The notes: generated by a model not told the origin, from the letters alone. A stretch of DNA of 64,000 nt from Mycobacteriales bacterium (GCA_035714365.1 DASTMB010000025.1:1-64000); one strand, 5' to 3'. Positions 1 to 64,000 are shown, numbered from the stretch's first letter. Numbers and translations: made by a program.

Positions 1-2517
1 ACCCGCGCGGCCGTCGTTCGCGTCGCGCTCCTCTGCGCCGGGATGGCGGCCGTGACCGCCGCCCTCGCCGGCCTCACCGCCCACCGCCCGCCGCTCGCCG
101 ACTCGCTCGGCCTGCCGTGGTGGTCGCTCGCGCTGCTGTTCCTCGTGACCAGCCGCGTGCAGATCCACGTCGAGGTCCGCCGCAGCGCCCACTCCGTGAC
201 GTTGACCGACCTCGCGGTCGTGCTCGCGCTGTTCAGCGTCGCGCCGGGGTACGTCCCGCTGCTGCGCGCGGTGACCTGGGTGCCGATCTGCGCGTGGCGG
301 TACCGGCACAGCCTGCGGCGGGCGTTCTTCAACGGCGTGCTCGGGCCGTTGGAGACCGCGGTCGCGACGCTGGTGTTCACCACGCTGGGCCAGGGCGCGC
401 TGCTGCGCGAGCCGCGCGCCTGGTCCGCCGCCTACGCCGGCATCCTGCTCGCCGGCTTCGCCGGCGCGCTGCTCGTCACCGCCGTGATCGCCCTCAACGA
501 CGGCCACGCCAGCCCGGCCGGCCTGCGCGAGGCGGCGGCGCTCGGCGTCGTCGTCGGCGCCGCCAACTGCACCCTCGGCGTCATCGCCGTCCTGCTCGTC
601 GACACCAGCCCCGCCGCGCGCTGGCTGCTCCTCGCGCTCGCCGGCGTGCTCGTCGTCGGCTACCACTCGTACGCCACGCTGCGCGAGCGCCACCGCGGGC
701 TCGAGTCGTTGTTCGGGTTCACCCGCTCGCTGGCGCGGCGCCCCGAGTCGGAGGACGCCGTCCCGGCGCTGCTCCGCCTCGCCGCCGACCGGCTCGCCGC
801 CGACTCGGCCGAGCTGCTGCTCGCGAGCTGGCCCGGCGAGGTCGGCCCGGTGCTGCTGAGCGACACCGGCGGCGGCGTCGAGGCGCGCCCGGCCGCGCTG
901 GAGGACCACTGGCCGCTGGCCCGCGTCCTCGCCGAGCAGACGCCGATGATCCTGTCCGACCGTTCCCGCGACGAGGCCGTCCGCCGCTACCTGGCGCGCG
1001 TCGGGCACCGCGAGATGCTGCTCGCCCCGCTGCCCAGCGACGACGCGCCGCTCGGCGTCCTCGTCGTCTGCGACCGCACCGCCGCCAGCGTCCGCGGCTT
1101 CACCGACGACGACCTGCGCCTCCTCGAGACGATGGCGACGCACGGCGGCGCCGAGCTCGCCAACGCCCGCCTGGTCGACCGGCTGCGCCACGACGCCAGC
1201 CACGACGCGCTCACCGGCCTGCGCAACCGTTCCGTGCTGCCGGAGGCCGTCGCCCGCCTCGTCACGCCCGCCGCCTCGCAGGGCACCTGCGTCGGCGCCG
1301 TCGTGCTGCTCGACCTCGACGACTTCAAGCAGGTCAACGACGCCCTCGGCCACCACGTCGGCGACCTCCTGCTCCAGCACGTCGCCGGCCGCCTGCACCG
1401 CGCGCGCATCCCCGGCGCCGAGGTCTGCCGCCTCGGCGGCGACGAGTTCGCGCTCGTCCTCCCCGGCGACGAGCCGTCCCTGCTGCTCGCGCTCGTCGGC
1501 ACCGTCAAGGAGGAGCTGGCCCGCCCGGTCGACCTCGGCCCCGTCACCGTGTCCTCCGGCGCCAGCGTCGGCGTCGCGTTCGTCGGCCCGCACGGCGTCA
1601 CCGCGCCCGTCCTGCTCCAGCGCGCCGACGTCGCGATGTACGCCGCGAAGCGCACCAACCGCGGCGTCGTGGCGTTCGACAACACCATCGACTCGGTCCG
1701 CCCCGAACGCCTCGGTCTCGCCTCCGACCTGCGCGCCCTGCTCTCCGGCGACACCACCCGCGGCACCCTCGACGTCCACTACCAGCCGCAGGTCGCGCTC
1801 TCCGGCGCCGTCGTCGCCGTCGAGGCGCTGGTCCGCTGGACGCACCCGAGCCTCGGGCTGCTGCCGCCGGACGAGTTCGTCCAGGTCGCCGAGTCCACCG
1901 GCCTGGCCGGCAGGCTCACCGACACCGTGCTGCGCACCGCGCTCGCCGACCTGACCGCGCTGGACGACCTCGGCTTCGCCGGCCTCTGCGTCTCCGTGAA
2001 CCTCTCCGCCCGCAGCCTGCACGACGCCGGCCTGGTCGAGGACGTCACCGCCGCCCTCAACGACCACGGCATCGCCCCCGGCCGCCTCACCCTCGAGCTC
2101 ACCGAGAGCAGCATCGTCAGCGACCCCGTCCGCGCCTCCGAGCTGCTCGGCCTGCTCGCCGCGCGCGGCGTCCGCGTCTCCGTCGACGACTTCGGCACCG
2201 GCTACTCCTCCCTCTCCCACCTCGCCCGCCTGCCCGTCAGCGAGGTGAAGGTGGACAAGTCGTTCGTCCGCCGGATGCGCGAGGACGCCCGCGACGCCGC
2301 GATCGTGCGTTCCGTGGTGCGTCTCGCCGCCGAGCTGGACAACGCGGTCGTCGCCGAGGGCGTCGAGGACGAGGAGACCGCCCGCGAGCTCCAGGCCCTC
2401 GGCTGCGACCTGATCCAGGGCTACCTCTACTCCCGGCCGTTGCCGCTGCCCCTCCTCGTGGAGTGGCTCGCGTCCCGGCAGACGCCGGTCCCGATCCGCC
2501 TCCGCGACGTCGTGTAG
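1..2517 (+). CDS. membrane-anchored GAF-GGDEF-EAL c-di-GMP turnover protein (5' end cut off)
   Basis: Makes and/or breaks cyclic di-GMP at the membrane. The frame is open to the window edge and the hydrophobic sequence already starts before the first ATG (43), so the true start is probably upstream. Counting from that ATG: about six membrane segments (1-225), a GAF-like sensor (about 240-380), a GGDEF domain with intact GGDEF near residue 467, and an EAL domain with VEAL near 593, DDFGTGYSS near 714 and a C-terminal VAEGVED. Both catalytic signatures look intact, so the protein could be bifunctional; which activity dominates cannot be read. A hairpin repeat follows the stop codon. Confidence 0.93.
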   Translation, partial: TRAAVVRVALLCAGMAAVTAALAGLTAHRPPLADSLGLPWWSLALLFLVTSRVQIHVEVRRSAHSVTLTDLAVVLALFSVAPGYVPLLRAVTWVPICAWRYRHSLRRAFFNGVLGPLETAVATLVFTTLGQGALLREPRAWSAAYAGILLAGFAGALLVTAVIALNDGHASPAGLREAAALGVVVGAANCTLGVIAVLLVDTSPAARWLLLALAGVLVVGYHSYATLRERHRGLESLFGFTRSLARRPESEDAVPALLRLAADRLAADSAELLLASWPGEVGPVLLSDTGGGVEARPAALEDHWPLARVLAEQTPMILSDRSRDEAVRRYLARVGHREMLLAPLPSDDAPLGVLVVCDRTAASVRGFTDDDLRLLETMATHGGAELANARLVDRLRHDASHDALTGLRNRSVLPEAVARLVTPAASQGTCVGAVVLLDLDDFKQVNDALGHHVGDLLLQHVAGRLHRARIPGAEVCRLGGDEFALVLPGDEPSLLLALVGTVKEELARPVDLGPVTVSSGASVGVAFVGPHGVTAPVLLQRADVAMYAAKRTNRGVVAFDNTIDSVRPERLGLASDLRALLSGDTTRGTLDVHYQPQVALSGAVVAVEALVRWTHPSLGLLPPDEFVQVAESTGLAGRLTDTVLRTALADLTALDDLGFAGLCVSVNLSARSLHDAGLVEDVTAALNDHGIAPGRLTLELTESSIVSDPVRASELLGLLAARGVRVSVDDFGTGYSSLSHLARLPVSEVKVDKSFVRRMREDARDAAIVRSVVRLAAELDNAVVAEGVEDEETARELQALGCDLIQGYLYSRPLPLPLLVEWLASRQTPVPIRLRDVV

Positions 2518-2533
2518 CGGCGCCCCCGCGGCA

Positions 2534-2603
2534 GTGGGGAGCAGTCCGGCCTAGTTCCGCGCCGCTGCGCGGCGCTCCCTTAGTCGGCCGGACCACTCCC
2601 CAC
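2534..2603 (+). repeat. hairpin repeat with conserved core, copy 1
   Basis: Arms 2534-2550 and 2587-2603 pair over 17 bp with two mismatches and enclose the core 2551-2586, which starts CTAGTTCCGC and ends CCTTAGTCG. A nested GCGCCG/CGGCGC hairpin sits in the core. The core is shared with copies at 9862 and 21630, but the arms are different in sequence. It lies just behind the GGDEF-EAL gene and may act as its terminator. Confidence 0.8.
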
Positions 2604-2617
2604 CGCCCCGAGCGCGG

Positions 2618-2644
2618 CTTGCACTCCGGGTGGGCGAGTGCTAA
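2618..2644 (+). promoter_or_regulatory. CIRCE operator 1 (HrcA site) upstream of groEL
   Basis: GCACTC (2621-2626), 9-nt spacer, GAGTGC (2636-2641) followed by TAA. This matches the CIRCE inverted repeat (TTAGCACTC-N9-GAGTGCTAA), the binding site of the heat-shock repressor HrcA. Confidence 0.85.
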
Positions 2645-2650
2645 ACCTGA

Positions 2651-4405
<1,755 letters not shown>

Positions 4406-4433
4406 TCCACCCCACGCACGACCCCGCAACACC

Positions 4434-4474
4434 CCGCGAGGGGCGGCCCGCTTCGGCGGTGCCGCCCCTCGCGG
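4434..4474 (+). terminator. hairpin terminator of groEL
   Basis: Perfect 14-bp stem (4434-4447 with 4461-4474) and a 13-nt loop, 28 nt after the groEL stop codon. No long U-tract follows, as is common in high-GC genomes. Confidence 0.75.
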
Positions 4475-4539
4475 CGTTCGCGACCGGCCCGGGCGGGTAC
4501 GGTCCGCGGCGACGTCCCCCTACGTCCCGGAGGTTCCTC

Positions 4540-4686
4540 GTGCGCCGTCTCCTGCTGGCCGCCGTCGCCGTGCCGCTCGCGCTGTCCCTCGCCGCCCCCG
4601 CGTCCGCGTCGTTGCGCGACGAGTGCTACAACTCGACGCCGTTCTTCGTCGGCGGCGCGGTCTGCCGGGTGTTCCCGGACCACTGA
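4540..4686 (+). CDS. small secreted peptide, unknown function
   Basis: 48 residues. The GTG start lies 8 nt behind a GGAGG. A clear signal peptide (RRLLLAAVAVPLALSLA, cleavage after ASA) leaves a mature peptide of about 25 residues, SLRDECYNSTPF onward, with two cysteines that could form a disulfide. It stands alone between the groEL terminator and the DUF2510 gene. No family recognised. The mature part is very short, so it may be a signalling or structural peptide, but that is speculation. Confidence 0.6.
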   Translation: MRRLLLAAVAVPLALSLAAPASASLRDECYNSTPFFVGGAVCRVFPDH

Positions 4687-4735
4687 TCCGGGCGAAACCG
4701 CCACATCCGGCGCGCGCGTTTGGCAGGGTGGGGGC

Positions 4736-5560
4736 ATGACGCAGACGCCCTCCCAGCCGCCCGCCGGCTGGTACCCCGACCCCGGCCGCCAGTTCGCGCA
4801 GCGGTACTGGGACGGCGCCCGGTGGACCGACCACGTCGTCGGCCCGCAGGGGCAGACGACCGCGCCGTTGCAGCCGCAGGCGGCGCCGGTGCAGGTGAGC
4901 TCGCCCGAGCAGGTGCAACGCCAGGTGCAGCAGCAGGCGGGCATCGCGCCGTTGACGACCGACGGCCCGGCCGGGCTGTTCGACTCGCCGGTGCTCGTCG
5001 TCAACCAGAAGGCGAAGCTCATCGAGCTCACCAACGAGTACGCGATCTACGGCGCCGACGGCGGCCAGATCGGCTCGGTGGTGCAGGTCGGCCAGAACGC
5101 CGCCCGCAAGGTGCTGCGCGCGCTGACCAACGTCGACCAGTTCCTGTCGCACCGCCTGGAGGTCCGCGACGCCTACGGCGCGGTGCAGCTCTCGCTGCAC
5201 CGGCCCGGCGCGGTGTTCAAGAGCACGGTCATCGTGTCCGGCCCGGACGGCCAGGAGATCGGCCGCATCCGCCAGGAGAACATGATCGGCAAGATCCGCT
5301 TCGCGTTCGAGGTCAACGGGCAGCGGGTCGGCGGCATCCAGGGCGAGAACTGGCGCGCCTGGGACTTCGCGATCAAGGACGCGCAGGACGTCGAGGTGGC
5401 GCGGATCAAGAAGACGTGGGAGGGGATCGGCAAGGCGCTGTTCACGACCGCCGACAACTACGTCGTCCGCATCCACAAGCCGCTCGAGGACCCGCTGCGG
5501 CAGATGGTCGTCGCGTCCGCGGTCACCGTCGACACGGTGCTCAAGCAGAACGAACGGTAG
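4736..5560 (+). CDS. DUF2510 plus LURP-one/scramblase-like protein
   Basis: 274 residues. The N-terminus is a DUF2510 module (GWYPDP...RYWDGARWTDHV, residues 10-34), a short Trp-rich motif typical of actinobacterial envelope-associated proteins. After a Gln/Pro-rich linker, residues 75-265 resemble the phospholipid scramblase/LURP-one beta-barrel fold. Known relatives are mostly uncharacterised. A CAGGGT hexamer ends 6 nt before the ATG, so the mRNA may be leaderless. The HAD gene follows 10 nt after the stop codon. Confidence 0.85.
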   Translation: MTQTPSQPPAGWYPDPGRQFAQRYWDGARWTDHVVGPQGQTTAPLQPQAAPVQVSSPEQVQRQVQQQAGIAPLTTDGPAGLFDSPVLVVNQKAKLIELTNEYAIYGADGGQIGSVVQVGQNAARKVLRALTNVDQFLSHRLEVRDAYGAVQLSLHRPGAVFKSTVIVSGPDGQEIGRIRQENMIGKIRFAFEVNGQRVGGIQGENWRAWDFAIKDAQDVEVARIKKTWEGIGKALFTTADNYVVRIHKPLEDPLRQMVVASAVTVDTVLKQNER

Positions 5561-5570
5561 TCGAGCGCCG

Positions 5571-6176
5571 GTGCGCCACCGCGTGGTCGGCTTTGACCTG
5601 GACATGACGTTGATCGACCCGCGCGCGGGCGTCGTCGCGACGATGGCGGCGCTGTCCGCGGAGACCGGCGTCCGCGTCGACGGCCCGCTCGTGGCGAGCC
5701 GGCTCGGCCCGCCGCTGGAACGCGAGCTGGCCCACTGGTTTCGGGCCGAGGACGTGCCGGCGGCGGCGGACGCGTACCGGCGGCTCTACCCGGCGCACGC
5801 CGTCGCGCTCACGACCGCGCTCCCCGGCGCGGCCGACGCGGTCCGCGCGGTGCGCGAGCGCGGCGGGCAGGTGGTGGTCGTGACGGCGAAGCAGGACGTG
5901 CTCGCCACCGCGTCGCTCGCGCACGTCGGCATCGAGGTGGACCTGGTCGTCGGCTGGCGGCACGGCGCCGCGAAGGGGGAGACGCTGCGCGAGCACGGCG
6001 CCAGCATCTACGTCGGCGACCACGTCGCGGACGTCGACGGTGCCCGCGCGGCCGGCGCCGTGTCGGTCGCGGTCGCGTCCGGCCCGTGCAGCGCGGAGGA
6101 GCTGCGCGCGTACGGCGCGGACGTCGTGCTCGACGACCTCACGGCGTTCGGCGCGTGGTGGAGGATGGCGGGGTGA
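5571..6176 (+). CDS. HAD-superfamily hydrolase (phosphoglycolate phosphatase-like)
   Basis: 201 residues. Motif I FDLDMTLID supplies the nucleophile Asp and the acid Asp (D9, D11); VVVTAK holds motif II/III-type residues and VGDHVADV the Mg-binding aspartates, with a helical cap between, as in Gph-like phosphatases. Substrate unknown. GTG start. Its stop codon overlaps the GTG of larE (GTGA), so the two are translationally coupled. Confidence 0.88.
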   Translation: MRHRVVGFDLDMTLIDPRAGVVATMAALSAETGVRVDGPLVASRLGPPLERELAHWFRAEDVPAAADAYRRLYPAHAVALTTALPGAADAVRAVRERGGQVVVVTAKQDVLATASLAHVGIEVDLVVGWRHGAAKGETLREHGASIYVGDHVADVDGARAAGAVSVAVASGPCSAEELRAYGADVVLDDLTAFGAWWRMAG

Positions 6177-7003
6177 CCCTGGACGAGCGGCTCGCCGCGC
6201 TGGACGCCTCGCTGCGCTCCTACGGCGCCGTCGTGGTGGCGTTCAGCGGCGGCGCGGACTCGGCGTTCGTCGTCGCGGCCGCCGCCCGCGCGCTCGGCCC
6301 GGCCGCCGTCGTCGCGGCCACCGCCGTCTCGCCGAGCCTGCCCGGGCACGAGCTGGATGCGGCGGCGGCGTTCGCGGCGTCGCTCGGCGTCCGGCACGTC
6401 ACCCCCGCCACCGACGAGCTGAGCCGCGACGGCTACCGCGCCAACGCCGGCGACCGCTGCTTCTTCTGCAAGGCCGAGCTGCTCGACACGCTCCGCCCGC
6501 TCGCCGACGGCCTCGGCATCGCCACGATCGCCACCGGCACCAACGCCGACGACGCGGTCGCCGGCTTCCGCCCCGGCATCCGCGCGGCGGCCGAGCGCGG
6601 GGCGGTGACACCGTTGCGGGACAACGGCTTCACCAAGGCCGACGTGCGCGCCGCGTCGCGGGCGTGGGGGCTGCCGACGTGGGACAAGCCGGCGGCGGCC
6701 TGCCTGGCCAGCCGGGTGGCGTTCGGCATCGAGATCACCCCGTCCCGCCTGGCCCGGGTCGAACGTGCCGAGGCCGCCGCGCGCGCGCACCTCGCCGCGC
6801 GCGGCGTGCCGGTGCGCGACCTGCGGGTCCGCGACCTCGGCGCGCGGGCGCGGCTGGAGGTCGACGGCGACCTGGTCGGCGCGGCCGTCGCGAGCGGGGT
6901 GGCCGAGGCGGTCGGCGCGGCGGGCTTCGGCGGCGTCGACGTCGAGGCGTTCCGCTCCGGCTCGATGAACGAGCTGCTGCCCGACCCGGAGCGGTGGCGG
7001 TGA
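6173..7003 (+). CDS. larE: LarE-type ATP-dependent sacrificial sulfur transferase
   Basis: 276 residues. A PP-loop ATP pyrophosphatase with AFSGGADSAFV near the N-terminus. In Lactobacillus LarE the sulfur is donated from the enzyme's own cysteine (Cys176) while making the nickel-pincer nucleotide of lactate racemase; here Cys177 sits in the matching ACLASR motif. A second Cys pair (RCFFCK) is also present. The start is the GTG overlapping the HAD stop codon; the end overlaps the next GTG. LarB, LarC and LarA are not in the window, so the sulfur acceptor is open. Confidence 0.92.
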   Translation: MTLDERLAALDASLRSYGAVVVAFSGGADSAFVVAAAARALGPAAVVAATAVSPSLPGHELDAAAAFAASLGVRHVTPATDELSRDGYRANAGDRCFFCKAELLDTLRPLADGLGIATIATGTNADDAVAGFRPGIRAAAERGAVTPLRDNGFTKADVRAASRAWGLPTWDKPAAACLASRVAFGIEITPSRLARVERAEAAARAHLAARGVPVRDLRVRDLGARARLEVDGDLVGAAVASGVAEAVGAAGFGGVDVEAFRSGSMNELLPDPERWR

Positions 7004-7233
7004 GCGGCGCCCACTGGCACCTCGCGTACCCGGAGGAGCTGCTCAGCGAGCCGGTGCTGTGGGAGCTGGCGCAGCGGTTCGGGCTGCGCACCAACGTCCG
7101 CCGCGCCAACGTCGAGGCCGGCGTCGGCTGGGTGATCGTCGAGGTGCATGGCGACGACGCGGCACTCGCGGCGGCACGCGACTGGCTCGCCGAGCGCGGC
7201 GTGACTGTCGAGGAGCTGCCGGACCTCGGCTAG
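7000..7233 (+). CDS. NIL-domain protein
   Basis: 77 residues, matching the small ferredoxin-like NIL domain (LAYPEELLSEPVLWELAQRF, then GWVIVEVHG and a final helix) that senses methionine at the end of MetN-type ABC ATPases but also occurs alone. GTG start overlapping the larE stop codon (GTGA); an in-frame GTG two codons earlier is an alternative. Third gene of the HAD-larE-NIL operon. A role in sulfur sensing or transfer with LarE is inferred from position only. Confidence 0.8.
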   Translation: MSGAHWHLAYPEELLSEPVLWELAQRFGLRTNVRRANVEAGVGWVIVEVHGDDAALAAARDWLAERGVTVEELPDLG

Positions 7234-7514
7234 GCCGGCGGCAGCGCCCGCGAGCGGCGGCGGCTCTCCCGCGCCTGCCGCACCAGCCCGACAAGCCCCA
7301 GCGCCAGGCCGAGGCAGACGAGGAACGTCGCGAGGTTCAGCGCCACCCCGTGCTCGTAGTGGCGGGTCTGCGCGTGCCGCGCGCCGTGGCGCAGCAGGTC
7401 GTAGCCGAACGGCACGAACACCGCCGCGATCGCCACCAGCCCGCCGAGGAACGCCACCGCCCCCAGCGTGACCAGAAGATCGCCCGCGCGCCGGGGCTCA
7501 CCGTGCTTCGCCAT
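7230..7514 (-). CDS. small membrane protein, unknown
   Basis: 94 residues with two hydrophobic segments (LLVTLGAVAFLGGLVAIAAVFV and ALNLATFLVCLG onward) and charged ends. No family recognised. It converges on the NIL gene with a 4-nt overlap of stop codons. Confidence 0.75.
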   Translation of the reverse strand: MAKHGEPRRAGDLLVTLGAVAFLGGLVAIAAVFVPFGYDLLRHGARHAQTRHYEHGVALNLATFLVCLGLALGLVGLVRQARESRRRSRALPPA

Positions 7515-7547
7515 GTCGGGCGCGAGCCTACGCGGGCAGCCCGGCGA

Positions 7548-7571
7548 CCGCCGCCCCGTGGGGGACGGCGG
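7548..7571 (-). terminator. probable hairpin terminator
   Basis: CCGCCG-CCCC pairs with GGGG-A-CGGCGG around a 3-nt loop, one bulged A. It lies just behind the stop codon of the 71-residue gene on the minus strand. Confidence 0.45.
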
Positions 7572-7584
7572 CCGCCGCGCGTGG

Positions 7585-7800
7585 CTACGGGACGGCGCCC
7601 TCGCCCTGCACGTTGGCGCCGCGCTCGGTCGCCTCGCGGTAGTTCTCGGCGACCTCGGGGTCGACGGTCAGGCCCTCGGCGCGCTCCATCGCCTCGCGGT
7701 CGATGTCGCCGGCGTCGCCGCCGGTCACGGCCTCGTCAGCCGCGGCCGCCCGCTCGGCCTCGTCGCGCGCGTCGTCGGTACGGAAGTCGGACTCGGTCAT
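7585..7800 (-). CDS. small acidic conserved protein
   Basis: 71 residues, strongly acidic and probably cytosolic, with no membrane segment. The C-terminal part YREATERGANVQGEGAVP resembles short actinobacterial proteins with a conserved Tyr and a GA-x2-GEG tail, none with known function. It is 29 nt from DUF3352 and may be co-transcribed with it. Confidence 0.65.
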   Translation of the reverse strand: MTESDFRTDDARDEAERAAAADEAVTGGDAGDIDREAMERAEGLTVDPEVAENYREATERGANVQGEGAVP

Positions 7801-7829
7801 GCCCGTCCTCTGCCCGCTCCCGCCCGTAC

Positions 7830-9320
7830 CTATGCCGCCACCACGCGCAGCCGGAAGAACGGCTGCCCGTCGGCGGTGCCGGTGACCAGCCCGGCCGAAC
7901 GCAGCGGCTTCAGCCGCGGCGACGACTTCGGGTTCGCGGCGACCGCCGCCTCCAGGTCGACGTAGGCGACCACGCCCGCGCCGGCCAGGTCGCCGGTCGC
8001 CTTGGTGAACTTCGCCGAGTCGCCGAGCCCGCTACCCGCCGCGAGCTGCGCCGGGTAGTCGCCGGTGCCGAGGTAGAACGTGTTCCCCTTCAACGTGCTC
8101 GTCACCGGCACGCCGAACTGCGTCACCGCCGCCGCCACCTTCGGCCCCGCCGCCTGCGCCTTCGCCGGGTCCGCCACCCGCGTCACCAGCGCCGCCCGCA
8201 GCGAGTCCAGGCCGGTGAACGCCGTGCCCAGCACGAAGACGCTCTGCTCGCCGAACAGCGGCAGCACGTCGTCGTCCAGCGACAGCCCCGACTCGCCCAG
8301 GACCCCGGCGATGATCGCCGCGGGGTCGAGGCCGCCGGCCCCGCCCGCCTGCGCCAGGCCGTTCTTGAGCTGGTCCCCGACACCCGACGACGACAGCGCC
8401 GCGAACGTGTTCGCCGGCAACGCCTTCAGCACCGCGTGGTCGGTCGCCTTCGGCTGCACCCGCTGGTCCACGCCGAACGCCCGGCCCTGCACCTCGACGT
8501 AGTCGTTGCTGAGGTGCACCCCGAGCGCGATCCGGCCCTTGACCAGGTCGGTGAGACCCGACGGCAGGGTCGACGACAGCGGGATTTTGTTCTTCGCCGC
8601 CTGGAACGCCTGCGCCACGTCCACCCAGCCGACCGCGATCTGGTCACCCGGCAGCTTCGCGACGTCGCCCTTGTAGACGTCGTTGTCCTTCAACGACGCC
8701 TGCGCCGACAGCCGCACCGCGTCGTCCACCGCGGCCTGCTCGTCGCTGACGACGACGTACCCCTTGGTGATCGTGTACGCCGTCTTCGCGTCGCCGGACG
8801 CCTTCACCCGGTCCAGCGCCGCCTTCGCCTTGCCGTCGTCCTTGCTGCGCAGCACCGCCACCGTCTCGGTGCGGCCGTTCGCGCCCGGGAACACCGCGAT
8901 CGCCGCGCGCCGGTCGAACCACGGCTTCACGTCGCGCTCGAAGCTCAGGTCGTCGTCGCTCAGCACGTCCCCCAGCACGCCCTCGACCGGGTCGTCGCCG
9001 TCCGCCTTCCCCTTCAGCGACGGGAACTTCCCGAAGAACGACCGGGCCGCCAGCTTCTGGTTCGCCGCCGGGTCCAGGTCGATCTTCACGTAGGCGAACG
9101 CCGACTTCGGCACCAGCTCGTCCGGCTGCCGGCCCCCACCCGACAACGCCGTGGTCGCGTACACGGCGGCGCCCGCGACGACCGCGAGCACGGCCGCCGA
9201 CGCGCCGATCACCAGGCCGCGCTTCCCGCCCCGGCCCGGCGCCGGTGCCGGCGACGCGGGCGGCGTGGCGGGCAGGTCCCCCGACGGCACCCCGTCGGCA
9301 GGCGGCGTCGTCTCGGTCAT
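7830..9320 (-). CDS. DUF3352 membrane-anchored protein
   Basis: 496 residues. A Pro-rich cytosolic N-terminus, one transmembrane helix (GLVIGASAAVLAVVAGAAVY, about 40-60) and a large exported domain starting DELVPKSAFAYVKIDLDP, typical of the actinobacterial DUF3352 family of unknown function. The ATG lies behind a GGAGGGGA ribosome site, so the upstream in-frame ATG is rejected. Divergent from the cold-shock gene. Confidence 0.88.
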   Translation of the reverse strand: MTETTPPADGVPSGDLPATPPASPAPAPGRGGKRGLVIGASAAVLAVVAGAAVYATTALSGGGRQPDELVPKSAFAYVKIDLDPAANQKLAARSFFGKFPSLKGKADGDDPVEGVLGDVLSDDDLSFERDVKPWFDRRAAIAVFPGANGRTETVAVLRSKDDGKAKAALDRVKASGDAKTAYTITKGYVVVSDEQAAVDDAVRLSAQASLKDNDVYKGDVAKLPGDQIAVGWVDVAQAFQAAKNKIPLSSTLPSGLTDLVKGRIALGVHLSNDYVEVQGRAFGVDQRVQPKATDHAVLKALPANTFAALSSSGVGDQLKNGLAQAGGAGGLDPAAIIAGVLGESGLSLDDDVLPLFGEQSVFVLGTAFTGLDSLRAALVTRVADPAKAQAAGPKVAAAVTQFGVPVTSTLKGNTFYLGTGDYPAQLAAGSGLGDSAKFTKATGDLAGAGVVAYVDLEAAVAANPKSSPRLKPLRSAGLVTGTADGQPFFRLRVVAA

Positions 9321-9442
9321 GCGATCCCCTCCAGAATGCGATGGTCGCGACACTGTAGAGCGGGTAAGTCCGTTCCGCGCACCGGCGGACGTCGGCTAGC
9401 CTGTGCCCCGACCCCCGCCCCTCCGAACGACCCGAGGTACCC

Positions 9443-9841
9443 GTGCCCACCGGCAAGGTGAAGTGGTTCGACACCGAGAAGGGCTTCGGCTTCCTCTCCC
9501 GCGACGACGGCGGCGACGTGTTCGTGCACACGTCCGCGCTGCCCGCGGGCACGGAGGCGTTGCAGCCCGGCCAGCGCGTGGAGTTCGGCGTCGCCGAGGG
9601 GAAGCGCGGGGAGCAGGCCCTCTCGGTCCGCGTCCTCGACGCGCCGCCCACCCTCGCCGCCGCGGCCGCCGCCGCCGCCCGGCGCCCGGCCGAGGAGCTG
9701 CACGGGATCATCGAGGACATGATCAAGCTGTTGGAAGTGAAGGTGCAGCCGGGCCTGCGCCGTGGGCGCTACCCCGACAAGAAGACCGCGAAGACGGTCG
9801 CCGAGGTGGTCCATGCGGTGGCCCGCGACATCGAGGGCTGA
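9443..9841 (+). CDS. cold-shock domain protein with C-terminal extension
   Basis: 132 residues from GTG. Residues 1-66 are a cold-shock OB fold with both RNA-binding motifs (KGFGFL and VFVHTSAL). An Ala-rich linker and a helical extension of about 55 residues follow ([15 protein letters not shown]..., [15 protein letters not shown]), as in a long actinobacterial cold-shock class. Binds single-stranded RNA or DNA in the cytoplasm. Its neighbours mqnD and mqnB fit the gene order I know from Streptomyces. Confidence 0.93.
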
Positions 9842-9861
9842 CGTTCCGGCGGGCGCCGCGC

Positions 9862-9945
9862 CGGGAGCCCCCACCTGGTCCCGCTAGTCCCGCGCCTCGC
9901 TACGCTCGGCGCTCCTTTAGTCGCGGGACCAGATGGGGCCTCCCG
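9862..9945 (+). repeat. hairpin repeat with conserved core, copy 2
   Basis: Arms 9862-9884 and 9923-9945 pair over 23 bp with two mismatches. The core 9885-9922 carries CTAGTCCCGC at its left edge, a nested GCGCC/GGCGC hairpin and CTTTAGTC at its right edge. It fills the space between the convergent cold-shock and mqnD genes and ends at the mqnD stop codon, the classic place for a bidirectional terminator. Confidence 0.85.
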
Positions 9946-10707
9946 TCACGGCACCCGGCTGAGCAGCTCCTCGACTGCGCGGCGGCCTTCCTCGCCCAGG
10001 TCCCTCGTGAAGTCGTTCACGTACAGGGCGATGTGGGCGTCGACCACCGCCGGCTCCAGCTCCTGGCTGTGCTCCAGCACATACCCCCGTGACACCTCGG
10101 GGTGCGCCCAGGCGTGTTCCACGGACTGCCTGATCGCCGTCTCTATCGCTCGGGTGTCGAGGTGGTCTTTCGCGACGATGGCGCCCAGGGGGATGGGGAG
10201 GCCGGTCTGGGACTCCCACCAGTCGCCGAGGTCGGCGACCGCCCGCAGGCCGTAGGTGGGGTAGGTGAAGCGGGACTCGTGGATCACCAGGCCCGCGTCC
10301 ACCTCGCCGGCCGCGACCGCCGGCATGATCCGGTCGAACGGCATGACCACGGTGTCCGCGAAGCCCGGGTCCCACAGGCGGAGCAGCAGGTAGGCGGTCG
10401 TCCGTTCGCCCGGTACGGCGATGGTGGCGCCGCGCACGTCGGCACGGTCCTTCGTCACGACGAGCGGGCCGCAGCCGCGGCCGAGCGCGCCGCCGGAGGC
10501 CAGCAGCGTGTAGCCGGTGAGGTGGGGGAGGACGCCGTACGACACCTTCACGACGTCGAGGTCGCCGGCGAGGGCGTGCGCGTTGAGGACGTCGATGTCC
10601 GCGTAGACCGGCGGCGCGAACGCCGGGCCGCCGACCAGCCCGTGCACGAGCGCGTGGAAGACGAACGTGTCGTTGGGGCAGGGCGAGAAGCCGAGCGACA
10701 GCGTCAC
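9946..10707 (-). CDS. mqnD: 1,4-dihydroxy-6-naphthoate synthase (futalosine pathway)
   Basis: 253 residues. Converts cyclic dehypoxanthine futalosine to 1,4-dihydroxy-6-naphthoate in menaquinone synthesis. LGFSPCPNDTF at the N-terminus, DVLNAHA, VVKVSYG and the periplasmic-binding-like fold (GCGPLVV, AGLVIHESRFTY) are characteristic; length is slightly below the usual 270-290. The GTG start overlaps the mqnB stop codon (GTGA), so the two are coupled. Confidence 0.95.
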   Translation of the reverse strand: MTLSLGFSPCPNDTFVFHALVHGLVGGPAFAPPVYADIDVLNAHALAGDLDVVKVSYGVLPHLTGYTLLASGGALGRGCGPLVVTKDRADVRGATIAVPGERTTAYLLLRLWDPGFADTVVMPFDRIMPAVAAGEVDAGLVIHESRFTYPTYGLRAVADLGDWWESQTGLPIPLGAIVAKDHLDTRAIETAIRQSVEHAWAHPEVSRGYVLEHSQELEPAVVDAHIALYVNDFTRDLGEEGRRAVEELLSRVP

Positions 10708-11408
10708 GCCAGCCCCTCCGCGAACAGCGCGCCCGCGGCGGTGCCGAGCGAGACGAGCGCGGTGACGAGGTCCCAGGAGGTGCGGTCGCGCAGGCCGACC
10801 TCGTTGGAGATGGTGCGCACCTCGAGCACCGGCAGCGCGTGCAACGCCGCGACGTGCGCGACGCCGGCGCCCTCCATCGCCTCGGCGACGGCGCCGTGGC
10901 GGCCCATCAGCTCGGCGGCGCGTTCGGCGGTGCCGGTCATCGTGGACAGCGTGAGGATCGCGCCGACGGCGACGTGCAGGCCGGCGGCGGCGACCCGGTC
11001 CCGCGCCGCCGCGACGAGCGCGGGCGGGCAGTCGACGGTGGCGCCGCCGTCGAGGCCGAGCGCGGCCAGGTCGAGGAAGCGTTCGGGGGACATGGCGCCG
11101 AGGTCGGCGGCGACGATGGACGACGCGACGGCGGTGTCGCCGTGCGCCAGCCGCGCGGACGCGAACGCGCCCGCCACGCCCATCGACACGACCAGCCCGA
11201 CGTCGTGCGTGGCGACGACGTGCGCGGTCGCGGCGGCCGCGGCGGCCGGGCCGACGCCACCGGCGACGACGAGCACGTCCGGGCCGTCGGTCTCGCACCG
11301 GCGGCACGACGGGTACGGGCCGACGGTGACGGCCTGCGGCTCGCCGATGCCGTCGGCGACGGCGTCGCGTTCGGCGGCGACGGCGGTGACGACGAGGGTC
11401 AACGGCAC
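10704..11408 (-). CDS. mqnB: futalosine hydrolase
   Basis: 234 residues. A nucleoside-phosphorylase-fold enzyme that removes hypoxanthine from futalosine. Glycine-rich VVAGGVGPAAAA, SMGVAGAF and the substrate-site segment AVAEAMEGAGVAHVA are visible, then RTISNEVG. The GTG start (PLTLVVTAVAAERDA) overlaps the end of the J-domain gene by 10 nt. Together with mqnD it shows that this organism uses the futalosine, not the o-succinylbenzoate, route for at least these steps. Confidence 0.93.
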   Translation of the reverse strand: MPLTLVVTAVAAERDAVADGIGEPQAVTVGPYPSCRRCETDGPDVLVVAGGVGPAAAAAATAHVVATHDVGLVVSMGVAGAFASARLAHGDTAVASSIVAADLGAMSPERFLDLAALGLDGGATVDCPPALVAAARDRVAAAGLHVAVGAILTLSTMTGTAERAAELMGRHGAVAEAMEGAGVAHVAALHALPVLEVRTISNEVGLRDRTSWDLVTALVSLGTAAGALFAEGLA

Positions 11409-12286
11409 GCGAACGCCTCCCGGATCCGGTGGTCGGCCCGCGCCAGGTCGTCGCGGAGCCCGCTGGCGAGGGTGTCGCTGATCGCGGCGACGCGGGCGCG
11501 CCAGCCGGCGTACTCGGCGTCGAACGCCGCCCGCTCCCGCCGCGACAGCCACGGCGCGCGTTCGGCGAGCGACCGCGAGTCGCGCAGCAGCAGGTGGGCG
11601 GCGGCGTTGCGGCGCACGTCGGGGTCGGCGTCGGCGGCGAGGGTGGACCAGTCGTCCAGCTCGGCGAGCCGCTGCCGCGCGCGGGCGCGCAGCTCGGCGT
11701 CGGCGGTGGGGTGCGCGTAGACGACCTGCGCGACGGCCAGCTCGTCACGGCCGTGCAGCGAGTCCCACGCGTCGAGCCGCGCGGCCGGGTCGGCGACGAG
11801 CACGAGGTGCCCGGCGCGCTCGCGCGCGGACAGCGCGCTCGCGGCGGCGGGGGAGGTGACGAGCAGCACCCGCGCGGCGTCGCCCTCGACGGTGCCGGGC
11901 CAGGCGGCGGCGACCTGCTCCAGCGCCGTCACGGCGGCGCGCGCGTCGGCCCACGCCTCGGCGCGGACGGCGGCGACGCGGGCGTCGGCGAGCAGCGCGG
12001 CGGCCTGGAGGCCGCCGGAACGCAGCGGCCCCGGCGCCGGCTCCTCCGGCGCGCGGGCCGCGCGCGGCGGCGGCAGCGGCGCGCCCGCGGCGAGGGCGGC
12101 GCAGATGCGGTAGGCGTCGGCGAGCTCGACCATCCGCCGGTGCGCCTCGGCCTGGACGTCGCCGGAGAGGTCGGCGACGCGGTCGGGGTGGAGGAGCTGC
12201 GCGGCGATGCGGAACGCCCTACGGACGTCGGCCGGCGCGGCCCCGGGCGCGAGGCCCAGGACGCGCCACGCCCAGGCCGCCTCCAC
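11399..12286 (-). CDS. J-domain protein with Ala-rich C-terminal region
   Basis: 295 residues from GTG. Residues 5-65 form a J domain with an intact HPD (LLHPDRVADL), so it may stimulate an Hsp70 ATPase. The rest is Ala/Arg/Asp-rich helix with no Gly/Phe or zinc region, so it is not DnaJ itself. It lies between a lipoprotein gene and mqnB with 6-nt spacing and 10-nt overlap, in a five-gene operon ending in mqnD. Client unknown. Confidence 0.82.
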   Translation of the reverse strand: MEAAWAWRVLGLAPGAAPADVRRAFRIAAQLLHPDRVADLSGDVQAEAHRRMVELADAYRICAALAAGAPLPPPRAARAPEEPAPGPLRSGGLQAAALLADARVAAVRAEAWADARAAVTALEQVAAAWPGTVEGDAARVLLVTSPAAASALSARERAGHLVLVADPAARLDAWDSLHGRDELAVAQVVYAHPTADAELRARARQRLAELDDWSTLAADADPDVRRNAAAHLLLRDSRSLAERAPWLSRRERAAFDAEYAGWRARVAAISDTLASGLRDDLARADHRIREAFACR

Positions 12287-12292
12287 GACTCG

Positions 12293-12694
12293 TTACTTGA
12301 CCTGGACGGTGAACTTCCACACGCCCTCGCCGGCGGCGTCGTTCCGGTGAATCTCGAGCGGGAGCGCCTGACCGGACTGGAACTGCGAGCCGATCTCGAC
12401 CGAGCGGTAGTGGTCGTGGCTGAACTCGCCCTGCTGCCCGAGCCGCCAGCCGTGCTCGGCGACCGAGCGCGGCACGTCGATGCCGAGCGTGTCGCCGGGC
12501 TGCACGGTGATGGTGGCGGTGTCGGTGGTGACGCGGCAGTCGTTGGCGCGGCAGTACTTCTGCGCCCGCGCCTTCACGGACACGCCGTGGGCGGTGAGCG
12601 TGATGAACGGGTTCTGCTTCTCGAGGCCGAGGCATCCGGTGCTGCCGAGGACGGCGACGGCGGTGAGCGCGACGGCGGCGTAGCGGGAGCGCAT
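12293..12694 (-). CDS. putative lipoprotein (DUF2771-like)
   Basis: 133 residues. A signal peptide with a lipobox-like GSTGC is followed by an exported beta-rich domain containing a Cys pair (KYCRANDCRV) and PGDTLGIDVPRSVAEHGW. The pattern resembles the actinobacterial DUF2771 lipoproteins, of unknown function; the assignment is from memory of the pattern. 5 nt behind the MFS gene and 6 nt before the J-domain gene, so within one operon. Confidence 0.68.
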   Translation of the reverse strand: MRSRYAAVALTAVAVLGSTGCLGLEKQNPFITLTAHGVSVKARAQKYCRANDCRVTTDTATITVQPGDTLGIDVPRSVAEHGWRLGQQGEFSHDHYRSVEIGSQFQSGQALPLEIHRNDAAGEGVWKFTVQVK

Positions 12695-12699
12695 GGGCG

Positions 12700-13878
12700 T
12701 CAGGTTACCGTGCGCGCGACGCGCACCCGCGCCCACACCGTGGCCGCGACGAGCGCGACGGCGGCGAGGCCGAGACCGTACGAGCCGCGCAGCGGCAGCG
12801 CGAGCCCGGCGCCGCCGCCGGCCACCCAGGCGAGCTGGAGCACCGTCTCCGACCGGGCGAACGCCTGCCCGCGCACGTCGTCGGCGAACGCCACCTGCAC
12901 CGTCGCGTCCAGCGCGATCTTGGCGAGCGCGCCGGCGACCGCCGCGGCGAGCGCGGCGAGCAGCGCGGTGCCGACGGAGTACCGCCAGGCGCCGGCCGCG
13001 CAGCAGAGGGCGGCGAGGCCGACGGCGCCGACGATCAGCCGGTCGGGCGCGAGCCGGTTCAGCCGGGCGCCGGCGCCGGTGCCGAGCGCGCTGCCGACCG
13101 CGACGGACGCGACGAGCAGGCCGATGTCGAGGTTGGAGCCGCGGCGGCGCAGCAGGAACGCGAGGTACGTCGTGAGGAAGCCGGCCAGCGCGCGCAGCGA
13201 CACCGCCGACAGAAGCGCCGACCGCGCCTCGGCCGGGAACCGCGGCGCCCGCACCCGCTCGCGCGTGTCGGCGCCGGCGCTGTTCACCTCCTTCGGCAGC
13301 CGCAACGCCAGCACCGCGCCGGCCGCGAACGCCACCGCCGCCAGCCGCAGCGTCCAGCCGTACCCGATCTTCCCGACGCCGAGTCCGACGACGCCGGCGA
13401 CGGAGGAGGCGGCGATGCCGCTCGCGGTGAGGCGGGCGTTGGCGCCGACGAGGGTGCTGCCGTCGGGCAGCAGCCGGGGGACCGCCGCCGCCCGCGCCAC
13501 GGCGTACGCCTTGGCCAGCACGAGGATGCCGAACGCCGCCGGGTACACGCGCAGCCCGTGCGGCGCCTGCGCCATGAGCCACGCGAGCACCGCGCGGCCG
13601 CCGAACGTCACCGCGAGCGCGCCGCGCCGGCCGGCGCGGGTGCGGTCCAGCAGCGGCCCGACGACCGGCGCCACGAGCGCGAACGGCGCCATGGTCAGCA
13701 GCAGGTACAGCGCCACCCGGCCGCGCGCCTCGCCGGCGGGCACGCGGAAGAACACCGTGTTGGCGAGCGCCACCGCGACCAGCGCGTCGCCCGCGCCGGC
13801 GGCGACCGCGAGCCGGACCAGCGGCGCCAGCGGCGACGGCCGCGCCCAGCGGGGCAGCGCGAGCGGCGTCGTGGGCAC
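12700..13878 (-). CDS. MFS transporter
   Basis: 392 residues, about 11-12 hydrophobic helices, with the MFS loop 2-3 pattern as PLLDRTRAGRRGAL. Substrate unknown. The GTG start has CACAAT ending 6 nt upstream and no ribosome site, so it may be leaderless; it is the first gene of the operon running to mqnD. Divergent from the DUF3027 gene, with only 54 bp between the two starts. Confidence 0.85.
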   Translation of the reverse strand: MPTTPLALPRWARPSPLAPLVRLAVAAGAGDALVAVALANTVFFRVPAGEARGRVALYLLLTMAPFALVAPVVGPLLDRTRAGRRGALAVTFGGRAVLAWLMAQAPHGLRVYPAAFGILVLAKAYAVARAAAVPRLLPDGSTLVGANARLTASGIAASSVAGVVGLGVGKIGYGWTLRLAAVAFAAGAVLALRLPKEVNSAGADTRERVRAPRFPAEARSALLSAVSLRALAGFLTTYLAFLLRRRGSNLDIGLLVASVAVGSALGTGAGARLNRLAPDRLIVGAVGLAALCCAAGAWRYSVGTALLAALAAAVAGALAKIALDATVQVAFADDVRGQAFARSETVLQLAWVAGGGAGLALPLRGSYGLGLAAVALVAATVWARVRVARTVT

Positions 13879-13932
13879 GGCCGCATTGTGGCGCGGCTGT
13901 CGCGGGCGGCGTTCGTGGGCCAGAATGCGCGG

Positions 13933-14751
13933 GTGACGACCACCGACGACGTGCGCCCGAGCGAGACCCGCCCGCACGCCGAGCCCGTGCCCGACGCGGT
14001 CTGCGCGGCGGCGGTCGACGTGGCCCGCGCGGCGGCCGTGGAGGAGCTGGGCGGCGCCGTCGGCGAGCACCTCGGGGCGGTCAGCGACGGCGACCGGCTG
14101 GTCACCCACCTGTTCGCCTGCCTGGACGACGGCTACCGCGGCTGGACGTGGGGCGTGCAGGTCGTCCGCGCCGCGCGCGCCAAGGACGTCACGGTCAACG
14201 GCGTGTACCGGCTGCCCGGCGCCGGGGCGATGCTCGCGCCGCCGTGGGTGCCGTGGGCCGAGCGGGTCCGCCCCGGCGACCTCGGCGTCGGCGACCTGCT
14301 GCCCGCCGCGCCCGACGACGAGCGCCTCGCGCTCGCCATCGAGGACGTCGACTCGAACGTGCCGCTGATCGAGTGGGGGCTCGGGCGGCCGCGGGTGCTG
14401 TCGTTCGAGGGGCGGGTGGAGGCGGCCGAGCGCTGGTACGACGGCGACGCAGGACCGCAGGCCCCGCAGGCCAAGCACGCCCCCGCGCCGTGCCTGACGT
14501 GCGGCTTCTACGTGCCGCTCGCGGGCGCGCTGGGGCTCGGCTTCGGCGCCTGCGCCAACGAGTTCTCGCCCGACGACGGCCGCGTCGTCGCGACCGACCA
14601 CGGCTGCGGCGCGCACTCCGAGGGCAGCCCGGACGTCGCCGCGATGGGCGAGCGGCCCGCGCTCGTCGACGAGTTCACCTACGAGGTCGTGGCGGACGAG
14701 CCCGCGCCGGAGCCGGACGAGCCGGAGCCGGACGAGCCCGCCGCGGAGTGA
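13933..14751 (+). CDS. DUF3027 protein
   Basis: 272 residues from GTG. Matches actinobacterial DUF3027 proteins: YRGWTWGVQVVRAARAK, VPWAERVRPGDLGVGDLLP, and a Cys-rich segment (PCLTCGFYVPLAG...FGACANEFSPDDG...DHGCGAHSE) that could bind a metal. Acidic Pro/Glu/Asp tail. Function unknown. CAGAAT ends 6 nt before the start. The stop codon overlaps the start of the GHKL-ATPase gene (GTGA), a strong sign that the two products work together. Confidence 0.85.
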   Translation: MTTTDDVRPSETRPHAEPVPDAVCAAAVDVARAAAVEELGGAVGEHLGAVSDGDRLVTHLFACLDDGYRGWTWGVQVVRAARAKDVTVNGVYRLPGAGAMLAPPWVPWAERVRPGDLGVGDLLPAAPDDERLALAIEDVDSNVPLIEWGLGRPRVLSFEGRVEAAERWYDGDAGPQAPQAKHAPAPCLTCGFYVPLAGALGLGFGACANEFSPDDGRVVATDHGCGAHSEGSPDVAAMGERPALVDEFTYEVVADEPAPEPDEPEPDEPAAE

Positions 14752-17498
14752 CCGACCCGTTCGGCACCGGGAGGATCCGGGAACGCGTGCTCGCGGCGTG
14801 GGCGGCCTCGCCCGCGCGGTTCCGCGAGGACGCGAACGCCGAGGCCGACGCCGCCACCGGCGACCTGCTCGCCGAGCTCGCCCAGAACGCCGCCGACGCG
14901 GCGACGCGCGCGGGCGTCCCCGGCCGGCTGCTGGTCGAGGTCACCGACGGCACCCTCTACGCCGCCAACACCGGCGCCCCGCTCGACGCGGCCGGCGTCG
15001 AGGCGCTCTGCCACCTGCGCGCGTCGGCGAAGGCGGCGGGGTCGGTGGGCCGGTTCGGCGTCGGCTTCAAGGCGGTGCTGGCGGTGACCGACGCACCGGC
15101 CGTGCTGTCGCGCGGCGGCGGCGTGCGCTGGTCGCGGACGCTCACCGCCGAGGCGGTAGCGGCGGTGCCCGCGCTGGCGGCCGAGGTGGCGCGCCGCGAC
15201 GGCGAGGTGCCGGTGATGCGGCTGCCGTGGCCGGCCGAGCCGGACGCGCGGGCGGCGGCGTTGCTGGAGACGTTCGACACGGTGGTGGTGCTGCCGCTGC
15301 GCGCGCCGGTGGACCTCGGCGCGGTGGACGGCACGTTGCTGCTGACGCTGCCGCTCGACGCGCTGGTCGTGGACGGCGTCGAGCACACCCGCGACCCGGC
15401 CTGGGTCACGCACACGCTCTCCGGGCGGCTGCCGGCGGCGCTGCTCGCCGACCGGCCCGTGGAGGAACGCGAGCGCGACGGCTGGGCGGTCACCGTCGCG
15501 GCGCGCGTGGTCGACGGCGTGCCGGTGCCGTGGGACGGCGACCGCCGGCTGCGCGCGCCGCAGCCCACGGAGGAGCGCGTCGACCTGCCGGTGCTGGTGT
15601 CGGCGACGGTGCCGCTGGAGCCGTCGCGCCGGCACGTCGTCGGCGGCCCGCTCACCGGGTGGCTCGCCGGCCGGGCGGCGGATGCGTACGTCGCCCTCCT
15701 GGAAGCCCTGCCCTCCACCCCCGCGCTGCTCGACCTGCTGCCCGCGACGCTGCCGGCGGGGGCGTTCGACCTGGCGGTGCGCGAGGCGCTGGACCTGCCG
15801 TCGGCGCGGGTGCTGCCGGGGCGGCGGCGCGGCGAGGAGACGGCGGTGGTCGACGCGGGCGCGGCGGGCGGGCCGCTCACCGACGCGCTCGCGCTGCCGC
15901 AGCTCCTCGACCCGGCCTGGCTCGGCGCCGGCCGCCGCCGCGCCGCGCTGGCCGCGCTCGGCGTCCGCGTCCTCGACACCGCCGACGTGGTCGACCTGCT
16001 CGCCGGGCTCGACCTCGCGCCGGAGGGGTGGGCGCGGGTGTACGCGGCGTTCGCCGGCGTGCCCGACCCGGACGCGCTGCGCGCGCTGCCGGTGCCGCTG
16101 TCCGGCGGCCGCGTCGTCACCGGGCCGCGCGGGCTGCTGCTCCCCGGCGATCCGGCCGTCGTCGCCGCGTCGGAGCCGCTCGGGCTGCGCTGGGTCCACC
16201 CGGACGCCGCGACCGGGCAGGCACGCGAGGTGCTGCGCGGCGCGGGCGCCGAGGAGGCCGACCCCGGCGCGCTGCTCGACGCGCTGCGCGACGCCGTCGA
16301 GGCGTCGCTGGACGACGACCCGCCCGTCCCGCCGGACGCGCTCGCCGACGTGGTGCTCCGCGTCCTCGCCGGCGCGCCAGGGGCTGCCAGCGGCCGCGAC
16401 TGGCTCGGCTCGCTCGCGCTGCCGTCCGCCGACGGCGACCTCCGCGCGGCCGACGAGCTGCTGCTGCCCGGCGGCGACCTGGCGCGGTGGGTGCGCGACG
16501 ACAGCCCGTTCGGGCTGCTCGCCGCCGGCGTGGTGGACACCTACGGCGCCGCCGCGGTCGAGGCGGCCGGCGTGCTGCGGACGTTCGCCGTCGTCAGCGA
16601 CGACGGTCCCGGCGGGCACGACCTGGACCTGGAGGACGAGTACGACGAGCCCGGGCCGTTCGCCGGCGTCCGCGACCTGGAGTGGGTGCGCGACGACGCG
16701 TGGGCGGAGGCGCTCGGGGCGTTGCCGGTGCTGGAGGGGTACCCGCTGTTCTGGCTGCGCCGCAACGCCTGCGTCCCCGTCGCGGGCGGCGGCGTGCGGC
16801 TGCCCGCGGAGGTGGCGGGGGAGGGCGCGGACCCGCTGCTGGCGGCGTTGTACGACGCCCCGGCGCCGCTGCCCGCGGCCTCCCGCGCGGTGCTCGCCCG
16901 GCTCGGCCTGGTGACCACCGTCGAGGCGCTGGACGAGGACGGCCTCGCGGATCTCGCCGACCGGATCGCGGACCGCGAGGCGACGCTCGACCAGGTCCGC
17001 CACCTCTACGCCGCGCTGGCCCGGCGCGGCGTCCCGCTCGACCCGCCGCGCGTCCGCGCCGTGGTCGACGGCGCGCTGGTCACGGTCCCGACCGCTGACG
17101 CGTACGCCGTGGACCGACCCGACCTGCTGCCGCTGCTCGGTGACCGGCCGTGGCTGCCGGTCGACGTGCGGCTCGGCGAAGCCGTCGCCGACGTGCTCGG
17201 CACCCGGCTCGCCACCGACCTCGGCGCCCGCGTCACCAGCGAGCCGCACGCGACCGCGCGGCTGGCCGACCTGGTGCCCGGCGCGCCGGACACCGGCGTG
17301 GACCTGCACGACCCGCTGCTCGTGAACGGCGTGCCCGTCGCCTGGTCGCTCGCCGGCCGGGTGCCCGCCACCGACGGCTCGCCGCGCGGCCTGGCCCGGC
17401 TCGCCGCGTGGCTCGGCGGCGCGTGGCACACCCGGCACGCGGTCGAGGCGGCGTTGCGCGGCGACCGCGACGACGAGGCGCTGCTCGACCCGCTCTAG
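14748..17498 (+). CDS. large GHKL ATPase, sacsin N-terminal-like
   Basis: 916 residues. The N-terminus has a Bergerat ATP fold: N box LAELAQNAADAA (43-52) and glycine lid SVGRFGVGFKAVLAVTDAP (99 onward), as in Hsp90-like and sacsin-type ATPases. The remaining 700 residues are Leu/Ala/Asp-rich with no domain I can name and no membrane segment. Sacsin-like proteins are thought to be chaperone- or quality-control-linked; the role here is unproven. Coupled to DUF3027 upstream and convergent with the subtilisin gene by a 4-nt overlap. Confidence 0.85.
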   Translation: MTDPFGTGRIRERVLAAWAASPARFREDANAEADAATGDLLAELAQNAADAATRAGVPGRLLVEVTDGTLYAANTGAPLDAAGVEALCHLRASAKAAGSVGRFGVGFKAVLAVTDAPAVLSRGGGVRWSRTLTAEAVAAVPALAAEVARRDGEVPVMRLPWPAEPDARAAALLETFDTVVVLPLRAPVDLGAVDGTLLLTLPLDALVVDGVEHTRDPAWVTHTLSGRLPAALLADRPVEERERDGWAVTVAARVVDGVPVPWDGDRRLRAPQPTEERVDLPVLVSATVPLEPSRRHVVGGPLTGWLAGRAADAYVALLEALPSTPALLDLLPATLPAGAFDLAVREALDLPSARVLPGRRRGEETAVVDAGAAGGPLTDALALPQLLDPAWLGAGRRRAALAALGVRVLDTADVVDLLAGLDLAPEGWARVYAAFAGVPDPDALRALPVPLSGGRVVTGPRGLLLPGDPAVVAASEPLGLRWVHPDAATGQAREVLRGAGAEEADPGALLDALRDAVEASLDDDPPVPPDALADVVLRVLAGAPGAASGRDWLGSLALPSADGDLRAADELLLPGGDLARWVRDDSPFGLLAAGVVDTYGAAAVEAAGVLRTFAVVSDDGPGGHDLDLEDEYDEPGPFAGVRDLEWVRDDAWAEALGALPVLEGYPLFWLRRNACVPVAGGGVRLPAEVAGEGADPLLAALYDAPAPLPAASRAVLARLGLVTTVEALDEDGLADLADRIADREATLDQVRHLYAALARRGVPLDPPRVRAVVDGALVTVPTADAYAVDRPDLLPLLGDRPWLPVDVRLGEAVADVLGTRLATDLGARVTSEPHATARLADLVPGAPDTGVDLHDPLLVNGVPVAWSLAGRVPATDGSPRGLARLAAWLGGAWHTRHAVEAALRGDRDDEALLDPL

Positions 17499-19996
17499 CC
17501 GGCCCGCACCTGCACGTTGCCGCCGCCGAGCGCGCCCGCCGCACTGTACGACCAGAGCGCGTCGCCGGCCTTCGACAGCACGATGCGGAACGTGTCCGCC
17601 CGCCCCGGCTCGCCGTTGTCGGTGACGGTGACCTGGTAGCGGTAGCCGGCCGCGCCGTTGACGGTGGCCGGGCCGGTCAGCACCGCGGTCGTCCCGTCGA
17701 CCCGCAGCGTGTCCACGACGCGCGCGGACACGACCGTCCCGGACCGGTCGTCGTACGACAGCGACCCGCCCGGCATCGCCGCGCCGGCGTTGTACTCGGC
17801 CTCCACGCCGAACGCCCGCTTCGGCCCCGCGCCGACGACGAACCACCCGCCGCCGCTCGCCCGGCCCGGCGTGCTCGACGCCGTCGTGCCGCACGCCAGG
17901 CACGGCACGGACAGGCCGACCCAGGTCAGCGTCACCGACGCCGAGACGCCGCCCGCGGTCGCGGTGACGGTCTGCGTGCCGGGCGCGTCGGAGAGCGCGT
18001 TCGCGCCCGCGACGCCGTCGCCGGCCGTCACCGTCTCGGCGTTGCGCACGCCGCCCGCGCCCGTGCTGGTCCAGGTGACGGCGGCGTTCGGCACGACCGT
18101 GCCGCTCGCGTCGCGGACCGTCGCGGTGAGCGCGTCCGGCTGCCCCTGCACCGACGCCGGCGTGGCCGCCGCCAGCGCGATGGTGGCCGGCGCCGCGGGG
18201 GGAGCGACGCCGGCCGTCCCGTCCGGGTACGCGACGGACCAGAGCCCGCGCACGTCCTCGGTCGTGTTCACGAACCCGCCCACGGCCACCCGCCACCGCC
18301 CGGGTTCCGGTGCCACGAACGTCAGCCGCTCGTTCGGGGCGGACGAGCAGAACGACGAGTAGCCGTTCGGCTGCGGCGCGCCGCAGAGGAGCTGCGTCGA
18401 GCCGCGGTTCGTGCCGCTGGGGTCGTAGACCGTGATGTCGACGTCGTCGGCGTACGCCGTCTTCCAGTCGACCATGACGTCGAGCGAGAGCGCGCCCGGC
18501 GCCACCTCGACGGCGGACTCGAACGCCGACGTCTGGACGAACGCGGCCGGCCCCACCGTGCCCGCGAACGCCCGGACGTCGTACGTGACGCCGTCGTCGT
18601 ACGCGGGGGCGGTCCCCGCGGCCGCCATCCGCGTCGCCCGGTCGGCGTCGACCAGCCCCGCGCCCATCGAGTACTGCTGGTAGTTCGGCAGGCCGGGCGC
18701 GCCGCCGCGCTGCGCCGACCCCTGGACGATGTCCTTCACCTGTTGCGGCGTGAGGTAGGCGCCGCGGGAGACGAACGACGCCTGCTGCATCAGCGCGACC
18801 ACGCCGGCGACGTGCGGCGACGCCATCGAGGTGCCGTTGACGTTGCCGTAGTACGGCGTGTCCTCGGGCGCGATCGGCTCCGGGTTCGCCGACGTCGCGT
18901 CGCCCGCGTGCGTCGTGGCGCCGGTGAGGGAGCGGACCGACACGATGTTCTCGCCGGGCGCGCCGACGGTCGGGTGCCAGAACGGGCTGCCCGGCACGCC
19001 GCGCGAGGAGAAGAACCCGATGTGGCCGGTGCGCTTGTTCGTCGCCGCCACCGAGATGGCGTGCGGGTTGACGGAGAACGCGTTGAGCGCGTCGGTGCGC
19101 GGGCCGTCGTTGCCGGCGCCGAAGACGACGGAGATGCCGGCGTCCCAGGCCGCGTCGATCGCGCGGTTGACCGGGTGCTCCGGGTCGTACGGCGTGCCCG
19201 CGCCGGGGCCCCACGAGTTGTTGAGGACCTTGATGTTGTACTGCTCGCGGTGCGCCAGCGTGTAGTCGAAGCCGGCGAGCACGTTGATCACCTCGACGGC
19301 CTCGCCGGTGCCGAGCCCGACGAGCTGCGCGCCCGGCGCGACGCCCTGGTACAGCCCCGGCACGCTGGACGCGGTGCCGTACCCGGCGGCGATGCCGGCG
19401 ACGTGCGAGCCGTGGCCGGACGTGGTGTCGGTGCTGATGACGTTCTCGACGGGCACGACCGGGTCGGCGCGGTCGGTGTCGCCGACGAACTTCACGTTCT
19501 GCACGGTCTTGACCGGCGTCCCCTTGCAGAACGCCGCCGCGCCGCAGAGGTCGGGGTGCGTGCCGTCGACGCCCGCGTCGACCACGCCGATGCCGATGCC
19601 CGCGCCGGTCCACCCGGTGCCCGTGTAGCCGAGCCCGCCGGAGTACCGCCCCCACGCCGTGTCCGCGCGGATGCTCTGGTCGGCGGCCAGGTCCAGCAGC
19701 TGGTAACGCTCGTTCGGCCACACCCCGCGGACGCCCGGGAGGTTGCGCAGCAACGGCACCAGCGCACCCGGCAGGACGACGGCGGCCGCCGGCACCGCGC
19801 GGTAGGGGTGGACCGCCGAGGCGACCCCGCGCAGTACCTCGACGTCCGTCGCGGTGGGCGGTGCGGCGAACGTCACGACGTACGTCACGTCGGTCGCGCC
19901 CGCACTCGCCGGGACGGCGAGGGAGGGCACGGCCAGCGCGACGGCTGCCGCGAGACCGGCGGCGCGCAGCGCGCGCGTCAGTCCACGAGTGGGCAC
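17495..19996 (-). CDS. secreted S8 (subtilisin-family) peptidase with Ig-like domain
   Basis: 833 residues from GTG. A signal peptide (cut near ASA-GA at 30-33), a short propeptide, then a subtilisin domain with the complete triad: D140 (VVDAGVDGTHPDL), H195 (SGHGSHVAG) and S390 (NGTSMASPHVAG), plus oxyanion N296. A proprotein-like jelly-roll region (about 470-600) and a Big-1-like domain (about 615-710, PDALTATVRDASGTVVPNA) follow. Extracellular protease, probably nutritional; no operon partner. Confidence 0.93.
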   Translation of the reverse strand: MPTRGLTRALRAAGLAAAVALAVPSLAVPASAGATDVTYVVTFAAPPTATDVEVLRGVASAVHPYRAVPAAAVVLPGALVPLLRNLPGVRGVWPNERYQLLDLAADQSIRADTAWGRYSGGLGYTGTGWTGAGIGIGVVDAGVDGTHPDLCGAAAFCKGTPVKTVQNVKFVGDTDRADPVVPVENVISTDTTSGHGSHVAGIAAGYGTASSVPGLYQGVAPGAQLVGLGTGEAVEVINVLAGFDYTLAHREQYNIKVLNNSWGPGAGTPYDPEHPVNRAIDAAWDAGISVVFGAGNDGPRTDALNAFSVNPHAISVAATNKRTGHIGFFSSRGVPGSPFWHPTVGAPGENIVSVRSLTGATTHAGDATSANPEPIAPEDTPYYGNVNGTSMASPHVAGVVALMQQASFVSRGAYLTPQQVKDIVQGSAQRGGAPGLPNYQQYSMGAGLVDADRATRMAAAGTAPAYDDGVTYDVRAFAGTVGPAAFVQTSAFESAVEVAPGALSLDVMVDWKTAYADDVDITVYDPSGTNRGSTQLLCGAPQPNGYSSFCSSAPNERLTFVAPEPGRWRVAVGGFVNTTEDVRGLWSVAYPDGTAGVAPPAAPATIALAAATPASVQGQPDALTATVRDASGTVVPNAAVTWTSTGAGGVRNAETVTAGDGVAGANALSDAPGTQTVTATAGGVSASVTLTWVGLSVPCLACGTTASSTPGRASGGGWFVVGAGPKRAFGVEAEYNAGAAMPGGSLSYDDRSGTVVSARVVDTLRVDGTTAVLTGPATVNGAAGYRYQVTVTDNGEPGRADTFRIVLSKAGDALWSYSAAGALGGGNVQVRAG

Positions 19997-20069
19997 GACC
20001 GTCAGCCTGCCGCCGCGCGGTCCCCGCGGCCATGGCCTGCGCGGGTCCTTTGCGCCCGCCGCGCGGGAC

Positions 20070-20348
20070 CTACGGCCCCGGCGGAGCTGGTTCGTTCGAA
20101 CTAGTCCGCGCCGCCGCCTCGTCGCGCGCGATCGCCGCCGCCCGCCGGCGCGTGTACGCGATCCCGACCAGCCCCAGCAGGAACCCGGCCAGGCACGCGC
20201 CGATCCACCACAGGTGCCCGCCGTCGCGCAGCCGGTCGCGGAGCAGCACCGTCACCACCAGCGCCACCGCCCACAACGCCGTCCCCACGACGACCGTGCG
20301 GACGTCGTCGGTCTCCACCGGCGGCGGGTCCGGCAGGCGCTGCGGCAT
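20070..20348 (-). CDS. DUF2530 small membrane protein
   Basis: 92 residues. Matches actinobacterial DUF2530: PPPVETDDVRTVVVGTALWAVAL, a second helix GGHLWWIGACLAGFLLGLVG and a basic YTRRRAAA. Two transmembrane helices, function unknown. The ATG lies behind CCGGAGGGCC. Divergent from the histidine kinase gene. Confidence 0.85.
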   Translation of the reverse strand: MPQRLPDPPPVETDDVRTVVVGTALWAVALVVTVLLRDRLRDGGHLWWIGACLAGFLLGLVGIAYTRRRAAAIARDEAAARTSSNEPAPPGP

Positions 20349-20397
20349 CGGCCCTCCGGGGAACGGCGTACGGGACGCCCCCGATGCTGCCACAGTG

Positions 20398-21612
20398 ATG
20401 ATCGTGCTCTCCCCCGCAGCCACCCGGTACCGCCTGATCCTGGACCTGGCCCGCGAGGTCACCGCCCAGCGCGATCTCGGTGCCGTGCTCGACGCGACGT
20501 TCGTCGCGCTCCGCCAGCTCCTCGACTTCGGCGGCGGCTCCATCGCGCTCGTCGGCGACGACGGGTGGATCTCGTTCGCCGCCACCGACCCGCCCGCCCC
20601 GCCCGAGGCGATGGCGATGCGCATCCGCGTCGGCGAGGGCGTCTCCGGCCGCATCGTCGAGACCGGCGAGCCGGTCTACATCGGCGACATCCACACCGAC
20701 CCGAACGTCACCGAGGAACGCCGGCAGCGCAGCGTCTCCGCCGGCGTCATCGCCTACTTCGGCGCCCCGCTCATCACCGAGGGCCGCCCGATCGGCGTGC
20801 TCCAGATCGACTCGCCCGTCGCCGACGTGTGGGGCGAGGAGGACCGGCTCACGCTGCTGTCGTTCACCCCGATCGTCGCCTCCGCCGTCCAGAACGCGCG
20901 GCTGCACGAGCGCGAGCAGGCGGCGTTGCGGCGGCTCGAGGAGCTCGACCAGCGGCAGCGGGACTTCGTCGCGATGGTCAGCCACGAGCTGCGCACGCCG
21001 CTCACCGCCGTCATGGGGTACGCGGAGACGATCGTCGACCACGCTCCCCAGCTCGGCCTCGACGGCGTCGTCGGCCTGGTCGAACGCTCCCGCAACGCCG
21101 CCACCCGCCTCGCCCGCCTGGTCGACCAGCTCCTCGACCTGTCGGTGCTCCAGCGCGGCGAGCTGCGCCTGTCGCTCGCGCCCGTCGACCTCGGCGCCCT
21201 GCTCGCCGAGGTCGTCGCCGGCACCCCCGACGGCCGCACCGTCACCCTCGACGTCGACCCCGACCTGCCCCCGGTGACGACGGACGCCGGCCGGCTCACC
21301 CAGGCGGTCGCCGCCCTGGTCGACAACGCCGTGAAGTTCTCCACCGCCGACGTCGCCGTCTCCGCCGCCCGCGCCGGCGACGCCGTCGAGATCCGCGTCG
21401 CCGACCACGGGGTCGGCATCCCGGAGGAGGACCACGACCGCATCTACGAGCGGTTCGTCCAGCTCGAACGCGCCAACGTCCGCAGCATCGGTGGCTTCGG
21501 CCTCGGCCTCTACGTCGTCCGCCAGGTCAGCGCCGCCCTCGGCGCGACCGTCACGGTGGAGTCGACCGTCGGCGAGGGCTCGACGTTCACCATGCGCCTC
21601 CCGCTGGGGTAG
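20398..21612 (+). CDS. GAF-domain sensor histidine kinase
   Basis: 404 residues. A soluble sensor kinase with no membrane segment: GAF domain (about 20-165), a coiled-coil linker (EREQAALRRLEELDQRQRDF), HisKA with MVSHELRTPLTA (phospho-His) and HATPase_c with DNAVKF, DHGVGIP and GFGLGLYVV. No response regulator is adjacent. GATGCT ends 6 nt before an in-frame GTG that itself precedes the ATG, so the start is GTG 20395 or ATG 20398 and the mRNA is probably leaderless. Confidence 0.92.
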   Translation: MIVLSPAATRYRLILDLAREVTAQRDLGAVLDATFVALRQLLDFGGGSIALVGDDGWISFAATDPPAPPEAMAMRIRVGEGVSGRIVETGEPVYIGDIHTDPNVTEERRQRSVSAGVIAYFGAPLITEGRPIGVLQIDSPVADVWGEEDRLTLLSFTPIVASAVQNARLHEREQAALRRLEELDQRQRDFVAMVSHELRTPLTAVMGYAETIVDHAPQLGLDGVVGLVERSRNAATRLARLVDQLLDLSVLQRGELRLSLAPVDLGALLAEVVAGTPDGRTVTLDVDPDLPPVTTDAGRLTQAVAALVDNAVKFSTADVAVSAARAGDAVEIRVADHGVGIPEEDHDRIYERFVQLERANVRSIGGFGLGLYVVRQVSAALGATVTVESTVGEGSTFTMRLPLG

Positions 21613-21629
21613 GCGCCGCGCGGAGAGGT

Positions 21630-21701
21630 GGAGGGGGCGGACCGGTTCCCCCGACTAAAGGAGCCGTAGGCGGGACTAGGGGGAACTGGTCCGCCCCCTC
21701 C
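21630..21701 (+). repeat. hairpin repeat with conserved core, copy 3 (inverted)
   Basis: Arms 21630-21651 and 21680-21701 pair over 22 bp with one mismatch. The core 21652-21679, read on the minus strand, runs CTAGTCCCGC to CTTTAGTCG, the same edges as copies 1 and 2 with a shorter middle. It lies directly behind the histidine kinase gene. GTAGGCGGGAC recurs at 21739-21749, perhaps the remains of another copy. Confidence 0.85.
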
Positions 21702-21794
21702 GCCCACCCGACGGCGCGCCGCCCACCACGCGCGAGGTGTAGGCGGGACAGTCGGGGGGAAGCCGCCGCCGATGCCCCCTCGGAGGTCCCCCTC

Positions 21795-23222
21795 GTGAGT
21801 GCCGTAACGAACTACTTCCAGCTCGACCGTCGCGGCTCGACCGTCGAACGCGAGGTCCGCGGCGGCCTCGCGACGTTCTTCACGATGGCGTACATCGTCG
21901 TGCTGAACCCCCTCATCGTCGGCACCGCCAAGGACGCGAACGGCCAGGTGCTCGGCATCCCGCGGGTCGCCGCCGCGACCGCGCTGGTGGCGGGTGTCAT
22001 GACGTTGCTGATGGGCGTCGTGGGCCGGTACCCGTTCGCGATCGCGGCGGGGCTCGGGCTGAACGCGTTCGTGACGTTCACGCTGGCGTCGCAGATGTCG
22101 TGGCCGGCCGCGATGGGGCTGGTCGTACTCGAGGGGCTCGTCATCACGGTGCTGGTGCTGACCGGCTTCCGGGTGGCGGTGTTCGAGGCGATCCCGGCGG
22201 CGTTGAAGGCGGCGATCAGCGTCGGGATCGGGCTGTTCATCGCGCTGATCGGGTTCGTGGACGCCGGGTTCGTGCGGCGGTCCGGGGCGGCGCCGGTGCC
22301 GGTGCAGCTCGGCGCGGCGGGGCGGCTCACCGGGTGGCCGACGGTGGTGTTCGTGTTCGGCCTGCTGCTGACGGCGATCCTCGTGGCGCGCCGCACGCGC
22401 GGCGCGATCCTGCTGTCGATCCTCGTGACGACCGTGGTGGCGGCGGTCGTGGAGGCGGTGTTCGACATCGGCCCGGCGCTGCCCGACGGCGGCAACGCCT
22501 CCGGCTGGCAGCTCAACGTCCCGCGCCTGCCGGACAAGGTGTTCGCCACGCCGGACCTCGGGCTGCTGGGGAGGTTCAGCCTCGGCGGGTCGTTCGCCAA
22601 GGTGGGCATCGTCGCGGCGGTGCTGTTCGTGTTCACGCTGATGCTCAGCGACTTCTTCGACACGATGGGCACGATCGTCGGCGTCGGCGCCGAGGGCGGC
22701 ATGCTGGACGACAACGGCGGCCTGCCGGGCGCGGAGCGGGTGCTGTTCGTGGACTCGCTCGCCGCCGTCGCGGGCGGCGCGGCGTCCACCTCCTCGAACA
22801 CCACCTACATCGAGTCGGCGGCCGGTGTCGGCGAGGGCGCCCGCACCGGCCTCGCGTCCGTCGTCACGGGGCTGCTGTTCCTGCTCGCGCTGTTCTTCAC
22901 GCCGCTGGTGAGCGTGGTGCCGTACGAGGCGGCCAGCCCGGCGCTGGTCATCGTCGGCTTCCTGATGATCACCAACGTCCGCGCGATCCCGTGGGACGAC
23001 TTCGGCGTGGCGATCCCGGCGTTCCTCACGATCGTGGTGATGCCGTTCACGTACAGCATCACCAACGGCATCGGCGCCGGCTTCGTGTCCTACGTCGCGA
23101 TCCGGGCGGCGCAGGGCCGGGCCCGCGAGGTGAGCTGGATGCTGTGGCTGATCAGCGCGCTCTTCGTCGTCTACTTCGCGATCGCGCCGATCGAGCGGTG
23201 GCTGGAGCGGCTGACCGGGTAA
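21795..23222 (+). CDS. NCS2 purine permease (AzgA/GhxP type)
   Basis: 475 residues, about 12-14 helices. A proton-coupled nucleobase transporter of the AzgA branch: TFFTMAYIVVLNP near the N-terminus, GLGLNAFVTFT, FDTMGTIVGVG, STSSNTTYIESAAGVGEGARTG and NGIGAGFVSY are typical family signatures; adenine, guanine or hypoxanthine are the likely substrates. GTG start 9 nt behind CGGAGG. No purine riboswitch was seen upstream. Confidence 0.93.
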   Translation: MSAVTNYFQLDRRGSTVEREVRGGLATFFTMAYIVVLNPLIVGTAKDANGQVLGIPRVAAATALVAGVMTLLMGVVGRYPFAIAAGLGLNAFVTFTLASQMSWPAAMGLVVLEGLVITVLVLTGFRVAVFEAIPAALKAAISVGIGLFIALIGFVDAGFVRRSGAAPVPVQLGAAGRLTGWPTVVFVFGLLLTAILVARRTRGAILLSILVTTVVAAVVEAVFDIGPALPDGGNASGWQLNVPRLPDKVFATPDLGLLGRFSLGGSFAKVGIVAAVLFVFTLMLSDFFDTMGTIVGVGAEGGMLDDNGGLPGAERVLFVDSLAAVAGGAASTSSNTTYIESAAGVGEGARTGLASVVTGLLFLLALFFTPLVSVVPYEAASPALVIVGFLMITNVRAIPWDDFGVAIPAFLTIVVMPFTYSITNGIGAGFVSYVAIRAAQGRAREVSWMLWLISALFVVYFAIAPIERWLERLTG

Positions 23223-23229
23223 AACCACT

Positions 23230-23263
23230 GTCGTTAGCAAGGCTCATGAGTTATGCTAACGAC
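23230..23263 (+). promoter_or_regulatory. palindromic operator/promoter of the MarR-MFS operon
   Basis: GTCGTTAGCA (23230-23239) and its exact complement TGCTAACGAC (23254-23263) are separated by 14 nt, and the marR ATG follows immediately. A -10-like TATGCT (23252-23257) overlaps the right arm, so bound repressor would cover the promoter and start site. Autoregulation by the MarR protein is the natural inference. Confidence 0.8.
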
Positions 23264-23695
23264 ATGCCCACGAGGACCGCCGACGCCGCGCTCGCCAGCC
23301 ACCTGCGGATGAGCGTCATGCGGCTCGGCCGGCGGCTGCGGCAGCAGCGCGCCGACGACACGCTGACCCCCTCGCAGATCGCCGCGCTCGCCACGCTGGA
23401 CCGTTGCGGCGCCCGCACCCTCGCCGAGCTCGCGGCCGCCGAGCACGTGCAGCCGCCGTCCATGCACCGCATCTGCGGCGCGCTGGAGGAGCTCGGCCTG
23501 GTGACCAAGACCCCGCACCCGACGGACCGCCGCCAGGTGCAGTACGCCGTGACGCCCGAGGGGGCGCGGCTGCTCGCGGAGGACCGCAAGCGCCGCGACG
23601 CCTGGCTGGTCCGGCGGCTCGACGACCTCACGCCCGCGGAGGTAGCAGTCCTCCGCGAGGCCGCCCCGATCCTCGAACGGCTGGCCGTCTCGTGA
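23264..23695 (+). CDS. MarR-family transcriptional regulator
   Basis: 143 residues, winged helix: LTPSQIAALATLDRCGARTLAELAAAEHVQPPSMHRICGALEE gives the helix-turn-helix and HPTDRRQVQYAVTPEG the wing. Starts directly after a perfect 10-bp palindrome that it probably binds. Stop codon overlaps the MFS start (GTGA), so it likely represses the adjacent exporter until a ligand arrives. Ligand unknown. Confidence 0.92.
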   Translation: MPTRTADAALASHLRMSVMRLGRRLRQQRADDTLTPSQIAALATLDRCGARTLAELAAAEHVQPPSMHRICGALEELGLVTKTPHPTDRRQVQYAVTPEGARLLAEDRKRRDAWLVRRLDDLTPAEVAVLREAAPILERLAVS

Positions 23696-24954
23696 CCCCG
23701 ATGTTCCGCTCGCTCGCCATCCGCAACTACCGGCTCTTCGCGTCCGGCCAGCTCGTCAGCCTCACCGGCACCTGGATGCAGAACGTCGCCCAGGACTGGC
23801 TGGTGCTCGACCTCACCCACCGCAGCGGCACCGCGCTCGGCGTGACGACGGCGCTGCAGTTCCTCCCGATGCTGCTGTTCGGGCTGTGGGGCGGCGTGTT
23901 CGCCGACCGCCACGACAAGCGCCGCGTCATGCTCGCCACGCAGGCGACGCAGGGCACGCTCGCGTTCTCCCTCGGCCTGCTCGTCGTCACCGGCGTGGTG
24001 CAGACGTGGATGGTGTTCGCGTTCGCGTTCGCGCTCGGCATGACGACGGTGTTCGACCTGCCGGCGCGGCAGGCGTTCGTGGTCGAGATGGTCGGCCCGG
24101 ACGACGTGACCAACGCCGTCGGCCTGAACTCCGCGACGTTCAACTCGGCCCGCATCGTCGGCCCGGCGATCGCCGGCCTGATGATCGCCCACGGCGGCAC
24201 GCCGCCGGTGTTCTTCCTCAACGCCGCGTCGTACCTCGCGGTCATCGTCGGCCTGCTGCGCATCAACGAGGCGGAGCTGTTCCCCGGCCGCCGCGTCGAG
24301 CGGGCGAAGGGCCAGCTCCGCGCCGGCCTGACCTACGTGCGCCGCCGCCGCGACCTGCTGCTGCCGATCGTGCTCGTCGGCGTCATCGGCATGGTCGGCC
24401 TGAACTTCCAGATCACGCTCGCGCTGATGGCGCGCAACGAGTTCCACAAGGACGCCAGCACCTACGGCACGCTCTCCGCGCTGCTCGCCGCCGGCTCGCT
24501 CGTCGGCGCGCTGCTCACCGCCCGGCGGAAGCGGCCGACGCAGACCGTGCTGCTCGGCTCGGCGATCGCGTTCGGCGTGCTGGAGACGGCACTCGGCCTG
24601 ATGCCGAACATCGTGCTGTTCGCGATCGTGCTGGTGCCCTGCGGCTTCGCGGTGATCACGTTCACCTCGACGGCGCTGTCGACGGTGCAGATCGGCGCCG
24701 GCGAGGACATGCGCGGGCGGGTGCTCGCGCTGTACGCGCTGGTGTTCGTCGGCGGCACGCCGTTCGGCGCCCCGGTGATCGGCTGGCTCGGCCAGCACGT
24801 CGGCCCGCGGTCGACGCTCGTCGTCGGCGGCCTGGGCAGCCTGGCCGTCTCGCTCGCCACCGGCGCGCTGCTCGTGCGCTCGGGCGGGCGGCTGCCGTTC
24901 CGGCGCGCGCGGGCGGTGCCACCGGCCCCCGTGCCGTACGAAGTCGTCCGCTGA
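23692..24954 (+). CDS. MFS exporter (MFS_3/EntS-like) in MarR operon
   Basis: 420 residues, about 12 helices, with FRSLAIRNYRLFASGQLVS, the loop FADRHDKRRVML and LPARQAFVVEMV typical of the drug/siderophore exporter branch. Translationally coupled to marR, which suggests regulated efflux of a toxic or signalling compound. Basic C-terminus RRARAVPPAP. Confidence 0.9.
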   Translation: MTPMFRSLAIRNYRLFASGQLVSLTGTWMQNVAQDWLVLDLTHRSGTALGVTTALQFLPMLLFGLWGGVFADRHDKRRVMLATQATQGTLAFSLGLLVVTGVVQTWMVFAFAFALGMTTVFDLPARQAFVVEMVGPDDVTNAVGLNSATFNSARIVGPAIAGLMIAHGGTPPVFFLNAASYLAVIVGLLRINEAELFPGRRVERAKGQLRAGLTYVRRRRDLLLPIVLVGVIGMVGLNFQITLALMARNEFHKDASTYGTLSALLAAGSLVGALLTARRKRPTQTVLLGSAIAFGVLETALGLMPNIVLFAIVLVPCGFAVITFTSTALSTVQIGAGEDMRGRVLALYALVFVGGTPFGAPVIGWLGQHVGPRSTLVVGGLGSLAVSLATGALLVRSGGRLPFRRARAVPPAPVPYEVVR

Positions 24955-24969
24955 CCTAGGCTCTCGCCT

Positions 24970-26640
24970 GTGACGACGACGCGCCGCCGCGTGCTCGCCG
25001 GGGTGCTCGGCACCCTCGGCCTGCTCGCCGTCCTCTACGCCGCCGACGTGGCCCTCGCGAGCGGCAAGGTGCCGCGGGGCACCACGGTCGACGGCGTCGC
25101 GATCGGCGGGAAGAGCCGCGCCGAGGCGGAACGGCTCGTCGCCGCGCGCGTCCGCGTGCCCGGCGCGGTCACCGTGACGCTGCCGGACGGGGCCGACCCG
25201 CTGTGGCTCGACCCGGCGAAGGTCGGGCTGCGACTCGACGCGCGCGCGACCGTCGACAAGGCGCGCGCCGAGTCGCTGAACCCGGTCGCCCGCATCGGCG
25301 GGCTGTTCGGCCACCGGACGATCGAACCGGTGACGGCCGTCGACGAGGCCCGGCTGCGCGACGCGGTCGCCGCCTGGAAGAAGAAGGTCGACCGCAACGC
25401 GCGCGAGGGCGCGATCCGCTTCGACGGCGTGACGCCGGTGCCGGTGCTGCCGCTGGAGGGGCGCAGCGTCGACGTCGACAAGACCGCCGCCGCCGTCGCC
25501 GCGGCGTTCCCGAAGACCGACACGGTCGCCGCGACGGTCGCCACCACGCCGGTGCGCACGACCGCGGGGGCGGTGACCCAGGCGCTCGAACAGGTCGCCG
25601 AGCCGGCCGTCGCCGCGCCCGTCATGCTCGCCGCCCCCGCCAAGAGCGCGACCATGACGCGCGCGCAGATCGCGAAGGTGCTGACGTTCGTCCCCGGCCC
25701 CGACGGGACGCTCCAGCCGTACCTCGACGCGAAGCGCGTCGGCGCCGTCCTCGCCGACACGCTGAAGCCGGTGGAGACGCCGCCGAAGGACGCGCCGGTC
25801 ACCGTCGACGCCGCCGGCAAGGTCACCATCGGGGCGTCCGTCAACGGCGTGACCGTCGACCGCGACGCGCTCACCGCCGCGCTGCTGCCGGTGCTCGCCG
25901 ACCCCGCGCCGCGCCGGGTGACGCTGGTCGTGGAGACGGCGTTGCCGCGGCTCACGACGGAGAAGGCGAAGACGCTCGGCATCAAGGAGAAGGTGTCGGA
26001 GTTCACCACCTACCACCCGTGCTGCCGCCCGCGCGTGCAGAACATCCACACCATCGCCGACATCGTGAAGGGCGCCGTCGTGCTGCCGGGGGAGACGTTC
26101 TCCCTCAACGGCTACGTCGGCGAGCGCGACCGCGGCCGCGGCTTCGTCGAGGCCCCGATGATCCTCAACGGCCGGTTCGTGCCGGCCGTCGGCGGCGGCG
26201 TCTCGCAGTTCGCCACGACGATGTTCAACGCGGTGTTCTTCGGCGGCTTCGAGGACGTCTACCACAAGCCGCACAGCTACTACATCAGCCGCTACCCGGC
26301 CGGCCGCGAGGCCACCGTCTCCACGCCCGCGCCGGACCTGAAGTGGCGCAACGACTCGCCGTACGGCGTGCTCGTCACGACCTCGTACACCGCCAAGTCG
26401 ATCACCGTGACGTTCTGGTCGACCAAGCGGTACGACATCGAGTCGGTGTCCGGCCCGCGCACCCGCGTCCGCGGCTACACGACGCAGTACGACTCGAGCC
26501 CGACCTGCGAGTCGTCGTCCGGCGAGCCGGGCTTCGACATCGACGTGTGGCGGGTGTTCAAGCAGGGCGGCAAGGAGATCCGGCGGCAGCGGTTCCACAC
26601 GCGGTACCTGCCGGAGCCGCGGTTCGTCTGCCGCCGCTAG
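24970..26640 (+). CDS. VanW-family cell-wall protein
   Basis: 556 residues from GTG. One N-terminal membrane anchor (RRRVLAGVLGTLGLLAVLYAADVA), a putative peptidoglycan-binding region (about 40-330, including TVDGVAIGGKSRAEAERLV and a second related stretch) and a VanW domain with TTYHPCCRPRVQNIHTIAD, LPGETFSLNGYVGERD, GGGVSQFATTMFNAVF and PAGREATV. VanW proteins are found in vancomycin clusters but their activity is not settled. TAGGCT ends 7 nt before the start codon, so probably leaderless. Confidence 0.92.
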   Translation: MTTTRRRVLAGVLGTLGLLAVLYAADVALASGKVPRGTTVDGVAIGGKSRAEAERLVAARVRVPGAVTVTLPDGADPLWLDPAKVGLRLDARATVDKARAESLNPVARIGGLFGHRTIEPVTAVDEARLRDAVAAWKKKVDRNAREGAIRFDGVTPVPVLPLEGRSVDVDKTAAAVAAAFPKTDTVAATVATTPVRTTAGAVTQALEQVAEPAVAAPVMLAAPAKSATMTRAQIAKVLTFVPGPDGTLQPYLDAKRVGAVLADTLKPVETPPKDAPVTVDAAGKVTIGASVNGVTVDRDALTAALLPVLADPAPRRVTLVVETALPRLTTEKAKTLGIKEKVSEFTTYHPCCRPRVQNIHTIADIVKGAVVLPGETFSLNGYVGERDRGRGFVEAPMILNGRFVPAVGGGVSQFATTMFNAVFFGGFEDVYHKPHSYYISRYPAGREATVSTPAPDLKWRNDSPYGVLVTTSYTAKSITVTFWSTKRYDIESVSGPRTRVRGYTTQYDSSPTCESSSGEPGFDIDVWRVFKQGGKEIRRQRFHTRYLPEPRFVCRR

Positions 26641-26641
26641 C

Positions 26642-27193
26642 TCAGCCGGTGCAGTGCGGGCCGTCCGGCTCCTGGTGCAGCGACGCGACGCCGCGCGGCA
26701 GGCCCGGTACCACGCGGGTGAGGTCGACCACGAGGTGGTCGGCGACGAACCCGGGCCGCGACACCAGCCGCAGCCGGTACCGGTCCATCGACCGCGGCGC
26801 CGGGCCGTACTCGTAGTCGCCCGCGCCGTTGAACCGCGCGCCGTGGCAGGCGCACTCGAACCACCCGCTGCTCGCGCACACCTCCGGCAGCGCGCAGCCG
26901 AGGTGCGTGCACTTGTTCACCAGCGCCAGCACCCCGCCCGCGGCGACGTCGGCGTGCAACGCCGCCAGCTCGGCCGGGGGCTGGTACCGCACCAGCGCCA
27001 GGTGCAGGTCCTGGTAGACCCGCACGCCGCGCGGCCGCTGCGCCAGGTCGGCCAGCACGTCCGGCAGCGCGCCGAGGTCGTGCGCGGCCTTCTCGTTCTG
27101 CGCGACCGCGGTCATCGCCCCCTTGAGGCCGACGACCCCGAACGTCGCGCCTATCACGCCCCCACCCAGCAGCATCCGCCTCGTGATCCCCAT
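26642..27193 (-). CDS. Tat-exported Rieske [2Fe-2S] protein
   Basis: 183 residues. A twin-arginine-type signal (ITRRMLLGGGVIGATFGVVG) and a Rieske centre with CTHLGC and CACHG; the two Cys/His ligand pairs and both disulfide cysteines are present. It resembles arsenite-oxidase or menaquinol-oxidoreductase-type small Rieske subunits, but no partner subunit is near, so electron donor and acceptor are unknown. TACCCT ends 6 nt before the ATG. Ends 2 nt from the convergent VanW stop codon. Confidence 0.88.
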   Translation of the reverse strand: MGITRRMLLGGGVIGATFGVVGLKGAMTAVAQNEKAAHDLGALPDVLADLAQRPRGVRVYQDLHLALVRYQPPAELAALHADVAAGGVLALVNKCTHLGCALPEVCASSGWFECACHGARFNGAGDYEYGPAPRSMDRYRLRLVSRPGFVADHLVVDLTRVVPGLPRGVASLHQEPDGPHCTG

Positions 27194-27231
27194 GCGGCGA
27201 GGGTACGCCCGCTGTCCAGGGAGGATGTCCG

Positions 27232-27789
27232 GTGATGCGTGCCTTCGTCGCGATCGTCCCGCCGCCGCCCGCGCTGGCGGCCCTGGCGCGCGCGGTGGCG
27301 CCGTTGCGCGCCGCCCACGCGGCCTCGTGGGTGCCGCCGGAACGCCTGCACCTGACGCTGGCGTTCCTCGGCGACGTGGCCGAGCCGGTGCTGCCGCGGC
27401 TCGGTGACGCGCTGGCCGCGGCCGTCGCGGGGACGGCGGCGTTCGGGCTGCGGGTCGCCGGTGGCGGGGCGTTCCCGCGCCCGGCCCGGCCGCGCGTGCT
27501 CTGGGCCGGGATCGACGGCGAGGTCGACGCGCTGGCCCGGCTCGCCCGCGCCGTCCGCCGCGCCGCGCGGTCGGCGGGGGTCGACGTGGAGCGGGCGCCG
27601 TACGTCCCGCACGTCACGGTCGCGCGGGTCCGCGCGACGCCGGTCGACGGCCCCGCCTGCGTCGCCGCGCTGGACGCGGTGCGCGGCGAGCCGTGGCAGG
27701 TGACCGGGGCGGTGCTGATGCGCAGCGTGCTCGGCCCGAAGCCGGTGTACGAGCCGCTGCGGGACCTGCCGTTCGGCTACCAGGCGTAG
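27232..27789 (+). CDS. thpR: RNA 2',3'-cyclic phosphodiesterase
   Basis: 185 residues. 2H phosphoesterase with both catalytic tetrapeptides, HLTL at 40-43 and HVTV at 127-130. ThpR-family enzymes open 2',3'-cyclic phosphates on RNA ends. GTG and ATG starts are adjacent (27232/27235) behind GGGAGG; either may be used. The 3' end overlaps the convergent aldo/keto reductase by 13 nt. Confidence 0.92.
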   Translation: MMRAFVAIVPPPPALAALARAVAPLRAAHAASWVPPERLHLTLAFLGDVAEPVLPRLGDALAAAVAGTAAFGLRVAGGGAFPRPARPRVLWAGIDGEVDALARLARAVRRAARSAGVDVERAPYVPHVTVARVRATPVDGPACVAALDAVRGEPWQVTGAVLMRSVLGPKPVYEPLRDLPFGYQA

Positions 27790-28748
27790 GCCTCCGGCGC
27801 GGGCCCGCCGGGGCCGGGGAAGATCTCGTCGAGGCGGTTCAACGCCTTCTCGTCCAGCTCGATCTCGACCGCGCGCAGCGCGCCGGTGAGCTGGTCCAGG
27901 GTGCGCGGCCCGATGATCGGCGCGGTCACGACCGGGCGGGACAGCAGCCAGGCCAGGCCGACGTTCGCCGGGTCCTCGCCGAGGTCGTCGCAGAACGCCT
28001 CGTACTGCTCGATCGCCGGCCGGTGCTGCTCCAGCAGCTCCTGGGTGCGCTCGCTCGCGCTGCGCCCCTCCTTCGCCTTGCGGAGGATGCCGCCGAGCAG
28101 GCCGCGCATGAGCGGGCTCCACGGGATCAGCCCGAGGCCGTACGCCTCGCAGGCCGGCACCACCTCGAGCTCGATGGTCCGCTCGACCAGGTTGTAGAGG
28201 CTCTGCTCGCTGGTCAGGCCGAGGAAGTGCCGCGCCTTCGCGGCCTCGTTCGCCTGCGCGATGTGCCAGCCGGCGAAGTTCGAGGAGCCGACGTAGAGGA
28301 TCTTGCCCTGCGCGACGAGCGTCTCCATCGCCTGCCAGATCTCGTCCCACGGCGTGTTCCGGTCGACGTGGTGCATCTGGTACAGGTCGATGTAGTCGGT
28401 CCGCAGCCGCTTCAGGCTGGCGTCGCAGGCGCGGCGGATGTTCAGCGCGGAGAGGCGGCCGTCGTTCGGCCAGTCGCCCATGTCGCCGTAGAGCTTGGTG
28501 GCGACGACGGTCCGCTCGCGGCGGCCGCCGCCCTGCGCGAACCACCGCCCGATGATCTGCTCGGTCCAGCCCTCGCCCTTCTTCCAGCCGTAGACGTTCG
28601 CGGTGTCGAAGAAGTTGACGCCCGCCTCGTGGGCGGCGTCCATGATCGCGTGGCTGTCCTCCTCGCTGGTCTCCGGCCCGAAGTTCATCGTGCCGAGGCA
28701 GAGGCGGCTGACCTTGAGGCCGGTACGGCCGAGCTGAGTGAAACGCAT
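27777..28748 (-). CDS. aldo/keto reductase
   Basis: 323 residues, TIM barrel, NADPH-dependent. The catalytic tetrad is visible: D48 and Y53 (FFDTANVYG), K85 (VVATKLYG), H126 (YQMHHVD). VSRLCLGTMNFG and a C-terminal IIGPRTLDQL cofactor segment place it in the voltage-gated-channel-beta/YajO-like branch. Physiological substrate unknown. TAGGGT ends 6 nt before the ATG. Confidence 0.93.
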   Translation of the reverse strand: MRFTQLGRTGLKVSRLCLGTMNFGPETSEEDSHAIMDAAHEAGVNFFDTANVYGWKKGEGWTEQIIGRWFAQGGGRRERTVVATKLYGDMGDWPNDGRLSALNIRRACDASLKRLRTDYIDLYQMHHVDRNTPWDEIWQAMETLVAQGKILYVGSSNFAGWHIAQANEAAKARHFLGLTSEQSLYNLVERTIELEVVPACEAYGLGLIPWSPLMRGLLGGILRKAKEGRSASERTQELLEQHRPAIEQYEAFCDDLGEDPANVGLAWLLSRPVVTAPIIGPRTLDQLTGALRAVEIELDEKALNRLDEIFPGPGGPAPEAYAW

Positions 28749-28892
28749 GTCCCCACCCTACGTTCAACGCGCCGCCGACGGGGAAGGGCGGTCGGCGAGG
28801 GGCGGCCCACGCCCGCCGACGCCCGCGACCTCGCCGTGCCCCGACCGGCGGGGTCGCGGTGCCCCTCTCCCGGCGCGGCGTAGGTTCGGCGC

Positions 28893-30988
<2,096 letters not shown>

Positions 30989-32068
30989 CTACTGGACCTC
31001 GGAGAGCGGGCGCGGCCCCGGGCCCGCGTACTTCGCCGACGGGCGGATCAGCCGGCCCTCGCGCTTCTGCTCGAGGATGTGCGCCGACCAGCCGGCCGTG
31101 CGCGCGCAGGCGAACATCGACGTGAACAGGCTCGCCGGCACCTCGGCGTAGTCGAGGACGACCGCGCTCCAGAACTCGACGTTCGTCGACAGCACGCGGT
31201 CCGGCTTGCGGGCGTGCAGCTCCGCCAGCGCCGCCTTCTCCAGCGCCTCCGCGACCTCGTACCGGCGCGAGCCGATCTCCCGCGCCGTGCGCCGCAGCAC
31301 CCGCGCGCGCGGGTCCTCGGCGCGGTAGACGCGGTGGCCGAAGCCCATCAGCCGCTCGCCGCGGTCGAGGACGCCCTTCACGTACGCGGTCGCGTCGCCA
31401 GAGCGTTCGACGTCGTCCAGCATCTGGAGCACCCGGCTCGGGGCGCCGCCGTGCAGCGGCCCCGACAGCGCGCCGACCGCCGCCGACATCGCCGCCGCGA
31501 CGTCCGCGCCGGTCGAGGCGACCACGCGCGCGGTGAACGTCGAGGCGTTCATTCCGTGCTCCGCCGCCGACACCCAGTACGCGTCGACCGCCTTGACGTG
31601 GTTCGGGTCGGCCTCGCCGCGCCAGCGGATGAGGAAGCGCTCCGGGATGCTGCGCGCCTTGTCGATCTCGCTCTGCGGCACCGGCGGCTTGTCCACCCCG
31701 CGGGCCGCCTGCGCGACGAACGACATCGCCGTCACCGAGCAGCGCGCCAGGTCGTCGCGGGCGCGTTCGTCGTCGATGTCGATGAGCTGCTTGAGCCCCC
31801 ACATCGGCGCCATCTCGGCCAGCGCGCTCTGCACGTCCACCCGCGCGTCGCCGGACCGGTGCGGGATCGGGATCGGCTCCGCCGGCGGCAGGCCCGGCAG
31901 GAACGAGCCGTCCACCAGCAGCCCCCACACGTGCTCGTACGGCTCGGCGCCGACGAGGTCCTCGATGTCCACGCCGCGGTAGCGCAGGGCGCTGCCTTCC
32001 TTGTCCGGCTCCGCGATCTGGGTCTCGAACGCGACGACGCCTTCGAGTCCCGACTTCACCTCGGTCAA
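30989..32068 (-). CDS. citA: citrate synthase (CitA/citrate synthase 2 type)
   Basis: 359 residues. Condenses oxaloacetate and acetyl-CoA. GLEGVVAFETQIAEPDK, LRYRGVDIEDLV, WVSAAEHGMNASTF (catalytic His), GPLHGGAPSRVL, MGFGHRVYRAEDPRA and the catalytic Asp region are close to mycobacterial CitA. The likely start is TTG at 32068, 7 nt behind AGAGAGAAGG; a GTG three codons later is the alternative. First gene of the citA-serC operon, divergent from pdxH. Confidence 0.94.
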   Translation of the reverse strand: MTEVKSGLEGVVAFETQIAEPDKEGSALRYRGVDIEDLVGAEPYEHVWGLLVDGSFLPGLPPAEPIPIPHRSGDARVDVQSALAEMAPMWGLKQLIDIDDERARDDLARCSVTAMSFVAQAARGVDKPPVPQSEIDKARSIPERFLIRWRGEADPNHVKAVDAYWVSAAEHGMNASTFTARVVASTGADVAAAMSAAVGALSGPLHGGAPSRVLQMLDDVERSGDATAYVKGVLDRGERLMGFGHRVYRAEDPRARVLRRTAREIGSRRYEVAEALEKAALAELHARKPDRVLSTNVEFWSAVVLDYAEVPASLFTSMFACARTAGWSAHILEQKREGRLIRPSAKYAGPGPRPLSEVQ

Positions 32069-32173
32069 CGGGGGCCTTCTCTCTGGTCGTGCTCGGTCAC
32101 TGGGCAGCGCCCCCATCTTCTCGCGGCGCGTGCCGTCCTGTCGCGCCCCGCCCCGTCGGCGAGGATGTGACGC

Positions 32174-32824
32174 ATGGACGAGGACCTGCCCGGCACCGTC
32201 GTCGCCCGCCGCGAGTACACCGGCGGCGCGTTGGACGAGGCCGCGCTGGCACCGGAGCCGATGGCGCAGTTCGCGGCGTGGTTCGCCGACGCCGTCGCCC
32301 GCGGCGTGCCCGAGCCGGACGCGATGTGCCTCGCCACCGTCTCGCCCGAGGGCGCCCCCGCGTCGCGGATGGTGCTGCTCAAGGGGTGGGACGAGCGCGG
32401 CTTCGTGTTCTGCACCAACTACACCTCGCGCAAGGGCGTTCACCTGGCCGCGTCGCCCGTCGCCGCGCTGACGTTCCGCTGGGCCGCCGTCGAACGCCAG
32501 GTCTGCGTCACCGGCCGGACCCGCCGCACCACCGCGAAGGAGAGCGACGCCTGGTGGGCGCTGCGCCCCCGCGGCGCGCAGCTCGGCGCGCTCGCCTCCG
32601 CCCAGTCCTCCGTGCTGCCGTCGCGGGCGTGGCTGGAGTCGCGCGTCGCCACGCTCGCGTCGACGTACGAGGGCCGCGACGTGCCGCGCCCGGCGTACTG
32701 GGGCGGCGTTCGGGTAGTGCCCGACACCGTGGAGCTCTGGCAGGGCCGGCCGAACCGGCTGCACGACCGGCTGCGGTACTCGCGGCGCTCCCGCGGCTGG
32801 CGGGTGGAGCGGCTCGCCCCGTGA
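32174..32824 (+). CDS. pdxH: pyridoxamine/pyridoxine 5'-phosphate oxidase
   Basis: 216 residues, FMN-dependent. The final step of PLP supply: oxidises PNP/PMP to PLP. AMCLATVSPEGAPASRMVLLKGWDERGFVFCTNYTSRKG, ERQVCVTGR and the C-terminal WGGVRVVPDTVELWQG...RLHDR are hallmark segments. Stop codon overlaps the following MFS gene (GTGA). Confidence 0.95.
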   Translation: MDEDLPGTVVARREYTGGALDEAALAPEPMAQFAAWFADAVARGVPEPDAMCLATVSPEGAPASRMVLLKGWDERGFVFCTNYTSRKGVHLAASPVAALTFRWAAVERQVCVTGRTRRTTAKESDAWWALRPRGAQLGALASAQSSVLPSRAWLESRVATLASTYEGRDVPRPAYWGGVRVVPDTVELWQGRPNRLHDRLRYSRRSRGWRVERLAP

Positions 32825-34119
32825 CCGACGTCACGATCCCGGAGCCCACCGGCTCCGACGAGCCGGAACGCCCCGGCACCTGGCGCGAACGCGTCCGCGG
32901 CATCGCCGTCGACCTGTCGCCGCTGCGCGAGTCGCCGGACTACCGGCGCATCTTCTTCGGCGAGTCGATCTCCACCATCGGCACCCAGATGACCGCCGTC
33001 GCGGTGCCGATCGAGGTCTACCGGATCACCCACTCCTCGCTCTACGTCGGCCTGCTCGGCTTCGCGTCGTTGATCCCGCTCGTCGTCTTCGGCCTGATCG
33101 GCGGCTCCATCGCCGACGCGGTGGACCGCCGCCGCCTGATGCTCGTCACGTCGTCGCTGCTCGGCGTCGTGAGCGGGCTGCTGTTCCTCCAGGCGCTGCT
33201 CGACCTGCGGCAGGTCTGGCTGCTGTACGTGCTGGTCTTCCTGCAGTCGGCTCTCTTCGCCGTGGACGCCCCGGCGCGGCGTTCGGTCATCCCGCGGCTG
33301 CTGCCCGCCCGGCAGATCCCCGCCGCCACCGCGCTGTCGCAGGTGCTGTGGAACTTCGCCACCGTCGTCGGCCCGCTCCTCGCCGGCGTGATCGTCGGGA
33401 CGCTCGGGCTGGAGTGGGCGTACGGCATCGACGCGGTGTCGTTCGCGGCGTCGTTCGCCGCCGCCGTGTCGCTCGCCGCGATGCCGCCCGAAGGCGGCGG
33501 CACCGCCGCCGGGGTCGGCTCCGTCCTCGAAGGGCTGCGGTACCTTCGCACGCAGCCGGTGCTGCTGATGACGTTCATCGTGGACATCAACGCGATGGTC
33601 TTCGGCATGCCGCGCGCGCTCTTCCCCGCGCTGGCGACCGGCCGCTTCCACGGCGGCTCCGGCTCGGTCGGCCTGCTCTACGCCGCCCCCGCGCTGGGGG
33701 CGTTGCTCGGCGCTCTGGTCAGCGGCCGGTTCGGGCGGGTGCGGCGGCAGGGCGTTGCCGTGCTGCTCGCCGTCGCGGTGTGGGGGTTCGCGATCGTCGG
33801 CTTCGGCCTCGCGAACGCGATGTGGCTCGCGGTGCTCATGCTCGCCGTCGCCGGCGCCGCCGACATGGTGTCGGCGGTGTTCCGCAACTCGATCCTCCAG
33901 GTGGCCACCCCCGACGCGATGCGCGGGCGGCTCGGCGGGGTCTTCATCGCGGTCGTCGCCGGCGGGCCGCGCCTCGGCGACGTGGAGGCCGGCACCGTCG
34001 CGAACCTCACCTCCGCGCAGTTCTCCGTCGTCTCCGGCGGGTTCGCCTGCGTGCTCGGCGTGCTGCTGCTGGGGCTGCTCGTGCCGTCGTTCTCGCGTTA
34101 CGAGGCGCCGCTCGACTGA
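32821..34119 (+). CDS. MFS transporter (MFS_3 type) coupled to pdxH
   Basis: 432 residues, about 12 helices. SPDYRRIFFGESISTIGTQM, IADAVDRRRLML and VDAPARRSVIPRLLP fit the EntS-like exporter branch. GTG start within the pdxH stop codon. Substrate unknown; coupling to pdxH may be incidental. The 3' end overlaps the convergent thioesterase-like gene by 22 nt. Confidence 0.9.
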   Translation: MTDVTIPEPTGSDEPERPGTWRERVRGIAVDLSPLRESPDYRRIFFGESISTIGTQMTAVAVPIEVYRITHSSLYVGLLGFASLIPLVVFGLIGGSIADAVDRRRLMLVTSSLLGVVSGLLFLQALLDLRQVWLLYVLVFLQSALFAVDAPARRSVIPRLLPARQIPAATALSQVLWNFATVVGPLLAGVIVGTLGLEWAYGIDAVSFAASFAAAVSLAAMPPEGGGTAAGVGSVLEGLRYLRTQPVLLMTFIVDINAMVFGMPRALFPALATGRFHGGSGSVGLLYAAPALGALLGALVSGRFGRVRRQGVAVLLAVAVWGFAIVGFGLANAMWLAVLMLAVAGAADMVSAVFRNSILQVATPDAMRGRLGGVFIAVVAGGPRLGDVEAGTVANLTSAQFSVVSGGFACVLGVLLLGLLVPSFSRYEAPLD

Positions 34120-34772
34120 AGCGCGACCCACGTCGCGCGGCCCTTCGCGAGCAGCGTGCCCGCCGCGTCGTAGAGCGCCGTTCCGGCGAAGTGCTTCCGC
34201 CCCTCGCGCGGTCGCAGCCGCCAGCCGACGACGACGTGCGGCTCACCGGCCCGGACGGCGCCGGTGATCTCCACGGCGAGGCGGCCGAGCACGATCGGCG
34301 CCTCGTCGGTCTGGAGCAGCGCCCACGCGCCGGGGCAGTCGAGCGCCGCCCACACCAGCTCGGCGTCCGCCGCGCGCGGCGTCCACGTCGTCGCCACGAG
34401 GTCGGCCACCGGTCCCGGCCGCAGGCCCAGCCCGTCGTCGCGGTCCGGCCCGCAGACGACGCAGGTCGGGAATGGGTGGTCCACCAGCCCCGCGTACCGC
34501 GCCTCCGCCGCCCGCGCCGCCTCCCAGCCCGGGAACGGCGGCGGCGCGACGTCGGCCAGCCCCGCCGCCTCTGCCACCGTGGCCACGACCGCGTCGCCGT
34601 CGCGGACCGAGCCGCCGTCGACCGTCAACGGCGTGTCCAGCGGCGGCGGCAGCCGCAGCGTCACCTCCGCGCGCGCGACACCCGCCGCGCGCGCGAAGAC
34701 GCCGCAGCAGTACCCGCCGTTGCCGGACCCGGCCGGGCCGTTGTACCGCCCGGCGACGACCACCTCCGTCAC
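34098..34772 (-). CDS. hotdog/thioesterase-like protein
   Basis: 224 residues from GTG. An N-terminal FNGP-type loop (RYNGPAGSGNGGYCCGVFA), a central Cys pair (FPTCVVCGPDR) and a C-terminal beta-rich half ending GTALYDAAGTLLAKGRATWVAL look like a double-hotdog acyl-CoA thioesterase fold. Catalytic residues cannot be assigned confidently. Confidence 0.7.
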   Translation of the reverse strand: MTEVVVAGRYNGPAGSGNGGYCCGVFARAAGVARAEVTLRLPPPLDTPLTVDGGSVRDGDAVVATVAEAAGLADVAPPPFPGWEAARAAEARYAGLVDHPFPTCVVCGPDRDDGLGLRPGPVADLVATTWTPRAADAELVWAALDCPGAWALLQTDEAPIVLGRLAVEITGAVRAGEPHVVVGWRLRPREGRKHFAGTALYDAAGTLLAKGRATWVALQSSGAS

Positions 34773-34795
34773 GGCCGCCACAGTAGCGGCCGGTG

Positions 34796-36001
34796 TCAGC
34801 GCACCGCCGCCACGGTCGGCCCGCGCGCCCGGCTGGTGAGGCGGCGGCCGGACGGCGTCGTCACCTCGACCGTGCAGTCGGGGCCGAGCGCCAGGTCGTG
34901 GCCCCGGTCGTGCACGAGGTGGTGGTGGTAGCGGCAGAGGAGGACGAGGTTGGCGGCGTCGGTGCGCCCGCCGTGGCGCCAGTGCACGACGTGGTGCGCC
35001 TCGCAGAACGCCGCCGCGCGCGGGCAGCCCGGGTACCGGCAGTGGCCGTCGCGCAACGACACGAACTTCCGCAGGGGCGGCGGGACCGTCCGCGTCGCGC
35101 GCCCGAGCTCCAACGGCACCGCGAGCGCGTCGACGAGCAGCCGCCGCCACCGGCTGTCGCACGTGATCCGGTCGAACGCCGCCCGCGTCACCGGCCCCAC
35201 CTCGGCCACTTCGGCCGGCGGCGCCTCCACCGCGCCGGTCGCCGCCGCCGGCGACGCGTGCACGACCACCTCCGGGCGGTGCCCGCCCGCGACCGGCAGC
35301 AGCCCGTGAGAGGTCGCGAGGTTGACCAGGTCGACCAGCGCGTCGGCGCGCTGCTGGTCGCGCGTACGCGCGTCGTCGGGCGCGTTCGCGGCGACGAGCG
35401 CGTCGATCGCCGACTCCAGCACCGCGCCGCCCTCCGGGTCGAGCAGCCCGGCGACGTTGCGCATCCCCCCGAACGTCCGCCCGACGCTGAGCCAGCGCGC
35501 GTCGTAGCGGCGTTCGGCGTCGCGTTCGAACGCCGCCGGCGCCACGGTCGCGACCCACCGCCGGACGACCACCGCGAACCGGCCCGCGTCGAGCCGCCGC
35601 GCCGTCTCGGTCAGGAACGCGTCGCCCGCCGCGACCACGTCGTCGGGCAGCGGCCGCGCGGCCGCCGCCGCGACGCGCACGTGCGCCGCGCTCACCGCCC
35701 CCTCGCGGAACGCCGCCGCCAGCGCCGGCAGCCGCTCCGCCGACCGCGCCAGCCCGAGCAACGACCGCGCCTCCCGGTCGGTCAGCACCGCCCGGTCGCG
35801 CAGCCACGCGGTGGTGGAGGCGGCCCCGTCCGCGTCGGCGCCGCCGCGCCGGTCGAACTCACGCACCGCCGCCGCCTGCGCGGCCTGCGCCTGCCGGACG
35901 AGCGCATCGAGCGCGAGGACACGTTCGCCGAGGGCGGACGTGGACAGCGCGTCGAGCGGCTGCGCGAGGTACTCGCGCACCGCCTCCGGCAGCGTTGCCA
36001 T
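34796..36001 (-). CDS. DUF222/HNH endonuclease-domain protein (13E12-like)
   Basis: 401 residues from the ATG, which lies behind GGGGGTGAG; longer alternatives would need a TTG. Helical DUF222 region (about 20-300) and a C-terminal HNH with zinc cysteines (HCRYPGCPRAAAFCEAHHVVHWRHGG...LCRYHHHLVH). This family (mycobacterial 13E12 repeat proteins) is multi-copy in actinobacteria and is suspected to be mobile or DNA-processing; function unproven. Confidence 0.9.
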   Translation of the reverse strand: MATLPEAVREYLAQPLDALSTSALGERVLALDALVRQAQAAQAAAVREFDRRGGADADGAASTTAWLRDRAVLTDREARSLLGLARSAERLPALAAAFREGAVSAAHVRVAAAAARPLPDDVVAAGDAFLTETARRLDAGRFAVVVRRWVATVAPAAFERDAERRYDARWLSVGRTFGGMRNVAGLLDPEGGAVLESAIDALVAANAPDDARTRDQQRADALVDLVNLATSHGLLPVAGGHRPEVVVHASPAAATGAVEAPPAEVAEVGPVTRAAFDRITCDSRWRRLLVDALAVPLELGRATRTVPPPLRKFVSLRDGHCRYPGCPRAAAFCEAHHVVHWRHGGRTDAANLVLLCRYHHHLVHDRGHDLALGPDCTVEVTTPSGRRLTSRARGPTVAAVR

Positions 36002-36070
36002 CCGTCTCACCCCCGTCCGAGGACCGTCGGGAACGACGCTAACCAGGGGGTGTGACAAGAATCGCGATCT

Positions 36071-36835
36071 TCACACGAGCGATGTGGAGCAGACCGGGTA
36101 CGGCCCGCCGCCGAGGCCCGCCCTGGTCAGCAGCGTGCGGTACGTCGGGGCGTTGCGCCGCCGGCAGATCGCGCGGGCGGTGATGGGCCCCTTCAGGTAC
36201 ACGACGTGCACCTCGCGACCGTCCAGGACGACGACCTGCTTGTCGTCCGTCTTGAGCACCCACCCCGCGTGCACGGTGCCGTCCGCGAGCCGGAACACCT
36301 CGAACGGCACCCACGGCTCGTCGCCCGCGACCATGCCGTACACGAGGAGGAGCGTCGCGGGCACGAGCCAGAGCAGACCGACCCCGATCGCGACGTAGCG
36401 CAGGATGCGGTCCGCCCGTGTCCGGTCCGTGCCCGGCCCCATGAGGCGGCGGACCACCGGCGCGAACGCCCACGCCGCCACCAGGATCACGACCGTCATG
36501 GGAGGCAGCGGCTGCGTCGCCAGGAGCAGGACCAGCGGCAGCCCGAGCAGCCACACCAGCCGCGGGTGCGCGAGCGGCGCGGATCCGGTCGCCCCCACGA
36601 CGGCCACCAGCGCGATGACGAGTCCGAACGACAGCAGCGCCAGCACCGTCCCGACGACGAGCGTCCCCACGTCCGTCTCGCGGAGGATCGCGAGCGCCGT
36701 CTGCTCGTTCCAGCGCGCGACGCCCATGATCCGCGACGCCGTTACCGCGACACCGAGCGCCGCGAGCACCTGGCCCGGGTGCGCCGTCACCGCGCGCCGT
36801 GTCACGTCCCACACGCGCGCCTGCCACGTCTCCAT
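36071..36835 (-). CDS. integral membrane protein, unknown
   Basis: 254 residues. About four hydrophobic segments: one around 60-90, two consecutive ones (LVWLLGLPLVLLLA, MTVVILVAAWAFAPVV) and one near 170 (YVAIGVGLLWLVPATLLLVYG). A soluble C-terminal domain (WVPFEVFRLADGTVHAGWVLKTD...VVYLKGPI) resembles a small beta-barrel. No family recognised. A GGAGG lies 15 nt before the ATG. Followed on the same strand by DUF222-HNH; preceded by udgX. Confidence 0.78.
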   Translation of the reverse strand: METWQARVWDVTRRAVTAHPGQVLAALGVAVTASRIMGVARWNEQTALAILRETDVGTLVVGTVLALLSFGLVIALVAVVGATGSAPLAHPRLVWLLGLPLVLLLATQPLPPMTVVILVAAWAFAPVVRRLMGPGTDRTRADRILRYVAIGVGLLWLVPATLLLVYGMVAGDEPWVPFEVFRLADGTVHAGWVLKTDDKQVVVLDGREVHVVYLKGPITARAICRRRNAPTYRTLLTRAGLGGGPYPVCSTSLV

Positions 36836-36858
36836 CGACGTTCCCCCGTTCCTCCGGC

Positions 36859-37485
36859 TCAGCCGGACGCGATCTCCTTGGCCACGACGGTGAGGTCGGC
36901 GACGAGGCGGTCGAACTCGGCCGCGCGGTTCTCCTCGCCGGGTGAGCGCAGGATCGACGACGGGTGCACCGTCGCCACGAGCCGGGATGCGGGCGGCAGG
37001 TCGAAGACCTGCCCGCGCGACTGCGTCACCTTGAACGTGCGTCCCATGAGCGCCTGCGCGGCGGTGGCGCCGAGGGCGACGACCAGCCGGGGTCGCAGCA
37101 CCGCGAGCTCGGCATCGAGCCACGGCTTGCAGGCCCCGATCTCGCGAGTGTCGGGCTTGGCGTGGATGCGGCGCTTGCCGTTGGGCGACGGCGTCCACTT
37201 GAAGTGCTTCACCGTGTTCGTCAGGTAGACGGACTCGCGCGGGATCCCGGCCGCGGACAGCGCCCGGTCGAGCAGGTGGCCGGCCGGGCCGACGAACGGC
37301 TCTCCCGCCCGGTCCTCCTGGTCGCCGGGCTGCTCGCCGACCATGACGACGTCGGCGGACGCGGGGCCGGTGCCGAAGACGGTCTGCGTGCCGAGCTCGT
37401 GCAGGTGGCACGCGGTGCAGCCGGCGGCCGCGGCGCGCAGGGACGTCAGCGACGGCGACGGCGGGACGAACGCGGCGGCGCTCAC
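36859..37485 (-). CDS. udgX: UdgX-type uracil-DNA glycosylase
   Basis: 208 residues from the GTG at 37485; GTG at 37527 is possible but the shorter form matches the mycobacterial UdgX length. Family-4-like UDG with GEQPGDQED (50-58) and HPSSILR, plus the KRRIH insertion that defines UdgX. H108 matches the histidine that, in Mycobacterium smegmatis UdgX, bonds covalently to the abasic sugar after uracil release. Cys23, Cys26 and Cys119 are candidate Fe-S ligands; a His (VKHFK) stands where family 4 has its fourth Cys. Divergent from DUF72. Confidence 0.9.
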   Translation of the reverse strand: MSAAAFVPPSPSLTSLRAAAAGCTACHLHELGTQTVFGTGPASADVVMVGEQPGDQEDRAGEPFVGPAGHLLDRALSAAGIPRESVYLTNTVKHFKWTPSPNGKRRIHAKPDTREIGACKPWLDAELAVLRPRLVVALGATAAQALMGRTFKVTQSRGQVFDLPPASRLVATVHPSSILRSPGEENRAAEFDRLVADLTVVAKEIASG

Positions 37486-37529
37486 GGTGACCCGCGTACC
37501 CGCGACCAACGCCGGGTACGCCACCACGT

Positions 37530-38330
37530 ATGACGGTCTGGCTCGGCACCTCCGGCTGGCAGTACCGCGACTGGCGCGGCCCGGTGTACCCGCCGAAGCT
37601 CGCGCAGAAGGCGTGGCTCGAGCACTACGTGACGATGTTCGACACGGTCGAGGTGAACAACGCGTTCTACCGGCTGCCGGCGGCGGAGACGTTCGCGCAG
37701 TGGGGGCGGCGGACGCCGGAGGACTTCGTCGTGGTGGTGAAGACGAGCCGGTACCTCACGCACATCAAGCGGCTGAAGGACCCGGAGGAGCCGGTCGACC
37801 TGTTCGTCGAACGCGCCAAGCACCTGGGCGGCAAGCTCGGTCCGGTGCTGCTCCAGCTCCCGCCGAAGTTCGGGGTGCAGCCGGAACGTCTCGACGCGAC
37901 GCTGGCCCGCTTCGACGCGCACGGCGTGAAGGTGGCGGTGGAGGTGCGCGACCCGTCGTGGATGGTGGACGAGGTGCGCGACATCCTCCGCGCGCACAAC
38001 GCCGCGAGCGTGTGGGCGGACCGCCGCGAGCACGTCATCACGCCGCTGTGGCGCACCGCGGACTGGGGCTACGTCCGGCTGCACGAGGGGTGGAGCGAGC
38101 ACCCGCCCTGCTACACGGCGCCGACGCTGGACGCGTGGGCGCAGCGCATCAAGGCGTCGCACGCGGACGGCGAGGACGTGTTCGTCTTCTTCAACAACGA
38201 CCCGCACGGCTGCGCCGTCTACGACGCCGGGGTGTTCGCCCGCTCGTGCCAACGGCTCGGCCTGACGGTGACGAACGCGCCCCCGCCGGAGGAGCACCTG
38301 CCGGTGCACCCCGAGCCGGTCACGGCATGA
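37530..38330 (+). CDS. DUF72 (YecE-like) protein
   Basis: 266 residues, TIM-barrel-like DUF72. WLGTSGWQYRDWRGPVYPP, TVEVNNAFYRLP, LLQLPPKF, VEVRDPSW and YVRLHEG are family marks. Function unknown; some relatives are suspected nucleases or Fe-S-related. It starts close to the divergent udgX, and the FAD oxidoreductase follows after 7 nt. Confidence 0.92.
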   Translation: MTVWLGTSGWQYRDWRGPVYPPKLAQKAWLEHYVTMFDTVEVNNAFYRLPAAETFAQWGRRTPEDFVVVVKTSRYLTHIKRLKDPEEPVDLFVERAKHLGGKLGPVLLQLPPKFGVQPERLDATLARFDAHGVKVAVEVRDPSWMVDEVRDILRAHNAASVWADRREHVITPLWRTADWGYVRLHEGWSEHPPCYTAPTLDAWAQRIKASHADGEDVFVFFNNDPHGCAVYDAGVFARSCQRLGLTVTNAPPPEEHLPVHPEPVTA

Positions 38331-38337
38331 TCGGCGC

Positions 38338-39747
38338 GTGACGTACGACGCCGTCGTCGTCGGCGCGGGCCCGAACGGCCTGGCCGCGGCACTGACCATC
38401 GCCGGGACCGGCCGCAGCGTCCACGTCGTCGAGGCGAACGACACGGCGGGCGGCGGCACGCGGAGCGCGGAGCTGACGCTGCCGGGGTTCGTCCACGACG
38501 TCTGCTCCACGATCCACGCGCTGGTGCCGGCGTCGCCGTTCTTCCGCGGCCGGCCGCCGGACGTGCGGCTGGTGCACCCGGAGGTGCCGTTCGCGCACCC
38601 GCTCGACGGCGGCCGCGCGGCGGTCGTCCACCGCGACGTCGGCGAGACCGCGGACCGCCTCGGCGGCAGCGACGCCCGGAGATACCGAAGGCTGATGGCG
38701 CCGCTGGTCGGCCACTGGGAGGGGCTGGTCGACGGGGTGCTGGCGCCGCTGCGACCGCCGCGGCACCCGCTGACGATGGCGCGGTTCGGGCTGAACGCGA
38801 TCCGCTCCACCGACGCGCTGGCGCAGCGGTTCGCGACCGACGAGGCGAGGGCGATCCTCGCCGGGTCCGGCGCGCACTCGATGCTGCCGTTGACGAAGCC
38901 GCCGACCGCCGGCGTCTCGCTGATGCTGACGTCGCTCGCGCACGCGGTCGGCTGGCCGGCGGTGGAGGGCGGGTCGCAGGTGCTCGCCGACGCGATGGTC
39001 CGCGACCTGGAACGCCTCGGCGGCACGCTGACTCTCGGCACGCCGGTGCGGTCGATGCGCGACGTGCCGAAGGCGAAGGCGGTGCTGTTCGACGTGACGC
39101 CGCGCCAGCTCCTCGCGATCACGGGCGACGCGCTCCCCGCGCGCTACCGCAGGGCGCTGGGCCGCTTCCGTTACGGCCCCGGCGTGTTCAAGGTCGACTG
39201 GGCGCTGGACGGCCCGATCCCCTGGGCCGCAACGGAGGTGGCCAAGGCGGGCACCGTCCACGTCGGCGGCACCATCGAGGAGATCGCCGAGTCGGAGGCC
39301 GCCGCCAACGCCGGCCGGCACGCCGAGCGCCCGTACGTGCTGCTGGTCCAGGCGACGACGTTCGACCCGACGCGCGCGCCTGCCGGGAAGCACACGGCGT
39401 GGGCGTACTGCCACGTCCCGTCCGGTTCCACCGTCGACATGACCGAACGCATCGAGGCGCAGGTGGAGCGGTTCGCGCCCGGCTTCCGCGACCGGATCCT
39501 GGCGCGCGCGACCCGCGACTCGAAGGCGGTCGAGCGCCACGACGAGAACTACGTCGGCGGCGACATCAACGGCGGCGTGCAGGACCTGTGGCAGCAGTTC
39601 GCGCGGCCGGTCGCGCGGGTCGTGCCGTACCGCACGCCGCGCCGCGGCATCTACCTCTGCTCGTCGTCGACACCGCCCGGCGGCGGCGTCCACGGCATGT
39701 GCGGCTACTGGGCCGCGAGGGCCGCGCTGCGCCGGGAGCTGCGCTAG
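38338..39747 (+). CDS. FAD-dependent oxidoreductase (phytoene dehydrogenase-like, COG1233)
   Basis: 469 residues from GTG. Rossmann FAD site DAVVVGAGPNGLAAALTIA followed by VHVVEANDTAGGGTRS; the C-terminal SSSTPPGGGVHGMCGYWAA closes the FAD pocket as in CrtI-like desaturases and amine oxidases. No carotenoid genes are near, so the substrate is open. Convergent with DUF1206, 4-nt overlap. Confidence 0.9.
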   Translation: MTYDAVVVGAGPNGLAAALTIAGTGRSVHVVEANDTAGGGTRSAELTLPGFVHDVCSTIHALVPASPFFRGRPPDVRLVHPEVPFAHPLDGGRAAVVHRDVGETADRLGGSDARRYRRLMAPLVGHWEGLVDGVLAPLRPPRHPLTMARFGLNAIRSTDALAQRFATDEARAILAGSGAHSMLPLTKPPTAGVSLMLTSLAHAVGWPAVEGGSQVLADAMVRDLERLGGTLTLGTPVRSMRDVPKAKAVLFDVTPRQLLAITGDALPARYRRALGRFRYGPGVFKVDWALDGPIPWAATEVAKAGTVHVGGTIEEIAESEAAANAGRHAERPYVLLVQATTFDPTRAPAGKHTAWAYCHVPSGSTVDMTERIEAQVERFAPGFRDRILARATRDSKAVERHDENYVGGDINGGVQDLWQQFARPVARVVPYRTPRRGIYLCSSSTPPGGGVHGMCGYWAARAALRRELR

Positions 39748-40571
39748 GAGTTCAGCACCCGGCGGTACCGCGCCTCCACGAACGACCACACGCCGTACGC
39801 CGCCAGCCCCACCGCGACGAGCACGAGCAACGGCCGCCCGTACGGCACGCCGGCCAGCCGCCGCAGCGCGCCGTCCAGCCCCTCCGCCTGCCGCGGGTCG
39901 TACCGCCACGCCGCCTGCACGAGGAACGACCCGACGAGCGCGAACGCGATCCCGCGCGCGACCAGCCCCGTCACCGCGACGGCGTAGACCCATGGCGCGG
40001 CGCGGTCGTTGAGCTCGTGCTCCTTGAGGTGCTTGCGGTACTTGCCGCTCACGGCGCGCCAGCCGTTGACCACGCCGGCGGCGACGATGCCGAGCCCGAC
40101 GGCGGCGACGAGCAGCCGGCCCGCGGGCCAGCCGAGGACGCGGGCGGTGAGGTCCTTGTTCTGCGCGTTCGCGTTGTGGTTGTGGCGGGTCACGGCGAAC
40201 GCCGCCGTCGACACCGCGAAGCCGGCGTAGAGGCAGCCCTTGCAGAACGCCGCGAACCGGCCGGCCCAGCCCTTGTCGCCCGGCCGGACCGTCGCCTCCA
40301 GCAGCCGCCACACCGCGTACCCGGCGAAGCCGAACGCCGCCACGACGAGCGCGACGCGGCCCAGCGGGTGGGCGCCGAGCGCGCGCAGCGCGCCCTGCCG
40401 ATCGGCCTCCGCGTGCGAGCCGCGCGCGACGTTGGCCGCGAGCACCGCGACGACGAGGTACAGCACGCCGCGCCCCACCAGCCCCAGCCTTGCCAGTCGT
40501 TGCACTCCGTCGCTGCGGGCCGCGCGGTGCCCCGCGGCCGTCGCCTTGCGCCGCGCCGTCGCCGTCGTCAC
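39744..40571 (-). CDS. DUF1206 membrane protein
   Basis: 275 residues from GTG. Three tandem units of two helices each, every unit carrying a GxxxRG or KG-type motif (GLVGRGVLYLVVAVLA, FCKGCLYAGFAVS, GLVARGIAFALVGSF), the DUF1206 signature. Function unknown. Divergent from the RiPP-precursor gene. Confidence 0.9.
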   Translation of the reverse strand: MTTATARRKATAAGHRAARSDGVQRLARLGLVGRGVLYLVVAVLAANVARGSHAEADRQGALRALGAHPLGRVALVVAAFGFAGYAVWRLLEATVRPGDKGWAGRFAAFCKGCLYAGFAVSTAAFAVTRHNHNANAQNKDLTARVLGWPAGRLLVAAVGLGIVAAGVVNGWRAVSGKYRKHLKEHELNDRAAPWVYAVAVTGLVARGIAFALVGSFLVQAAWRYDPRQAEGLDGALRRLAGVPYGRPLLVLVAVGLAAYGVWSFVEARYRRVLNS

Positions 40572-40687
40572 GTGTGGACCCTCCCTGGTCGGGGGAGGGC
40601 GTACCCGTTCCGGCACCCGCCTACGCGGCAGGAGCGCCGCGGCCGCGTGCCGAACAGTCGGTCGTCCCCTCAACGAACGGAGCCCCC

Positions 40688-40870
40688 ATGGCCCGCAAGC
40701 TCTACCTGCGCAAGGAGCACCTCGCCGAGCTGACCGGCGCCGAGCTGACCTCGGTCGCCGGTGGTCAGGTCTCGCTGCTCTGCATCCCGACCCAGTACAA
40801 CTGCACGGGCTACTACCCGTCGCTGAACGCGCCGTGCCGGACGCTGAACGACTGCATCCAGACCGGCTGA
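40688..40870 (+). CDS. orphan RiPP precursor peptide (class I lanthipeptide-like, GG leader)
   Basis: 60 residues behind CGGAGC. Residues 1-26 look like a class I lanthipeptide-type leader (LRKEHLAELTGAELTSVAGG) ending in a double glycine; residues 27-60 are a core with four Cys (32, 39, 50, 56) and several Ser/Thr. No LanB, LanC, LanM, peptidase-transporter or cyclase gene is near: the flanks are DUF1206 and a membrane hydrolase. A strong terminator follows, so it is a monocistronic transcript. Modification enzymes, if any, must act in trans; an unmodified disulfide peptide is the alternative. Confidence 0.75.
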   Translation: MARKLYLRKEHLAELTGAELTSVAGGQVSLLCIPTQYNCTGYYPSLNAPCRTLNDCIQTG

Positions 40871-40884
40871 CGCACCCGCACTCC

Positions 40885-40919
40885 CGGCGGCCCCGACGCG
40901 CGAGCGTCCGGGGCCGCCG
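40885..40919 (+). terminator. terminator of the RiPP-precursor gene
   Basis: Left arm 40885-40899 and right arm 40904-40919 pair over 15 bp with one bulged G and a GCGA tetraloop, followed by TTGCGTTG. It begins 14 nt after the stop codon. Confidence 0.8.
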
Positions 40920-40980
40920 TTGCGTTGCGGGTGACGCCTGACCTGGCGCGCGGCGCGCCGCGCGCCCTAGGGTCGCGATC

Positions 40981-43320
40981 ATGGCCGAGTTCCCGGACGC
41001 CGACCTCGGCGGCGTCACCGAGCTGCGTATCCACGGCGTCTCCGGCACGCCGGTCACGTCGATGCTCCAGCACCCGCATCCGGTGCAGGTGTCCGGCGAC
41101 AAGCAGGCGGGCTTCTACCGGCGCGGCGCCGCCGACGACCCGGAGACGCCCGAACGCCGCCCCGACCGGCGGCTCGAGGCGTACTCGTGGGGCGGGCTGA
41201 CCGCGGGCTCCGGGGCGCGGGCGTTCTGGCTGCTGCTGCTGCCGTTCACGCTCGTCAACGTCGCGTCGTGGGCGCACCCGGTGCGGCCGGCGACGCGGTT
41301 CACGCCGGGCGGGGTGGTGTCCGGGCTGATCCGCGTCCTCGCGCTCTCCGTCACCGGGACGCTGGTGCTGGGCACGGCGGTGCTGAGCATGGACCTGCTG
41401 GCCTGGCAGTGCGGCGCCGACGCCGAGCGGTGCGCGTCGCGGCACTTCTTCACGGCGTTCCTGGAGAAGGGACGCTGGCACGAGCCGGGGCCGCGGATCG
41501 TCGCGGGCGCGGTGGTGCCGCTGCTCGTCGTCGCGATGCTGTGGTGGCTGTCGCGCAGCACCGGGCGGGCGTACGAGGAGTACTCCGAGCACATCGGCGC
41601 GGACGACGTCGAGCTGCCCGGTACCGGGCACGACTCGTGCGGCGCGGCCGACCTGGCGCAGCCGCGGTTCTGGTCCGGCGGCGGGCCGCTGCGGCGGCTG
41701 CGCGCGCTGCACACCGGCGCGGCGCTGGCGACGGTCGCCGCGCTGCTCGCGTACCCGGCGCGCCACCACGGCGGCGACGATCGGCGCGTCCTCGGCACCG
41801 TCGTCCTCACCGCCGCGCTGGTCGTCATCGCGGCGGCGCTGGTGCTCGCGGCGACGCCGCTGTCGGGCCGGCGCCGGGAGCTGTTCGAACGCCGCCGTCC
41901 CCCGCGCTGGGCCTGCCGCGCGATGGACGCGGTGCAGTGGGCGGGGCTGGCGGTGCTGGCGGCGGCGGGCGTCTACGCGTTCACCTGGCACGCGCCGGCG
42001 CCGGCCGAGCTGACGATCCTGCCCGGCCTGCACCACGCCGTGAACCGGCTGCTGCGCGCGCAGATGGTGCTCTGGCTCCTGCTGCTGCTGGCGACGCTGT
42101 GGGCGCTGCGGCCGTACCGGCGGACCGCGTCGCAGTCGCTGCGCGGGCGGCCGATGTTCCTCGGGCTGACCGGGCCGGTGCTGACCGCGATGGGCGTCGC
42201 CGTCGCCGGGACGTACGCCGCGGGCGTCGCCCACCGGTTCGCGGACTACCTGGGCACGCCGGTGCCGTCGAACGTCCTCGCCGGCGGCGGCGGCGTCGAG
42301 CACACCCGCGCGATCCTCGGCGTGCCGCCGGAGTACTACTGGGGCGGCACGGCGTTCGCGCTGTTCGTCGCGTGCGCGATCGTCACCGGCGTCACGACGG
42401 TCGTCTGGAACCGCGTCCACGCCAAGCGCCGCCGCGCCGCCGTCCGCGCCGAGTACGGCGTGCCGTCCGGCGACGACGAGCGCGTGGCCGCGATCGCCGG
42501 CTTCGAGCAGAAGGCGGCGCTGACCGACGTCGGCGACGTCGTGCTCGCCGCGGTGCTGGGGCCGTCGCTGCTCGGCACGGTGCTGCTCTGGACGTTCCAG
42601 GACCGGATCGACGGGCACGTGCTGTCGGCGCTGACGACGATCGGCACCTGGCTGGTCGGCGTGTTCGCGCTGGCCGTGATCGGCCTGGGCCGCAGCGCCT
42701 ACCGCAACGAGGGGCTGCGCCGGACCGTCGGCATCATCTGGGACCTGGCGACGTTCTGGCCGCGCGCGGCGCACCCGTTCGCGCCGCCCTGCTACTGCGA
42801 GCGCACCGTGCCGGAGCTGCGCCGCCGGGTCGCCCGGCTGCACGCCGGCGGCGGGCGGGTCGTGCTCTCCGCGCACAGCCAGGGCACCGTCATCGCCGCC
42901 GCCGCGGTGCTCCAGCTCGAGCCCGCCGACCGCGGCCGCGTCGGGCTGGTCACCTACGGCTCGCCGCTGGACCGCCTCTACGCCAGGGCGTTCCCGCACT
43001 ACTTCGGCGCCGACTCGCTCGCCGACGTCGCGGGCGTGCTCGGCGGCCGCTGGCGCAACCTCTACCGCCGCACCGACCCGATCGGCGGGCCGGTGGCGCC
43101 GCCGGAGACCGGGCGCGACCTGCTGTTCACGGACCCGGCGTTCGCCAAGGAGGAGTACGAGTTCACCTGGCCGCGCGCGCGGGCGCACTCGGACTACCCG
43201 CACGACCCGCGGTTCGCGGAGACGGTGACGGCGGTCGCGGACTCGCTCGACCCGCCGCCGGCGATCGCGCTGCCCGACACGGACCCGCCACGACCGCGGC
43301 GGCGCCGTACTACGGCGTGA
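40981..43320 (+). CDS. polytopic membrane protein with alpha/beta-hydrolase domain
   Basis: 779 residues. Starts with [12 protein letters not shown], part of a hydrolase-like strand, then about ten membrane helices between 80 and 590, and ends with a soluble region carrying [18 protein letters not shown], a G/A-x-S-x-G nucleophile elbow. A lipase-like or esterase activity next to the membrane is likely; no characterised homolog comes to mind. TAGGGT ends 7 nt before the ATG. Convergent with the alcohol dehydrogenase, 11-nt overlap. Confidence 0.82.
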
Positions 43321-44479
43321 GCACGATCTTGTTGCAGCCCTCCAGCTTGTCGCGGAAGATCCGGTAGCCGCGCGGCGCGTCGGACAGCTTCATGCGGTGC
43401 GTGATGACGAACGTCGGGTCGATCCGGCCGCTCCTGACGTGGTCGAGCAGCGGCCGCATGTACCGGTGCACGTGGCACTGCCCACTCTTCAGCGTCAGCG
43501 ACCGGTTGACGATCGCGCCCATCGGGAACTTGTCCACGAACCCGCCGTAGACGCCCACGACCGACACGATGCCGCCGTTGCGGCAGGCGAGGATCGCCTC
43601 GCGCAGCGCGTGCGGCCGGTCGAACTCGGTGCGCGCGATCTGCTTCGTCCGGTCGTACGCGTGGATCGCCGGCGTCGCGTGGTGCGCCTCCATGCCGACG
43701 GCGTCGATGCACGCGTCCGGGCCGCGCCCGCCGGTCATGTCGCGCAGCGCCTCGAGGACGTCGACCTCCTCGTAGTTCAACGTCTCCGCGCCGGCCTTGC
43801 GCGCGATGTCCAGCCGGTACGGGAACCGGTCGATCGCGATGACGCGTTCCGCGCCGAGCAGGTACGCGCTCGCGACCGCGAACTGCCCGACCGGCCCCGC
43901 GCCCCACACCGCGATGACGTCGCCCGGCTTGATCTCGCACATCTCCGCGCCCATGAACCCGGTCGGGAAGATGTCGGAGAGGAACAGCACCTGCTCGTCG
44001 GTCAGGTCGTCCTCGATCTTCAACGGGCCCACGTCGGCGAACGGCACCCGCGCGTACTGCGCCTGCCCGCCGGCGTAGCCGCCCATCATGTGCGAGTAGC
44101 CGAAGATGCCGGCGGGGGAGTGGCCCATCAGCTTCTCGGCCATGGCGGCGTTCGGGTTGGAGTTCTCGCAGAGCGAGTACGCCAGCCGCTCGCAGGCGCC
44201 GCAGTGCCCGCACGCGATCGGGAACGGCACGACGACGCGGTCGCCGACGCGGAGGTTCGAGACGCCGTTGCCGACCTCGACGACCTCGCCCATGAACTCG
44301 TGCCCGAGCACGTCGCCGCGCTTCAGCGTCGGGATGAAGCCGTTGTACAGGTGCAGGTCCGAGCCGCAGATCGCGGTGGAGGTGATGCGCACGATCGCAT
44401 CGCGCGCGTTGAGGATCTTCGGGTCCGGCACCTCCTCCACGGAGATGTCGGTCTTGCCCATCCAGCAGGTGGCACGCAT
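43310..44479 (-). CDS. zinc-dependent alcohol/formaldehyde dehydrogenase-like protein
   Basis: 389 residues, medium-chain dehydrogenase close to glutathione-independent formaldehyde dehydrogenase. Catalytic zinc site CGSDLH and GHE, structural zinc cysteines [18 protein letters not shown] site [12 protein letters not shown]. Oxidises an alcohol or aldehyde with NAD in the cytoplasm; exact substrate not readable. Follows the SRPBCC gene by 15 nt on the same strand, hence an operon. Confidence 0.92.
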
Positions 44480-44494
44480 GTCGTGGGGTCCCTT

Positions 44495-45418
44495 CTACCG
44501 GAGCGCCGGCTCGGGCGTCTCGACCGGCTGCGCCTTGCGCTGCGCGACCAGGCGGCGCGCCTTCGTGCCGTCCGGGCTGCCGTCGGAGACGACGACCTCG
44601 CCGGTCTCGAGGACCTGCTTGCAGCGCCGCAGGTCGTCGCGGACCTGCTGCTCCGGCTCCTCGCCGAACAGCTTCGCGACGAGCGTCCCCAGCTTGCCGC
44701 CGGGCATGTCGTAGTCGAGCTCGACGCGGATCTCGGTGCCGCGGCCGCCGGGGGCGGCGGCGAACCGCACGCTGCCGGAGTTCGCGACGTCCGCGCTCGG
44801 CACGGACCGCCAGGCGATGAGGCGGTTCGGCGAGTCGTCGGTGATCTCGGCGTCCCACTCGACGGTCCGCCCGCCCGGCGCCTTCGCGACCCAGTGCGAG
44901 CGCATGCCGTTGCGCACGGTCACCGACTCGAGGTGCGCCATGAACGTCGGGAGGTTCTCGAGGTCCCGCCAGAACGCGTAGACGTCGGCGGCCGGCCGGT
45001 TGACGGTGACCGTCGCGGTCAGGCTCTTGCGCGGCAGGTCGCCGGCCTGCTTGGCGCGGCGGGCGCGCAGCGCCGTGTACACGTCGAGCGCGGCGATGCC
45101 CGCGACGGCCCCGGTGGCGAGCAGCGCGCGGCGGCGGCGCTCGCCCTCCCGCGACGCGGCGGCGACACCGAGCGCGGCCAGGTCCATCGCGTCGCCGGCG
45201 ACGCGCGTCACCGTCCAGGTGGCGCGGCCCGCCAGCAGGCCCGCCGCGTGCACGAGCTCGCGCGCGCCGACGGCGGGGATCAGCGCGCGCGCCGTCGCCG
45301 AGTCGTCGACGCCGGCGAGGCGGGCCACCCTGCGCGGCATCGCGAGCTGCGCGGCGCCGAGGCCGAGGCTGGCCCAGCCGAGGGTCTTGGCGAGACGTTG
45401 CGTGGTGGTGTCGGTCAT
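44495..45418 (-). CDS. SRPBCC-domain membrane-associated protein (cyclase/dehydrase-like)
   Basis: 307 residues. Residues 1-120 are hydrophobic with several helices (LGWASLGLGAAQLAMPRRVARLAGV); residues 130-275 form an SRPBCC/START-like cavity domain (TVNRPAADVYAFWRDLENLPTFMAHLESV, LIAWRSVPSADVANSGSVRF). Such proteins bind lipids or polyketides, role unproven. Transcribed just before the dehydrogenase. Confidence 0.85.
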   Translation of the reverse strand: MTDTTTQRLAKTLGWASLGLGAAQLAMPRRVARLAGVDDSATARALIPAVGARELVHAAGLLAGRATWTVTRVAGDAMDLAALGVAAASREGERRRRALLATGAVAGIAALDVYTALRARRAKQAGDLPRKSLTATVTVNRPAADVYAFWRDLENLPTFMAHLESVTVRNGMRSHWVAKAPGGRTVEWDAEITDDSPNRLIAWRSVPSADVANSGSVRFAAAPGGRGTEIRVELDYDMPGGKLGTLVAKLFGEEPEQQVRDDLRRCKQVLETGEVVVSDGSPDGTKARRLVAQRKAQPVETPEPALR

Positions 45419-45436
45419 GCGCCGCCCGTACCCGCG

Positions 45437-46645
45437 TTACGCCGGACCGAACGCCACGCTTCCCTTCGGCGTGCCGAGACCGGTCGGGCCGTCGTAGCCC
45501 GGCACGCCGGTGCAGAGGTACGACGGTGAGCAGGCGCCGTTCGAGCCGCTGGTCACGTCGTTCAGCCCGCCGGTCGACCGGTAGAGCCACGCCGCCGGCG
45601 GCACGGGCGGCGAAGCGGTGTGGCCGTTGAGCGCGTAGACGCCCGCGATGATCGGCGCGGACACGCTGGTGCCGCCGAAGACCAGCCAGCCGCCGCTGCC
45701 GTACGTGTCGTAGACCGAGACGCCGGTGCCCGGGTCGGCGACCGCGGAGACGTCGGCGACGGTGCGGTTGGCGCAGCCGGTGTCCTGCTGCCAGACCGGC
45801 TTCGGGACGTAGAGCGAGCAGCCGCTGCCGGCGCCGTTCCACACCGTCTCGGACCAGCCGCGCGGCGTCGTCGCCGCCTGCACCAGACGGGTGCCGCCGA
45901 CCGCGACGACGCCCGCCGCCGCGGCCGGGTACTGCACGCCGTAGCCGGAGTCACCGCTGCTCGCCGTGATCACGATGCCGGGGTGCGTGTACGCGGCCTC
46001 CACGTCGAGCTCGCCGTTGAACTCCGGCGCGCCGTAGCTGTTCGACACCTCCGTCGCGCCGAGCGCGACCGCCGTCTGCACCGCCTGCGCCAGGTCGAGG
46101 ATCGACGCCGAGTCGGCCTCCACCAGCAGGATCTTGCAGAGCGGGCAGATCGCCGACGCCATGTCCACGTCGAGCGCGATCTCCTGCCCCCAGCCGACGT
46201 CGCCGGGCGGCGCGAAGCCGAGCGCCCGCGTCTGCGCCGTCAGCGGCACGCCGCGCTGCTCCACCTGCGTGAAGCAGCCGTTCGCGATCGTGCAGGCCGG
46301 CAGCCCGAACTGCGCGCGGTACGTCGCGAGGTCCGCGTCCGCGTTCGGGTTGTCGTACGCGTCGACGATCGCGATCGTGTGGCCCGCGCCGCGCGTGGGG
46401 TCGAGCGCGTACGCCGCCTTGAGGTCGTTGGGGCTGTATCCGCCGCCCGGGCCGGAGCCGCCGAGTGGCTCGGCCGACGTCACCCGCAGCGCGTGGCAGC
46501 GCGCGACGGCCGGCGTCAGCGCCGTGCCGCAGGCGGGCGTGACGGCCAGCGCCGGCACGGGGACCGGCAACGTCAGCGCGCCGGCGGGCGCGGTCGTGGC
46601 GAGGGCGAGGAGCGCGGGCAGGGCGCGCAGCAGCGTTCGGCGCAT
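45437..46645 (-). CDS. secreted S53 (sedolisin-like) peptidase
   Basis: 402 residues. Signal peptide, then a sedolisin fold without the usual large propeptide. Catalytic residues fit the family: E155 and D159 (GQEIALDVD), oxyanion D232 (SSGDSGYG) and nucleophile S327 (GGTSVSAP). Cys-rich (CPLC, CSLY, CSPSYLC). An acid-tolerant extracellular endopeptidase, probably independent of neighbours. The ATG gives MRRTLLRALPALLAL. Confidence 0.9.
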   Translation of the reverse strand: MRRTLLRALPALLALATTAPAGALTLPVPVPALAVTPACGTALTPAVARCHALRVTSAEPLGGSGPGGGYSPNDLKAAYALDPTRGAGHTIAIVDAYDNPNADADLATYRAQFGLPACTIANGCFTQVEQRGVPLTAQTRALGFAPPGDVGWGQEIALDVDMASAICPLCKILLVEADSASILDLAQAVQTAVALGATEVSNSYGAPEFNGELDVEAAYTHPGIVITASSGDSGYGVQYPAAAAGVVAVGGTRLVQAATTPRGWSETVWNGAGSGCSLYVPKPVWQQDTGCANRTVADVSAVADPGTGVSVYDTYGSGGWLVFGGTSVSAPIIAGVYALNGHTASPPVPPAAWLYRSTGGLNDVTSGSNGACSPSYLCTGVPGYDGPTGLGTPKGSVAFGPA

Positions 46646-46745
46646 GGTGGGCTCGCAGTTCGTAGGGGAGCCCAGGATAGGCCAACCATTGCGGTGGTCT
46701 CGGTCGCGTGCGACTCTGCGAATCCCTACGCCAACGGAGCATTTG

Positions 46746-47642
46746 ATGTTGTTGTCCCGCCGCGCGCCGCGCGCGCTCGTCGTCACTGCGATCGCGCTGG
46801 CGGCCACCGCTGCTCCGGCGCACGCCGCACCGCCCGAGGGGTGTGTCGGGTTTCCCGACATCCCGGAGGCGTGGGTCTGTGTCACGACATTCGACCCGGC
46901 GGCGCTGGTGCCGAGCATCCAGCCCGGCAGCACACCGGCTGCAACCGTGCCGACTTTTTGCGCGTACGACACCTGCACCGGCCCCACCCCGGTGATGCTG
47001 CCGACGGTGACGGGCGGCAACTCGCCAGCCGTCGTGATCGAGTACAACGGCCAGGAGTACCGCGTCCCCGGCCCGGCTTCGGTTCCGGATCCGGGACCTG
47101 TTCCGGATCCCGGGCCAGCACCCGACCTCGTGCCGTACGCGGACCCGTACCAGGCACGACCGCTCGCCGGTGAGGTGTGCCATCTGGTCTCGACCAAGGA
47201 TGTCACCGGCGTCTTCTACTACGACCCGACATACCAGATCGGCGAGATTGATCTGGGGCCACTATTCGTCGGAACGGCGCTCCCGCCTGCTGGAGCGAGT
47301 GGTGATCTCTCGTGCTGGCTCCAGGGGTCTCCCTTCTACGACCTGTGGGCTGACAGATATGGGTACCCGGGTCTTGCCGGGCAGGAGGTGTCCGGGAGAA
47401 CGGTGATCGACGCTCCCCCCGTATCAATGGAGTACCACGTATCGCCAACGGCAGATCTCTACCTCTGTGCCGCCGTGCGGAACATTGCCGGGATTGATGG
47501 GAACGACTGGGTGTGGGACGACTACGAGGGTCGGTTGGTCCGGCCAGACTCCTGGTCGGCGCGGCCCTATTGCGCGCTGATGATGTACGGCGACCCTGGC
47601 TGGCGCGCAGACGTGCTGTCGGTGAGTCCGGCCATCGGGTAA
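46746..47642 (+). CDS. secreted hypothetical protein with PDPGP repeats
   Basis: 298 residues. Signal peptide (RRAPRALVVTAIALAATAAPAHA), an acidic exported domain with several cysteines, a short VPDPGP tandem repeat (about 120-132) and aromatic-rich C-terminus (DGNDWVWDDYEGR). No family recognised. Codon use is visibly less GC-biased than in the neighbouring genes, which suggests recent acquisition. GGAG lies about 8 nt before the ATG. Confidence 0.78.
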   Translation: MLLSRRAPRALVVTAIALAATAAPAHAAPPEGCVGFPDIPEAWVCVTTFDPAALVPSIQPGSTPAATVPTFCAYDTCTGPTPVMLPTVTGGNSPAVVIEYNGQEYRVPGPASVPDPGPVPDPGPAPDLVPYADPYQARPLAGEVCHLVSTKDVTGVFYYDPTYQIGEIDLGPLFVGTALPPAGASGDLSCWLQGSPFYDLWADRYGYPGLAGQEVSGRTVIDAPPVSMEYHVSPTADLYLCAAVRNIAGIDGNDWVWDDYEGRLVRPDSWSARPYCALMMYGDPGWRADVLSVSPAIG

Positions 47643-47709
47643 CGGAGCGCGCATAGACCGGTTCAGGTGACGCACCCCTAGACTCGGCGGTCACGGCGAG
47701 GGGAGGCGC

Positions 47710-48477
47710 GTGCACCCGGTACTGCTCACGGTTCGCGGCGTCGCCGTCCCGAGTCACGCGGTGTTCGTCGGCCTCGGCGTGCTCGTGGCGTTCGTCGTCT
47801 TCTGGGTCGAGGTGCGGCGGCGCGGCGCGTTCGACGATCGGCTCTACGTCGTCGTCGCGCTGGCGCTGTTCGGCGGCGCGCTGGGCATGCGCGCGTCCGG
47901 GCTGGTCCGCCACCTCGACCCGGCGCGCAACCCGGACGTCCTCGACGGCTTCCGGTACGGCGCCAAGAGCATCCTCGGCGGGCTCACCGGCGCGTACGCC
48001 GGGGCGTTGCTCGGCAAGCGGATGGCGAAGTACCCGTACCGCACCGGCGACCTGTTCGCGCCGGCCGTCGCGCTCGGCATGGCGGTCGGGCGGATCGGCT
48101 GCCTGCTCGCCGAGCCGCCGGGGCGGCCGACGGCGCTGCCGTGGGGGGTGCACGCGCCGGCGACGCTGGCGTCCTGCCCCGGCTGCGTCGCCGGGGTGGC
48201 GATGCACCCGAGCTTCGCGTACGAGATCGCGTTCAACCTGCTTGCGTTCCTGGCGCTGCGCCGGTTGCGCCACGTGGACCTGCCGCCGGGGGAGACGTTG
48301 ACGCTGTACCTCGCGGCGTACGGCGCGTTCCGGTTCCTGGTGGAGTTCACCCGCGCGAACGAGACGGTCTGGCTGGGGTTGACCCGGCCGCAGTGGTTCC
48401 TCGTCCCGACGATGGCGCTGATGGCGTGGCACCTGCTGCGCCGCTACGCCCTACGACCTGCCCTGGAGGTGGCATGA
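47710..48477 (+). CDS. divergent prolipoprotein diacylglyceryl transferase-like membrane protein
   Basis: 255 residues, about seven helices. Lgt-like: GRIGCLLAEPPGRP corresponds to the GRIGNFINGE signature but lacks its two Asn; HPSFAYE and RFLVEFTRAN match HPTxLYE and the RF-x2-EF-x-R helix. Lgt moves diacylglycerol from phosphatidylglycerol to prolipoprotein Cys; this divergent copy may use another acceptor. GTG start behind GGGGAGG, with TAGACT at 47679. First gene of a four-gene overlapped operon with a radical SAM enzyme. Confidence 0.8.
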   Translation: MHPVLLTVRGVAVPSHAVFVGLGVLVAFVVFWVEVRRRGAFDDRLYVVVALALFGGALGMRASGLVRHLDPARNPDVLDGFRYGAKSILGGLTGAYAGALLGKRMAKYPYRTGDLFAPAVALGMAVGRIGCLLAEPPGRPTALPWGVHAPATLASCPGCVAGVAMHPSFAYEIAFNLLAFLALRRLRHVDLPPGETLTLYLAAYGAFRFLVEFTRANETVWLGLTRPQWFLVPTMALMAWHLLRRYALRPALEVA

Positions 48478-48776
48478 GCGACCAGCCGAGCGGTGAACGC
48501 CGGCCCGGTGACGGCGGCATGCCGCTGCCGACCACGAACGGCTGGGCGGTGTTCCTCGGCATCGTCTTCGGCGGGCCGTTGCTGCTGTTCCTCATCATCG
48601 TGGCGTGGGGCCCGGTCGCGCTGCTGCTGGTCGTGTTCTGGATCGGCGGGGCGGTCGCGATGATGCGCAGCCTCAACCCGTTCGTGCGGGGCCTCGGCGT
48701 CGGGATGATGATCGGCGGGGCGATCGTGCTGGTGCTCGTCGGCTCGTGCCTCGCGCTCATCTCGGGGATCGACTGA
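48474..48776 (+). CDS. small membrane protein in Lgt-like/radical SAM operon
   Basis: 100 residues. A polar N-terminus and then three closely packed hydrophobic segments (AVFLGIVFGGPLLLFLIIVAWG, VALLLVVFWIGGAVAMM, GLGVGMMIGGAIVLVLVGS). ATGA overlap with the Lgt-like gene and TGATG overlap with the radical SAM gene show tight translational coupling. Function unknown. Confidence 0.8.
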   Translation: MSDQPSGERRPGDGGMPLPTTNGWAVFLGIVFGGPLLLFLIIVAWGPVALLLVVFWIGGAVAMMRSLNPFVRGLGVGMMIGGAIVLVLVGSCLALISGID

Positions 48777-50329
48777 TGGGCGCGGGGATGCCGTTGCGCG
48801 ACGCGGTCGTGCGGCGCTACGTGACGGCGTACTGCCCGCACTGCCACGACACGACGGGCGTGCGCGACGTGGCGCGGCTGGCGGCGGTGCTGGTCGAGCA
48901 GGACGGGCGGGTGTGGCTCGACCGCGGCTGCCCGCGGCACGGCCGGGTCCGCACGCTCTACGACGAGGACCCGCGCATCCTCGACTGGCTGGAGCAGTGG
49001 ACGGCGCCGACGAAGCAGCACGGCGTCGACACGCCCGGCAGCTACGAGCCGGTGCCCGGCGGCTACCTCGGCGGCCTCGGCGAGCTCCAGACGCAGCACA
49101 CCTGCATCCTGTTGCAGGACGTGGTGGAGGCCTGCAACCTGCGCTGCCCCACCTGCTTCGCCGACTCCTCGCCCGACCTCGCCGGCGTGGTGCCGGTCGA
49201 GGAGGTGCTCGCGAACCTCGACCAGCGCATCGAGCGCGAGGGCGGCCGGCTCGACGTGCTGATGCTCAGCGGCGGCGAGCCGACGCTGCACCCCGAGCTG
49301 CGGCGGCTGCTGGACGAGGTGCGCCGCCGCGACGTCGTCCGCGTCCTCGTCAACACCAACGGTGTCCGCGTCGCCCGCGACGACGCGCTGCTCGACCTGC
49401 TCGCCGAGCACCGCGACCGGGTCGAGGTCTACCTCCAGTACGACGGCTCGTCGGCGGAGGCGTCGCGCCACCACCGCGGCGCCGACCTGCGGGCGTTGAA
49501 GGCGGCGGCGGTCGAGCGCCTCTCCTCCCGCGGGATCTTCACGACGCTGACGATGACCGCCGCGCTCGGCGTCAACGACGGCGAGATCGGCGACGTGATC
49601 CGGGTCGCGCTGGCCACGCCGTACGTCGGCGGCGTCGCGATCCAGCCCGTGTTCGGGTCGGGGCGTTCGGCACCGGTCGACCCGGGCGAACGCCTCACGC
49701 ACACCGGCGTCCTCGCCCGGCTCGACGAGCAGACCAACGGCGTCGTGACGTGGCGGGACCTCACGGCGCTGCCGTGCTCGCACCCGCACTGCTGCTCGGT
49801 CGGCTACCTGCTCCGCGACGACGGCGGGCAGTGGCGCTCGCTCGTCGCGCTCGTCGGTGCCGACCGGCTGCGCGAGCACCTCGGCCTGGTCGCCAACCGC
49901 ATCGCCGACCGCGACGTCCCGCGCGAGCTGCGCACCGCCGTCCGGGAGTCGTTGCTGGGGCTGCTGTCGGAGCAGAGCAGCCTGTCGCACCCGGCGATCG
50001 GCGACCTGTGGCGCGACGTCTGCGAGAACTGCGACCTCGGCATCGGCACGCTGCTCCGGCTCGCGTCGTCGCGGCTGCCCGGCCGCCGCGACGCGCTGCG
50101 CGCGATGCTCGGCGAACGCGTCGTGCGCGTCACCGTCAAGCCGTTCATGGACGTCCACACGATGATCGAGGAACGCCTGCTCCAGTGCTGCGTGCACGTC
50201 GGCACGCGCAGCGCGGCGCAGGACCAGTGCGCGCCGTTCTGCGCCGTGCAGGCGTGGCCGGAGCTCGGCGCGCAACGCCTCTCCGTCGCCGCCGGGCGCG
50301 CGACGCTGCCGCTGGTCGGTACGCCGTGA
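48776..50329 (+). CDS. radical SAM enzyme of the COG1964 (MJ0619/Tes-like) group
   Basis: 517 residues. A zinc-type N-terminal site (C20PHC23, C52PRH55), then the radical SAM [4Fe-4S] motif CNLRCPTC (C120, C124, C127) and a second glycine strand LSGGEPTLHPE. The C-terminal VKPFMDVHTM...LLQCCVHVG...CAPFCAVQAW closely recalls the COG1964 group, which includes MJ0619 and the archaeal tetraether lipid synthase Tes. A lipid or pterin substrate is therefore plausible; placement with an Lgt-like gene favours lipid, which is inference. Confidence 0.85.
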   Translation: MGAGMPLRDAVVRRYVTAYCPHCHDTTGVRDVARLAAVLVEQDGRVWLDRGCPRHGRVRTLYDEDPRILDWLEQWTAPTKQHGVDTPGSYEPVPGGYLGGLGELQTQHTCILLQDVVEACNLRCPTCFADSSPDLAGVVPVEEVLANLDQRIEREGGRLDVLMLSGGEPTLHPELRRLLDEVRRRDVVRVLVNTNGVRVARDDALLDLLAEHRDRVEVYLQYDGSSAEASRHHRGADLRALKAAAVERLSSRGIFTTLTMTAALGVNDGEIGDVIRVALATPYVGGVAIQPVFGSGRSAPVDPGERLTHTGVLARLDEQTNGVVTWRDLTALPCSHPHCCSVGYLLRDDGGQWRSLVALVGADRLREHLGLVANRIADRDVPRELRTAVRESLLGLLSEQSSLSHPAIGDLWRDVCENCDLGIGTLLRLASSRLPGRRDALRAMLGERVVRVTVKPFMDVHTMIEERLLQCCVHVGTRSAAQDQCAPFCAVQAWPELGAQRLSVAAGRATLPLVGTP

Positions 50330-50613
50330 CGACGCTCTCCCGCGAACGCCGCGACGCCCCGCCCGGCACGCCCGATCCGCTGCGCCTGTGCGTCTACACC
50401 ACCGTCGCGCTGCTCGCGTGGCTGCTCGGGCCGGTGGTCGTGGTGGCGTTCGGCGTCGCCGGCTTCGCGGCGTACCGGGCGGCGCGGCGCGGCGGGCTCA
50501 CCCGCAGCAGGTGCGTGCTGCGCGACACCCGGCTGGTGCTCGCGTACCTCGGGCTCGCGGTCGTCGCCGGTGGTGCGGGCGTCGCGTGGCAGGTCGCCGG
50601 GTGGTTGCGCTAA
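50326..50613 (+). CDS. small membrane protein, last gene of radical SAM operon
   Basis: 95 residues from GTG, overlapping the radical SAM stop codon (GTGA). Two hydrophobic segments (ALLAWLLGPVVVVAFGVAGFAAY and LVLAYLGLAVVAGGAGVAWQVAGW) separated by a basic loop. No family recognised; probably a membrane partner of the operon. Confidence 0.75.
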   Translation: MTTLSRERRDAPPGTPDPLRLCVYTTVALLAWLLGPVVVVAFGVAGFAAYRAARRGGLTRSRCVLRDTRLVLAYLGLAVVAGGAGVAWQVAGWLR

Positions 50614-50661
50614 GCCCTCGGTGAACACGCGTTCCGCTCGCGGCCGTGCCCGTGGTACGCC

Positions 50662-51888
50662 GTGAGCGTGGGGATGCTGGCGCCGTTGCGGGAGCGCGAC
50701 TTCGCCCTGCTCTGGGCCGGCCAGACCGTGTCGCTGATCGGCAACGGCGTGTTCACCGTCGCGCTCGCCTGGGCGGCGCTCGACCTCGGCGACGCGCGGT
50801 CGCTGTCGCTGGTGCTGGTGGCGCGGTTCGTGCCCGCGACGCTGCTGCTGCTCGCCGGCGGCCTGGCGAGCGACCGGCTGCCGCGCCGCACCACCATGCT
50901 CGCCTGCGACGCCGTGCAGGCCGTCGCGCTCGGAGTGCTCGCCGCGCTCGCCGCGACCGACCGGATGCGGCTCTGGCACCTCGTCGCGGTCGCCGTCGTC
51001 GCCGGCGCGGCGTCCGGGTTCTTCCTCCCCGCGTCGAGCGCGCTGCTGCCCGAGGTGCTGCCGCGCGACCGGCTCGTCGCCGGCAACGCGCTCAACACCG
51101 CCAGCCGCCTCACCACCGCCCGCCTCGCCGGCCCCGCCCTCGGCGGCGTCCTCGTCGCCACGGCCGGCGCGGGGGCGGCGTTCGCGGTCGACGCGGCGAC
51201 GTTCGCGGTGAGCGCGCTGACGCTCGCCGCCCTGCGCGCCGGCCGCACGCCGCTCGACCGCCCGCCCGGCATCGGGCTGCTCGCCGACCTGCGGGAGGGG
51301 CTCGCGTTCTGCCTGTCGCGGCGCTGGCTGGCCGTCTCGCTCGCGGCGTTCTCGGTCCTCAACCTCGCCGCCAGCGGACCGCTGTCGGTGCTCGTGCCGC
51401 TCTACGTCACCGACCGCCTGCACCTCGGCGCGCCCGCGCTCGGCCTGCTCCTCGCCGTCGAGGGCGTCGGCGGCGGCGTGGCGGCGCTGCTCGCCGGGCA
51501 CCTGCGGCCGCCGCGGCGGCCCGTCGTGACGACGCACGCGGCGTTCGCGGTGGCGGGCGTCGCGCTCGCCGGCCCGGCGGTGCTCGACACGCTGGTCGCC
51601 GTCGCGCTCCTGCTCGGCGTCGCCGGGCTGCTGCTCGAGCTCGGCAACGTCTGGTGGGCCAGCGCCGTCCAGGAGCACGTCCCCAACGACCTGCTCGGCC
51701 GCGTGTCCTCCGTCGACTGGCTGGTGAGCGGCGGCCTCATCCCCGTCGGCACCGCGCTGGCCGGCGCGGCCGCGGCGGCGACGAGCGCGGCCGTGGTGTT
51801 CGCCGCGGGCGGCGCGGTGACGGCGGCGGTGTCGGCCGCCGCCGCCGTCGCGCTGCGGCGTGCGGACCCGGGCGCCGCCGCGGATTAG
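50662..51888 (+). CDS. MFS transporter
   Basis: 408 residues, about 12 helices, FALLWAGQTVSLIGNGVF, ASDRLPRRTTML and a middle segment FLPASSALLPEVLP typical of the MFS_3 exporter branch. GTG start; substrate unknown. Starts 48 nt after the radical SAM operon, so may be read through from it. Confidence 0.88.
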   Translation: MSVGMLAPLRERDFALLWAGQTVSLIGNGVFTVALAWAALDLGDARSLSLVLVARFVPATLLLLAGGLASDRLPRRTTMLACDAVQAVALGVLAALAATDRMRLWHLVAVAVVAGAASGFFLPASSALLPEVLPRDRLVAGNALNTASRLTTARLAGPALGGVLVATAGAGAAFAVDAATFAVSALTLAALRAGRTPLDRPPGIGLLADLREGLAFCLSRRWLAVSLAAFSVLNLAASGPLSVLVPLYVTDRLHLGAPALGLLLAVEGVGGGVAALLAGHLRPPRRPVVTTHAAFAVAGVALAGPAVLDTLVAVALLLGVAGLLLELGNVWWASAVQEHVPNDLLGRVSSVDWLVSGGLIPVGTALAGAAAAATSAAVVFAAGGAVTAAVSAAAAVALRRADPGAAAD

Positions 51889-51986
51889 CCCGAACGGGCC
51901 AATGGCGATCGGACACAACGCGCCATGGCCGGCGCCGGTGGATCGGGGGAGGGTGGAACCTCGTTCACCGACCGGACGGGGGATCC

Positions 51987-52769
51987 ATGCCCGCCTACGC
52001 GATCGCCGCACCGAGCTCGGCCGAGCCACCCGTGGGCCGGGACGACTGCAGGCAGTGGTCGTCCGCGATCTACCAGTACGAGTACCACGACGCCGTCAGC
52101 GCCGGCTTCGCCGTCGGCTCGGTGAAGACCAAGGGCGACTACCGCCTGCTCGTCCTCGACGTCGCGCGTACGGCGTCCGTCCCCGACGGCGACCGCATCG
52201 TGACGTGGGGGTTCGGCTACCGCCTGCTGGTCGAGGTCGAGAACGCTGAGGCGGCCGGTTCGCTCACGCTGCCCGCCATCGCCGCGTCGGTCGAGCTCGG
52301 CCGCACCAACGCGACGTTGCGGCTGGAGATCAAGGGGTACACCGGCGCCGACCTGTGGAAGGTGCTGCCGGTGCCGCGGCCGCTCAACGTCGACACGCAC
52401 CGCGACTTCCTCGCCGCCGCCGAGCAGGTCCAGAAGGCGTTCGGCGACCACCCGGACAACGCCGTGCCGGTGCAGCTGTCGGCGGTGCCGGCGGAGTCGA
52501 TCGCGGCGGGCGGGGTGACCCAGGTCGAGGCGCGGGAGGCGGTGGCGGTGACGATGCTGCTGGCGCTCGCCGCCGACGGGGCCGACCAGAGCACGGCGGC
52601 CCGGGCCGTCGCCTCCTACAGCGACCTCGACGAAGCGGACGTCGACCGGCTGACCCAGGGCCTGTACCTGTGCCTCGACGGAGACGGCTCCGGCCCCGGC
52701 CGCGTCGAGAGCGCGAGCGCCCTGCTCGACCCGCTCCGGCAGGGCGGCTGGTCCCTGCCGCGCGGCTGA
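51987..52769 (+). CDS. conserved hypothetical protein
   Basis: 260 residues, soluble, no signal peptide. A beta-rich N-terminal half (YRLLVLDVARTASVPDGDRIVTWGFGYRLLVEVENAE) and a helical C-terminal half (VEAREAVAVTMLLALAADGADQSTAARAVASYSDLDEADVDRLTQGL). No family recognised. A GGGGGATCC precedes the ATG. 35 nt ahead of the next, Tat-exported, gene. Confidence 0.75.
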   Translation: MPAYAIAAPSSAEPPVGRDDCRQWSSAIYQYEYHDAVSAGFAVGSVKTKGDYRLLVLDVARTASVPDGDRIVTWGFGYRLLVEVENAEAAGSLTLPAIAASVELGRTNATLRLEIKGYTGADLWKVLPVPRPLNVDTHRDFLAAAEQVQKAFGDHPDNAVPVQLSAVPAESIAAGGVTQVEAREAVAVTMLLALAADGADQSTAARAVASYSDLDEADVDRLTQGLYLCLDGDGSGPGRVESASALLDPLRQGGWSLPRG

Positions 52770-52804
52770 CGCCCGCGCGCGCGCACGGGAGACGGAGGAG
52801 AACC

Positions 52805-53701
52805 ATGACCCGGATCACGCGCCGCGGCGTCCTCGGCGGGATGGCGGCCGGTGTCGGCGCCGCCGTCGCCGGGAGCCTGTTCCCCGGCCGGGCGGCGTTC
52901 GCCGACGGCGTCAGCGTCCTGCCGCCGCTCGCCGCCGGCGAGGTGCTGCCGGTCGCCGCGTCGACCACGCAGCTCACCGGCGCGCTCGCGATGTTCGTCA
53001 CCAGCGGCTTCCCGAACCCGTCGTTCACGGTCTTCAACGCCGACGGGCCGCTGGGCAACCTCGCGTTCACCGTCGAACGCGGCGGCCCCGGCGCGGGCAC
53101 GGACACCATCACGTGGACGCCGGCCGTCGGCGACGTCGCGCAGCGGGTGCTCGCCGCCGAGGTGGTGCCGGGCGGCAACCGCATGCGGTCGACCATCACG
53201 GCGAGCACCGGGGGCGACACGATGCAGGCGGTCGTCACCAGCAGCGTCGAGGACCTGCGCCAGCAGGTGCAGCCGACGTTGCGCGACCTGGCCGGGACGT
53301 ACCGGCACGGCGGCTCCGAGGCGTTGCGCGGTCTCCCGAACGAGCTGCGCATGATGGTCGCGGGCGCCGAGGACGCCGGTCTCCAGGCCGGGTTCCTCGG
53401 CGCGGTCGAGCGGTCGGCGGCGCGGCTCGGCGGCGCGTCGGTCGTCGCGGCGCCGTCGCAGCGGATGCTGGCGTCGTTGCTGACCGACCCGCTGATCCTC
53501 GCCTACGCGACGTTCAACCCCGCCAACGGCGTCCCCGCCGTCGGCCCGTGGGCCGTCACCGGCGCGGTCGTCTGCCTCGCCGGCAAGTACGCGGGCCTCA
53601 CGCCGGCCGGCCTCGTGTTCTGGGGGCTCGGCTGCACCCTCGTGATCGGCGCGACCGGCATCGACCAGTCGACCGAGAAGGGCTTCCTCGGCCAGGCGTG
53701 A
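52805..53701 (+). CDS. Tat-exported hypothetical protein
   Basis: 298 residues behind GGAGGAG. The N-terminus ITRRGVLGGMAAGVGAAVAG is a twin-arginine signal, so it is exported folded, with cleavage near AFA-DG. The mature region is beta-rich then helical, with two late Cys (VVCLAGKYAG, GCTLVIG) in hydrophobic segments. No family recognised. Probably co-transcribed with the preceding gene; it ends 5 nt before the tRNA gene on the other strand. Confidence 0.75.
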   Translation: MTRITRRGVLGGMAAGVGAAVAGSLFPGRAAFADGVSVLPPLAAGEVLPVAASTTQLTGALAMFVTSGFPNPSFTVFNADGPLGNLAFTVERGGPGAGTDTITWTPAVGDVAQRVLAAEVVPGGNRMRSTITASTGGDTMQAVVTSSVEDLRQQVQPTLRDLAGTYRHGGSEALRGLPNELRMMVAGAEDAGLQAGFLGAVERSAARLGGASVVAAPSQRMLASLLTDPLILAYATFNPANGVPAVGPWAVTGAVVCLAGKYAGLTPAGLVFWGLGCTLVIGATGIDQSTEKGFLGQA

Positions 53702-53706
53702 CGTCG

Positions 53707-53779
53707 TGCCCCCGGCAGGATTCGAACCTGCGGCACACGGTTTAGGAAACCGTTGCTCTATCCCCTGAGCTACGAGGGC
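53707..53779 (-). tRNA. tRNA-Arg(CCT), probably the resident copy
   Basis: 73 nt cloverleaf: acceptor GCCCTCG/CGGGGGC (one G-T pair), anticodon stem ACGGT/ACCGT with loop TTCCTAA (anticodon CCT), T-loop TTCGAAT, discriminator A, no encoded CCA. Reads AGG codons. Its 5' end faces a second, different tRNA-Arg(CCT) 152 bp away. Confidence 0.95.
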
Positions 53780-53845
53780 CGACGCGCCAAACGCGCAGGT
53801 CAGAGCCTATGAGCGGTTGACGGCGAACGCAGGTCGCAGGGGCTT

Positions 53846-53867
53846 GGGCCGCATCGGGGCCGCATCG
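53846..53867. repeat. 11-bp perfect tandem repeat between the tRNA genes
   Basis: GGGCCGCATCG occurs twice without a gap (53846-53856, 53857-53867) in the 152-bp spacer between the two tRNA-Arg genes. It may be a protein-binding site or chance; no gene lies in this spacer. Confidence 0.6.
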
Positions 53868-53931
53868 TCGGCCGTTGGCCGATGGACGGAGGCCGCACCG
53901 TTGCTCTTGCTGCGGGAGGATCGACGCGCGC

Positions 53932-54004
53932 GCCCTCGTAGCTCAGTGGACAGAGCAACCGCCTCCTAAGCGGTAGGTCGCCCGTTCGATCCGGGCCGAG
54001 GGCA
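53932..54004 (+). tRNA. tRNA-Arg(CCT), second copy at the edge of the accessory region
   Basis: 73 nt: acceptor GCCCTCG/CGAGGGC (perfect), anticodon stem ACCGC/GCGGT, loop CTCCTAA (anticodon CCT), T-loop TTCGATC, discriminator A. It shares only its first 15 nt and a few conserved positions with the minus-strand copy, so it is not a recent duplicate. Everything downstream of its 3' end is unlike the preceding chromosome. Confidence 0.94.
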
Positions 54005-54071
54005 CACGACGTGCAGGAGACGGGCCGCGGCGCCGCGAAGGCTGGTCACGTCAACTGCACGGGGGCACGCC

Positions 54072-55037
54072 ATGACCGATCTCACGCGCGAGCAGCAACT
54101 AGAGACCGCCGAGAGGTTCCTCCCTGCGCTGGTTCGGATCGCGCGTCGCTACACCTCTTGCCTTGAGGACGCCGAAGACGCGGCACAGACGGCGGTCCTG
54201 CGCTTGATGGAAGCGCAACCGCAAGTCGTCGGGGCGCTACGCACCGAGCCCCAGGTGCGGAAGTGGCTGAAGACCACGGCGATCCGACTGTGCGCCGACA
54301 CGTACCGTCGCGCGCCCTCGTTCGGGCTCCTCGCTCGGCTCTTTGCCTCTGCCCTCGACTTGGAGGCGGATGTAGCGGACGGGGTATGCACCCGGGCCGA
54401 AGCGACGTGGTTGACGCGCGTGGCCGAGACCCTCCCCAAGCGGCACCGCCTAGTGGCGGAAGTGTTCATGGCCGGGGGCGGCGTCGCCGAGGTTCAGGAA
54501 CGTTGCGGTGTCACGTACGACGCTGCGGAGCACATGGTCCGAGACACGCGGGCACGGCTTCGGCGCGCTGTCATCGCCTCCCGCGTCGCCGCTGTTGTCT
54601 TCGGATATCGCAGGGTCTCCCTCCGGCTCGGAACATCGCGCGAGCAAGTCGCCCTCCCAGCCATGATGCTGGCTGTGGTGGCTCTCGTGCTTCCTGCCGC
54701 GCAACGTGCTCTCAGAGAATCGGGAAGCAGCGGGCCGTCTCGTCCGGGTCAAGAGCAGGTAGATGCCAGTCCAACGTGGTCCGATTCTCCCCGGACCCCT
54801 GCACCCGGCGTAACCGCGCTGCCCGCACACATGCAAGCGCGTTCGCGCCGAGCAGAGCAACGACCCAAGCCAGGCGAACTTCCGCGCGACCGCTGGCTCG
54901 TCCCTGCGCTGCCCACCATCCCCGGCACGCCTTCACCGTCGCCTTCCCCGCGTGCATCTGAGGACGCCAGCCCGCTTGACGATGTGGTGCGGTGTCTTCG
55001 TGAATGGGAGATCACGCCCACTCACGTTGGCTGCTGA
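54072..55037 (+). CDS. ECF-like sigma factor with membrane helix and exported tail (1)
   Basis: 321 residues. Region 2 features (RIARRYTSCLEDAEDAAQTA, residues 22-41) and a region 4-like HTH (LPKRHRLVAEVFMAGGGVAEVQERCGV). Behind them a hydrophobic helix (LPAMMLAVVALVLPAAQ, about 198-214) and a Pro/Ser-rich tail of about 105 residues ending WEITPTHVGC. Sigma factors carrying a membrane-spanning C-terminal extension can be kept inactive at the membrane until an outside signal acts; that this one works so is inference. Followed by a small secreted cupredoxin-like gene. Confidence 0.8.
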   Translation: MTDLTREQQLETAERFLPALVRIARRYTSCLEDAEDAAQTAVLRLMEAQPQVVGALRTEPQVRKWLKTTAIRLCADTYRRAPSFGLLARLFASALDLEADVADGVCTRAEATWLTRVAETLPKRHRLVAEVFMAGGGVAEVQERCGVTYDAAEHMVRDTRARLRRAVIASRVAAVVFGYRRVSLRLGTSREQVALPAMMLAVVALVLPAAQRALRESGSSGPSRPGQEQVDASPTWSDSPRTPAPGVTALPAHMQARSRRAEQRPKPGELPRDRWLVPALPTIPGTPSPSPSPRASEDASPLDDVVRCLREWEITPTHVGC

Positions 55038-55241
55038 AACGGCGCGACTGCGGCGTCGGATAGACGACACGTCGCAGAATCGACCCAACTTGCCCTATCG
55101 CGGCGCGCTCGCCGCTTGCGATGCTTGCTAACGGCATCGCCAGACGGCAGACGAGTTTGTGACCCCGGGCTAGAAGTCGGGCCGGGAATCGCACCTGCTG
55201 CTCCTTCCGCTGGCTCTCCTTTCGCGGTTGGAGGCGTCACG

Positions 55242-55688
55242 TTGCGTCGGTTACTCGTAGCACTCTCAACTCTCGGATTTGGCGCTGTAGCGGCTTTAGC
55301 TGCGGCGCCGGCCGATGCTGCCGCATGCGGAACTGACCCTGACGGGCCTGGACCGCTGCCGCTGGTCACGTACCCGTGCCCTGGCCCTGGCTGGCAGCCG
55401 GTATCTCAGCCCGTTGCCGTCGTGACCGACTATGGACCGGGCTATTACAACTATCACGCACCGTGGATTCGCGTCACTCGCGGCGGGCGCGTGTTCTTCT
55501 TCAATGGAGCGAATGTGCCCCTGCAATACAGGGGCGACGGCTTCGACAGTGGCATCGTGCAGCCAGGCGAAGTGCGCGAAGTCGCGGGCATCTCCGCACT
55601 CACGGTCGGTCATTACACGGTCTACGACCAAACCGACCCAGTCGGCGATCTCTACATCGACCCGAACCCAGTCGAGCCAATCACGTAG
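55242..55688 (+). CDS. secreted cupredoxin-like protein lacking copper ligands
   Basis: 148 residues. Start TTG 7 nt behind TTGGAGG, giving RRLLVALSTLGFGAVAALAA and a signal cut near ADA-AA. The C-terminal pattern GGRVFFFNGANVP...FDSGIVQPGEVREV...LTVGHYTVYDQTDPVGDLYI follows plastocyanin-type cupredoxins, but the Cys-His-Met copper cluster is replaced (VYDQTDPVG), so copper binding is unlikely. A longer form from ATG 55116 is less likely, since it would bury the signal peptide. Two Cys (CGTD, PCPG) may pair. Confidence 0.72.
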   Translation: MRRLLVALSTLGFGAVAALAAAPADAAACGTDPDGPGPLPLVTYPCPGPGWQPVSQPVAVVTDYGPGYYNYHAPWIRVTRGGRVFFFNGANVPLQYRGDGFDSGIVQPGEVREVAGISALTVGHYTVYDQTDPVGDLYIDPNPVEPIT

Positions 55689-55703
55689 AGCCCAAGAATC
55701 GAC

Positions 55704-55736
55704 GGTGGCCGTGGCGGTCTCACCGCCACGGCCACC
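55704..55736. terminator. bidirectional hairpin terminator
   Basis: Perfect 15-bp stem (55704-55718 with 55722-55736) around a CTC loop, between the convergent cupredoxin-like gene and the 128-residue secreted protein gene. Confidence 0.88.
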
Positions 55737-55754
55737 AACCCCGTTCGTTCCGTG

Positions 55755-56141
55755 TTACGGCGCGATGACGGTGATCGACGCCTGGAGGGTCTGACCCTCC
55801 ACGTCCACCACGAACTCCGTCGTGTTGTTGATCTGCGACCACGGGTGGAGCGGCTGCGAGGACTCCGCGAACGCGAGGGTGGCACTCGCGACCTGCTGGC
55901 CGGTCGCCTTGATCTTGATGGTGAACGTCCGCGTCTTCGTCGTGGTGGTCTCGGTGGCCCGGTCCAGGTTGGTCAGCACGAGCCCCTGCGACCTGTGGAG
56001 CACGGCCTTGGCGGGCGCGTAGACCTTCCCCACGTACGCCATCTGCGAGTCCGTGGGAGCCGCCGTCGCGGCGGGAGCAGTCACCGGCGCGGCGAGCGCG
56101 ACGGCCACCATGAGCGGGGCGAACAGTCGAGCGAGCTTCAT
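55755..56141 (-). CDS. small secreted protein A (island paralog family)
   Basis: 128 residues behind GAAAGGGA. Signal peptide KLARLFAPLMVAVALAAPVTAPA, then a Thr-rich beta domain ending LQASITVIAP. Related to protein B (56272-56646): the signal peptide is almost identical and the mature parts share NLD, QQxA, PW and ITVI. Function unknown. A promoter-like box lies about 80 nt upstream. Confidence 0.8.
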   Translation of the reverse strand: MKLARLFAPLMVAVALAAPVTAPAATAAPTDSQMAYVGKVYAPAKAVLHRSQGLVLTNLDRATETTTTKTRTFTIKIKATGQQVASATLAFAESSQPLHPWSQINNTTEFVVDVEGQTLQASITVIAP

Positions 56142-56217
56142 GAGCGTGTCCCTTTCGCTGTTGCCGTCCGGTCCCCGTTGACCGGAACGAGCGGGGCGCT
56201 GCGCGCGCCTCTACCTA

Positions 56218-56255
56218 GTAGGGACGCGGCAGCGCCCGCCCATCCGCGAAGAAAG
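56218..56255 (-). promoter_or_regulatory. promoter-like box of secreted protein A
   Basis: On the minus strand CTTTCTTCGCGG-N15-CGCGTCCCT. The same two blocks at the same spacing precede secreted protein B, and CGCGTCCCT also precedes secreted protein C. The CGTC core is reminiscent of ECF-type -10 elements; recognition by one of the adjacent sigma factors is a guess. Confidence 0.5.
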
Positions 56256-56271
56256 TTCCGAGGCGAGCTTG

Positions 56272-56646
56272 TCAGTCGATGACGGTGATGACCGCCGCGA
56301 GGCTGTTGTCGAGGTAGACGTTGTAGAGCCGCGTCAGCGGGCCGTTGTGCGTCTGCCCGGCCCAGGGCTGAAACGCCTTGGACGCACCGGCCGCGATCTG
56401 CTGCTGGCCGCTGGTGATCGTCGGGTTCTCCCGGTTCTTGATCTCGATGCTGTGGAGGTTCGCGTCGAGGTTCTTGACGATCTGCCACTGGGACTTCGTG
56501 ACGAAGTTCTTGACGGGCGCGAGGCGTCCGCCGGGCGTGATGACCATCTGGACCGGGCTGGGTTCGGCGTGCGCCGCCGGAGCGGTGGCCGGCGCGACGA
56601 GCGCGACAGCGACCATGAGCGGGGCGAACAGTCGAGCGAGCTTCAT
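56272..56646 (-). CDS. small secreted protein B (island paralog family)
   Basis: 124 residues behind AAAGGGGA. Signal peptide nearly identical to protein A, and 38 nt of DNA covering its start (56612-56649) are identical to 56107-56144. Mature domain about 95 residues, diverged (SQWQIVKNLDANLHSIEI, QPWAGQTHNG, LAAVITVID). A longer N-terminal form is rejected because the ribosome site and paralogy fix the ATG at 56646. No family recognised. Confidence 0.8.
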   Translation of the reverse strand: MKLARLFAPLMVAVALVAPATAPAAHAEPSPVQMVITPGGRLAPVKNFVTKSQWQIVKNLDANLHSIEIKNRENPTITSGQQQIAAGASKAFQPWAGQTHNGPLTRLYNVYLDNSLAAVITVID

Positions 56647-56717
56647 GAGGAATCCCCTTTCACGCATCCCCACCCGGTCCCACCGACCGACTGAGGGGAG
56701 ACGCGCGCGCATCTCCA

Positions 56718-56757
56718 CTACAGAGACGCGCGAGCGCCATCCCGACCGCGAACAAAG
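56718..56757 (-). promoter_or_regulatory. promoter-like box of secreted protein B
   Basis: On the minus strand CTTTGTTCGCGG-N15-CGCGTCTCT, about 77 nt upstream of the ATG. It matches the box of protein A (56218-56255) in both blocks and spacing. Confidence 0.5.
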
Positions 56758-56776
56758 ATTCGGAGCGGCCAGCTCG

Positions 56777-57097
56777 TCAGCCGAGCACGGTGATCTGGCC
56801 TGCCGCTACGCCGTCCACGAACACCATCACGGAGCCTGCCGGGAAGGTGGCCGTTTCGTCAGCCGTGAACGTGGCCGGGAGTCCGCGCGACGCGGGCCGG
56901 GTGATGTTGGCGATGCGGAACTGATGTGAAGCCGCGCGTAGGTCCGCGTTCTCCAGCGCGAAGGGCAGACGGCGTGCGGCGATCCCGCGTACGGTCTGCC
57001 CGTCGTAGGTGGCAACGGACGCCTGCGCGGGAGTGGTCGCGGTGAGTACCCCCGTGACGGCGACGGCCGCGGCAACGATGGTGGCTCGGACTCTCAT
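56777..57097 (-). CDS. small secreted protein C
   Basis: 106 residues behind GAGGAGG. Signal peptide RVRATIVAAAVAVTGVLTA, cut near AQA-SV; mature beta-rich domain ending VFVDGVAAGQITVLG. This ending resembles the VxxD...ITV ending of proteins A and B, so it may be a distant third paralog. It reads in the same direction and has the CGCGTCCCT block about 75 nt upstream. Confidence 0.75.
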   Translation of the reverse strand: MRVRATIVAAAVAVTGVLTATTPAQASVATYDGQTVRGIAARRLPFALENADLRAASHQFRIANITRPASRGLPATFTADETATFPAGSVMVFVDGVAAGQITVLG

Positions 57098-57160
57098 GCT
57101 TCCTCCTCGGCCCGTCGTGCGGGTCGCGCCTTCGCGCGACCGGAAACGCCTGCGGGCCTT

Positions 57161-57221
57161 CACCGATAGGGACGCGCGAGAGCGCGAGAGGACGCGCAGG
57201 TTCCGCGTTAGCGGAACCTGC
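57161..57221 (-). promoter_or_regulatory. promoter-like box and 11-bp hairpin upstream of secreted protein C
   Basis: Part of the 420-nt gene-free stretch 57098-57517. On the minus strand a GGAACC (57199-57204) and CGCGTCCCTATCGG lead into the gene. GCAGGTTCCGC (57196-57206) and GCGGAACCTGC (57211-57221) are perfect complements with a GTTA loop and overlap the GGAACC, so this could be an operator or an upstream hairpin. I see no gene in 57222-57429. Confidence 0.5.
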
Positions 57222-57429
57222 AAGGGTCTGTATGCCTGGCTGACCGTGGCCTTCGGCCTTCGGGCGGTGACATGTCGGGGTTGGGTGCGTTCCCGGCTGC
57301 GTTCCCGGTCTGCTCGTGGTCGGTCTCTGCGCGTGACCGCGCAAGTGTCGGGTAGCCGACACATTCGTCACGATCTGGCCGCTCGTCCGTACTGCTAGGG
57401 GAGGACCGGCGCGGCGCTCATCGAACTTC

Positions 57430-57472
57430 TTCGCCCGATCTAGGTAGAGAACCGGGCGAAACGGTGTCTACC
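57430..57472 (+). promoter_or_regulatory. interleaved inverted repeats upstream of sigma-like gene 2
   Basis: TTCGCCCG (57430-57437) pairs with CGGGCGAA (57453-57460), and GGTAGA (57443-57448) pairs with TCTACC (57467-57472), so the two palindromes overlap. CTAGGTAGAG also occurs in the upstream region of secreted protein A. A regulator or autoregulatory site 46-88 nt before the GTG is likely. Confidence 0.5.
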
Positions 57473-57517
57473 GGGTGAGTCAGCAGACCGACACGACCCG
57501 AAGGCACGGGGGACTAG

Positions 57518-58702
57518 GTGAGCAACGAGCCGGGCGACGCCCTCGGTCGCCCTGCGCCAGACCAAGACGCGCTGAGAGTCCTCGCTGAGCAACGCCCGAG
57601 GTTCCTGCGCGCGGTCATGCGCGCGGCGCGCGTGTCCCTTGACGAGGCCGAGGAGCTCGCGTCCGAGCTCACCCTCAAGGTTATGGCGGGCAAGGCGCGA
57701 ATCCCCCTGGGCGTCGAGGCGCTGGCATACCTCGCCGCCGCCGCGCGCAACATGCAGCGGAACCGTGAACGTGACGCGCGGCGCGAAGCCGGGCGCCTCA
57801 ACCGCGCACTTCCCCTAACACCGCGCGGCGTCACCCCGCACTCCGCTGATTCGCTCGATCCGGCCGAGATTGTGGGACACCGCGAGCAGATTCTCGCCGG
57901 CTTGGATGCCTTCAACGCCCTGCCCGCCAACGAGCGGGAGGTCATGTATCACCGCCACGTCAAGGGCCTGAAGCGACGCGAGGTAGCGGCGCTCCTTGGA
58001 ATCAAGCCGACCCAGGTGGACGTACGCGAACGGCAGGCCCGCGCGCGGCTCGCAAAGCGGCTCGGCGTGCCCCGCGAGAGCGCGCCCGGCGTGTTCGCGG
58101 CGCTCGGCCTTCGCTGGTCCCGTACCGCGAGTGCCGCGCTGACGCCGCCGGTTGTGACCGTGGTAGGCACGGCGCTAGCGGTGTTCGTCGCTGTCGCTAC
58201 GCCGAGCCGGGCACTCGTGTACGTCACGAGTCCAACAACTTCGGGGGGCGGCACGTTTGAGGGTGGCGGGCTGTCCAACGGGGTGCCGACGCGCCGGGAC
58301 GCGGGTAGTGGAGTGCGAACGGCGGCGATCCCCCCCGCCGCCAATCGTTCCCCGCGTCCCGGCGCACCACAGTCCGGGCAACGGGACCCGGTCAATGTCG
58401 GTGTCAAGGGGTGCGCCGAAGTCGGTACGACCGAACCTAAGCCGCGCGCATGCGTGAGTAAGCGCAAGGCCAGCGACCCCCCGCCGCGCTTCTCCGGGGA
58501 CGTGTGCCGTGTGCCTGCTGCGGGCGACGTGGGCGAGGTCTCGCAAAACGTCACGCCGCTAGCCGACTACGTGCCCGACAACCCCGTCGCGGAGTGCGAG
58601 TCGGGATCGGCCGACACGTACGTCCTTCCACCTCCGGGGCAGGACCCACCGGGGGACAACGGGAAGTCGCTTCCTTCCGATCCCGCTTCGCGGGAACCGT
58701 AG
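57518..58702 (+). CDS. ECF-like sigma factor with membrane helix and exported tail (2)
   Basis: 394 residues from GTG. Region 2-like (FLRAVMRAARVSLDEAEELASELTLKVM) and region 4 (LPANEREVMYHRHVKGLKRREVAALLGIKPTQVDVRERQARARL) segments, one membrane helix (PPVVTVVGTALAVFVAVATP, about 210-228) and an exported Pro/Gly-rich tail of about 160 residues with four Cys. Same plan as the sigma-like gene at 54072 but little sequence shared. Followed after 15 nt by a small secreted protein gene. Confidence 0.8.
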   Translation: MSNEPGDALGRPAPDQDALRVLAEQRPRFLRAVMRAARVSLDEAEELASELTLKVMAGKARIPLGVEALAYLAAAARNMQRNRERDARREAGRLNRALPLTPRGVTPHSADSLDPAEIVGHREQILAGLDAFNALPANEREVMYHRHVKGLKRREVAALLGIKPTQVDVRERQARARLAKRLGVPRESAPGVFAALGLRWSRTASAALTPPVVTVVGTALAVFVAVATPSRALVYVTSPTTSGGGTFEGGGLSNGVPTRRDAGSGVRTAAIPPAANRSPRPGAPQSGQRDPVNVGVKGCAEVGTTEPKPRACVSKRKASDPPPRFSGDVCRVPAAGDVGEVSQNVTPLADYVPDNPVAECESGSADTYVLPPPGQDPPGDNGKSLPSDPASREP

Positions 58703-58717
58703 AAGGAGGTAGTCCCG

Positions 58718-59134
58718 ATGAGACTGAGCGCCCTGTCCGTTCCGGTCTTGCTCGTCCAGGCATTCTCCGCTGGCCCGTCGTCTGCCGCTGTCGGTGTTGT
58801 GCGTACCGATGTATGGGTGAGGACGCGGACGGCGACTGCTCTGGAAATCTGCGCGCGTGGATGGGTTGACGACGGTCCGGCGACGGGCGTGTGGGCACGA
58901 ACGGTGGCTGGAACCGTCGTCGTCGCGCCCGACGTACTAGTCGCCCCGGCGTACGCCGAATCGTGCTTCTGGGCGAGCAGCACCGCTACCCCGGTCGGCG
59001 GTGGCCTCGTGTCACTCACGTTCACGGGCGGCGGGACCGGGGGCGACGTTGCCGGAGCGTGCGGGCTCACCTTTGGGTGGGCTCCCGGCGTGCCCATCAA
59101 CGAGATCAACGGTTTCTGCACCGACGCCGCCTAG
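58718..59134 (+). CDS. small secreted protein following sigma-like gene 2
   Basis: 138 residues behind a strong GAAGGAGG. Signal peptide RLSALSVPVLLVQAFSA, then a beta-rich domain with four Cys (EICARG, ESCFWA, GACGLT, GFCTDA), consistent with two disulfides. No family recognised. The arrangement mirrors the other pair, sigma-like gene plus secreted gene at 54072/55242. Confidence 0.78.
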   Translation: MRLSALSVPVLLVQAFSAGPSSAAVGVVRTDVWVRTRTATALEICARGWVDDGPATGVWARTVAGTVVVAPDVLVAPAYAESCFWASSTATPVGGGLVSLTFTGGGTGGDVAGACGLTFGWAPGVPINEINGFCTDAA

Positions 59135-59189
59135 CAGCCGCGCCGGGTGAGGGCTCGGCGTGGCGCTACCACGGAAGGGGAGGAACAGC

Positions 59190-59261
59190 GTGTCCGCCGA
59201 GCAGCCGCGCCCTGCACATGCCCGTGCAGGGCGCGGCACCCTTCGAGGCAGGGCGGTGTGA
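59190..59261 (+). CDS. possible 23-residue leader peptide coupled to the next gene
   Basis: GTG 7 nt behind AAGGGGAGGAA opens a 23-codon frame (MSAEQPRPAHARAGRGTLRG, then RAV) whose TGA overlaps the ATG of the next gene (TGATG). A perfect 14-bp hairpin (59204-59217 with 59224-59237, loop ATGCCC) lies inside the frame. This layout suits translational coupling or attenuation; it may also be chance. Confidence 0.35.
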   Translation: MSAEQPRPAHARAGRGTLRGRAV

Positions 59262-59782
59262 TGCGGCGGCTCTTGCACCGGCGCACGCCCTCCGCGTCCC
59301 CCACGTTCGCGTCGTACTCACCGCTTCCTACGTGGATGCACACCGACCAGCTCCGAGTGCTGGAGACCGCCGCGAGCCGAGCGAACGGTGACGCGGACGG
59401 CACGGCCTTCTGGCAGGGCATCGTCCGGCTGGCTCTCGCGTGCGAGCAGCTTGCGGCCCGTCTCGACAGTGCTCCCCGCGACATCGAAGCGCCGCTTTCA
59501 CTCGCCCGCTGGCTGATGGAACGACTGCCCGAGCCGCCGGCTCCCGTCACCCCCGACCGCAGTTCCGACCCGGACCCGGTGACCGTCGAGGGACTGTTGA
59601 TGAACCACGCGCACGCCCTGGTGGCCGCATTCCGCGCGCCCGTGGACACGCCCGACCTGACGCCCGAGGTCAGCGCCACGGTGGCCGAGCTTGCCGACCT
59701 GCTCGCCCGCTGGCACGGCGACCCGTCATTCCGCGCGCGCCTACGTCAACGCACCATCGACGTGACCAAGCAGGAGCGGTGA
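59261..59782 (+). CDS. cytosolic hypothetical, paralog of the next gene
   Basis: 173 residues from ATG (a GTG one codon earlier is possible). Helical and soluble: LACEQLAARLD, LARWLMERLPEPPAPVTP, NHAHALVAAFRAP, VAELADLLARWHGD. The same series of segments recurs in the next gene, so the two are tandem paralogs. No family recognised. TGATG overlap with the next gene. Confidence 0.75.
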   Translation: MRRLLHRRTPSASPTFASYSPLPTWMHTDQLRVLETAASRANGDADGTAFWQGIVRLALACEQLAARLDSAPRDIEAPLSLARWLMERLPEPPAPVTPDRSSDPDPVTVEGLLMNHAHALVAAFRAPVDTPDLTPEVSATVAELADLLARWHGDPSFRARLRQRTIDVTKQER

Positions 59783-60282
59783 TGAAGGACGTGGCGACTG
59801 GTCGGCTCCCGCTGTGGCTACGGACGGATGGTGAAGCCGTCCACGCACAGTTGACACGGCGAGCGGGCGGGAACGGCGCGCGCTTCTACGTGTGGGATGC
59901 GGCGCTGATGCTCGCTCTCGGATGCGAACGCTTGGCGGTCCAGCCCGAACGTGAAGCGGAGGTCGTCCCGCAGGCACACAACCTGACGGCGTGGCTTTGC
60001 ACGCAACTCCCTTCCCCGCCAATCACTCAAGAGACTCCCCGGCCCGACCTGGCGATGATCGGGCCGCGGCGCGACCCGCTCGCGCTTAGGGCATGGCTGC
60101 TCGCCCGCGCCCATGCCCTCGTCGGTCTCCTGACCGCCCCGGAGAACGCCGACGCGCTAACCCTCCTGTACGACCTTGCCGCCGAGGTTCAGCACGTCGC
60201 GGCGCTCATCGCACCCTGGGACCGGCAAGCCCCCGGCTTGCGGTTGCTGGACACCATCCGGGAGGCAGAGCCGCCCGACTGA
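59782..60282 (+). CDS. cytosolic hypothetical, paralog of the previous gene
   Basis: 166 residues. Segments LALGCERLAVQPE, LTAWLCTQLPSPPITQETP, LLARAHALVGLLTAPENAD and VQHVAALIAPWD align in order with the previous protein. All-helical and cytosolic with no signal. Coupled by TGATG to the previous gene. Function unknown. Confidence 0.75.
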   Translation: MKDVATGRLPLWLRTDGEAVHAQLTRRAGGNGARFYVWDAALMLALGCERLAVQPEREAEVVPQAHNLTAWLCTQLPSPPITQETPRPDLAMIGPRRDPLALRAWLLARAHALVGLLTAPENADALTLLYDLAAEVQHVAALIAPWDRQAPGLRLLDTIREAEPPD

Positions 60283-60432
60283 GGCTCACTCCGCAGGAAT
60301 GCCCGCCTGCGACCAACCCCCGCACCAAGACACCCGCCGCAGCAACCGCCGCAGCGGGAGGACGCCACGACGGCGGCCGGGCCTTGCCAGGTTCACCGCC
60401 GCCGACGTGGCACCGAACGAGGGAGTACCACC

Positions 60433-62574
60433 ATGCGTCACCGACGAACCTCCCGCGTTGTGCTGACGGCGCTGCTCGCGTCGGCACTCGTCGTGGGAGC
60501 CGTGTCGGGTGCGTCGGCCAGTGCGGTCGGCGTCACCGGCTCGGCCGTCAACATCACGACCAGCACTACGACCAGCACCACGAGTACCACGACCACGGCG
60601 ACCACGACCGCGGCCAAGACCACCACATCGAGCACGACGAGCCAGATCACCGCCACGGTGGACTCGACCACGAGCCCGACCAGCACCACGAGTTCGGCGG
60701 GCGGCGGGCTGCCTGTGCCTTCGGTCAACGTCGAGCAGACGATCCCCGAGGTCGGCTCGCTCCCGAGCGTGGACACGAGCCATGTCACGGCGCTCCTCGG
60801 CGCGCTGCTGACCCAGCTCGTGAACGACGCCGGGGACACCATCTGCCCCGCCGCCGGGATGAGCACGGCGACGTGCGACCAGGCATACGCCGTGGTCACC
60901 GCCATCTCGCCGTGCATCTCGCCGTTCCTCGACGACATCGCGGCGAGGTCGTCGGCGGAGTGCGGCCCGCTGGTCAACGCCTCGATCAACACGCTCCTCC
61001 GCATCTACGAGGAGGGGCTGGCGTGCGCTCTGGAGACCAACCCCGTGTGCCACCAGGCGGTCGAGACGGCGGGGGCGACGACGGCGGCGCTACTGGACTG
61101 CGTCGGTGTCGACGTCAGCCCGACCGCGAGCGCGACCCGCGAGACGGTCGTGACCAAGAGCGCGGCGCACGCGGACCTGTGGGCGCTCTGCGGCGAGGTC
61201 GTCACCACGGGCAACGAGGTCATCGGCCAGGCGATCACCGCCGCGACCGAGTGCGCCAACGGCAGCAACGCCCTCTGCGCGAACGCGGTCGCTACCGTCG
61301 TGGACGCGGCGAGCCAGACGCTCAAGTGCCTCGACGTGGACCCCGGCCTGACCACGGGCGGAACGAGTCTGCTCGCGGCCGACCTGACCGGGGCGTGCAA
61401 GGACGCGTTGCAGACGGGACGTGACACGCTCGCGGCCCTGAAGGCGCTCGTGGAGGACTGCGCGAACAACCCGGACGGGACCTGCCAGCAGGCCATCGAG
61501 AACGCGTCGTACACGGCGGGGCAGATCGTCACCGAGGCGCAGGACGCCGGCTCCCAGGCGGCACGCTGCCTGACCGGCGAGGGCGACGCGACGGGGCAGT
61601 TCGTCGCGGCGTGCCAGGAGGTACAGGACCGAATCGCGGCGGTGGTCGGGAGCCTGAACGGTCTCCACGTCGGCGCCCCCACCGACGACGAGAGCGACGT
61701 ATCGGACGCGGAGGTGAGGGTCGCCAACGGCGACATCGACGTTGAGTTCACGGCGTCGCTCCGCATCCCGTTCGTCACGGCGCTGGACCCGACGACGCTG
61801 CCGGAGGTCGAGGCCGCGACCAAGACCGTCTCGATCATGGACGACGCGGGCAACGTCCTGTCCGAGTCACGGGAGACGGTCGAGACCGCCGGTAACACCG
61901 TGGACGGCTCCTGCGTCCTCAACGGCTCCGAGCTTCAGAAGCGGGCGCTCATCGCCTACCCGCCGACGACGACGCCGCGCGAGTGGAGCGACGACGGCAT
62001 CGACGCGCAGTACACGACGCACGTCTACCAGTCCAACTGGGCGCGGCCGGTGGTCGGGGTCGGCTGGACGTGGCAGGTCGAGTTCTGCCAGGTCGGGGGC
62101 GCGGAGGTCTACGACGCCTGGCGGCTGAACGCGGTCGGCAGCGGCGTCACGCAGGAGGACCCGAACACGACGCGGATCGACAAGTCGTGGAAGTCGGGCA
62201 AGGACCTCCCGACCGTCGAGGCCGAGCTCTACGCGCACGTCGGCTCGGAGAACGCGCCGGTCCAGATCGGCGGCTCGACCTCGCAGAAGGCGAACGGCGT
62301 CAACGGAGGAAGCGCGGGGACGCGGATGCCCGTCAAGGGCTTCCCGGAGATGGACCAGTTCAAGCACAACACGGCGCTCGCCCGGTGGGACAGCGTGTGC
62401 AACTGGGCCACCGCGTACTCGGCCTGCGGCTCGCGCGACTACCAGGCGACGGTGCTGCACTCGCTGTACGAGTTCCCGCGCTCCGACCCCGGCCCGAAGT
62501 ACTTCGACGAGGGCTTCTACTACAAGCGCCGCTGCACCGGCTTCAAGAGGTACACCGACTCCTGCGACACCTGA
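60433..62574 (+). CDS. large exported Thr/Ser-rich protein with Cys-paired helical repeats
   Basis: 713 residues. Signal peptide (RRTSRVVLTALLASALVVGAVSGASA), a Thr/Ser-only linker (about 41-88), a helical region (about 100-410) with repeated units bounded by Cys such as CHQAVETAGATTAALLDC, CANAVATVVDAASQTLKC and CKDALQTGRDTL...C, then a beta-rich C-terminal part with Trp/Tyr and late Cys (VCNWATAYSACG, RRCTGFKRYTDSC). No anchoring sequence or family recognised. It could be a cell-surface or matrix protein, possibly O-glycosylated in the linker. Confidence 0.8.
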   Translation: MRHRRTSRVVLTALLASALVVGAVSGASASAVGVTGSAVNITTSTTTSTTSTTTTATTTAAKTTTSSTTSQITATVDSTTSPTSTTSSAGGGLPVPSVNVEQTIPEVGSLPSVDTSHVTALLGALLTQLVNDAGDTICPAAGMSTATCDQAYAVVTAISPCISPFLDDIAARSSAECGPLVNASINTLLRIYEEGLACALETNPVCHQAVETAGATTAALLDCVGVDVSPTASATRETVVTKSAAHADLWALCGEVVTTGNEVIGQAITAATECANGSNALCANAVATVVDAASQTLKCLDVDPGLTTGGTSLLAADLTGACKDALQTGRDTLAALKALVEDCANNPDGTCQQAIENASYTAGQIVTEAQDAGSQAARCLTGEGDATGQFVAACQEVQDRIAAVVGSLNGLHVGAPTDDESDVSDAEVRVANGDIDVEFTASLRIPFVTALDPTTLPEVEAATKTVSIMDDAGNVLSESRETVETAGNTVDGSCVLNGSELQKRALIAYPPTTTPREWSDDGIDAQYTTHVYQSNWARPVVGVGWTWQVEFCQVGGAEVYDAWRLNAVGSGVTQEDPNTTRIDKSWKSGKDLPTVEAELYAHVGSENAPVQIGGSTSQKANGVNGGSAGTRMPVKGFPEMDQFKHNTALARWDSVCNWATAYSACGSRDYQATVLHSLYEFPRSDPGPKYFDEGFYYKRRCTGFKRYTDSCDT

Positions 62575-62581
62575 TCCATCA

Positions 62582-62619
62582 TGCGGGGGCGTCATCCGCT
62601 CGCGGGTGACGCCCCCGCA
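62582..62619 (+). terminator. hairpin terminator of the 713-residue gene
   Basis: Perfect 13-bp stem (62582-62594 with 62607-62619) with a 12-nt loop, starting 7 nt after the stop codon. Confidence 0.82.
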
Positions 62620-62646
62620 CCATCGGCCCATGTTCGGAAGGACGCC

Positions 62647-63591
62647 ATGACGCCCCGGACGCGGCCCATCGCCGCCGCTCTCGCACTTGTCACTGTCGCT
62701 GTCGCTGTCGCTGTCGGCGTCCGCGTTCGCTCATCGGGTTCCGCCCCGCGACGGCCAGCGCCGAGCGCGGGTCCGGCCTGTCGCCGGCTTCCGCGAACCT
62801 CGGCCTACGCATTGACGGGCGAAAGTGTCTACAAGGCGGTCCTGCGTCCGCTCGACCTGTGCCCGCCCCGGTTGGGGGCACCGATCCTTGCCCCGGCAGA
62901 AGAACAGCAGATGTCCTGGCTTACCGGGAGCGGCGAACGTGCCGTCGTGGCGGACTTCAGTTCGGGCAGCGACCGCCTGGCACTTGTCACTCCCGATGGT
63001 CTCGCCGCCATACCCGGACTCGGTAACCCGGTAGGGCACTCCCCGGCCCTCGCGTCGGACGGCCGTCTGGCTTTCGCTGACCAACAGCCGGGCAAGAGCG
63101 GACCGCAATTCCGCCTACGGATGTTCGACCCGGCGTCAACCAAGACCACCACGCTTCTCACTCTCACAACGCCACCGTCAAACCTGGCCTGGGGACCTGA
63201 CGGGCAACTCGCGCTGATCGCGGACACAGGAAGCGATGGCGCGCACCTTCTCGTTCTTGACGTGGCCGACGCGAAGGCCCGGAGGGTCGCGGACCTGCCG
63301 CGTGAGGCGGTCTCGGTGCTGTGGGCTTCCTGGGGCGGCTTCGTCGTCGTGCTGTCGTCCGGTGGCGACCCGACCACGGCGCACGCGGTTGTCCTCAACG
63401 CTTCCGGCAAGCAAGTGGCGGAGGTTGCGCGCGAATGGCGACCTCTCGGCTTGATGGACGACGGCGCACTGATCGCCGCGAACGCGTCAGGCGAGCTTTT
63501 CCGCCTCGCCGCACCCACCTACGACGTATCCGAGTCGTTCGGCTCGTCCGCGTTCACCGGGACGGACGCGATATGGCAGGTCGTCACCTGA
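62647..63591 (+). CDS. exported beta-propeller-like protein
   Basis: 314 residues. The ATG lies behind GGAAGGA; one N-terminal membrane/signal helix (PIAAALALVTVAVAVAVGVRV), then repeated blade-like segments (GERAVVADFSSGSDRLALVTPDG, SPALASDGRLAFADQQ, PPSNLAWGPDGQLALIADTGSDG, ASWGGFVVVLSSGGD) of TolB/WD-like beta-propellers. Binding partner unknown. A longer N-terminal form would bury the helix and is rejected. Confidence 0.75.
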   Translation: MTPRTRPIAAALALVTVAVAVAVGVRVRSSGSAPRRPAPSAGPACRRLPRTSAYALTGESVYKAVLRPLDLCPPRLGAPILAPAEEQQMSWLTGSGERAVVADFSSGSDRLALVTPDGLAAIPGLGNPVGHSPALASDGRLAFADQQPGKSGPQFRLRMFDPASTKTTTLLTLTTPPSNLAWGPDGQLALIADTGSDGAHLLVLDVADAKARRVADLPREAVSVLWASWGGFVVVLSSGGDPTTAHAVVLNASGKQVAEVAREWRPLGLMDDGALIAANASGELFRLAAPTYDVSESFGSSAFTGTDAIWQVVT

Positions 63592-63619
63592 CCGGCAGGA
63601 AGGCACAAGCGGGCCGCGA

Positions 63620-64000
63620 ATGGAAACGCCTATGCGACAACGGGTGTACGGAGCGACGGCGGCGCTAGCGCTGGCGTCGTGCGCGTTCGCCGTGCCCGCA
63701 AGCGCCGCACAGGTGCGCTGGCTGACCATCCGCGCCGACCGATCTGCCTCCACGACAGTCCGCCTGTCGCGCTCGACCGTGCTCTACCTCGGTGAGCCCG
63801 GCGACGACGGCCCGGTCGTGCAGATCAGCGGGGGCGGCAAGGCGGCGGGCTTCCTACTGACGCCGACCGACCATCCAGCCGAATCAGTCGGCCAACTCTC
63901 GCTCACGGACGAACGCGGCCAGACCCGCTACAGCCTGGGCGACGAACGGCAACCGATCCCCTCCGGGACGTACCTCCTGCGCGTGATCGCGGAGTCGTCA
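63620..64000 (+). CDS. exported protein, 3' end beyond the window
   Basis: Open from ATG 63620 (an in-frame ATG lies four codons later) to the window edge, at least 127 residues. Signal peptide with ALALASCAFAVPASAA: LASC could be a lipobox and ASA a signal-peptidase-I site. Then a beta-rich domain (VRLSRSTVLYLGEPGDDGPVVQISGG). No family recognised. It starts 28 nt after the propeller gene and probably shares its transcript. Confidence 0.7.
   Translation, partial: METPMRQRVYGATAALALASCAFAVPASAAQVRWLTIRADRSASTTVRLSRSTVLYLGEPGDDGPVVQISGGGKAAGFLLTPTDHPAESVGQLSLTDERGQTRYSLGDERQPIPSGTYLLRVIAESS

Follow-up and report, generated by a model that had tools for sequence, protein, structure and literature searches.

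Why should an Lgt-like membrane protein and a radical SAM enzyme be encoded together in one tightly packed string of actinobacterial genes? The question is raised by four overlapping genes at 47710-50613 on the plus strand of the window (the whole 64,000-nucleotide stretch of Mycobacteriales bacterium DNA analysed, GCA_035714365.1), which a sequence-only reading had taken for a possible operon that couples or modifies membrane lipids or lipoproteins. The genes lie in the order Lgt-like, B, radical SAM and D, and they and their diagnostic sites are as follows:

47710..48477, plus strand: Lgt-like membrane protein (P0001, 255 aa; PF01790, E 3.7e-30)
48088..48102, plus strand: degenerate Lgt signature GRIGC (E. 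coli G142-N146; Cys131 in place of N146)
48474..48776, plus strand: B, three-TM protein (P0002, 100 aa) whose last TM helix ends in GxC; without a Pfam or NCBIfam match
48747..48749, plus strand: codon of the C-terminal Cys of B (Cys92), conserved among B-like ORFs
48776..50329, plus strand: radical SAM enzyme of the Tes/TrsS superfamily (P0003, 517 aa; PF04055, PF23545)
48833..48940, plus strand: rubredoxin-type iron site C20, C23, C52, H55, invariant in 35 aligned orthologues
49133..49156, plus strand: radical SAM cluster motif Cx3Cx2C (C120, C124, C127), invariant in orthologues
50186..50242, plus strand: C-terminal cluster Cys residues CCxH...CxPFC (C471, C472, C485, C489), invariant in orthologues
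50326..50613, plus strand: D, two-TM protein (P0004, 95 aa), without a family match

Both the coordinates and the content of the stop-to-start arrangement had been read correctly: the Lgt-like gene overlaps B by 4 nt (ATGA), B overlaps the radical SAM gene by 1 nt, and the latter overlaps D by 4 nt. The three TM helices ascribed to B and the two ascribed to D are likewise predicted, by hydropathy only. A promoter and terminator scan of the locus found none. Judged by eye, the operon is flanked by an ORF resembling a secreted sedolisin-type (S53) protease (45437-47206, minus strand) and by an MFS-type transporter gene (50662-51888, plus strand) starting 49 nt past D; at orthologous loci, the transporter gene is absent from the conserved neighbours of the operon.

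That the genes form one real unit is borne out by their inheritance. Over 80 actinobacterial loci have most of the gene set. A scan of GTDB genomes returned 80 loci in Nonomuraea, Planomonospora, Planobispora, Microbispora, Nocardia, Mycobacterium/Mycolicibacterium and several MAGs, with radical SAM proteins 69-76% identical. Of 86 orthologous loci with a full-length radical SAM gene, 85 have the Lgt-like gene immediately upstream in the same orientation, its product being mostly 54-69% identical to the window protein, and in Nonomuraea it overlaps the radical SAM gene directly through ATGA. Among 199 genomes of the Mycobacterium-type genus of genome G038, the radical SAM orthologue occurs in 51 and the Lgt-like gene accompanies it in every one (51/51), while only two more genomes, G433 and G483, carry an Lgt-like gene without it. 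None of the apparent orphans held up: in G433 the gene is a broken remnant and the radical SAM gene is gone, in G483 it lies at the very end of a contig, and a second Lgt in G301 is of another type. The co-occurrence gives a Fisher p of 1.4e-45, which overstates independence because the 199 genomes are related and the value is uncorrected for shared ancestry.

The distribution is patchy: of 297 genomes spread over the phylum, only a few gave strong matches. The two genes occur together in 5 of the 30 nearest relatives, and the operon is missing from one of the three genomes of the window's own genus; both the Lgt-like gene and D are also present at L161, L165, L160 and L168 (outside the class) and at L162. 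Two mycobacterial plasmids, one from M. branderi and one from M. avium, carry most of the gene set as well, and no relatives were found on viral contigs. On the M. branderi plasmid (L100:6246-7303), two DUF3558 genes (PF12079) lie just upstream of the Lgt-like gene and are possible protein substrates; we take DUF3558 to have a lipoprotein role. In one genome, two distinct radical SAM genes of this family lie near each other (G604:C57:2413-5205; L157, L167).

The pair also recurs beyond Actinomycetota, where one plasmid represents it: pPP1 of the marine bacterium Persicobacter psychrovividus, of the phylum Bacteroidota. There, a radical SAM gene of the superfamily (L103:5001-6395) overlaps an upstream Lgt-family gene (PF01790, 1.5e-22) by 11 nt. 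The product of this Lgt-family gene matches the operon-type proteins at up to 3e-31 versus 8.5e-8 for canonical actinobacterial Lgt, also has Y26H and N146C (E. coli numbering), and was placed closest to the actinobacterial operon type by the plasmid search as well. The radical SAM protein paired with it has the N-terminal cluster Cys residues but is without part of the C-terminal set. Neither B nor D was seen beside the pair, and the core is therefore two genes.

Such figures bear on the simplest alternative, that an ordinary duplicated Lgt happens to neighbour an unrelated radical SAM gene. Lgt paralogues are indeed common in bacteria, with up to four in some genomes (PMC13251419), yet the adjacency, the co-occurrence, the overlaps and the second phylum refute a chance association, which we give practically no weight. 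Linkage of the module is almost certainly real and far beyond chance, and the chief new finding is the near-perfect linkage between the Lgt-like gene and its radical SAM neighbour.

What, then, has become of Lgt in this partnership? The protein scores well above the Pfam cut-off for Lgt (105.5 versus 24.9 bits) and below the cut-off of every NCBIfam lgt model (TIGR00544, 69 versus 118.9 bits); its AlphaFold model (pLDDT 86.6) has E. coli Lgt (5azb) as its sole significant Foldseek match (E 1.2e-6). In E. coli Lgt, Y26, H103, R143, N146, G154 and R239 are reported as essential by mutation, and R143 and R239 are assigned to the phospholipid phosphate (PMC13251419); the H103 position is W, Y or F in other Lgt proteins. 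Compared with Lgt (PF01790; 5AZB/5AZC), the fold is shared and R143, G154, H196, Y235, R239, E243 and R246 are kept in 85/85 orthologues, whereas Y26 is replaced by H, R73 by A and N146 by C in all 85. The H103 site is L in the window protein and L or I across the orthologues, the N149 site is A in the window protein and T or A across them, and the periplasmic head domain is shortened. The two signature Asn residues are thus missing from the window protein, as had been noticed, and 23 of 23 canonical actinobacterial Lgt controls have Y26, N146 and N149. By the residue comparison and the Lgt mutational data, the lipid-phosphate site is kept, and the transfer site and the prolipoprotein head have changed. 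The suggested link to phosphatidylglycerol (PG) is therefore favoured by the retained phosphate-binding residues, whereas a role in lipoprotein maturation is unlikely because of the replaced Lgt-essential residues and the shorter head domain. An ordinary Lgt was rejected on the replacement of the essential Y26, H103 and N146.

A mycobacterial relative has been described: MSMEG_5408, the second Lgt homologue of M. smegmatis, has Y26H and N146C and is credited with 'presumed low Lgt activity' (PMC13251419). Judging by these substitutions it is probably the orthologue of the Lgt-like protein, and no radical SAM partner is named for it in the available text of that paper. MSMEG_5406, a hypothetical gene two numbers away, appears at -8.97-fold in an RNA-Seq table on zinc homeostasis (PMC7174638). 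The window's genome has only one other PF01790 protein (G000:C80:33711-34469, L002), of a type common to all three genomes of the genus (L132, L133); its signature reads GRIGD (N146D), to which the copy in the window's genome adds Y26H. No canonical Lgt was found in that genome and LspA is present; the housekeeping Lgt of the genus may be unusual.

For the radical SAM enzyme the sequence-only reading had proposed a COG1964-type, Tes-like protein. Its radical SAM motif (C120/C124/C127) and its CCxH...PFC C-terminus (C471, C472, H474, C485, C489) were confirmed and are invariant in orthologues, and Pfam recognises Radical_SAM (PF04055) together with an HMPTM zinc-ribbon (PF23545). With the NCBIfam TrsS and Tes models and PDB 7tol standing in for the COG1964 assignment, the best NCBIfam match, near full length, was TrsS (NF045646, 207 bits versus a cut-off of 490), ahead of Tes (NF045702, 157 bits versus 450); the controls M. 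jannaschii, S. acidocaldarius and M. acetivorans passed the Tes cut-off. The only full-length solved homologue is nevertheless the lipid enzyme GDGT-MAS (phmmer 7tol 8.6e-34, profile 1.4e-37, Foldseek 7tom 6.1e-23, the last with a weak predicted model of pLDDT 65). The link to Tes thus stands as full-length homology to a lipid enzyme and falls as a claim of special likeness.

Residues tell the same double story against GDGT-MAS/Tes (MJ0619, 7TOL/7TOM), whose metal-site ligands were mapped from the structure paper (PMC9433317). Domain order and the radical SAM site are common to both; the rubredoxin-type site C20, C23, C52, H55 corresponds to Tes C9x2C12...C33x2H36, C471, C472 and C489 align with C455, C456 and the PFC Cys (CC...PFC is kept), the SAM contacts F106, R210, Q268 and R275 of Tes are kept, and an HC motif precedes the C-terminal domain in family and Tes alike. 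In contrast, the [4Fe-4S]N ligands C73, C77, C80 and His (Tes numbering) are gone from every aligned family member, though kept in nearly all other sampled relatives, haloarchaeal ones excepted; Met439 has become an invariant Lys, and Tyr459 has become Val (Ala in L161). Met439 and Tyr459 are invariant in archaeal homologues. The predicted iron-sulfur content is two clusters and a rubredoxin iron, in place of three and one. In a maximum-likelihood tree, sparsely sampled and with MJ0619 entered as a 461-residue fragment, the family sits on a 1.55-substitution branch (support 93-100) outside all sampled relatives, joining neither Tes nor the methyltransferase-linked group. A grouping with pterin modifiers, which had been held to count against a lipid role, is moot because MJ0619 proved to be Tes and its pterin role is uncorroborated (PMC9433317).

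Membership in Tes was consequently rejected, on the score and on the missing N-terminal cluster ligands, Met439 and Tyr459. A true tetraether or membrane-spanning lipid synthase, coupling two fatty-acyl tails as archaeal Tes does, would accord with the full-length homology to GDGT-MAS, with the retained C-terminal cluster Cys residues and with the proposal of bacterial Tes homologues for branched GDGTs (PMC8941075). We consider it very improbable: the Tes score and the long separate branch speak against it, the second lipid pocket is not evident, the corresponding helical/amphipathic region being less hydrophobic than in Tes (GRAVY about -0.2 to 0.1 versus 0.36), and the lost ligands, Met439 and Tyr459 add to this, although the Tes variants M439A and Y459F/L are reported still to work (PMC9433317).

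Membership in TrsS fared no better, given the score and a locus without a methyltransferase neighbour. The TrsS system is defined by TrsM, and no TrsM-type methyltransferase was found beside the window gene or among the orthologues' conserved neighbours. The enzyme differs further from the TrsS (seleno)protein in its Lgt-like partner and in the absence of an in-frame Sec codon from the three cases inspected: what had been listed as internal stops of G373, G346 and G537 were natural C-terminal ends, and a selenoprotein was rejected. Remote TrsS/Tes-like radical SAM genes (L102:5977-8345, L104:4842-7120, L089, L092), in haloarchaea, on an M. vanbaalenii plasmid and in actinobacterial MAGs, all precede a class I methyltransferase gene, and the one from M. 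vanbaalenii also adjoins CcdA and a thiol oxidoreductase. Mss, too, is a radical SAM enzyme. The control genome of Thermotoga maritima, which we take to carry Mss, gave no Tes-family match at 1e-30, an indirect sign of difference. As a bacterial membrane-spanning lipid synthase, Mss is a further point of likeness, being a lipid-tail coupling enzyme of bacteria (PMC11868695).

The small proteins B and D complete the operon in most lineages. At 75 of 86 loci the Lgt-like gene has a B-like ORF as its neighbour, with the same TM layout and C-terminal Cys; the family has a Pro-rich N-terminus, three predicted TM helices and, in most lineages, the C-terminal motif [KR]GLGxGLMIGWALxSIxTAGxCTGxNPxLY. 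A Cys, mostly 10-11 residues from the end and preceded by a basic residue and then a hydrophobic stretch, occurs within the last 24 residues of all 92 B-like ORFs at these 75 loci. The window's B is diverged and keeps GSC, as its genus relative and others keep GLC or GVC. B genes lie ahead of the Lgt-like gene in Nonomuraea, often two, and tandem B duplicates near the Lgt-like gene were also noted at L064, L074 and L082. At 52 of the 86 loci D comes directly after the radical SAM gene, the two overlapping by 4 nt at 40 of them; its C22 and C63 are conserved.

This Cys of B is a possible modification target. B could be the substrate of the module, the Lgt-like protein adding a glycerolipid to the Cys that closes the last helix on its outer side, a C-terminal, internal site akin to a lipobox, and the radical SAM enzyme modifying the lipid or the peptide. 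Consistent with such a role are the constancy of the Cys and its setting, its persistence even in the strongly diverged B of L176, L180 and L182, the duplication of B in many Nonomuraea, and the positive charges, by which the Cys would face outward, where the Lgt cavity also lies. But the residues leading up to it, as a rule A/V-G-x-C, depart from a standard lipobox, no B was seen in L177-L179 or beside the Persicobacter pair, and the Cys may serve only assembly or a disulfide; we therefore regard B as a rather unlikely substrate. Narrowed to a Lgt paralogue that adds a PG-derived lipid to this C-terminal TM Cys before the radical SAM enzyme alters lipid or peptide, an undescribed route present in Actinomycetota and, as a two-enzyme core, in Bacteroidota too, the scheme would be distinctly improbable.

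The same Cys residues, in B and in D, fit a role outside lipid chemistry. In that case a peptide, a thiol or a cofactor would be the target of the radical SAM enzyme, and the Lgt-like protein would have been repurposed as a membrane scaffold or as a partner resembling a transporter. The replaced catalytic residues of Lgt would suit this, as would the top family score for TrsS, whose relatives sit with methyltransferase and thiol-redox genes. Every Lgt residue that holds the PG phosphate is strictly kept, however, which would be needless in a mere scaffold, and we judge a non-lipid function unlikely.

We tentatively favour a membrane-bound modification module that tailors a PG-derived lipid or its carrier. 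The Lgt-like protein would bind PG or another anionic glycerolipid through the kept R143/R239, having lost diacylglycerol transfer to ordinary prolipoproteins; the cytoplasmic radical SAM enzyme would generate a 5'-deoxyadenosyl radical for hydrogen abstraction from that lipid (or from its carrier), the C-terminal cluster lying close to the reaction site, as it does in Tes; and B and D may act as membrane anchors for the enzymes or as carriers of the group once modified. This reading is preferred because the two core genes overlap or abut and are co-inherited in Actinomycetota, with B and D added in most actinobacteria, because they travel on plasmids and stand together in one member of the Bacteroidota, and because the residues of the PG site, SAM site and C-terminal cluster are kept in proteins whose nearest full-length solved fold is that of GDGT-MAS. 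Against it stand the less hydrophobic pocket region, the closer score of TrsS, whose remote relatives adjoin methyltransferases and not lipid genes, and the weak radical SAM model. Of the membrane lipid pathway first proposed, the linked unit, the PG site and the lipid-enzyme homologue hold, while a lipid as the substrate is what we infer from them.

An open-access literature search found no paper linking Lgt-like and radical SAM genes. The family is also a caution against reading every bacterial 'Tes homologue' as a marker of membrane-spanning lipids, since such homologues include clades that fail the defining features of Tes. The linkage provides the second Lgt homologue of mycobacteria, so far only presumed to be a weak Lgt, with a defined partner and a function open to testing. 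Together the two would unite Lgt chemistry with radical chemistry, and they could bring to light a hitherto unknown lipid of mycobacteria, Nocardia and Nonomuraea; if lipidation of the B Cys and a radical step prove true, the pair would represent a previously undescribed route of protein lipidation or lipid tailoring.
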